From an uncultured Holdemania sp. (GTDB lineage: Bacteria > Bacillota_I > Bacilli_A > Erysipelotrichales > Erysipelotrichaceae): a DNA stretch of 35,393 nt. The position numbers and the translations under genes are program-made. This document shows positions 1-35,393 of the stretch, piece after piece. Each line of letters opens with the position of its first letter. Position 1 is the first letter of the stretch. The stretch spans positions 1 to 35,393 of the forward strand of contig CAMQTJ010000020.1 of NCBI GenBank assembly GCA_947037125.1, given 5' to 3'. The notes beneath the pieces were generated by a model. It searched no databases. It was not told where the DNA came from and saw nothing but the letters and a program-made list of their open reading frames with translations.

Positions 1-46
1 GCCTTCCAAGCTGACTACGTGGGTTCGATTCCCATCATCCGCTCCA
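1..46 (+). tRNA. tRNA-Gly (UCC), 3' part only
   Basis: The window opens inside the anticodon stem-loop. The loop CTTCCAA (3-9) gives anticodon TCC at 5-7. A variable region, a T-arm with GGGTTCGATTCCC (21-33), the acceptor 3' strand and an encoded CCA (44-46) follow. The 5' half lies outside the window. Loop and T-arm match bacterial tRNA-Gly. Confidence 0.93.
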
Positions 47-57
47 ATTATAAAAGT

Positions 58-84
58 AACACTTACATTTGTAAGTGTTTTTTT
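58..84 (+). terminator. Intrinsic terminator after tRNA-Gly
   Basis: A 9-bp stem, AACACTTAC / GTAAGTGTT, with a 4-nt loop is followed by a run of T ending at 84. It sits 12 nt after the tRNA CCA end. A near copy occurs at 1171-1204. Confidence 0.88.
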
Positions 85-246
85 ATGTTATAATCTACGC
101 GTATTAATAAAATCAGAATTTATCTGCGCAAAACAATACCTATTTATATAGTTAACCAATAATCTTATTGCTTATTAATATTATTTATTGTACAGTAATC
201 TTATATTTGATTGTAATAATTATTACAGTTATTTAAGGAGATAGCT

Positions 247-1125
247 ATGATAAAAATTTGTCAAAAAATTCATTTAAAAAATTGTGTCGATATTGCATAT
301 TCACAAAATTGCATTTCACAGCATAATTGCGCATATTGTGCTTCTACAAAAAATAGCATTTTTACTGATTTTGAAAATTTAATAGATGATTCTATGTCAT
401 TAATAGTTGGTTACTTCAACTACGATGATGAATTACTAGGGTTATTTGGATTTTATTTTAATCATTTTAATAATTGGGTCGACTGTATAGGTCCTTTTTT
501 CAAAATAAATTATGATCAAATAGTCACTCAAAACATGTTTGAAATCGCTCAAAAGACACTTATTAATGCTAATAGGTTTAATTTTTATTTTAATATCAAA
601 AATAGAAACACACATGATTTAATGTTAAAACTAAAATCTACTAAACGTGACAACGAGTATATTTTATCGATAAATCGCAAAGATTACATACCATTAAAAA
701 ACAGTATTAACATCGTTAATTTTGAAGATAAATATTCAAATAGCATTATCTCATTACACGATGATTCATTCAAAGACATTTATGTTACAGGTCAAAATAT
801 AGTTGAATCAAGTGGTATAAATCGAAAAATATTTTGCGCATTAAATTCAAAAAAAGAATTTGTAGGATATGGAATACTTGCTTTTAATATTACTACTAAT
901 TTTTTATGTGCCGAAATATTCGCAGTGAAAAAAGAATATCGAAATATGGGTTATGGTTGGTCTTTGCTTAACCAGGTAATTAGTTGTGGATTTAATAATT
1001 ATAATTGCGATGATATAAGTTTGGTAGTTGATAAACTGAATACAAAAGCTGCAAGTCTCTATTATTCTTGTGGATTTAAACTAATAGTAGAAAATGAATC
1101 ATATTTTTATGAAAGTAATTTATGA
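247..1125 (+). CDS. GNAT-family N-acetyltransferase
   Basis: This protein of 292 residues should transfer an acyl group from acyl-CoA to an amine; the substrate is unknown. The GNAT fold lies in the C-terminal third. The CoA-pyrophosphate loop is seen as RNMGYG (232-237) after a hydrophobic beta strand, and the usual NxxAxxLY...GF tail follows near residue 265. The N-terminal ~180 residues match no family I recognise and begin with a cysteine-rich stretch (C5, C13, C22, C28, C31) that could bind a metal. AAGGAG at 235-240 sets the ATG start. The gene stands alone, with terminators before it (58-84) and after it (1166-1196). The two terminators are near copies, which hints that the gene was inserted behind the tRNA. 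The family call is firm and the role is open. Confidence 0.8.
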   Translation: MIKICQKIHLKNCVDIAYSQNCISQHNCAYCASTKNSIFTDFENLIDDSMSLIVGYFNYDDELLGLFGFYFNHFNNWVDCIGPFFKINYDQIVTQNMFEIAQKTLINANRFNFYFNIKNRNTHDLMLKLKSTKRDNEYILSINRKDYIPLKNSINIVNFEDKYSNSIISLHDDSFKDIYVTGQNIVESSGINRKIFCALNSKKEFVGYGILAFNITTNFLCAEIFAVKKEYRNMGYGWSLLNQVISCGFNNYNCDDISLVVDKLNTKAASLYYSCGFKLIVENESYFYESNL

Positions 1126-1165
1126 AATGTGCGTGGATCTTTTTCTACATCTAAGGACAATTTTA

Positions 1166-1196
1166 AAAAAAACACTTACTTAGAAAGTGTTTTTTT
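1166..1196. terminator. Bidirectional terminator between convergent genes
   Basis: AACACTT (1171-1177) pairs with AAGTGTT (1185-1191). It is flanked by an A run on the left and a T run on the right, so it can stop transcription from the GNAT gene (plus) and from the methyltransferase gene (minus). Confidence 0.8.
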
Positions 1197-1234
1197 ATGT
1201 TATATTATGCTATTTTTAAATCAAATAATTACTA

Positions 1235-1816
1235 TTAAATTTTATTTTTTATTTTTAACACAACCAATAATGAATCCATAGCATCACTTTCTGTATATCT
1301 ATTAATATGTATTATATCAAAATTATCTACAACCATATCCTTAATGTCATTTTCAGTATAATAAGTAAATCTTAAACTATCATCAAAATAAAGTTCTTCA
1401 CGATATTCACCATTCCAAAGCGTTAAATAAATAATTCCATTAACATTTAAACATTTAGCTTGATTAATAAGTGACTTTAAAAATTGATCTTTTGTTAAAT
1501 GTTGTAATACCTTATTAGAATAAATACAATCAAAGCTATCTTTAATATCTACATTAATCGCATCCAATAAGATAGCTTTGCCACCTTTATTTTTAATATT
1601 ATAATCATTTATAAAAATAGGTGAATTATCACTACCTATTACTTCATATTTTTTTGATAGTAAATCTAAATCTAAACCAGTTCCCATTCCAAGTTCTAAA
1701 ACTTTTGCACCATCACTTATAAATTCACTTAATTTATTCACAACCCATGAATTATCATAGTCACCAAGCATTTCTTTATAAGTATCAACATTTACTCTAT
1801 TCATAAAATAACTCAT
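1235..1816 (-). CDS. Class I SAM-dependent methyltransferase
   Basis: A soluble protein of 193 residues with the Rossmann methyltransferase core. Motif I is VLELGMGTG (39-47), which binds S-adenosylmethionine. The acidic end of beta-2 (IGSDNS, near 60) and a YSNKVLQHL segment in the place of motif IV follow. The length fits small Methyltransf_11/25-type enzymes that act on small molecules. The substrate cannot be told. An AAGGTG ribosome site lies about 6 nt before the ATG. It converges on the GNAT gene and shares the terminator at 1166-1196. Confidence 0.8.
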   Translation of the reverse strand: MSYFMNRVNVDTYKEMLGDYDNSWVVNKLSEFISDGAKVLELGMGTGLDLDLLSKKYEVIGSDNSPIFINDYNIKNKGGKAILLDAINVDIKDSFDCIYSNKVLQHLTKDQFLKSLINQAKCLNVNGIIYLTLWNGEYREELYFDDSLRFTYYTENDIKDMVVDNFDIIHINRYTESDAMDSLLVVLKIKNKI

Positions 1817-1886
1817 ATATTCACCTTTTGTTTTCTATTGTTAATATTAACATTTCCAACTAATATATTCATCAATTATGATTTAA

Positions 1887-1909
1887 TAAAAAAAAGCTGA
1901 TTTCTCAGC
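1887..1909 (-). terminator. Terminator of the F420-ligase-like gene
   Basis: On the minus strand GCTGA and TCAGC form a 5-bp stem with a 4-nt loop, followed by eight or more T. The stem begins inside the TGA stop codon (1905-1907) of the upstream gene. Confidence 0.75.
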
Positions 1910-2606
1910 CTTTAGTTACTCTTATTATACCCATAGGTGTTTGTTGATGTGATTGACCAAGAGGATTATCTCTTAGTATTTTCACAAGTAATTCTTTATC
2001 CATATTAGGATTAGAAACCCCTAATATAACTCCACTCAAGTCGTTTACGTCGATTATAGCACATTCAACACCTAAAGCTGCTTTAACACTTTTCGCCACA
2101 GCATCAGGATTCTTAGGCCCTAATACAACATATTCATTGTATGGTGGTAAAGTATATGGTGTAGGTCCATCAATTGATGCAGCCTTACGACCAGCAACAT
2201 GATAAAATACACCTTTCATTTTAAATACTTTAGTAACTGCAGAACAAAATGCTGCAAATAATATTCTTAAAGTTCCACATTCAACTAATGCCATTTCCAT
2301 TGTTTCAGGAATACCTAAACCAATACCATATGGTGATTTATAAACATACTTTGATAAAGTAACTGCCAATTTACGAGGTTTGATATCAACCATCTTTACA
2401 GCTCTTTTTTGTGAACACGCAACAGATTTCTCACTTATAAAAACAATATCATTCGCTTCAATATGAGGTAAAACATATTTAGATGCAACATCTGCTATTA
2501 CATCCTTATCAGTTATTACATTTGTTTTAATTGCTAGACGACGATAAAGTATTCCTTCAACTTCTATTAATTCATTTTTTCCATCATTTACAGTATTTAG
2601 TTCCAT
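1905..2606 (-). CDS. F420-0:gamma-glutamyl ligase (CofE)-like protein
   Basis: A homologue of the CofE family, whose founding member adds glutamates to coenzyme F420-0. Family-like features are the strand-helix IVFISEKSVACSQ (about 53-65), a Gly-rich segment (YGIGLGIP) and a C-terminal segment on nucleotide or phosphate binding. No other F420 gene is in the window, and low-GC Bacillota generally lack F420. The real reaction is therefore likely another amide ligation and is unknown. A longer reading would start at a GTG at 2615, but GGAG sits directly against that GTG and 8 nt before the ATG at 2606, so I take 2606 (233 residues). It lies 88 bp downstream of the HAD gene and may be co-transcribed. 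Confidence 0.75.
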   Translation of the reverse strand: MELNTVNDGKNELIEVEGILYRRLAIKTNVITDKDVIADVASKYVLPHIEANDIVFISEKSVACSQKRAVKMVDIKPRKLAVTLSKYVYKSPYGIGLGIPETMEMALVECGTLRILFAAFCSAVTKVFKMKGVFYHVAGRKAASIDGPTPYTLPPYNEYVVLGPKNPDAVAKSVKAALGVECAIIDVNDLSGVILGVSNPNMDKELLVKILRDNPLGQSHQQTPMGIIRVTKG

Positions 2607-2694
2607 ATAATACACTCCATCTTTTTTATTTATTCTGTTTATTTTCTAATATAATTATTAACTAATAAATTTTATCTATACTACTATAATATAA

Positions 2695-3402
2695 TTAATC
2701 AAAATTTTCAATTAAATATTCATAAAATTCTTTTAAACTACCCTTAAATTCACATTCAACATTTTGATTATCACCAATTAACTCATCAGTAATTAAACAA
2801 AATCTAACACCTAATTCACTAATTGCATAATCTTCTTTCGCATCATTACCAACCATCATAATTTCATCAACATTCAAATCATTATTTTTGATAATTTCTT
2901 TAAAGTAATTAACATTAGGTTTACAATAATGATAATTTTCATATGTAGTTATTTCACTAAAATCATCAACCTTTAAGTTAGCACATTCAATTCTTTTGTG
3001 AGTAGCCATATAAGGAAACAAAGGATTAGTCGCTAAAATCAAATTAACCTCTTTAGATTTAAGTAAATCAACTATTTTTTGAGAGTATTCATTAGGTTTA
3101 CAAGAAACTAGTGTATCAATGAATTTATTAGCATAATAATCATTTAAACAATTTTCAAGATCATTTTTATTACATTTAGTTACCTGCTCAAAAGCATTCC
3201 AAAATACAACTTCATTTGTAGTTGAACCATCATTAGAATATATTGCTCTTAAACCTTTTCCCATTGCATGTTTCATTGTATCACTATCTATTTCAAGAGA
3301 TTTAACTGCATCACATAGAGTTGTAAAATATAAACCTGTAAATTGTTCTACATCCATCGATAATAAAGTTCCATCCAAATCAAATAATATTGTTTTTATC
3401 AT
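2695..3402 (-). CDS. HAD-superfamily hydrolase (phosphatase)
   Basis: A soluble phosphatase of about 235 residues. Motif I is FDLDGTL with the nucleophile Asp8 and acid/base Asp10. Motif II is the LATN threonine, motif III is the lysine of YCKPN, and motif IV is MVGNDAKED. The region between motifs I and II is helical and forms a C1-type cap, as in phosphoglycolate-phosphatase-like enzymes that act on small phosphorylated metabolites. The substrate is unknown. An upstream ATG (3414) is part of the ribosome site itself (ATGGAGGG); the correct start is the ATG at 3402, with GGAGGG placed properly before it. Confidence 0.85.
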   Translation of the reverse strand: MIKTILFDLDGTLLSMDVEQFTGLYFTTLCDAVKSLEIDSDTMKHAMGKGLRAIYSNDGSTTNEVVFWNAFEQVTKCNKNDLENCLNDYYANKFIDTLVSCKPNEYSQKIVDLLKSKEVNLILATNPLFPYMATHKRIECANLKVDDFSEITTYENYHYCKPNVNYFKEIIKNNDLNVDEIMMVGNDAKEDYAISELGVRFCLITDELIGDNQNVECEFKGSLKEFYEYLIENFD

Positions 3403-3631
3403 AATTCCCTCCATAATGTTTTAATTATAGCACTTTTGTTATATTTTTGGAAACACTATAAATTCACTATTTTATTAGTAATATTGTTTTTGATATATAA
3501 TCATCAGTCTTTTTAATTATATATGTGAAATTTGTTATATACAATTATTGTGATATAATTAGACAATAGTACAGTTAAATTACTTTAAACTATCAATTTT
3601 TTAGTTTAATTGAAATTCAAAGGAGAATAAT

Positions 3632-3901
3632 ATGACTGAAACAAAAATTAGTTTGATTTTAAAAGAAATGTATAATAAAGCACCAAAAAATTATCAGTTG
3701 GCAATGATTCATATTTTCGCAATTTATTATGCAGATATAATCAATGAAAATAAATTCTCAAAAGATGTAATATTAAGTATTGCAGGAATGCATAAATCTT
3801 ATAAAACAGAATTATCTAAAGGTATTAAATTATCAAAATACGTAAAGGTTAGTGAAGAAATGATTCAAACCATCAAAAATATTGAAGCATCTATTCTATA
3901 G
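3632..3901 (+). CDS. Small HTH-like protein next to the restriction-modification genes
   Basis: An 89-residue protein with a good ribosome site (AAAGGAG, 8 nt before ATG). It is predicted to be all helical. The central part has an ISIAGM..SYKTELSKGIKLSKYVKV-like pattern that resembles small Clostridia proteins annotated as 'HTH-like domain'. That family memory is not certain. The promoter side faces away from the HAD gene, and the 3' end converges on the Sau3AI-like restriction gene with a shared terminator. It could control the restriction system, as C proteins do, but nothing in the sequence proves this. Confidence 0.55.
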   Translation: MTETKISLILKEMYNKAPKNYQLAMIHIFAIYYADIINENKFSKDVILSIAGMHKSYKTELSKGIKLSKYVKVSEEMIQTIKNIEASIL

Positions 3902-3954
3902 GAATATGAATATAGAATATTATTTTAGACTAAAATAACAATACAAGTTAAAAT

Positions 3955-3989
3955 TAAAAAACATAACAAATAATTATTATGTTTTTTTT
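3955..3989. terminator. Bidirectional terminator
   Basis: ACATAA (3961-3966) pairs with TTATGT (3977-3982). The stem extends into an A run on the left and a T run on the right. It lies between the convergent HTH-like gene and restriction gene. Confidence 0.7.
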
Positions 3990-4041
3990 ATGGATATTAT
4001 ACGTTAAACTTAATTATGAGAAAAATTTATACTATATTGCT

Positions 4042-5478
4042 TTATTGATTAATAATTTTTTTCATATACTTACTATTAATCCAAAAACTTTGTGTTGTCA
4101 TCCATTCACCATTAGGTAGCTGATTAGCATCTCTTAAGTCACCCTTAACGAATCCTGAATTAAGTTTATAAGCCGACTTCTTAGAATGTGGTCTTATATG
4201 AATGATTGGATTATCTTTAGATTTAGGCAAACTATTTCCAACTTTTTCCCCTACTTTAAAAACCACACCATTTTTTACTGTATCCTGTATATTTTTCCAA
4301 CCACTGTATGCTATATTGTTTAAATCGTCATACGGCATATTCCAAAAGAAAGTTCTATCGAGATGATATTTACCATCGATATTTTTGAATATTACAAATA
4401 AAAACCTTGACTCTATAAAGTAATTATACAATTTAGACTCTTCCCACTCTTCTTTAATAAAATCACTAAATTTAAATTGCTTTAAAGATATATGTTCATT
4501 AATATTACCATCAGATTCAACCCTTACTGTTTTAACAATAACATTAGATTTAACAAATTCTAGCGCTCTATTACTTTTAATTCCTAACATCCCCAAAGAC
4601 AACGAATACCAAAATGCTTTATTCTCTTTATAATCTTTTCCTAATTTCAAGGCAATATCAATATCTGTCATACCTTTGTATTGATTGATTTTCTCTATTA
4701 CGGCATCATCGAAAGGTGTATCTTCAGTTAAATCTAAATTTTTTATAATTGACTCTTCAGATTCTTTATTATTTAAAACATAGTTATTTAGAACATAATT
4801 CATATAGCTATTCTTAAGACAAAAATTACGTTTTCTTGCAGGAATATTATCGCCATAAAATTGTGGTTTTATGCTGTTAATTGCATTTGACCCTTTTGTA
4901 CAAGCTCCAAGATAAAATGTATCTCCCTCGCTTATTTCATGTGCTAACCCAGCTTTAATTTTATTATTAATTGTATTGTAATCATCTATTATAATTTTTA
5001 AATCGTGATTACTTGGTGTAAATAAGGTAACAAACTTAATCACGTAATCAAGTCTTTCAATTGTCTTATCCCTTAAATATTGAACTAGCAATATTTTTTT
5101 TATCTTATTATATAAATGACTCTCATAAAAAAAATCATTAACTGGTTCTTTATAAGATATGTTAGTTATTGACAATCTTTCACCAGCAGCATATTTACCA
5201 TTCTTCAGTAAATTTAAAGGAGTTTGCTTTAACTCTATTCCAACTTTATCAAAATCAGCCATTTGATCACTATTCGGTTTATATCCAAAATAAAATTGTT
5301 CTAAAAAACCACCTAACTGCCCCTTAGCTTTTTCATTAAGCGTATAAGGAACTGTTTCTTGATTGACTTTATATTGACTATCATATTCATTCTTAATATC
5401 TCTAAATGTTTTATTCTCTAATTCTTTAGCATAATTGAATATACTTTCTTCACTACTATCATCATAATTGTATAACAT
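4042..5478 (-). CDS. Type II restriction endonuclease, Sau3AI/MutH family
   Basis: A 478-residue enzyme, close to the ~490 residues of Sau3AI, which cuts before GATC. The N-terminal MutH-like domain has the surrounding motif YFGYKPNS and the catalytic pattern D-x6-E-x-K (Asp75, Glu82, Lys84), the same spacing as in MutH. A second, non-catalytic MutH-like domain fills the C-terminal half and ends in HIRP (427-430) and NGEWMTTQSFWIN (456-468). In Sau3AI this half binds a second site and activates cutting. AAGGAG precedes the ATG. It is divergent from the C5 methylase at 5604, with 125 bp between starts. GATC specificity is inferred from family likeness, not seen directly. Confidence 0.9.
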   Translation of the reverse strand: MLYNYDDSSEESIFNYAKELENKTFRDIKNEYDSQYKVNQETVPYTLNEKAKGQLGGFLEQFYFGYKPNSDQMADFDKVGIELKQTPLNLLKNGKYAAGERLSITNISYKEPVNDFFYESHLYNKIKKILLVQYLRDKTIERLDYVIKFVTLFTPSNHDLKIIIDDYNTINNKIKAGLAHEISEGDTFYLGACTKGSNAINSIKPQFYGDNIPARKRNFCLKNSYMNYVLNNYVLNNKESEESIIKNLDLTEDTPFDDAVIEKINQYKGMTDIDIALKLGKDYKENKAFWYSLSLGMLGIKSNRALEFVKSNVIVKTVRVESDGNINEHISLKQFKFSDFIKEEWEESKLYNYFIESRFLFVIFKNIDGKYHLDRTFFWNMPYDDLNNIAYSGWKNIQDTVKNGVVFKVGEKVGNSLPKSKDNPIIHIRPHSKKSAYKLNSGFVKGDLRDANQLPNGEWMTTQSFWINSKYMKKIINQ

Positions 5479-5505
5479 TTTTTTCTCCTTAATACATATT
5501 TGATC

Positions 5506-5534
5506 TTGCTAAGATTGCCTATATGTTGTATAAT
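5506..5534 (+). promoter_or_regulatory. Candidate promoter of the cytosine methylase
   Basis: TTGCTA (5506-5511) and TATAAT (5529-5534) are 17 bp apart. The leader would be about 60 nt. A second TATAAT-like box near 5580 is too close to the ribosome site to be the main promoter. The divergent restriction gene must be read from the same gap, but I cannot assign its promoter. Confidence 0.4.
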
Positions 5535-5603
5535 AATCCTTAGGTTTATTATATCAGCTCTTAAACAAAGATACTATATAATATAATTATAAAAGGGGTC
5601 TAT

Positions 5604-6854
5604 ATGAAAAAAACAGTTATAGAATTGTTTGCTGGTGTCGGAGGTTTTCGTGTCGGTTTAAATAAAATTAAAAACTTCGATAAAAATGGTAAAGCAATTG
5701 AAAATAAAGATTGGGAATTTGTATGGTCTAATCAATGGGAACCATCAACTAAAGTACAACACGCATCAGATTGCTATAAACTAAGATTTGGAAATAGTGG
5801 ATATCACAGCAATGAAGATATTTCTACGGTAGAAAAAACTAACATCCCTGATCACTCTCTACTAGTCGGAGGATTTCCTTGTCAAGATTATTCAGTAGCG
5901 AGATCATTATCTGGTGAAAAAGGTATTGAAGGAAAAAAAGGTGTTCTTTTTTGGGAAATTGCTGATATTATTAAGACAAAACAAACTCCATTTATTTTAT
6001 TGGAAAACGTTGATCGATTATTAAAATCTCCAGCAAAACAAAGAGGTAGAGATTTCGGTATTATGTTAAGAACATTCAGTGACCTTGGATATAATGTTGA
6101 ATGGCGCATTATAAATGCAGCTGATTATGGATGTGCTCAAAAAAGAAAAAGAATATTTATTTTCGCTTGGGATAAAAACACAAAATATAACAAATCATTA
6201 TCAAGTTACAGCCAAAATGACATAATGCAAAATGAAGGATTATTTGCAAAATCATTCCCATTAAATATATTGTTAAATGACAATAAAGAAATTGATGTAA
6301 CACTAAATGATTTTAAAGATACAGTCGAAATGTCAGAAACATTTCAAGCAAACTTTCAAAATACTGGTATTATGATTAATGGAGTTGTTAAAACAATTAA
6401 AACTACACCTGTTGAAAATAAACCAACAATGCTTCTTGAAGTTATAGAACGTGGTTCAATCTTAGATAGTTACTTCCTTAACGATGCACAAATAGAAAAA
6501 TTTACATATTTAAAAGGTAGAAAAAAAGTTGAAAGAATGAGAACAGATGGACTTCCTTATTTCTATTCTGAAGGAAGTATGAGTTTTCCAGATTGTCTAA
6601 GTTTACCAGCAAGAACAATGTTAACAAGTGAATCTAGTATAAATAGAAGTACTCATGTTATCCATGATTTTAAAACTGATAAATTAAGATATATTACTCC
6701 TGTCGAAGCTGAAAGACTACAATCTTTTCCAGATAATTGGACAAACTCAGGAATGCCTGAAAAAAGAAGGTATTTCATGATGGGTAATGCATTGGTTACC
6801 ACAATAATTAGTCAACTTGAAGAAACATTATCTGAAATCATTACAAAATGTTGA
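5604..6854 (+). CDS. DNA (cytosine-5) methyltransferase, Sau3AI-type
   Basis: A 416-residue C5-cytosine methylase, the length of M.Sau3AI-type enzymes. Motif I is ELFAGVGGFRVGL (7-19) for AdoMet. Motif IV is GGFPCQDYS with nucleophile Cys93. Motif VI is ENV (134-136), motif VIII is QKRKR (179-183), a variable target-recognition region follows, and motif X is MGNALV near residue 398. It should protect the host from the neighbouring restriction enzyme, most likely at the C of GATC. AAAAGGGG lies before the ATG. The full motif set argues for an active enzyme. Confidence 0.93.
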   Translation: MKKTVIELFAGVGGFRVGLNKIKNFDKNGKAIENKDWEFVWSNQWEPSTKVQHASDCYKLRFGNSGYHSNEDISTVEKTNIPDHSLLVGGFPCQDYSVARSLSGEKGIEGKKGVLFWEIADIIKTKQTPFILLENVDRLLKSPAKQRGRDFGIMLRTFSDLGYNVEWRIINAADYGCAQKRKRIFIFAWDKNTKYNKSLSSYSQNDIMQNEGLFAKSFPLNILLNDNKEIDVTLNDFKDTVEMSETFQANFQNTGIMINGVVKTIKTTPVENKPTMLLEVIERGSILDSYFLNDAQIEKFTYLKGRKKVERMRTDGLPYFYSEGSMSFPDCLSLPARTMLTSESSINRSTHVIHDFKTDKLRYITPVEAERLQSFPDNWTNSGMPEKRRYFMMGNALVTTIISQLEETLSEIITKC

Positions 6855-6856
6855 GT

Positions 6857-6888
6857 AAAAAAAACATATCATTATGATATGTTTTTTT
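6857..6888. terminator. Bidirectional terminator between methylase and AIPR genes
   Basis: A near-perfect palindrome, ACATATCAT / ATGATATGT, lies between an A run (6857-6864) and a T run (6882-6888). It can serve both convergent genes. Confidence 0.78.
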
Positions 6889-6920
6889 AAAATTCTAATA
6901 CATCTTAGTTTCTTCGACTT

Positions 6921-8678
6921 TTATTTAATCTCACTAACTTTCATTGGTATCTTATAAGTTTCAAATATTAATTTTTCCACAATTTTTTTATTTGCCCAAA
7001 ATGTTCTTTTAGTAATATAACTACCATTAGTAAACTCAAATGTATCTGAACTATCTAATGCTTTAGGTCTAATATGAAATCCCATATCATCACTTACTTT
7101 TATAAATCTCTTCTCATCACCTATATTAAAACTTTTTATTGTAGAGATATATACATTTTTAGCTTTGTCTTCAAATTCTTTAAATGAGAAGTTATCAATG
7201 TAGTGAATATCAATGACTTTCTTGTTTATATCTTTTTCTGCTACAAATACCTTAAATACGTTATTAACTGCCACCTTAAAAGAAGAATTTTCATAATCAA
7301 CCTTTGATTCATTTTCATATAAATCTGAAAATGTAGTTCTAGGAAATGGAAATGCTTCGCAACATTTTCCATTTATCATACTAATAACTCTAAAATAAGT
7401 TATTTTTTTTCCAATACGATTAAAATAATCACTTATCTCTTTCACAAAGGAATAAGCACTAACATTTTCACCATTTAAAATTTTTATTAGTTCATTTTTT
7501 TCTCTGGAAGTTAATTCAATTGAATCGCTAGAATTGGTTGTAGAATTTTTTATACAATTAATCACTTTATTAAATAATTCGTCTTTCTTAAAATCTGAAA
7601 CATTCAAATTACTATTTAACATTAGCATTATGTTTTCGAACACAAAATATAAATTAATCAACATTTCATCATATACTCTATCATCACAATTTATTTGACT
7701 AACAACAAAAGATCCAAAATAGTTTTTACCATAACTCAAAATTATTTTTGATACGGCACTATATTCTTCTTTCCTAACAACATCTTTTTTAAAGCTATCC
7801 CACCATAAATTAACCTCAATAAGTTGTTTGATTTGTTTAATACACTTTGATGAAGTATTTTCATCTATCAGTTTTCTAATTTCAATCGTGATTTTTTTAA
7901 GCTGTTTTTTATCGAAATTTTTGCTTTTACCAGGCTTACCCGTAATTGTTAACCACATTTTCTCAAAATCAATTAAATCACACCCTATATTTGCACCAAT
8001 TTCTTCTCCTTCTTTTAGAATTTTAATTTCTTTTCCTATATATTCATTAATACTTTTGACGTCATCAGAATTAGCCAAATGAGTTTGTTCAAAAATTGGT
8101 ATTTGAGTGTTTAATCCATTTGTTATTTGAGCAACTTGATTAATATTACCCTCTATTAAAATAGTTTTAACTATTATACTTTCAAGTAAAGAATCCATTG
8201 TTATAATAGTTTTGAAACCTGGTATGCTCAATATATTTTTCAATAATTCTCGTTCGATATATTCTGCTGCACCAAAAAAATTAGTTAATGTTTGAGCGCC
8301 ATTAATTACGCAAATATTCAACGGTTTAACAGTTATTGAACTCCCATATCTCCAAATGTCTTCAGTACTAAATATTGTTATCCCATTATGACAAAACCAA
8401 AATTTTTTCCATAAATTTAAATCAGCTTTACATACACAAAGTTCAGCTTCTTTATAAATATTATCAATTTCATCACGTACAGTTGAATTTTGATTAACAT
8501 AATCTAATTTTTCATATAAACAATTTGATAAATATTTCTTAAAATTTAATCCAATTTCATTACCTATTTTATTATTTTTAAGACCATATCTAACATTATT
8601 GTTAAATAAAAAATTTCCCGTAACATTATATATTTTCTTAATTTCTAAAAAAGAAATATTATAAATAAAACCTCCCAA
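6921..8678 (-). CDS. AIPR-family abortive-infection protein, main reading frame
   Basis: This 585-codon frame holds the AIPR domain found in phage-defence proteins. Family landmarks are LFNNNVR (24-30), FCHNGITIF (95-103), INGAQT (125-130) and TNGLNTQIP (186-194). The last ~130 residues match the C-terminal MutH-like domain of the neighbouring Sau3AI-like enzyme: HIRP at 535-538 and NGSYITKRTFWANK at 551-564. Both proteins end with this module in their last 54 residues. The catalytic D-x6-E-x-K is absent, so the module would bind DNA, not cut it. The frame has no good start. Its first possible start is a TTG at 8678 with no ribosome site, and a TAG lies 18 nt earlier. The missing N-terminus is in the overlapping frame 8645-9010, joined by a -1 shift at 8687-8693, for about 696 residues in total. 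Confidence 0.8.
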   Translation of the reverse strand: MGGFIYNISFLEIKKIYNVTGNFLFNNNVRYGLKNNKIGNEIGLNFKKYLSNCLYEKLDYVNQNSTVRDEIDNIYKEAELCVCKADLNLWKKFWFCHNGITIFSTEDIWRYGSSITVKPLNICVINGAQTLTNFFGAAEYIERELLKNILSIPGFKTIITMDSLLESIIVKTILIEGNINQVAQITNGLNTQIPIFEQTHLANSDDVKSINEYIGKEIKILKEGEEIGANIGCDLIDFEKMWLTITGKPGKSKNFDKKQLKKITIEIRKLIDENTSSKCIKQIKQLIEVNLWWDSFKKDVVRKEEYSAVSKIILSYGKNYFGSFVVSQINCDDRVYDEMLINLYFVFENIMLMLNSNLNVSDFKKDELFNKVINCIKNSTTNSSDSIELTSREKNELIKILNGENVSAYSFVKEISDYFNRIGKKITYFRVISMINGKCCEAFPFPRTTFSDLYENESKVDYENSSFKVAVNNVFKVFVAEKDINKKVIDIHYIDNFSFKEFEDKAKNVYISTIKSFNIGDEKRFIKVSDDMGFHIRPKALDSSDTFEFTNGSYITKRTFWANKKIVEKLIFETYKIPMKVSEIK

Positions 8679-9010
8679 GTAGAAAACTTTTTTCTACATA
8701 TCGCCTTGTTTAATTTATTAAATTGCGACCAATAAATTCTTCGTTCTTCATCCCAATTTTTAAAGATAATTACTGGATGGTACGTTATATACTCTTCAAA
8801 TTTAGCTATGACTTCCATATAATCAGTATCTATTTTATTATTATTTTCTAAATATATTATTAAATTCTCCTCTCGAAGACTGCTTTTATTAACACCGTCA
8901 ATTATGAATATATTATTACTAATATTAGTAATGTTTTCCTTAGAGTTTATATCTATATTTCTTTGATTACTTAGTATTTTTATTCCTTTAGTGAATGTAT
9001 TTGTATTCAA
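8645..9010 (-). CDS. N-terminal part of the AIPR protein (frame 0, before the shift)
   Basis: This 121-codon frame starts at a TTG (9008-9010) with a perfect GGAGG at the right distance. It begins 2 bp after the stop of the FRG gene, so the two are translationally coupled. Its first ~108 residues run into an AAA AAG pair, after which the frame reads 13 more codons and stops. A -1 shift at that point joins it to the 6921-8678 frame. The join gives a continuous strand-helix before the LFNNNVR motif, as AIPR proteins have. By itself the peptide matches nothing I know. It is either a programmed shift, a mutation, or an error in a run of six A. Confidence 0.6.
   Translation of the reverse strand: MNTNTFTKGIKILSNQRNIDINSKENITNISNNIFIIDGVNKSSLREENLIIYLENNNKIDTDYMEVIAKFEEYITYHPVIIFKNWDEERRIYWSQFNKLNKAICRKKFSTWEVLFIIFLF
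8679..8697 (-). other. Slippery heptamer A AAA AAG inside a hairpin
   Basis: On the minus strand the frame-0 codons AGA AAA AAG contain A AAA AAG (8687-8693), the heptamer used for -1 shifting in dnaX. It lies in a perfect 8-bp inverted repeat, GTAGAAAA / TTTTCTAC, with a 3-nt loop. A GGGAGG follows 3 nt later. Sliding back one base leads directly into the AIPR frame. Confidence 0.55.
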
Positions 9011-9012
9011 CT

Positions 9013-10035
9013 TTATACCTCCTTGAACATTATTTTGTATAAAAGAAACCTTTTCTTAATTTCTTTCAATATATTTTCTCTATCTTCAACAGCGTAATTT
9101 ATTCCATTATATCCATTAATGTAATTTGTAATATCATATTCTTCTTTACGTAAATTTCTTAACATTAGTTTTTTATTTATTTCTGTTACTTCTTTTATAT
9201 TTCCTTCTCTATCTTTAATCATAGTCAGCTCATAATCAATTCTATTCAGATATGTTTTAATTTCATCATTAAAGTTTACATATTTACTATCGTAATTGCT
9301 AGTTTTAAATTTATTTTTCACTATTTCACTAATATTAGTTTTTTCAGGAAAAATATATGCCTTGTCAATTTGAAATAAAATTTGTAATTCACCTAAAATT
9401 TGAGATTTTTCTTCCTTTTTAATATTTATCATTCTATAATAAATATCATTTATAGGATGAAATTTATCTCCAGGAAAAAATATAAAACCACCCTTTTGAA
9501 CTCTAATTCTCTCATTATTATAACTATGTGAAAAAACTTTAAAATTTCTATAATAAGGTTCTTGGTGTTTATTTAACATATTTTCATAAAATTGTTCTAT
9601 GTAATTGGAATGAGGAGAATAATGTTCTGGGAATGCAAAAACATAAATTACACCATCATGCTTATTAGTCATTTTACTATCGCTAGACTTATTATCCTGA
9701 CATGCAAAATACAGAGCAACCAATACATTAAATGATATATCAAGCATTCTACTTATTTCTAAATAGTGTTGTGCTTCAATTGCTTTTTCAATATTAGTCG
9801 CATCGCATTTAATCATATTATAATCGCTTAACAGTTCGAAAATGTGTCCTTCTTTTTTTACCCATTCGTTATTTCTAAACAATGAAGGCATAAGCTTAGT
9901 CAACTTATAATCTTCACTTTCTCCTCTAAATGCAATTAAGGTCTTGGAATCGAAATAATTTTTATGATTATTTTCTAATTCTATAACTTGTTTGTAAATT
10001 AAATCAATATATTTTGATACTAAAGAAGCATACAT
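9013..10035 (-). CDS. FRG-domain protein (defence-associated)
   Basis: A 340-residue protein with the FRG domain, named for its Phe-Arg-Gly motif: AFRGES (35-40) and MPSLFRN (49-55). The second block, AQHYLEISRMLDI...VALYFA (88-111), corresponds to the family's QH-G-PTRLLD...ALYFA, although the canonical PTR is changed here. FRG domains occur in many phage-defence loci, and their activity is poorly known. The first in-frame start is at 10122, but AAGGGGG sits 6-7 nt before the ATG at 10035, and the promoter at 10077-10105 would lie inside the longer reading. I therefore take 10035. It is the first gene of an FRG-AIPR operon. Confidence 0.82.
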   Translation of the reverse strand: MYASLVSKYIDLIYKQVIELENNHKNYFDSKTLIAFRGESEDYKLTKLMPSLFRNNEWVKKEGHIFELLSDYNMIKCDATNIEKAIEAQHYLEISRMLDISFNVLVALYFACQDNKSSDSKMTNKHDGVIYVFAFPEHYSPHSNYIEQFYENMLNKHQEPYYRNFKVFSHSYNNERIRVQKGGFIFFPGDKFHPINDIYYRMINIKKEEKSQILGELQILFQIDKAYIFPEKTNISEIVKNKFKTSNYDSKYVNFNDEIKTYLNRIDYELTMIKDREGNIKEVTEINKKLMLRNLRKEEYDITNYINGYNGINYAVEDRENILKEIKKRFLLYKIMFKEV

Positions 10036-10076
10036 ATAAATCCCCCTTAAATAACTATAATCAATACTGTATGTAA

Positions 10077-10105
10077 ATTTTACCATATAAATGTAAGGGC
10101 TACAA
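10077..10105 (-). promoter_or_regulatory. Promoter of the FRG-AIPR operon
   Basis: On the minus strand TTGTAG and TAAAAT are 17 bp apart, with an extended TGG just before the -10. The -35 region carries TTTGATTGTAGC, shared base for base with the guaA promoter at 19407-19435. The leader to the ATG at 10035 is about 35 nt. Confidence 0.55.
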
Positions 10106-10168
10106 TCAAATTTTAAGTACACATATTAATTACAGTATTTATAATATTGTATTAATACTTTTTTTTAT

Positions 10169-10197
10169 AAAAAAAGGCACCCATCTTCATGAGTACC
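10169..10197 (-). terminator. Terminator of the PTS-SIS operon
   Basis: On the minus strand GGTACTCAT pairs with ATGGGTGCC (9 bp including G-U pairs) around a GAAG loop, followed by seven T. Confidence 0.82.
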
Positions 10198-10233
10198 CCA
10201 ATTAATTTAATATAATATCTGTAAAACTATGAC

Positions 10234-10974
10234 CTAATAACTATAATGAATACTATCACCAAATTCATCAATAACTATCTTATTCTTTTCAGCACCACCA
10301 TCAATATTAGCACTATAAAATACAGGTGGAACTATCATTCCATCAACAATTAATTTCTTAACAACTTCAGCCATAATAGAATTTAATATACTTGCACCAA
10401 TAACTGTCGATGTAGGACTAACTTTTAATCCATCATCATTAACACAAACACAAGCATCACCTTTTTCACCATGATTATCTAATACAATATCACTGATTTC
10501 AAACAATCTTTTTTTACTTGGATGTCTTGATGTTACATCTTTAGAATAACTCACATTAGTTAAACCTACAATTGTGACACCTTTTGCTTTTGCACTCATT
10601 GCCATTTCAATTCCAACAGCATTTCTACCAGAAACAGAATGTACAATTAATACATCACCTGGTTTAAATGGAATAGTACTTGCTATCACATCACCATAAC
10701 CAACTAATTGCTCCATTTTACTCGTTAAAGTAATAGGAGAGGTATCAAGCATCAAAGACTTAGGTAATATAGGATTAATCAAAACTAATCCACCAGCACG
10801 ATAATATAGCTCCTGTGCTAGTATACCTGCATGACTTGCACCAAATATATATATAGACTTTTTATTTTCAATTGCCTCACATATTACATTAACTGTCTTT
10901 TCCATATTTTCATTTTCACTATGTTCTATTATATTTAATAAATCATGTATTTTTGATAAATATTCAAATTTCAT
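10234..10974 (-). CDS. SIS-domain protein, UPF0309 type
   Basis: A 246-residue protein of the sugar-isomerase (SIS) superfamily, which binds phosphosugars. The SIS core shows IYIFGASHAG (41-50) and, further on, VLIVHSVSGRNAVGIEMA with the Ser/Gly phosphate-binding turn and VTIVGLTN. The charged tail (DNHGEKGD) is typical of the UPF0309 group. Its start overlaps the EIIC stop by one base, so it is the last gene of the PTS operon. It probably acts on the phosphosugar that the PTS brings in, as an isomerase, a lyase-like etherase or a sensor. Which of these cannot be told. Confidence 0.82.
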   Translation of the reverse strand: MKFEYLSKIHDLLNIIEHSENENMEKTVNVICEAIENKKSIYIFGASHAGILAQELYYRAGGLVLINPILPKSLMLDTSPITLTSKMEQLVGYGDVIASTIPFKPGDVLIVHSVSGRNAVGIEMAMSAKAKGVTIVGLTNVSYSKDVTSRHPSKKRLFEISDIVLDNHGEKGDACVCVNDDGLKVSPTSTVIGASILNSIMAEVVKKLIVDGMIVPPVFYSANIDGGAEKNKIVIDEFGDSIHYSY

Positions 10975-12245
10975 TATGCAAACATTCCTGTAACAGATGT
11001 AATTAATTCAGCTATAAATTTCGCAATAACACCAAATACAGAGAAATCATTACCACCAAATATTAATAACCAGTTTTGTAATGTTCCAGAGAAAATCACT
11101 GCCGAAATACCTACTAGTAATACCATTGCAATTGCTGCAACAATAGTACCAATGATAGCCCCTTTAAGACCACCTTGACCTTCACCAAAAACAGCTGCTG
11201 TTCCACATTCAAAAAATGATGTAATAACTAAAGGTATAACCATTATTCCAAAAACATTAAATGTATTACAAATAACAATAATAATTGTTGAAGTAACCAT
11301 TGCAACCATAAATCCTATAATAACAGCATTTGGTTTATAGTTAAAAATAATAGGACAATCAAAAGCAGGTAATGCATTAGGTACAAGTTTTTCTGAAATT
11401 CCTTTAAACGCAGGAATAATTTGATTAATTAATAAACGAACTCCTGATAACATAATAGTTAAACCAGCACCAAAAGCTAAACCTTGTTTAATTGCAAGCA
11501 TAACTAAAGTTTCACCTTCCATCACTAATGATGGAACAAATAATCCAATTACAATATACATAATTAATATTACAATACCACCTGTAATTGATATTTCTCT
11601 AAAAAATGAAAGTCCTTCAGGTATATTTATATCTTCAGTAGACTTTGATTTATCCCCTACTTTACTTGCAACAAATCCTGATAACATAGCAATAAATCCT
11701 GCAGGGTGACCTAAAGTAAAACTATCATCACCAGTTGCATCACTTACATATTTTCTCATGATCCATGGCATAATTGACCAATATAAAGCTGAAGCAATTG
11801 CTGCAAAAGCTACTAATATAATTTTATTTTCAATTCCACCTTCAACTCCTGCTGCAACAAATACTACAGGAAACCACCAAAGCATATGTCCTGTTAAAAA
11901 GATTGTTTTAATCGGTGTAAATCTTGCAATTAAAACATGAATTATCATTCCCACTAACATAGCAGTTCCTACAAAACCACCATAATCAGCTAAAAATGTT
12001 ACATCACTAAGCCCTTGTGCTGCAGATCCACTTGCTGAAAGTGAACCCACTGCATTATTAATTGGAACAATTGAACCTACAAGCATTCCTACACCTGCAT
12101 CTAAAATAACCATACCAACTGCAGCTAATATTGATCCCTTAATCACATCAGCTATTTTTTTACGTTGTAAGATTAATCCAATAGCTGATATTAAAGCTAA
12201 AAGGACTGGTGGATTTCTAAATATACTATTAATTATTGCGTTCAT
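10974..12245 (-). CDS. PTS EIIC, ascorbate (UlaA/SgaT) family
   Basis: A 423-residue membrane permease with about ten to twelve hydrophobic segments. Segments shared with UlaA include LILQRKKIADVIKG (24-37), an IKTIFLTGH stretch, ALYWSIM, and a GVRLL...AFKGIS...PAFDCP...PNAVIIGF block. It carries sugar inward while EIIB phosphorylates it. The UlaA family imports L-ascorbate in enterobacteria, but many Gram-positive members have other or unknown substrates, and no ulaD/E/F-type genes are next to it. The gene follows EIIB by 12 bp. Confidence 0.88.
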   Translation of the reverse strand: MNAIINSIFRNPPVLLALISAIGLILQRKKIADVIKGSILAAVGMVILDAGVGMLVGSIVPINNAVGSLSASGSAAQGLSDVTFLADYGGFVGTAMLVGMIIHVLIARFTPIKTIFLTGHMLWWFPVVFVAAGVEGGIENKIILVAFAAIASALYWSIMPWIMRKYVSDATGDDSFTLGHPAGFIAMLSGFVASKVGDKSKSTEDINIPEGLSFFREISITGGIVILIMYIVIGLFVPSLVMEGETLVMLAIKQGLAFGAGLTIMLSGVRLLINQIIPAFKGISEKLVPNALPAFDCPIIFNYKPNAVIIGFMVAMVTSTIIIVICNTFNVFGIMVIPLVITSFFECGTAAVFGEGQGGLKGAIIGTIVAAIAMVLLVGISAVIFSGTLQNWLLIFGGNDFSVFGVIAKFIAELITSVTGMFA

Positions 12246-12257
12246 TTTTATATCTCC

Positions 12258-12539
12258 CTATTTATTATTTTCTTCTAACATCTTATTTACTGCAACACGA
12301 ACTTCTACTAAATCCATGTATTTTTTTACTGTATATACTTTTGCACTAACAGTTCCTGCTATTTCACGACCAATTTCAATACTTGTAAAGATTGCATCAC
12401 AAGGTATTCCTCTTGCACTATTTACATCTTGGTTTTCTACATCTGCTTTAATATCTAATTCTTTTAATACTTTTTCAATACTCATTCTTAATATCATTGA
12501 TGAACCAACACCAAAACCACAAACTGCTAGTATTTTCAT
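12258..12539 (-). CDS. PTS EIIB, ascorbate/lactose-superfamily type
   Basis: A 93-residue cytosolic EIIB with the phospho-cysteine loop AVCGFGVGSS (5-14), in which Cys7 would receive phosphate from EIIA. The length is typical of UlaB-like proteins. The ATG follows directly after the TAA of the regulator gene, so translation is coupled. It passes phosphate to the sugar in the EIIC at 10974-12245. Confidence 0.88.
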   Translation of the reverse strand: MKILAVCGFGVGSSMILRMSIEKVLKELDIKADVENQDVNSARGIPCDAIFTSIEIGREIAGTVSAKVYTVKKYMDLVEVRVAVNKMLEENNK

Positions 12540-14447
12540 TTAGTTTCCCTTTTCAATTAGTGCTCTAATTTCACTAACGCTTCCTTGTTGAAATAACTTT
12601 AAATTTTTCTCTTCATATAATAATTCAGACAAAGCAGCTAATGCTGTAATATGTGTTGAATTATCAATTGCTGCTAAAACTAAAAAAGTGTGAACAGGAA
12701 CTCCTGCTAAATCAACTTCATTTTTAACTTGTAATAATGACATTGATAATTGATTAACTCCATCTTTTGCCCCTGCATGAGGTAATGCAAAATAATCTGC
12801 TAATACAATATATGGACCATGTTGTATTACATTTTCAATCATACTTTCTACATAAACATTTGTTATAGACCCATCATCTATTAATGGTTTTGCAGCTACT
12901 GCTATTGCTTGTTTCCAATCACAAACACTATCGATACTATTTATTCTATTTTCTGTAAGTAGTTCATTTAACATAGGTTGATACCTTTCATTTTCATTTA
13001 TTTGGTGAATCGTTTTTAATAACTCTGTTTCAAGTTTTTTGTAATCATGAACAGTAGAATATTTTTCAACTGTCTTTATTAATTTTTCTATATCAATCTT
13101 AGGATTTGGTATCCCTATATCAGTAAAAATAGATAACAACAAATCAATATCACCTTTGGTTAATATTGGGTTAACTACAATTACTTCCTTTTTAGCTAGT
13201 AATGGCAACGTGGAAATAATATAATCATATTCTTGTATTACATCATCTAATTTTGATAATGACGTAGTACCAATAATATTAATTCCTGGAACAAAACGAT
13301 ATATTTGCAACTCTAATGTTTTAGACATCATATATCCATTAGGACATACTATAATTGCACGACTATTTTGTGTCGCTCTAACTTCTCCCATTAAATAACC
13401 ACCAAAATATGTTGTTATAAAACCTATTTCTTCATCTCTTATTTTCTTAAATTCAGGTAGAATAGTAGAATTTTTAATGATTTTTTGCAGTATTAAAAAT
13501 AAATACTCATATTTCATTTTAACATCATAAAGTATTGGATTATGTGCTGGAAAACAAAATTTTATACGATAATAAGAAGACTGAATATGTCTTTTGATAT
13601 TAACTTTAAATTCTTTTTTGTATTGCATTTTAATTGCAGTTTTTTGTTCAAATTTCAAAACTAATTCATCAATAAAATCATCAATTCTATCAATTGTTCC
13701 TTCAGTATTTAATGTTGGCAATGACGAAATATATGCACATAAATAAGCTACCTCATTTTCACTTGCACTGCTTGGTAAAATCATTTTACAAGCATGATAA
13801 TGTTTAAATGCACAAACTTCTTTTTGATAACTTAATTCATTGATTGTTAAACCCATTTTTATCCTTTTTACTATAAGCTTTTTTAATTCAGATAAAAACT
13901 TTCTTGAAAAATCCGTTAATCTTAAATTCATTTGTTCATCAAGATTAATAATATCTTCATCGATATCATCAATATGTGGATTTAAATTTTCAATAACCGT
14001 TAAGAATAAGTCTCTTATTTTATGTTCATCACCTTCAATAATATATTTCTTCTTATACGTTACTTTTAAATTAAGCAATAAAAAATCAATTTTACATTTT
14101 TCAATTAACATCGTTATAGTATTTTTAGATAAATCCATAATAGTACATAATTCACTAATTGTTGGTAAATCACCTAAAATTATATGATATAATACATAAT
14201 TTTTTCTTAATGTTACATTATCTACAAAATCATTTTGAATACAGCTATGATTTTCATTTATTCCAAAATAGAAAAATGATCCTTCTACATTTTTAATGAT
14301 ACCCTCATTAATAATACTTTTATTTATATTACTAATATCATAATATAGTGTTCTTTTAGAAATACTAAACTTATTTAATAATTTTTGAAGTTGTACACCT
14401 TCATTAGCGGTAATATAATTTAATATAATGAACTGTCGACTTTTCAT
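12540..14447 (-). CDS. PRD-containing transcription regulator with C-terminal EIIA
   Basis: A 635-residue BglG/MtlR-like regulator. The N-terminus has helix-turn-helix segments (LLNKFSISKRTLYYDISNI, about 19-37). Two PTS-regulation domains with His targets fill the middle. An EIIB-like region (CPNGYMMS, with a Cys at the phospho-loop) follows. The end is an EIIA of the fructose/mannitol type with ALPHAGAKDG, active His557, and VPVHTF (His586). It should sense PTS phosphorylation, control its own operon, and also serve as the missing EIIA. GAGGTGAG lies before the ATG. Direct repeats TTGCACA at 14505-14522 could be its operator. Confidence 0.86.
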   Translation of the reverse strand: MKSRQFIILNYITANEGVQLQKLLNKFSISKRTLYYDISNINKSIINEGIIKNVEGSFFYFGINENHSCIQNDFVDNVTLRKNYVLYHIILGDLPTISELCTIMDLSKNTITMLIEKCKIDFLLLNLKVTYKKKYIIEGDEHKIRDLFLTVIENLNPHIDDIDEDIINLDEQMNLRLTDFSRKFLSELKKLIVKRIKMGLTINELSYQKEVCAFKHYHACKMILPSSASENEVAYLCAYISSLPTLNTEGTIDRIDDFIDELVLKFEQKTAIKMQYKKEFKVNIKRHIQSSYYRIKFCFPAHNPILYDVKMKYEYLFLILQKIIKNSTILPEFKKIRDEEIGFITTYFGGYLMGEVRATQNSRAIIVCPNGYMMSKTLELQIYRFVPGINIIGTTSLSKLDDVIQEYDYIISTLPLLAKKEVIVVNPILTKGDIDLLLSIFTDIGIPNPKIDIEKLIKTVEKYSTVHDYKKLETELLKTIHQINENERYQPMLNELLTENRINSIDSVCDWKQAIAVAAKPLIDDGSITNVYVESMIENVIQHGPYIVLADYFALPHAGAKDGVNQLSMSLLQVKNEVDLAGVPVHTFLVLAAIDNSTHITALAALSELLYEEKNLKLFQQGSVSEIRALIEKGN

Positions 14448-14504
14448 ATACTCACCTCTATTAGTAGTATGCCATTGTTTATTTTTTTTAACAATACCTA
14501 ATTA

Positions 14505-14522
14505 TTGCACAGCTTTTGCACA
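14505..14522. promoter_or_regulatory. Candidate operator: TTGCACA direct repeat
   Basis: TTGCACA occurs twice, at 14505-14511 and 14516-14522, 11 bp start to start, about one helical turn. It lies 58-75 bp upstream of the regulator ATG. The site would suit binding by the PRD regulator, but this is only inferred. Confidence 0.35.
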
Positions 14523-14609
14523 AATAATATTTATAATTGAATATATATTATAGTTATTTATATCACTAATTAAATAATATATAATATAGCTTATTTAATT
14601 GAAACAAAC

Positions 14610-14634
14610 AAAAAAAAGTGCATAATTCACACTT
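14610..14634 (-). terminator. Terminator of the ceramidase-like gene
   Basis: On the minus strand AAGTG and CACTT form a short stem with a 9-nt loop, followed by eight T (the last ones part of the stem). Confidence 0.7.
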
Positions 14635-14661
14635 AATTATTATTTATAAAATACAAGATTA

Positions 14662-15915
14662 TTAAATCAATGTCTTAACTATTGCAATAAATCTTTCACC
14701 TTCACCTTTTGCAAAAGGACTACTAGATGCTTCATATAGTTCATTATCAAATGCACTTTTATCTGTAAGATACATACAATATCCATTTGCATAACCAATT
14801 GTTTTTATATTATATTGATATTTTAGTTCATTTGTTAATTCAGAATATATTTCACCAGGAAATGTTATATAAACATCACCAAATAAGTTTAAGACACTTA
14901 CTTTAAGACTAATAGTGTTTCTAGGTGTAAAGTTATTAGTAAACTTCAAATTTGCTCTAGCGCCCTCTAAATAAGCTTCAATTTGACGTAGTTCACTACC
15001 AATCGCTCCATTACTTTTTGATTGTAATAATAAAGATTCATATTTCACTATTTTTTCTAATGCTACATCTAAACTATCAGGCGTTTTCGCAACTAAATCA
15101 ATATTATAATTCACAAGATTAAATGTTTTATTATTAATTATCCAATCACTATTATTATATAATTGTTTCTTAAAAGAATTAGCCATAAAATCTAATGTCT
15201 TATAATCACTACTTTTCTTAGTAAAGCGACAAGATATATCACCACATGCACCATTCAACATAACACACAGATCAACATCATTTTCTATTATTGTACATAT
15301 TGCACCAAATAAATCAGCACTAACTTCTTTATTTGTAAAATTTAATACTGTAGGATGACAAGCATAATTTATTAACATGCATTGTTTTTTATCAGTTTTA
15401 AATAAATAATTTGTTGAACTATTATCACCATCTAAATTGATATCATTTCTATTTTTCCCAATACTATCAATTTCAACATTTGACTTATAACAAATAAACT
15501 CTTCAAATCCATCTTTTGTTTCATTCAATAAGTTGATTGTTGTATCAACCATTAAATCTATTAATTCATAATTAACCTCACCAAAAACTTCAGTATTATT
15601 ATATAAAATTGCATCTTTACTATAAGTATCTACTGTACCATTTGGACCAGAGTGTGTATGAATTGCACTTATTATAAAATCATCAATATTTAATCCAATT
15701 TCTTGTATTTTTATTTGTAGTTTTTCTATAAATAATTCATCAATTGCAATTACATCAATTACAATAATTCCTGATATTTGTTTATTTTCTTTAAATAATA
15801 TCACTTTAATAAATAAACTATCATGCATCTTTTCACTTAATCTATTATAAGCAAATCCTCCAAGATTAATTGGCATATTAAATAATATTCTATGTTTTCC
15901 AAATGCTATTTTCAT
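14662..15915 (-). CDS. Neutral/alkaline ceramidase-like hydrolase domain protein
   Basis: A 417-residue protein related to the N-terminal catalytic domain of neutral ceramidases. It shows the start GKHRILFNMPINLGGFAYNR, an IVIDVIAID strand, and SAIHTHSGPNG (about 97-107), the metal-binding His segment. A second block, NYACHPTVLNF, follows, and NGACGDIS matches the family's NGxxGD. True ceramidases are secreted and about 650 residues. This one has no signal peptide and no C-terminal domain, so it is cytosolic and probably acts on another amide or ester. An upstream ATG (15927) is part of the ribosome site ATGGAG; the start is the ATG at 15915 with GGAG 6 nt before it. Confidence 0.72.
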   Translation of the reverse strand: MKIAFGKHRILFNMPINLGGFAYNRLSEKMHDSLFIKVILFKENKQISGIIVIDVIAIDELFIEKLQIKIQEIGLNIDDFIISAIHTHSGPNGTVDTYSKDAILYNNTEVFGEVNYELIDLMVDTTINLLNETKDGFEEFICYKSNVEIDSIGKNRNDINLDGDNSSTNYLFKTDKKQCMLINYACHPTVLNFTNKEVSADLFGAICTIIENDVDLCVMLNGACGDISCRFTKKSSDYKTLDFMANSFKKQLYNNSDWIINNKTFNLVNYNIDLVAKTPDSLDVALEKIVKYESLLLQSKSNGAIGSELRQIEAYLEGARANLKFTNNFTPRNTISLKVSVLNLFGDVYITFPGEIYSELTNELKYQYNIKTIGYANGYCMYLTDKSAFDNELYEASSSPFAKGEGERFIAIVKTLI

Positions 15916-16051
15916 AATATTCTCCATTTCATTTATTTAATTATTATAACAGATAATAAATCATTAATCATTGATACAAAAATATAAATACTAATGCATC
16001 TATAACAATATATTATAATAACCTAAAGTCAAAATATTTGAATACGTAAAT

Positions 16052-16082
16052 AAAAAAGCTGTACTACATAAGTAATAACAGC
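16052..16082 (-). terminator. Terminator of the antiporter gene
   Basis: On the minus strand GCTGT and ACAGC form the base of an imperfect hairpin of about 25 nt, followed by six T. Confidence 0.65.
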
Positions 16083-16093
16083 CTTTATAATAA

Positions 16094-17014
16094 TTATCTA
16101 ATTAACAAATATGCAGTGTATCCAATATATGTGATTATCAAAATAGTTGCAGGTGCACGGTTGATTTTCCCTTTTGTTTTAGCAAAGATATAAGTAAATA
16201 TACCAACACTTATAAATACAGCAATATCAATTATTGAATTTGCATCAGATAAAATAGGAGTAATCGTTGAAGATAATCCTAGTATAAATAATAAGTTGAA
16301 AATATTTGATCCAATAACATTACCAATGGCAATATCACTTTCACCTTTTCTAGCTGCAACAATAGATGTTACAAGTTCTGGTAATGATGTTCCAATTGCA
16401 ACAACAGTTAAACCAATAACAGCTTGTGATACACCAAAACTATTTGCAATAGTTGTAGCTGAATTTACAACTAAGTCACCACCAAATACAATTACAACAA
16501 TACCAATAAGGGAAATAATTATTGCTTTTCCAATATTGATTGGTTCATCATCTTCACTTGATTCAGTTTTGTTTTTAAGACCATATCTAATAACATAACT
16601 CATAAAAAATACAAATAAGGCTAGTAAAACTAAACCATCCAAACGACTTAAGATACCATTCATCATTAATAAAGTTGCAATAAGCGCAGATACTAACATA
16701 AATGGGAAATCTTTTTTCACAATATTCTTATCAATACAAATCGGTTTAATTAAAGCACACACTCCAATTACTACTGCTGTATTAAAAATATTAGATCCAA
16801 TGATATTTCCAAGAGCAATACCATTATTACCTTGAAGTGCAGCTGTTATACTTACTGCAGCCTCTGGAGCTGAAGTTCCAATTGATACAATCGTTAATCC
16901 AATAACTAAACTTGGTATTTTAAAGTATCTTGCAATACCTGATGCTCCATCTACAAACCAATCAGCACCTTTAACAAGAAAAATAAATCCAACAACTAAA
17001 ATAATATATTCCAT
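16094..17014 (-). CDS. Calcium/sodium antiporter (CaCA family)
   Basis: A 306-residue membrane protein with about ten helices and the two inverted alpha repeats of the CaCA family. The first repeat has SIGTSAPEAAVS and GNIIGSNIFN. The second has AIGTSLPELVTS and GNVIGSNIFN. The Glu of each (S/A)PE or LPE motif binds the cation. It is of the YrbG type and should export Ca2+ in exchange for Na+ or H+. It is a single gene with its own terminator and no clear partner. Confidence 0.9.
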   Translation of the reverse strand: MEYIILVVGFIFLVKGADWFVDGASGIARYFKIPSLVIGLTIVSIGTSAPEAAVSITAALQGNNGIALGNIIGSNIFNTAVVIGVCALIKPICIDKNIVKKDFPFMLVSALIATLLMMNGILSRLDGLVLLALFVFFMSYVIRYGLKNKTESSEDDEPINIGKAIIISLIGIVVIVFGGDLVVNSATTIANSFGVSQAVIGLTVVAIGTSLPELVTSIVAARKGESDIAIGNVIGSNIFNLLFILGLSSTITPILSDANSIIDIAVFISVGIFTYIFAKTKGKINRAPATILIITYIGYTAYLLIR

Positions 17015-17196
17015 AATAAACCACCTTTACATTTCTTTCGTTCTTACTTGTAGTAGTATACACAATAGAGGTAATTTTTACAAGTGAATTCAGTAAATAT
17101 AAGAAGTTTTCATCTTATTAATTTAATATTTTATTAATTAAATTACAGGTATTTATTCTTTGACTAATAGAAAAAAAATTAACGAATAATTAAATA

Positions 17197-17799
17197 CTAA
17201 ATTTGTTCAAAATCAATTGCACCATGCTTACATAATGGACAAATAATATCTTCTGGTAAATTTTCACCCTCATGAACATATCCACATATTTTACAACGAT
17301 AACCAGTTATATTAACCTTTTTTGGCTGTGGCTTAACATGTTTATGATAATATGCATAAGTTAATGATTCTTGATCACTTAATATATCACCATCAACAAC
17401 ATCTGCAATAAACATTGTATGTGTTCCAACATCTATTTTATTTATTACACTGCCACTTATATATCCATTAGTATTTTTAGTTAAATATAATATACCATTA
17501 TTTGATCTTGTAGCATCATTGTAATTATCAAATTTATTTGTTTCTTTACCACTAACAAACCCAAACTTTTTAAACACATCAAAATCAGTATCTACTGTAA
17601 GCATTGATAAATTAAATTTTTCAGTTTTCACAATCATGTCATGTGTATAGTTTGCTTTATTAACAACAACACAGATTCTATTTGGTGTACTTGTAATTTG
17701 CATTGCAGTATTAATAATACAAGCATTATCATTTGTACCATCCTTTGTTGATAAAGCATATAGACCATAACCTAGTTTAAACATCGTAGCATTATTCAT
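17197..17799 (-). CDS. Flavin reductase domain fused to rubredoxin (Hrb-like)
   Basis: A 200-residue fusion. Residues 1-150 are an FMN-binding flavin-reductase domain (NACIINTAMQITSTPNRICV near 25-44). The tail is a rubredoxin-like iron site with Cys169-x2-Cys172 and Cys187-x2-Cys190. The same layout is known as high-molecular-weight rubredoxin in Moorella and relatives, which passes electrons from NAD(P)H to flavodiiron proteins that remove O2 or NO. That partner is not in the window. GGAGG precedes the ATG. It suggests an anaerobic host. Confidence 0.85.
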   Translation of the reverse strand: MNNATMFKLGYGLYALSTKDGTNDNACIINTAMQITSTPNRICVVVNKANYTHDMIVKTEKFNLSMLTVDTDFDVFKKFGFVSGKETNKFDNYNDATRSNNGILYLTKNTNGYISGSVINKIDVGTHTMFIADVVDGDILSDQESLTYAYYHKHVKPQPKKVNITGYRCKICGYVHEGENLPEDIICPLCKHGAIDFEQI

Positions 17800-17944
17800 A
17801 TATTTATTCCTCCATTTATCTTATAGTTTTAGTCTACACCTGAATACTAATAACCGCAATCAATATACTCTAAATAACTGATTAATAGATGAAAATATTA
17901 ACTCACAGTTATAAAATATATTTCACGTATACATTAGCTCATAT

Positions 17945-17984
17945 AAAAAGCACCTTGTTAATTGGATTTCAACTAACAAGGTGC
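17945..17984 (-). terminator. Terminator of guaA
   Basis: On the minus strand GCACCTTGTTA and TAACAAGGTGC pair perfectly (11 bp) around a 13-nt loop and are followed by five T. Confidence 0.88.
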
Positions 17985-18010
17985 ATTACATTAATTATTC
18001 TAAATTAATT

Positions 18011-19312
18011 TTATTCCCATTCAATTGTAGCATCAGGCTTTGGTGAAAGGTCATAACAAACTCTATTAACATTCTTAACTTCCGCAAGAATTCTATCAGT
18101 AATTTTTAATAATACTTTCCAATCAATTTCTTCAATAATCGCACTCATTGCATCAACAGTGTTTACAGCTCTTAAAATAACTGGGTATTCATAAGTTCTT
18201 AAATGATTTCTAACGCCAACTGATTTAAATTCTGGAACAACTGTAAAATATTGCCATACAGTTTTATCAAGACCTGCTATCGCAAATTCTTCACGTAATA
18301 TTGCATCAGATTCTCTTACTGCTTCAAGTCTTTCTTTTGTAATTGCTCCAAGACATCTAACACCAAGTCCTGGCCCTGGGAAAGGTTGACGGTAAACCAT
18401 GTCACCTGGCAATCCAAGTTCAATACCACAAGCTCTTACTTCATCTTTAAATAATTGATATAATGGTTCAACAAGTTCAAATTGCATATCTTCTGGTAAT
18501 CCACCAACATTATGATGACTCTTAACAGCTTTTACAGTTTTTGTTCCTGATTCAATAATATCAGGATAAATTGTTCCTTGAGCTAAATAATCAATTCCTT
18601 CAAGTTTTGTTGCTTCTTCATCAAATACTCGAATAAATTCTTCACCAATAATTTTTCTTTTTTTTTCAGGCTCACTAACACCTGCAAGTTTAGTCAAAAA
18701 TCTTTCACTAGCATCAACATAAACAAGATTTGCATCTAATTGATTTCTAAAGATTTCAACTACTGATTCACTTTCATTTTTTCTCATAAGACCATGATTT
18801 ACATGAACACAAACAAGTTGTTTACCAATAGCTTTAATTAATAGTGCAGCAACAACTGAAGAATCTACTCCACCTGATAATGCTAATAAAACTTTTTTAT
18901 CTCCAACCTGATTTCTTACTTTTTCAACTTGGTCATTTACAAAGTTTGCCATGTTCCAATTTTTTTCACACTTACATTTTTCAAGAACAAATTTTTGTAA
19001 TATTTCTTTTGTTTCTTCTTCATTTCCCCATTGTGCTAATTGTGAATTATCACTTAATTGATAATCTACAGATAACATAGGAATATTTAATTCAAATAAT
19101 TCATTTAATATTTGAATTTTCTCTCCATCAACAACATTATTCACACCGCCATTTAAAATTATTCCTTTAACATTAGATACAGCTATTACTTCATTTGCAG
19201 TAATATCATGAGGCTTAATTTCACTATAAACACCCAAATCTCTTATTGCTCTTGCTATAACAGTGTTTTGCGTACTTCCTAAATCCAATACTAAAATTGT
19301 ATCTTGTCTCAT
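18011..19312 (-). CDS. guaA: GMP synthase with decayed glutaminase domain
   Basis: The enzyme converts XMP to GMP in the last step of guanine nucleotide synthesis. The ATP-pyrophosphatase domain is intact, with the P-loop ALSGGVDSS (144-152), and so is the dimerisation domain ending in PDATIEWE. The whole protein has 433 residues, against ~510-525 for normal GuaA. The shortfall is in the N-terminal glutaminase: the nucleophile turn GICYG reads SVDYQ (Asp83 in place of Cys), and the region up to the HPE motif is deleted, with the His also gone. It therefore cannot split glutamine by itself and should use free ammonia or a separate amidotransferase subunit. AGAGGG precedes the ATG. No purine riboswitch is seen upstream. 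Confidence 0.92.
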   Translation of the reverse strand: MRQDTILVLDLGSTQNTVIARAIRDLGVYSEIKPHDITANEVIAVSNVKGIILNGGVNNVVDGEKIQILNELFELNIPMLSVDYQLSDNSQLAQWGNEEETKEILQKFVLEKCKCEKNWNMANFVNDQVEKVRNQVGDKKVLLALSGGVDSSVVAALLIKAIGKQLVCVHVNHGLMRKNESESVVEIFRNQLDANLVYVDASERFLTKLAGVSEPEKKRKIIGEEFIRVFDEEATKLEGIDYLAQGTIYPDIIESGTKTVKAVKSHHNVGGLPEDMQFELVEPLYQLFKDEVRACGIELGLPGDMVYRQPFPGPGLGVRCLGAITKERLEAVRESDAILREEFAIAGLDKTVWQYFTVVPEFKSVGVRNHLRTYEYPVILRAVNTVDAMSAIIEEIDWKVLLKITDRILAEVKNVNRVCYDLSPKPDATIEWE

Positions 19313-19406
19313 AAATTAACCCTCTTTCTTTTAGTAATCAATTAGTCATATAATACTAATTGTTTTATCTTTCGATATTAGCTTGTAATCATTTATAACT
19401 TTTATT

Positions 19407-19435
19407 ATTATAGCATACAGAAATGAGTGCTACAA
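19407..19435 (-). promoter_or_regulatory. Promoter of guaA
   Basis: On the minus strand TTGTAG and TATAAT are 17 bp apart, with an extended TGC before the -10. Upstream bases TTTGATTGTAGC match the FRG promoter. The leader is about 85-90 nt, with no riboswitch fold recognised. Confidence 0.6.
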
Positions 19436-19450
19436 TCAAACAAGTATCAT

Positions 19451-19523
19451 AATCATTAATATTTTGCTCATCTAAATAGATAATAAACATTATTTTAATC
19501 TATTTAACAACATATTAATGATT
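19451..19523. repeat. Nested inverted repeat upstream of the guaA promoter
   Basis: The outer arms AATCATTAATAT (19451-19462) and ATATTAATGATT (19512-19523) are a perfect 12-bp inverted repeat. Inside them TAAATAGAT (19473-19481) and ATCTATTTA (19498-19506) are a perfect 9-bp inverted repeat. It lies between the terminator at 19612 and the guaA promoter, outside the expected guaA transcript. It could be a small mobile-element remnant or a hairpin RNA. The rest of the 19313-19663 gap holds nothing else I recognise. Confidence 0.5.
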
Positions 19524-19611
19524 ATTTGTGAAATACCTAATACAATGTTATTTTAAATTATATATATATCATAAATCTATTTAGCATAATTAGTAAATTA
19601 TTTAAGAAACT

Positions 19612-19641
19612 AAAAAAAAGATTCTAAATTATAAGAACCTC
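19612..19641 (-). terminator. Terminator of the cytidylate-kinase-like gene
   Basis: On the minus strand GAGGTTCT pairs with AGAATCTT (8 bp, with G-U pairs) around an 8-nt loop and runs into eight T. Confidence 0.7.
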
Positions 19642-19663
19642 TTTTTTCACTATAAAACCTAAT

Positions 19664-20260
19664 TTATTTATTGTTACAACACGCTAAAATTGTAGCCACA
19701 GCCTGTTTTATACTAACTACAGATGTATCAATACAAAGATTATAATTCGTCATATCTTCCCAATCTTGACCAGTATAATAATTATAATTTTTTGACCTTG
19801 TTTTATCGATTGATTTTATCATTTTTTGCATTTCTTTTTCAGTTTTATTTTTATCAGCTGGAACTTTATCATAACATCTCTTAATTCGTTGTTCCATATC
19901 AGATGAATAAATAAACACTTTAAAATTATTAGAATCTTTTAAAATATAATCTGCACATCTTCCAACTATTACACAATCACCTTTAGTAGAAAGTTCTCTA
20001 ATAACTTTAGCTTGTGCAATTTGCACTTGATCACTTGGTGATAATGTTGAAAATGTTTGACCAAAAGTATAATTATAACCTCTTGTAATATTTGCTTCAC
20101 TATACTTTTCAATATAACTTTCACAAAAACCACTTTCTTCTGCAACTTTTTTAATTATTTCAGCATCATAATAAGCATATAAAAGACTATCTGCAAGTCT
20201 TTTTCCTATTTCTCTGCCCCCACTTGAAAATTGTCTACTAATAGTTATAATATTATTCAT
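19664..20260 (-). CDS. Cytidylate-kinase-like protein (Cytidylate_kin2)
   Basis: A 198-residue P-loop protein. The N-terminus ITISRQFSSGGREIGKRLA (5-23) is the family's phosphate-binding segment. YYDAEII and VIVGRCADYIL further on fit the CMP-kinase-like fold, followed by a basic lid (RIKRC...). Members are common in anaerobic Bacillota beside a normal cytidylate kinase; the substrate is not established. AGGAGG precedes the ATG. It is a single gene with its own terminator. Confidence 0.82.
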   Translation of the reverse strand: MNNIITISRQFSSGGREIGKRLADSLLYAYYDAEIIKKVAEESGFCESYIEKYSEANITRGYNYTFGQTFSTLSPSDQVQIAQAKVIRELSTKGDCVIVGRCADYILKDSNNFKVFIYSSDMEQRIKRCYDKVPADKNKTEKEMQKMIKSIDKTRSKNYNYYTGQDWEDMTNYNLCIDTSVVSIKQAVATILACCNNK

Positions 20261-21076
20261 AATTTCCTCCTATGACATAAGTTTTATGTTTATTATATTA
20301 TAATACTTTCTATGATGATATTCCACAATTTTAACAAATAAAGCGATATTTAACACATAATCCATTTATAAATTAAAATTTATATCTAAAATTGGCAGAG
20401 TATAACATAGTTTTTATAAATAGAATTTAAATATGAAAGCAAGGATCAATTTTTGAATATCAAATATTAAATTAACAATCATTTATTTAAAAATACACCA
20501 TTAAAAATAAAAAAACACTCTAAAATAAAATTGCATCTAAATCGTGATAATAACACTTTCACAGGTCGAAAAATTAGAATGCTAATCTAACTAAATAATT
20601 AAACTCCAAAGAAAAACGGAATAAAGCGCTCTTTAACAAGCTATTTTTTTTGACAATGAATCATAAGTATTATTTTTTACAATATTAAAAATAGATGCTC
20701 TTTTGAAATAGTATTCAATTTATGAATCTTATTTTTAGCAATTTAATATTATATGAATTATTTCTATTATAAAAGACTACAAATAACTCATGAAAAAATG
20801 CGCCTATTAAAAGGATTAAAATTTGAGAGAAATATACTTAAAAATTAATACACCAACATTCATCATCCATTTAAAATAATATACAGTAAAAAAAATTACT
20901 ACTCTAATCTAGTTTTAATAATAGCTTATATTTGTTATTCTTGACAGGTCTACAGTTTAATTTTCTTTTTATTTGAAGTAATAGCAATTCTTAACGTAAT
21001 CATACCAATTAGCTATTACTGTTTTCATATCTTATCAAACCCTAAATACGTGCTATTTACTGCTATCAATATATAC
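20261..21076. other. Gene-poor region of about 815 bp
   Basis: No ORF of useful size and no known RNA is seen on either strand. The one structured spot is an inverted repeat, AGTAATAGC (20977-20985) and GCTATTACT (21012-21020), within a 19-codon minus-strand frame (20969-21028). The composition looks like decayed DNA. The upstream part must hold the promoter of the gene at 19664-20260, which I could not assign. Confidence 0.5.
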
Positions 21077-21129
21077 AAAAAAAGAATGTATTGATCCGTG
21101 CTGTTCACAGAATTCAATGCATTCTTTTT
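21077..21129. terminator. Strong terminator of the beta-helix lipoprotein gene
   Basis: A stem of about 16 bp runs from AAAAAGAATGTATTGA to TCAATGCATTCTTTTT with one G-T mismatch. It has A and T runs at the ends, so it can work on both strands. It lies 23 bp after the minus-strand stop. Confidence 0.88.
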
Positions 21130-21151
21130 GCTTAAAATTGCTATAAGATTC

Positions 21152-23344
21152 TTATTTTATCCATGTTAACTCAGTTGAGTCCCATGTATATGTTCCAGGT
21201 TCCATATTATTAAATATAGCTTCCGATCCAAGAACTAGCTTAGAATTTTCATCTGTTCCTGATACCTTATCATAACATATCAGTTTACCATTAATAGTAA
21301 GGGTAGCGCTAGATGGAACAATTAAAGATTTATACGCTTCAAAAATTACATTTTTAGGAATAGTGAAGTTATTTGCTGTATATTCAATAGCTCCACCAAT
21401 TGTATAACAGTAGTTAGGTTTTATAACAAATTCATTTGTTATAGCTAGATTATCAGTATAGATTTGTAACATATCAGTGTCACTTAAACCTATTATATTT
21501 TCTTCATTTCCTTTGTTAATACCTACCACAAATCCACTAATTCTTCCCTGAAGGTCATAAGTGTTTCCACTTCCATAGTTTAGAGTTCCAGAATTTACAT
21601 ATGCAACGTATACTCTATACTGATTATCAGGTGATTTTACCTCAGTATGCGTGTTATTTAATGTAACATTAGCGTTTTTCCCGCTCAAATCATAACCTCT
21701 ACCACATTGAGTTGTTGCACCGAATATCTTGACATTATCAAAGTCTGCTTTCACATTCTTAATTGCAATTACAGCAGCTCCGTACCCATTGGTTGGAGTA
21801 CCACACAAATCAGTGTTAGGTACATTTAAAGTTAAATTTTTAACTTTAGCATCCGCTGTGATTTTTATACCTACATTGATTGTATATCCATTACCATCAA
21901 AAGTTATAGAATCATCGATTAAAATAGCAGCCGTAAGATCCGTTATATCGGCTCCAAGAATAATAGTATCACCATCTTTAGCATTCTCAACAGCTTTAAT
22001 AAGCTGATCAGCTGTTTTAACAAGAGGTACCGAAGCATCTAGTTCAACTGTAACTCGACATTCTGCAGTTTTTCCATTATGACTAGTTGCTGTTATTGTT
22101 GCAGTACCTTTTGATACAGCTGTTATCGTTCCATTAGAAACGGTAGCAATTGTTTCATCACTTGAACTATATGTAATAGTTTTGTTAATTGCGTTGCTTG
22201 GGCTAATGTTAGCTGTAACTGTAGCCACTTCACCAACTAAAATATTTAGTGTTTTAGGCGTTAGTGTTACTCCGGTAACATCCAAGTTTGGAATTTCAGG
22301 TTGAATTGGCTTTACTGTTGGTGCTACTGTCGGTTTTACTGTCGGTTTAACTATCGGTTTTACTGTCGGTTCAACTGTCGGTTTAACTGTCGGTTTAACT
22401 GTTGGTTTAACTGTCGGTTTGACTGTTGGTGATGGGGTTGGTTTTGTGTTAATTTCATTACCATCAGCAGTTTCCACAACAGGATTTTCTACAACTTCTG
22501 TTTTCTCTGCTTTTATTTCTCCTGTAACATTTGATTTTTCATCTGTTAAAACTGTTTCAATTTTTCCCTTACCTTTTGTTTCAATTTTAGTTTCTGTTGC
22601 TACATTTTCAATTTTAACACCTTTTGAAATTGAAACAACTGTACCTTCTGCAGATTTACTTACGATTACATTTTCAACGTCTGATTTAATATTCATTTCT
22701 GTTTTAGAAGCGATGTCTAACATATTAACTGGGGCGTTTACCGTCAAAACAGATCCTTCTGCATTTTTCCCAACTAAAACTTTATCAATTTTTGAATCTG
22801 TAGTGATATCTGCTTTACTATTAACAGTAATATCATTTATTACAGAATCTTCGCTTGCTTTAACTGCACTTTCAAATGCTCCTTTATTTACAACAATAGA
22901 AGTCGCCTTACCAGCTATTTCTAATGTAGCTTTTTGTTCAAGTGAGATATTTGAAGTTTCAGAATCTTTATCAAAAACTATTCTTACATCCTTCTTATTT
23001 GCTTCAATGTTTAGAACTTTACTATTTTCAATATGAACGGAATTTAAACCGCCACCTTGAATATTTAATTCCCCTTGGATAACACAGTTTTTAATATAAA
23101 CTGTTCCTTCTCCTACTGCTTTATCAACAAGTAAATCTCCTGTAACTGTTACGTTAGAAAGAGTTACTCCATCAGATTTTATGATAACTTCATCATAAGT
23201 ACCTGGTTCATCATAAGTGCCTGCTTCTTCGAAAATCTTTACAGAATCAGTCGGAAGTATAATTTCATCTTCATCCTTGGCACATCCAACTGCTACAGTT
23301 AGTAGCAAGGCTACTGATAATGCTAATCTCAATATTTTTTTCAT
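21152..23344 (-). CDS. Surface lipoprotein with beta-helix and Big2 domains
   Basis: A 730-residue lipoprotein. The signal peptide ends in the lipobox AVGC, with Cys20 or 21 as the lipid anchor. Residues about 35-290 show repeated short strands (VTVTGDLLVD, CVIQGELNIQ and similar) that suggest a right-handed beta-helix. A proline-rich wall-spanning linker of ten PTVK-type repeats follows. Then comes a bacterial Ig-like Big2 domain (VTGVTLTPKTLNILVG...ITYSSSDETIATVSNG), and a second beta-helix-like end (LVKTADQLIKAVENAKDGDTI). It is exposed on the cell surface and may bind polysaccharide or host glycans. A good promoter lies at 23406-23434. Its ribosome site is weak (GGAAAGAG). Confidence 0.82.
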   Translation of the reverse strand: MKKILRLALSVALLLTVAVGCAKDEDEIILPTDSVKIFEEAGTYDEPGTYDEVIIKSDGVTLSNVTVTGDLLVDKAVGEGTVYIKNCVIQGELNIQGGGLNSVHIENSKVLNIEANKKDVRIVFDKDSETSNISLEQKATLEIAGKATSIVVNKGAFESAVKASEDSVINDITVNSKADITTDSKIDKVLVGKNAEGSVLTVNAPVNMLDIASKTEMNIKSDVENVIVSKSAEGTVVSISKGVKIENVATETKIETKGKGKIETVLTDEKSNVTGEIKAEKTEVVENPVVETADGNEINTKPTPSPTVKPTVKPTVKPTVKPTVEPTVKPIVKPTVKPTVAPTVKPIQPEIPNLDVTGVTLTPKTLNILVGEVATVTANISPSNAINKTITYSSSDETIATVSNGTITAVSKGTATITATSHNGKTAECRVTVELDASVPLVKTADQLIKAVENAKDGDTIILGADITDLTAAILIDDSITFDGNGYTINVGIKITADAKVKNLTLNVPNTDLCGTPTNGYGAAVIAIKNVKADFDNVKIFGATTQCGRGYDLSGKNANVTLNNTHTEVKSPDNQYRVYVAYVNSGTLNYGSGNTYDLQGRISGFVVGINKGNEENIIGLSDTDMLQIYTDNLAITNEFVIKPNYCYTIGGAIEYTANNFTIPKNVIFEAYKSLIVPSSATLTINGKLICYDKVSGTDENSKLVLGSEAIFNNMEPGTYTWDSTELTWIK
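22314..22433 (-). repeat. Ten tandem 12-bp repeats coding a PTVK linker
   Basis: Ten exact-length units start at 22314 and each further 12 bp, with the plus-strand consensus ACTGTCGGTTTA. They encode Pro-Thr-Val-Lys and variants in the lipoprotein. Units differ by one to four bases, so copy number could vary by slippage. Confidence 0.9.
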
Positions 23345-23405
23345 TATTAATCTCTTTCCTGGCTTTTCTATCCCTATTTATATAATATAAAATATGTACT
23401 ATTAA

Positions 23406-23434
23406 ATTATAGTATGAATTATCATATTTCACAA
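23406..23434 (-). promoter_or_regulatory. Promoter of the beta-helix lipoprotein gene
   Basis: On the minus strand TTGTGA and TATAAT are 17 bp apart. The leader to the ATG at 23344 is about 55 nt. Confidence 0.55.
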
Positions 23435-24032
23435 GTTATTAACGTAAATTGTCAATAATTTGTTATTATATTTACATATCATCATTATTATTATTGTATT
23501 TTAAATGTAAATTTTATTATCAAGTTTACTAAATAACTATTCCTAATATACTTAGATACATTGTATAATTCTGTAGATGTAAAGAAGTTATTTCAATTGC
23601 CTATCCTCAAAACAGTTATAAAATTATAATTTTCAAGATTAAGTTATACATATTATTGCCTTTGAAATTCTAATCATATTACCATGTTTATATTTAAAAT
23701 GCTATAAATTATTTATAAAAAATATATATACAAATTTTGTATATATTTTGAAGAATTTTATTCACCAAAAATTAAATTTTTCCTCAAAAAAGTTATCTAT
23801 ACTGTTAACTATTCCTTCTATATGTATTATCTCTTTAACTTCATATTTTCGAAACAACTACGTTCTATGACTAACACATATCATGCTTATTATTAATGTA
23901 TATAAGATGTTAATGTAGTGCCATCTATTTTCGATTATAATATAATAGAAGTATAAAGCAATTATTTACTATTACGCTATTTAAAATATTACAAATCATC
24001 ATTCAAAAAAAATATAATAAGCTCATATATTT
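23435..24032. other. Gene-poor AT-rich region
   Basis: About 600 bp with no credible ORF, RNA or terminator on either strand. A short AT palindrome, GTATATAT-type, occurs near 23725-23750, which is expected at this base composition. Confidence 0.5.
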
Positions 24033-24554
24033 TTATCTTATTTCATTTCTATCTTTATCTAAAAAAGTCATTTTAGAATTAAAATCACCAACTATATCAG
24101 ATAAATCTACATAATGTATAAAGGGTATTTCTAAAATTTCTATTTCTTCAGTTCTTTGTATCTTACCATCTTGTTGTATAACTATTTGAACAAGTTGCAC
24201 TTTTTCATTATTACAAACAATAACATCTCCATGTGCCCAATGAGTACCCACTATCTGCCAACCGTAGTCGTGAAGCTTAACCATCTTTACAAACTCATAC
24301 TTATTATCCTCTATTTTCATAAATTCAGCAGCATAATAATCAGTTGTTAATGTTGATTTGTCATCCATTCCTACAAACAATAAATTATCATCAACTGTAA
24401 CAATACCAACCTCTTTAATAATACCCGTTGTAATAGAAGTTTTATTAACTTCTTCACTAAGAATAGCTAGCATATCTTCATTATTTACAGCGACTATACT
24501 ACAACCAGTCAAAATAAAAATAAAAAACATTGATATAAAATATAATTTTTTCAT
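24033..24554 (-). CDS. Small lipoprotein of unknown function
   Basis: A 173-residue protein with a lipoprotein signal, MKKLYFISMFFIFILTGC, in which the lipid-bearing Cys is residue 18. The mature part is mostly beta strands with two Trp in a YGWQIVGTHWAHGD segment. No family is recognised. GGGGG lies 8 nt before the ATG. It stands alone between two long gene-poor stretches and is not clearly part of the riboswitch operon 650 bp upstream. A role is not proposed. Confidence 0.7.
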   Translation of the reverse strand: MKKLYFISMFFIFILTGCSIVAVNNEDMLAILSEEVNKTSITTGIIKEVGIVTVDDNLLFVGMDDKSTLTTDYYAAEFMKIEDNKYEFVKMVKLHDYGWQIVGTHWAHGDVIVCNNEKVQLVQIVIQQDGKIQRTEEIEILEIPFIHYVDLSDIVGDFNSKMTFLDKDRNEIR

Positions 24555-25202
24555 TCATCATTCCCCCATTTTCATAGCTTTTATATCCATTAAATTAATT
24601 CTTGATTGTATTACAATTTCATCAATTACTAAATATCATAACGAAAAATATAACTACTATTATTTCATAATTGTACCATCAATATTTACTACAAGATAGC
24701 ATAACAATACTTTAATATTGATAATTATTAATATTAATTGATATAAACTTAATGTTTATATTGTTATCCATTAATATGTTGTTTATAAAAATTTAAAGAT
24801 TTACATATTAGATTCATCAATCTACCAAATTCAATAATAAAAAAAATTCTTATCCATCATTATCGATGATAAAGAAATCTATTTTTACTAAGAATAAGCT
24901 AAAAAAATTATTTATTTAATTAGCTATAAGTTTAAACTGCAAAAGATTTTATATACCCTATTTTTTCATATGATGCCCATGCACTCAAATATTGAGTCTA
25001 TCGTATTCCATATTATGAAGTATTTCAGTTTTTAGTTTTATTAATAATTGAAAATTAGTAGAAATATATATCATTAAGATTGATCATTTTTTTCAATTTA
25101 TTATTTTTTGTTATACATGATTTTCGATATAGACCATTTTTTGCACTCACACCAATTATTTAACGTTTACTAACATTTATAAATTTAATTAATAACTTAA
25201 AT
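24555..25202. other. Gene-poor region after the ECF operon
   Basis: About 650 bp without a credible gene. It contains a possible terminator at 24839-24875. The promoter of the small lipoprotein gene must lie near 24560-24650 but is not clear. Confidence 0.5.
24839..24875 (-). terminator. Possible terminator of the cobalamin operon
   Basis: On the minus strand TTCTTTATCAT pairs, with a bulge, with ATGATGGATAAGAA and is followed by eight T. The stem is AT-rich and lies about 330 bp after the last gene, so the call is moderate. Confidence 0.4.
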
Positions 25203-26075
25203 TTAGCGAAAACGTTTAAACTTGATTTCATTTACATACTCTAATATTATAGGTAGATTTAAAAATAAAAAATAACTTGTTAAAAATAAGGCAGACCCTA
25301 AAGTAAAAGGCTTAATTATTATTTCAGGATCATATATAATATAAGTTTGTTCAAATACAAAACCAACCCATACCATTGTAAGTAAACTGAAAATAAACAG
25401 TACTAATATTCTATCTTTATTACTAAAACGATAAATTGAAAAGTGAGTTTTATTCTTCAAACTGTAACCGCGGTTTTTCATCGATGCAGTTTTCTCAAAA
25501 AAGTTTTCAATTAAATAACCAATAACGATGGAAAAAAATCTCATTCTTTTTTTAAAATTATTAATAAACCATCCTCTTTTACAATTTCGATTAATAACTA
25601 TTTGTCCAGCTCTCATTTTTTCAATTTTACCTTTAATCTGTGGGACACTACGTAAAAAAATAGAAAAATATAATGACAAAAGAGGCGAAACTTTACCAAA
25701 AAGATAACCAACTTTATCTGTTGTGAAAATTTTATTCATACAGCTATACCATTGAAGCATTATTATAAATCTTATTGAAAGTGAACAGCCATAAACAAAA
25801 GATTCAAGTGTAATACGATTATCAATGAAATTCACATAAATATCTGTAACCCCGAAATGATTATAACTTGCATAGTAAAAAGGAAAGATAACACCAAAAA
25901 AAATACAAAATAAATTAAAGATCAATGCCTTGTATCTATTTAGTTTTAAGCTATAAGCAAAACTTGAAATATAAGCAACTAATATGTATAGATAATGATT
26001 AAAAACTAGTGACAATACAATTACACACGTGAAAAAAATAAAGTTTATTATCGGATGATAGTCTTTAAATTTCAT
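25203..26075 (-). CDS. ecfT: ECF transporter T subunit (second copy)
   Basis: A 290-residue membrane protein with about six hydrophobic helices. It carries the EcfT signature in the coupling region, ASMKNRGYSLKNKTHFSIYRF, with the Arg-Gly dipeptide that docks on the ATPases. T subunits link the ATPases to the vitamin-binding S subunit. It overlaps the S gene by 11 bp and is the last gene of the operon. A second T gene lies at 28391-29221; two T genes for one ATPase pair is unusual. Confidence 0.85.
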   Translation of the reverse strand: MKFKDYHPIINFIFFTCVIVLSLVFNHYLYILVAYISSFAYSLKLNRYKALIFNLFCIFFGVIFPFYYASYNHFGVTDIYVNFIDNRITLESFVYGCSLSIRFIIMLQWYSCMNKIFTTDKVGYLFGKVSPLLSLYFSIFLRSVPQIKGKIEKMRAGQIVINRNCKRGWFINNFKKRMRFFSIVIGYLIENFFEKTASMKNRGYSLKNKTHFSIYRFSNKDRILVLFIFSLLTMVWVGFVFEQTYIIYDPEIIIKPFTLGSALFLTSYFLFLNLPIILEYVNEIKFKRFR

Positions 26076-26787
26076 GACTATTATTATCCATTAATCCGTA
26101 TTTCACTTTCATTCGATTTAGCTTCTCTAAGAAAGGATCAGTTAATAAAAATAAAAAAATGGTAGTCGCTATACCTTGTGAAATATTGACTGGAATTCCT
26201 GCAATTAAATTTGGAATTAAAATAGAAAAATCTGTGACATTAGTTAAAAATAAAGCACCACTAACATCCAGTAAAGGTCCGAATATAAAGAAATAAGATA
26301 AAGTACCATAAATAATTAAATTCAGTTTAGTAATACGTTTTTCTTTATTGAAGAATATAACACCTGCAAAAAAACCTAAAAATCCAAAACTTATCATCTG
26401 CCATGGAGTCCATGGACCCTGTCCTACCAAAAAATTTGAAGCAAGCATAGACATGCAACCAGCAATAAACCCACACTGTGCACCCATTGTAACGCCTGTT
26501 AAGATAACAATAGCACCAATCGGCTTAAAAAATGGAATAAATCCAAATATCGCTCTACCAATTACCGCAATTGCACACATTACAGCCAAAACTACAATTT
26601 CTTTTGCCTGTGGTTTTCTAGATTCAAATGATAAAAATAAAGAAGCAATACTTAAAAAAACTACGAGAAGACTTAATGGCATAAACATGGATACATCAAG
26701 CTTACTAGCTACAATAGTTACTAGTGGAATGGATGAAAAAACACATACTACACTTAGGATATATCTTATTGAATATTTTTTTGACAT
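26065..26787 (-). CDS. ECF transporter S subunit, predicted cobalamin type
   Basis: A 240-residue membrane protein with six to seven helices in the EcfS manner. It has the motif GQGPWTPWQM (122-131) and a Gly-rich segment before it (GVTMGAQCGFIAG), which resemble CbrT-like S subunits. ECF-CbrT of Lactobacillus delbrueckii is known to import vitamin B12. Together with the cobalamin riboswitch upstream of the operon, cobalamin or cobinamide is the best substrate guess. The start lies inside the end of the ATPase gene (22 bp overlap), with a GAGG-type ribosome site. The S fold is firm and the substrate is inferred. Confidence 0.8.
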   Translation of the reverse strand: MSKKYSIRYILSVVCVFSSIPLVTIVASKLDVSMFMPLSLLVVFLSIASLFLSFESRKPQAKEIVVLAVMCAIAVIGRAIFGFIPFFKPIGAIVILTGVTMGAQCGFIAGCMSMLASNFLVGQGPWTPWQMISFGFLGFFAGVIFFNKEKRITKLNLIIYGTLSYFFIFGPLLDVSGALFLTNVTDFSILIPNLIAGIPVNISQGIATTIFLFLLTDPFLEKLNRMKVKYGLMDNNSHEI

Positions 26788-28418
26788 AAATTTATTACCT
26801 CATTTGTGACTACAGTATTTTGAAATATGTGTCTTGACATTCTATTAGCGGCGGTCGTATAAAAATTATTCATTGAAAAGAATTTATTTGGCGTGTTGAC
26901 AGTTATAATATCACCATCAAAAAACATAGCCACTTCATCAGCATATTTTGCACAAAATTCCACATCATGAGAAACCAAAATTATAGTAACTTCATTATCT
27001 TGCAACTGTTTCAAAATCTCAGCAAGTTTATCCTTGAAAAAATTATCAATACCCTTTGTAGGTTCATCAAGAAGAAGAATTTTTGGATTAGTTAGTAATA
27101 CCTTGGCAAGAGCTGCCCTTTGAATTTCACCACCTGATAAATCAAATGGGTGGCTTCCAAGAAGGTCTGATATCTCGCATATTTCGACAACTCTTTGGAT
27201 TTCTTTTGAATTGTCTGTCATATCTTGTAAATCTTCGATAACTGTTTTAAACATAAAAAGGCTTGTAGGGTCTTGTGGTAGCATCGTTAAATTATTTGTG
27301 AATAGCATACTATCAGTCATTTTTTTAATTGATTTTCCATCGATTAAAATTTTACCACCATATATTTTATTCAATCCACAAATAGCTTTTAACATTGTAC
27401 TTTTTCCAGTTCCATTCCCACCCATAATGGCCAGCATACTAGCTTTTTTCACTTGTAAACTAAGCCCATTTAATATATCAGGTGAATCTTTTTCATATCT
27501 AAAATAAGCATCTTTAATTTCAAGTATAGGCTTTTGATTAAATATCTTACCATTATTTTCTTCTAATGAAGTATACTTTAAATCATTATTCATAAAAATT
27601 TCGCTTAACCAGTTTCGACCATCTCGAACGGTTAAAGGACATTTACCATCACCATTAATACCATAAAAAACCTGTACAGGTGTTGGAAGAGAAGCAAACA
27701 TTTCATTATTAAGATCCTTTAAAATTCTACCTATATTTTCAGGAATATCATTTGCAATAATTTCACCTTTTTCCATAACAATAACTCTATTTGAAAGTGC
27801 AAATACATTTTCTAATCTGTGTTCGGTTATTATAACAGTAGTGCCAAGTTCCTCGTTAATTTTTTTAATAGTATTTAAAAAATCAGCACTAGCGATTGGA
27901 TCAAGTTGTGATGTTGGTTCATCTAAAATTAAAACTTCGGGTTGCATAGCCATAACAGATGCTAGGTTTAAAAGCTGTTTTTGCCCTCCTGAAAGTTCAG
28001 AAACATTTTTATGAAACCATGTATCTATACCAAAATAATTTGCCATTTCAGCAACTCTAATACGAATTGTTTTTTGATCAACACCAAGATTTTCTAGTCC
28101 AAAAGCTAGTTCATGCCAAACTTTATCTGTCACAATTTGGCTATCTGGATTTTGCATTACAAACCCGATTTTACTTACTTGGTCACTTAGTGGTAGCGTG
28201 AATAAATTTTCTTTATTAAACAATATATCACCCTCAGTTTTACCATGAGCTGTAAGAATTGGTTTTAGTAACTTTAATAATGTTGTTTTTCCACAACCAC
28301 TTCTACCACAAATTGCGATATATTCCCCTTTATTAATGTCTAAACTTAAGGATTTTACGGCTTTTTCTTGTTTTAGCGGATAAGTAAAACTTAAATTCTC
28401 GATTTTAAAATGTTCCAT
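26766..28418 (-). CDS. ECF transporter double ATPase (EcfA-EcfA' fusion)
   Basis: A 550-residue fusion of two ABC ATPases that drives the transporter. Domain 1 has Walker A GRSGCGKTT (38-46), signature LSGGQ (142-146), Walker B ILDEPTS (164-170) and switch His200. Domain 2 has Walker A GGNGTGKST (333-341), signature LSGGE (427-431) and LLDEPTK (449-455). All catalytic residues are present in both. ECF modules usually have two separate A genes; a fused pair is a known variant. It overlaps the T gene upstream by 28 bp and the S gene downstream by 22 bp. Confidence 0.95.
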   Translation of the reverse strand: MEHFKIENLSFTYPLKQEKAVKSLSLDINKGEYIAICGRSGCGKTTLLKLLKPILTAHGKTEGDILFNKENLFTLPLSDQVSKIGFVMQNPDSQIVTDKVWHELAFGLENLGVDQKTIRIRVAEMANYFGIDTWFHKNVSELSGGQKQLLNLASVMAMQPEVLILDEPTSQLDPIASADFLNTIKKINEELGTTVIITEHRLENVFALSNRVIVMEKGEIIANDIPENIGRILKDLNNEMFASLPTPVQVFYGINGDGKCPLTVRDGRNWLSEIFMNNDLKYTSLEENNGKIFNQKPILEIKDAYFRYEKDSPDILNGLSLQVKKASMLAIMGGNGTGKSTMLKAICGLNKIYGGKILIDGKSIKKMTDSMLFTNNLTMLPQDPTSLFMFKTVIEDLQDMTDNSKEIQRVVEICEISDLLGSHPFDLSGGEIQRAALAKVLLTNPKILLLDEPTKGIDNFFKDKLAEILKQLQDNEVTIILVSHDVEFCAKYADEVAMFFDGDIITVNTPNKFFSMNNFYTTAANRMSRHIFQNTVVTNEVINLCQKNIQ

Positions 28419-29221
28419 TTTTTCTCCTCAATTAAAATATATATACTTGGTGATACAAACATAACTAATAAAAATAATACCAGTAATTGACTAATATCTT
28501 CCATAGCAGATAATGTAAATCCAATTAAAGAAAATATAACAATACCTAAAAGAATTTTATCTGAGTATCTAAATTTATAAATCGCAAAATTTGTTTTACC
28601 AGATAAACCATACCCTCTATTTATCATTGCCTGTGAAGTATATATTGAATTTTCAAGGGCTGATGTCATAATGGCACTTAATATTGTCATGGCATTTTTT
28701 ATATTTTTTCTTTTTGATTGCCCCTTTAAAATACCTTTACCTATACATTTAGAAACACATAGCATATGGTTTATTATTCGCTTATAAAGTGGAATAAATC
28801 TCATTATCATACAAAATAAAAGTGAAGTACTAGGTACTATTTTCCCAAATAAAAATATAAATTTATCACTGGTTATTATTAAACTATAACATGAAAATAA
28901 ATTAATAACTGAAATATATAAAAATGATAACTTTATACCAAATAAAAGTGAAAGTGTGATATTAAATCCAAAAATTGTAAATAAAACAGTAGACGATGAA
29001 CTATTAAAAATCATATTTACAGCAGTAAATACAATTATAGCACCTATAGTATAGATTAAAATATAAAATATTTTTTCTTTTTTCAGTAAGTATCTAAGGA
29101 TTAAAGATGATACGAAACATATAAATAAATGCACAAAATTAGTAGCAAACATATTTATGGAAATAGTCAATGTAAAGTAAGTAAAAGCTACAACAGGATG
29201 AACCTTATCAAAATATTTCAT
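28391..29221 (-). CDS. ecfT: ECF transporter T subunit (first copy)
   Basis: A 276-residue membrane protein with about six helices and the coupling motif QAMINRGYGLSGKTNFAIYKF-like segment near residue 200. It is homologous to the T subunit at 25203-26075, but the two are clearly diverged. It lies 32 bp after the DUF4430 gene and overlaps the ATPase gene by 28 bp, so the operon is tightly coupled. The two T proteins may be alternative partners of the same ATPases or may pair unusually; the sequence does not settle it. Confidence 0.88.
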   Translation of the reverse strand: MKYFDKVHPVVAFTYFTLTISINMFATNFVHLFICFVSSLILRYLLKKEKIFYILIYTIGAIIVFTAVNMIFNSSSSTVLFTIFGFNITLSLLFGIKLSFLYISVINLFSCYSLIITSDKFIFLFGKIVPSTSLLFCMIMRFIPLYKRIINHMLCVSKCIGKGILKGQSKRKNIKNAMTILSAIMTSALENSIYTSQAMINRGYGLSGKTNFAIYKFRYSDKILLGIVIFSLIGFTLSAMEDISQLLVLFLLVMFVSPSIYILIEEKKWNILKSRI

Positions 29222-29253
29222 ATACTCCCTTTCCTTTAACTAAATCATTTTGA

Positions 29254-30465
29254 TCAATAATTACATGTATAGCTAAGTGTAATATAATCACCATCTTCTA
29301 GCGTGTATTTTGAAACACCATAATTCGGCTTCCAACCATTGACCTGAAAAAGCCAACCAGAACCATCTCCACAGTCGAATTCGTATAGGTTATTAATACC
29401 TTCAATATAGTAGCTATCATAAATTGGGAACCATTGTGTTTCCAATGGAATTTCATTCTTGTCACAAATAGTTTTTAAAATATCATAAACAGTTGTTCCT
29501 TTTGGAACTTGTAAAAAAGTTGGAGATAGTATATAACCTGATGAAGGAACATATTTGTCTTTACCTTCAGCCAAATCTTCTATATTCAATAAAATTTGCG
29601 AACACTCTATCTCAATTCCAACAAAAATTGTTTCCTCATTATCTTCATTAATTATTCCATCGATATCGCCAATTTCAAAATCGCTGTCAGGCATATCAAT
29701 ATTAATATCACCACTTTTATCTCCTGTCACTATTGTTGTTGTACCTTCACTAAGTGCCATTTCAATAGCTTTTTTATTTTCTTCCAAAACTATATTTTTA
29801 TGATCTTGTCTATCTTTAGTTATTTGCGCTAAAGTTTCAGCATCAACAAAAATGTTTTTTTCACTTAAAACACAGTATGAAATTTCTTTATCACTTAAAT
29901 CATTAGCAGTTAAATCAGTAATAATAAATGATTTATCAGTAGATAAACTTATTGAACTACCCATGGTTAAAACTTGACTTTCATTTGGAGTATCAATAGT
30001 TATTTCACCAGCGTAAACCTTCACATTTGGAATATTACCAAGCAGTGAAGTATATATTAGCGAATCTTCGCCTGTAATTATCAAGTCATCAACGATAATT
30101 GATGTATCATGAGGCAAGCTATCACTATAAAAAGCACCTTTAATTAAAATAATGCTATCAGATTTTACCTGCACTGTCGAACTTTCTTCCAAAGTTATTG
30201 AGATATTTTCACCTATTACTACAGTAGCTACAGACCCATCAGTGGTTTTAATTATATCATCAATGGCAATATCAGTATCACTTTTCAAAGAATAACCAAT
30301 ATTATTTCTTTCAACAGTGACATTTCCTATAACATCCTTACTAACGCCCACTTGAAGTGATGCGTCCGGATTTTTTTGTGTTTGCACAAATAATATTCCG
30401 CCAGTAATTACAGTTAAAACGGCAATTACTAAGCAGATATTTAAAATTAAATTTTTATTTTTCAC
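29254..30465 (-). CDS. Membrane-anchored FecR-like/DUF4430 (transcobalamin-like) protein
   Basis: A 403-residue protein with one N-terminal membrane helix (about 7-27) and the rest outside. Residues ~55-200 form a FecR-like beta domain (DDIIKTTDGSVATVVIGENI). Residues 281-403 are a DUF4430 domain, which resembles the C-terminal beta domain of the human B12 carriers transcobalamin and intrinsic factor. It shows GTTVYDILK, YIEGINNLYEFDCGDGSGW, VNGWKPNYGVSKYTLEDGD and YTC. A Cys before (C288) and three later may form disulfides. It starts 2 bp after the stop of the giant surface protein. With the riboswitch and ECF genes, it is likely a cobalamin-binding or hand-over protein; this is inference. 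Confidence 0.85.
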   Translation of the reverse strand: MKNKNLILNICLVIAVLTVITGGILFVQTQKNPDASLQVGVSKDVIGNVTVERNNIGYSLKSDTDIAIDDIIKTTDGSVATVVIGENISITLEESSTVQVKSDSIILIKGAFYSDSLPHDTSIIVDDLIITGEDSLIYTSLLGNIPNVKVYAGEITIDTPNESQVLTMGSSISLSTDKSFIITDLTANDLSDKEISYCVLSEKNIFVDAETLAQITKDRQDHKNIVLEENKKAIEMALSEGTTTIVTGDKSGDINIDMPDSDFEIGDIDGIINEDNEETIFVGIEIECSQILLNIEDLAEGKDKYVPSSGYILSPTFLQVPKGTTVYDILKTICDKNEIPLETQWFPIYDSYYIEGINNLYEFDCGDGSGWLFQVNGWKPNYGVSKYTLEDGDYITLSYTCNY

Positions 30466-30467
30466 AA

Positions 30468-33400
30468 TTATACCTCTTTATTAACTTTTTTTTGCTTTGC
30501 ATATCTAACTTTTAACCCTAAAATCGCTAAAATAATTGCAATTCCAATACCGATTAAAATAGATGATAGATTACTTTTTTCTGACTGAATAACTGGAATA
30601 TCAAGGGATATTTCACCTTTTACACCACCTATTGCATAGCTAGAAAAACTATTTACTGTTGCAACTATTTTATCGTCAATAATTTTAGTCGCTAGATATT
30701 CAATGGTTTTATCATCTTTGTAATGAACCAAAACATATTCTTCGTATCCAGTTAAATTTTCAACATCAAGTTCCATAGTCAAGTTTTTTTCTGGTTTATA
30801 TACGTCGCCTGTAAGGACATTTTCTAATGAAATATCCCACATTGTAATTACATCTACTTGGTCTGCTTTTTCTTTTAAAGTGTTAAGAGATGTCATTCCC
30901 TTTGCAAAACTTGTAATAGGTGTACAATGAATTTTTATATTAGCTGGTAGGCCGTTTATTTTAACACCATTATCAATATCAGTATGGTTTTTTTCAGCCA
31001 CTTTGCTAACAGATTCTTCAAGAATATCCTTATTAACAAATAACGCTTTTTGTGTGTCATCTAATTGATTATATTCTTCGTACAATAAAAGGATTGAAAT
31101 CTCGTCAGAAGTTGATAGCTCATCTAGTTGTTTTGTAAGAAGGTATTCACTTTTCGCAACTTTAATCATTAAGTCTTTTGCAATATCTGATGCTGCCACA
31201 GGTATTTCAATTTCACCAAAAATATTTTTTGTATCTAAACTTTTTCCAGTTAATTTTTTGTACACATCTTGGATCTCTTTTATTTTTGCACTAAAATTTT
31301 TCCTAACCTCTTCCAGTGAAGTTTTAAATTCCTCTTGTAGTGACAAACTTTTAATTCTATTTACAGCGATAAATAGTTTTTCACTATTATTAACAGAATC
31401 CTTCTCAGGTTTTGTTAAACTATCATATTCCTTTTTAAGGCTATCAACGATATCTTTACTATCACTATTAATTTCACCTAGATTATCAATTTTTTCAATT
31501 ACATTTTGAGCCTTATCAGTAACAGGTCTTTCAACCACTGTATCACCAAAAATTGTAATTGCAAATTGTGCACTTAGTCCTGTATCAGCACTTTTAGCAG
31601 TGATAATTACCTGCGGAACTTCAATGCTGTTTGGAGCATTAGCAACAACTAATCCATTTTCATCAACAGTTGCAAAGTATGTATTAGACGACGACCATAC
31701 AACATTTTTGTTTGTTGCATCTAAAGGAAGTACGGTAGCATTTAACTGTAATGTGCCATCAGTTTCAAGAAAACCCATCGTTTTTTCATCTGTATATGAA
31801 ACTGAAATTGATGTAACTGGAACATTATCGCTAATTTCATCAAGTACAGTGAATGTTATATTTGGTAAGGTTGAAAACATATCATTATGAACATCTGCAC
31901 CTGTGTTTATATCACCAATTTCTTTTATTTTATCTCTACCTGCTTCATCACCAAACCAAAAAGTGTTTATCTGTCCACTAGAAAGAGTGTTATCTCCAAT
32001 CATTTCTTCAGTTGTGATTATTGTGATTGTATTATTTGTTGCTAAATCCCACTGATTACATCTACCTTCAAAAATTTTACCATCTAAAGTGTATTCAACC
32101 CTTGAAGCTTTACCTTCCCAATATATGTCTTGATAGCAAGGATTATAGATTGTCGCAAGCTTATAGATTGGCATTGTTATGCCTTTAAATGATATGTTTA
32201 AAGTATCTCCTATCTTGATTTTATCATTATCACCAGTATTGTTTTTAACTATAATCTCAATTTTTCTTGCATCTACAATTTTATACTCGGTTTTTCTTTT
32301 ACCGTCATCAGTTTTTGCAGTAATACCAATAATATTGGCACCATTTAAAAGATTTACAGTATAGCTACCATCAGTTGTATCTAATATTTGACCATTTAAA
32401 CTCACAGTAACTTCACCTTTATCAGATGCCGCTTTAAAATTGTATGGAACAGTATCCCCTTTATCAAAGTAGATAGTATCATATGTTGTTTGTGTTATAT
32501 TATGAGTAATAATTGCTTCTGATGGTTCATTATTAACATCAAAAATAACATAAGCCGTGTTTACTTCAGCTGATTTATCCCATGTGTTACCTTTATATTC
32601 ATGAGCATCATAGGTTACCTTTACTATTGAAACACCTTCTTTAACTGATTCAACTGTAATTCTGTCATCACTGTCAATTCCTGATAATATTATGCTGTTA
32701 CCAGCAATAATTTCAAAATTAAAGTTAGGTCTTTGTACATCATTATTTATTGAGTCATTAACAATTTGTGAAAGTCTACGTGGATAAATTTCAGTTTTTT
32801 CTCCAATTTTCATCTCTTTGTAGTCATATTGAAGCCATAAATCTTCCTCAAAATTATCAGGCACACCTATTATATTGTTTAGTGTAAATTTTGGAAACAC
32901 AATTGTCTCACTTGTATCGTCAGCAAGTACCGACAAATCAAAACTTACAGATTGACTATCAACATTTGCGGTAATTGTAACAGGTTTTTTTGTTACTTTT
33001 AAAGCTTCAAGTGAACCATTTTCACTAATGGAAATAAGTGTTGGATCACTACTTGTCCACAATGGTGCTACTACTTCTTGTTCTTGATTGCCTGAATAAG
33101 AACCGACACAGTTTAGTTTTATTTTAGTACCAATATGAATTAAAGTAGGAATATTAGTTATTTCAAGACTACCTTCGTTTAATGTTCTTTCAATTATTAC
33201 AACTTCAAATGAAGCAGAGCGATCATTATATGTTGCAGTTATAGTAACTGGTTTATCTTTTTCAGTTGGCTTTAAAGCTGTTATTTTTCCAGTCTTGAAA
33301 TAGCTTCCAACTTCAACAGATACAATATCAGGATCACTGCTACTAAATAAAACTCCCGAAATATTAACATTAAACACATGCGTTTGCCCAACTTCTAAAG

Positions 33401-34685
33401 GTTTTAAAGGAATATTAGAAACAACAATTGTTTCTAATTCGTATATCTTATCTAAGGCAGCTGTAAGTATATCCACATTAGTCACATTTACCTTTTCTGC
33501 ATCTGTTAATTTGTTGTATTCCTCACTTACCATCAAAATATTAGCTTTATCTTTATCTAAAGTGATAGTATCAATTTGTGGAATACTGTTAATCAGCTCT
33601 ATTACTTTTTTTGTTGGCGTCGCTTCTACCCAATTTTCATCAATAGTAAAAGTAACGTCAGGTAATCTTCCAAAATTATTTTCTTTCACAATACCAGATC
33701 CAAAATCCAATCCATCAGAACTGTCTTTTGATTTTTCATAAACAGTACCATTAGATAGGTTATAAGTACCAGGAATTAGACCAGTAATTTCTAAGCCCCA
33801 TTTTTCAGAGATTTGATCACTATTAATACCATTAATAGTTTCTTGTTGTGCAATATCAGTTGTAAATGAAACATATGATTTTTCTCGATCCCATTTAAAT
33901 TGAAATGGAGGCCATGGCGGACCAGGTTTTCGAATCGAATTTATAGGGACACTAATATCAGAAAAGAATATATTTACTGAATCCTTACTAGGATATTTAA
34001 AGCTAATTTCAATTTTTTTACTTTTAAATTCTCTGGTTTCAGTTCCAAAAGCTATGCTATTGTCGTTTGTAAAGGTAACCAAATCAGCTCCAATTATAAA
34101 AGTTTCCCCTTCTAAATAGTAAAAAGTGTCACCACTTCCACTACTTTCGCTATTGTGATATTGGTTTAATTGTTTATCCGTTATTTCAATAGCCAAAGCA
34201 TACTTTGTATCATCAGATATAGTTTCGACACTTTGAAAAGAACTATCTTCATCAAGTAGAGCAGTTGTTTCATCATCCTTTGCATAACTATTTTCATCCA
34301 TTGGTGGATTCGTAACCACTGGAACGTTTAGCTCATGTATTATTACTAAAGCTTGTACTAAATTTTCATAATTTAGTACCAACAACTTATCTTCAGCCGT
34401 TAAACTATTATAAGAATCACTACATTTTTCAATGTTAATTTGATCATCGAAAGTAATGTCATCAATATTGGGTAAAGAATCGATTAAATCCATTACATCT
34501 ATTGTACTAATTGGTTCAACTTTTTCATCAATAACTAATTCATTATCGTTTATTTCATTTTCTTGTACTACTTGTTCTTTAAGTAATTGAGATGCTTTAA
34601 TTGAATCCGCAAATACTGTGTTTGTGCCTGCAAAAAGGTTGAAAATCATGCAAACAGCTAGTGTTAGTGAAAGATATTTTTTCAT
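30468..34685 (-). CDS. Giant membrane-anchored surface protein of the cobalamin operon
   Basis: About 1405 residues. It has an N-terminal signal peptide (cleavage likely after VFA near residue 26) and a C-terminal membrane helix (SILIGIGIAIILAILGL) with a basic tail; no LPxTG sorting signal. Between them (longer numbering) are helical repeats of the type I..LP.ID.IT....Y..LT..EK..V.N near 70-124, 367-423, 1068-1121 and 1196-1237. Two beta domains end in LPDVTFTIDEN (~347) and LPNITFTVLDE (~946), and Big2-like Ig domains lie at ~430-592 and 960-1053. ATG 34703 is part of its own ribosome site (ATGGAG), so I start at 34685. First gene behind the B12 riboswitch. Predicted to reach through the wall and bind cobalamin or a carrier; binding is unproven. 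Confidence 0.8.
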   Translation of the reverse strand: MKKYLSLTLAVCMIFNLFAGTNTVFADSIKASQLLKEQVVQENEINDNELVIDEKVEPISTIDVMDLIDSLPNIDDITFDDQINIEKCSDSYNSLTAEDKLLVLNYENLVQALVIIHELNVPVVTNPPMDENSYAKDDETTALLDEDSSFQSVETISDDTKYALAIEITDKQLNQYHNSESSGSGDTFYYLEGETFIIGADLVTFTNDNSIAFGTETREFKSKKIEISFKYPSKDSVNIFFSDISVPINSIRKPGPPWPPFQFKWDREKSYVSFTTDIAQQETINGINSDQISEKWGLEITGLIPGTYNLSNGTVYEKSKDSSDGLDFGSGIVKENNFGRLPDVTFTIDENWVEATPTKKVIELINSIPQIDTITLDKDKANILMVSEEYNKLTDAEKVNVTNVDILTAALDKIYELETIVVSNIPLKPLEVGQTHVFNVNISGVLFSSSDPDIVSVEVGSYFKTGKITALKPTEKDKPVTITATYNDRSASFEVVIIERTLNEGSLEITNIPTLIHIGTKIKLNCVGSYSGNQEQEVVAPLWTSSDPTLISISENGSLEALKVTKKPVTITANVDSQSVSFDLSVLADDTSETIVFPKFTLNNIIGVPDNFEEDLWLQYDYKEMKIGEKTEIYPRRLSQIVNDSINNDVQRPNFNFEIIAGNSIILSGIDSDDRITVESVKEGVSIVKVTYDAHEYKGNTWDKSAEVNTAYVIFDVNNEPSEAIITHNITQTTYDTIYFDKGDTVPYNFKAASDKGEVTVSLNGQILDTTDGSYTVNLLNGANIIGITAKTDDGKRKTEYKIVDARKIEIIVKNNTGDNDKIKIGDTLNISFKGITMPIYKLATIYNPCYQDIYWEGKASRVEYTLDGKIFEGRCNQWDLATNNTITIITTEEMIGDNTLSSGQINTFWFGDEAGRDKIKEIGDINTGADVHNDMFSTLPNITFTVLDEISDNVPVTSISVSYTDEKTMGFLETDGTLQLNATVLPLDATNKNVVWSSSNTYFATVDENGLVVANAPNSIEVPQVIITAKSADTGLSAQFAITIFGDTVVERPVTDKAQNVIEKIDNLGEINSDSKDIVDSLKKEYDSLTKPEKDSVNNSEKLFIAVNRIKSLSLQEEFKTSLEEVRKNFSAKIKEIQDVYKKLTGKSLDTKNIFGEIEIPVAASDIAKDLMIKVAKSEYLLTKQLDELSTSDEISILLLYEEYNQLDDTQKALFVNKDILEESVSKVAEKNHTDIDNGVKINGLPANIKIHCTPITSFAKGMTSLNTLKEKADQVDVITMWDISLENVLTGDVYKPEKNLTMELDVENLTGYEEYVLVHYKDDKTIEYLATKIIDDKIVATVNSFSSYAIGGVKGEISLDIPVIQSEKSNLSSILIGIGIAIILAILGLKVRYAKQKKVNKEV

Positions 34686-34724
34686 TTTAAGTTTACTCTC
34701 CATCTATTTTTTGAATTTTTCCAC

Positions 34725-34750
34725 AAAAAAACAGCACCAATCCAGGTGCT
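34725..34750 (-). terminator. Riboswitch expression platform: intrinsic terminator
   Basis: On the minus strand AGCACC and GGTGCT form a 6-bp stem with a 6-nt loop, followed by a run of seven T after one G. It sits between the cobalamin aptamer and the first gene, so control is most likely by premature termination. A competing antiterminator stem could not be fixed by eye. Confidence 0.8.
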
Positions 34751-34807
34751 TAGAATGTAATCATAAAAGATTAATCCCCATTCATCCTGCGTGAAATAAG
34801 ATTTTTT

Positions 34808-34900
34808 AATATAAATAAAGGTGTTCTGACTTAAGCATAAAGCTATTACAGTGGCGCGACCGTGTAGGATTTTACCTACTTCCATGATTTATATAATATT
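34808..34900 (-). ncRNA. Cobalamin (B12) riboswitch aptamer
   Basis: Minus-strand landmarks of the B12 aptamer are all present in order. ATGGAAGTAGGTAAAATCCTA is followed by CGGTCGCGCCACTGTAA, the last part (34846-34855) being the conserved GCCACTGTAA. AAGTCAGAACACC lies at 34820-34832. AT-rich flanks (TATAAAT and ATTTATA) can pair to close the structure. It should bind adenosyl- or methylcobalamin and turn the operon off. It is preceded by a clear promoter and followed by a terminator. A 67-codon frame across this region is not a gene. Confidence 0.93.
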
Positions 34901-34924
34901 TACTTGTTGTTTAAATGCAATGTC

Positions 34925-34953
34925 AGTATACTACTTATCCTTTTAATTGTAAA
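34925..34953 (-). promoter_or_regulatory. Promoter of the cobalamin operon
   Basis: On the minus strand TTTACA and TATACT are exactly 17 bp apart. Transcription would start near 34918, giving a leader of about 230 nt that includes the aptamer and the terminator. Confidence 0.7.
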
Positions 34954-35393
34954 TGATTTTACCTGTTATATATACTAATCGTGATTAATCTATGATAATC
35001 TGTAATTATCCCCATTAATTTAAAAGTTTGCAATAAAAATAAAGCCCTTAAATACTGTATTACAAGGATGTAGGGGCAATAGGTTTATTAAAAAATAGAA
35101 TGTGTGTTGGTGTTGGCTGTTATTAATTACGTAATTGCATTTATCATGCTTATTCACCAATCATTATTATTTATGGTATTTTAACTGGTTTATCACTCAT
35201 ACTTATGCCTATTTAGTACTTTGGATAAAAGAATTTAACTATTTTGCGTATAAGTATTCATAGTAGTAATCCAAATGAGCATAAACTACAACTAATAATC
35301 AAGCTACCAGAAAGAAAAAATACACTCACAGATTTATCAGGATAAACCAAATAACGTGGGGTTTTTATAACCTCCCATATTTCTTGGGGTAAA
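34954..35393. other. Upstream region without recognised genes
   Basis: About 440 bp with no gene I can support. A weak hairpin with GCCC and GGGC arms lies near 35043-35077 (minus strand) before a T-rich stretch and may end an outside gene. A 44-codon minus-strand frame open to the window edge (35258-35392) is likely chance. Confidence 0.45.

Follow-up and report, generated by a model that had tools for sequence, protein, structure and literature searches.

A MutH/Sau3AI-C-like tail on an AIPR-type protein points to a possible second arm of a Sau3AI-type restriction cassette

Why would an AIPR-type protein end in a domain resembling part of the restriction endonuclease encoded beside it? The question is raised by a locus of an uncultured Holdemania sp. 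in the window (the whole stretch of 35,393 nucleotides that was analysed). The four genes at 4042-10122 are best explained as one composite defence cassette, in which a Sau3AI-type restriction-modification (RM) pair is joined to an FRG-AIPR pair (Table 1). AIPR genes have often been tied to RM systems (PMC2292703, PMC3506569). The endonuclease of the window matches PDB 4pxg with an E-value of 2.6e-54. The FRG domain (PF08867) reached the Pfam gathering score of 25 bits in the window (51 bits) and in L005, L040, and L045 (42.8 to 44.6 bits). FRG domains belong to the ADP-ribosyltransferase (ART) superfamily and are proposed NADase-type effectors of prokaryotic immunity (PMC9503650); the FRG gene of the window is predicted to encode such an effector. 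A preliminary description of this DNA had missed the FRG gene and cast the AIPR protein itself as the abortive effector. We amend this and regard the neighbouring FRG gene as the likely effector. Elsewhere in the window, two large Big_2 Ig-like-domain proteins (30468-34703 and 21152-23344), likely surface proteins, are unrelated to the cassette.

Table 1. Positions of the cassette genes, their motifs, and the five tail-bearing proteins
Feature	Position	Strand	Evidence or remark
Sau3AI-family type II restriction endonuclease	4042..5478	(-)	NF040973 E 4.5e-147, 490.8 bits vs cut-off 300
C5-cytosine DNA methyltransferase of the Sau3AI-type pair	5604..6854	(+)	PF00145 E 2e-65; PADLOC MTase_II
AIPR-type C-terminal ORF	6921..8678	(-)	585 aa, TTG start; AIPR core, helical linker, MutH/Sau3AI-C-like tail
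MutH-like, Sau3AI-C-type tail, predicted to be catalytically dead, residues 383-585	6924..7532	(-)	hhalign E 2e-17; AF2 model; Foldseek; Z-scores
TKRTFWANKK block; Trp aligned with MutH Tyr212	6984..7013	(-)	Alignment, MutH numbering
HIRPKA motif, residues 535-540; Arg aligned with MutH Arg184	7059..7076	(-)	Alignment, MutH numbering
AIPR core motifs FWFCHNGITIFS and VINGAQT	8289..8402	(-)	Profile comparison and alignment of relatives
N-terminal piece of AIPR gene, ORF of 121 aa in another frame	8645..9010	(-)	Alignments to relatives; HMM match
FRG-domain gene, directly upstream of AIPR gene	9013..10122	(-)	PF08867 E 2.8e-13; PADLOC PDC-S15 2.7e-34
Tail-bearing protein 1	Window 6921-8678 plus 8645-9010	(-)	Frame-broken AIPR
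Tail-bearing protein 2	G397, L005/L014		Another genus; 729 aa, intact
Tail-bearing protein 3	G641 = L040/L044		Ca. Stoquefichus massiliensis
Tail-bearing protein 4	L045		Companilactobacillus huachuanensis
Tail-bearing protein 5	L075		Mobile-element contig, IMG/VR

The AIPR ORF of the window represents only the C-terminal ~80% of an AIPR gene, a second point that the preliminary description had missed. It overlaps the N-terminal ORF, which matches positions 14-107 of the HMM profile, and the intact relative from another genus aligns with both pieces. Relative to L075, L014, and L044, the window gene has an internal deletion of ~40 codons, accompanied by a shift of frame, near 8670-8700, and the full-length relatives (L005/L014, L044, L045, and L075) measure 713 to 743 aa. 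The window probably carries a broken gene, or else the assembly is at fault. Therefore, the conserved system must be read from the relatives.

The assignment to AIPR made in the preliminary description holds in part. The kinship is real, as the core aligned with canonical AIPR in hhalign with an E-value of 2e-12 over 207 columns and the FW..NG and NGxQT motifs are common to both, but it is remote and is missed by PF10592. Specifically, the window ORF, L005, L040, and L045 gave no match to PF10592 at the Pfam gathering score; the canonical AIPR proteins L041 and L015 match it at 2e-33 and 5e-31, respectively. None of the Pfam, NCBIfam, and PADLOC models recognises the AIPR core of the tail proteins, and the PADLOC models AbiU and MzaE matched neither the window ORF nor the four full-length tail proteins. 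Furthermore, no alignment was found between the N-terminal region of the tail proteins and that of canonical AIPR, which is nuclease-like. Judged from these comparisons, the core is best described as a divergent relative of AIPR and not as a PF10592 member.

The similarity previously noticed between the tail of the AIPR protein and the nearby Sau3AI-type enzyme proved to be real. The two window proteins aligned in pairwise BLASTP with an E-value of 2e-5 (26% identity, 97 columns), and the AIPR-group profile aligned with the Sau3AI profile with an E-value of 1.2e-12 over 140 columns. In hhalign, the tail matched the Sau3AI C-domain specifically (probability 98.9%, E 2e-17, score 115.8), with scores at the level of noise for the Sau3AI N-domain (15.2) and the canonical AIPR C-termini (13.6). 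The highest score among 100 column-shuffled alignments against the Sau3AI C-domain was 21.0, which rules out chance similarity. The shared span of 54 or ~130 residues given earlier is indeed present but too short; the modelled domain covers about 195 to 200 residues, corresponding to the whole Sau3AI C-domain. Searches of PDB sequences with the protein or the tail (phmmer/hmmsearch) returned no true match, and single-sequence hhalign of the tail to MutH was weak (probability 6). Kinship with MutH is thus based on fold and motif.

The predicted fold agrees with this assignment. The AF2 model of residues 383-585 (pLDDT 85.9, pTM 0.81) matched the Sau3AI-C/DNA complex 7xm0 in Foldseek at E 9.5e-8, and nothing else fell below 0.3 besides Sau3AI-C and MutH. 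In VIA-align, the model gave a Z-score of 13.9 to Sau3AI-C (2reu; 181 residues, 3.0 Å) and 12.4 to MutH on unmethylated DNA (2aoq), the next unlike fold being MvaI at 4.9; these matches are partly conditioned, as the input alignment of the model included Sau3AI C-domains. For that reason, a model built on AIPR proteins only serves as an independent check of the fold. Though poor overall and with weak E-values, it had MutH and Sau3AI as its nine best PDB matches. The full-length AF2 model was poor (pLDDT 49.5), and the AIPR core was not read from it. The structural likeness to Sau3AI-C and MutH expected in the preliminary description is thereby borne out.

What could such a domain do? In the MutH alignment, the catalytic Asp-Glu-Lys residues (D70/E77/K79) are absent from all five tails, and the tail keeps the Arg184 position and an aromatic residue (Trp) at the Tyr212 position. 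The arginine lies in HIRPKA, whose MutH counterpart is QIRPKA. It is followed in the window by the NG..ITKRTFWANK block, of which TKRTFWAN is invariant in 5/5 AIPR tails. Tyr212 has an important part in how MutH reads methylation (PMC3848065), and Sau3AI-C has been interpreted as a duplicate of MutH in which catalysis was lost and which now serves as an effector-site/effector-binding domain (PMC548270). Since the tail likewise lacks the Asp-Glu-Lys residues and keeps the Arg184 position and the aromatic residue, it is, as far as its residues tell, a catalytically dead nuclease domain of the DNA-binding kind. By extension, it may bind GATC. Alternatively, the tail could sense cleaved DNA or a Sau3AI-DNA complex instead of intact unmodified GATC, in which case the suicide arm would wait until the nuclease has engaged foreign DNA. 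Such a reading would fit the co-occurrence of the tail proteins with the nuclease itself, not just with the methyltransferase, in 5/5 loci. However, structures of MutH-like domains have duplex DNA as the substrate (PDB titles 2aoq, 2aor, and 7xm0), and no end-binding feature was seen. We consider this alternative very unlikely.

The preliminary description spoke of a module shared with the nearby restriction enzyme. In the tree, the five tails form one clade (support 100/100) apart from all Sau3AI C-domains, and the fusion therefore appears to have happened once, with no re-copying from the neighbour. Recent copying from the neighbouring Sau3AI is ruled out by the same clade, and we amend the earlier view to a single old origin of the tail. 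Is it then a functionless relic, carried passively with the restriction cassette? In two of the five cassettes, the reading frame of FRG or AIPR is broken, as might be expected of such a relic. In contrast, identity was higher in the tail (0.40 to 0.52) than in the AIPR core (0.32 to 0.44) in 10/10 pairs of the five proteins, which argues for function. Moreover, the tail motifs do not vary between members from different families and orders, and the gene set has been retained despite rearrangement. Among the readings considered here, we give the relic the least credence.

The gene company of the tail is constant. The five tail-bearing proteins known were found by AIPR or FRG homology and never by a Sau3AI query. 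In every case (5/5), the FRG gene immediately precedes the AIPR gene, and the block also contains genes for a C5 methyltransferase and for a Sau3AI/MutH-type endonuclease. Four more AIPR proteins beside Sau3AI-type genes, for which the preliminary description had suggested a search, thus exist besides that of the window, and a tail occurring independently of GATC systems, which would have told against its proposal, was not seen among the five. The five cassettes show three gene arrangements with differing flanking genes. FRG-AIPR faces the methyltransferase gene in two loci (the window and L014). In the other three (L040, L045, and L075), it is read in the same direction as the methyltransferase gene and follows it, separated from it in L045 by a Vsr gene (TIGR00632). 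The FRG gene of L075 (L075:7989-8986) is split in two ORFs. Within the stretches examined, none of 10 other Sau3AI loci (L017, L020, L022-L025, L042, L043, L063, and L078) had AIPR/FRG motifs, and an AIPR motif was likewise absent from the examined flanks of other FRG genes in the phylum. No relatives came from the first narrow-pattern scan of genome contigs or from two narrow-pattern viral scans, and tblastn of plasmid and phage sequences gave none except one Sau3AI. The gene company could partly reflect passive clustering in a mobile cassette.

The NF040973 cut-off was reached by an endonuclease adjoining a C5 methyltransferase in the window, L014, and L040. It was not reached in L045, where the neighbouring enzyme (L045:2647-4098) is a very divergent Sau3AI-like protein (164.8 bits) with a C-domain lacking HxRP. 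The AIPR tail beside it keeps HVRPKA. Given the divergence of this enzyme and its loss of HxRP, the specificity shared by tail and enzyme may fail in L045. Two further observations concern composite loci of this kind. An HNH-type gene (L045:9437-10408) overlaps the AIPR gene of L045, and its end is similar to phosphorothioate-DNA restriction enzymes (NF045808, E 3e-10). L063:3402-12591 is another composite Sau3AI locus. Its 1311-aa ORF joins a Sau3AI-type enzyme to an extension of ~840 aa, part of which is sigma-factor-like, and the genes that follow are a ParB/DndB-like one and one for a PLD/SNF2-type helicase.

A FRG-AIPR pair without the MutH-like tail was observed at L064:5635-11389, away from Sau3AI, adjoining DUF262-like and Dam-like methyltransferase genes (named by inspection). 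The tail would then be an addition to a more general pair, and FRG-AIPR looks like a general module. Both pairings bear on the idea that the tail tempers the restriction enzyme. Here, the dead tail would compete with Sau3AI for GATC or bind Sau3AI, thereby limiting the cutting of host DNA, and FRG would be a separate matter. DndB, described as AIPR-related, is a negative regulator of its system (PMC3506569), and the Sau3AI domain to which the tail is homologous is the effector-site domain. However, such a role leaves unexplained both the strict pairing with FRG (5/5) and the tail-less pair of L064. We consider it quite unlikely.

The best explanation, for which we would claim just short of an even chance, is that the tail reads unmodified GATC and the AIPR protein switches on FRG as a backup to restriction. 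The methyltransferase would mark the GATC sites of the host, leaving the tail to read unmodified GATC in foreign or replicating phage DNA. Binding to GATC would change the AIPR protein so that the FRG enzyme is released or activated. The ART-type activity of FRG, either NAD+ consumption or ADP-ribosylation, would finally stop the infected cell once restriction has failed. Discrimination of methylation by the tail, the coupling of AIPR to FRG, and the enzymatic activity of FRG are steps that we infer; the mechanistic link between AIPR and FRG is suggested by the adjacency of their genes.

The same parts could also serve as a guard against loss of the cassette. The AIPR tail would then read host GATC, and loss or shutdown of the methyltransferase would let unmodified sites accumulate, upon which FRG would kill the cell and so stabilise the cassette instead of fighting phage. 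L075 speaks for such a guard through its location on a mobile element, where TcpA/FtsK-like and replication genes are also present, as does the co-directional placement of FRG-AIPR downstream of the methyltransferase in three loci. Nonetheless, Sau3AI alone already provides addiction of this type, and sequence cannot separate the guard from phage sensing. We regard it as unlikely.

Returning to the phage-sensing explanation, we tentatively propose, with distinctly less than even confidence, a two-arm system that has not been described. One GATC-reading fold would be used twice, in Sau3AI for cutting and, as a dead domain on an AIPR switch, for triggering a FRG suicide effector, NAD-consuming or ADP-ribosylating, as long as unmodified GATC persists; FRG-AIPR would be a general module with an exchangeable DNA reader. 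In the open-licence literature searched, neither FRG nor Sau3AI was found described together with AIPR. Genes for AIPR and FRG proteins occur widely in defence islands, frequently next to restriction systems. A fused reader of known fold and likely specificity would offer a direct handle on them, with a predictable trigger (unmodified GATC) and a named partner effector, and the structures of MutH and Sau3AI allow the design of point mutants of the tail. If true, a restriction system and a suicide system would be wired to the same DNA mark.

Among known systems, Sau3AI-C (2reu, 7xm0, and 4pxg) and MutH (2aoq and 2azo) have a fold in common with the tail over ~181 residues, with HxRP at the Arg184 position and an aromatic residue at the Tyr212 position. 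The catalytic triad is absent from Sau3AI-C, as from the tail. Sau3AI-C, however, belongs to a nuclease, whereas the tail is fused to an AIPR-type protein; Sau3AI has HIRPH where the tail has HIRPKA, as in MutH, and the tails form their separate single clade. The AIPR/AbiU family (PF10592, PADLOC AbiU) has the FW..NG and NGxQT core in common with the tail proteins (profile E 2e-12). Its canonical N-terminus carries DGGxD...QSK (with a weak Mrr_cat match in L015), to which the N-terminus of the tail proteins is not detectably related, and canonical AIPR/AbiU proteins lack the extra MutH-like tail. MzaE of the Mza system is likewise an AIPR-type protein in a methyltransferase-linked defence locus. 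However, the Z1 and MutL partners of Mza are absent here, where FRG and Sau3AI are found instead, and the tail proteins have no MzaE match. PADLOC lists PDC-S15 as a single-gene FRG candidate, whereas FRG has AIPR as its partner in all five loci here and, without the tail, in L064. PrrC, kept with the EcoprrI type I RM system, is a suicide effector that acts as a backup to restriction. The proposed system would work alike, but with other protein families and with a type II instead of a type I RM system. In contrast to PrrC/EcoprrI, a Sau3AI-like domain for reading DNA is part of the putative sensor itself.
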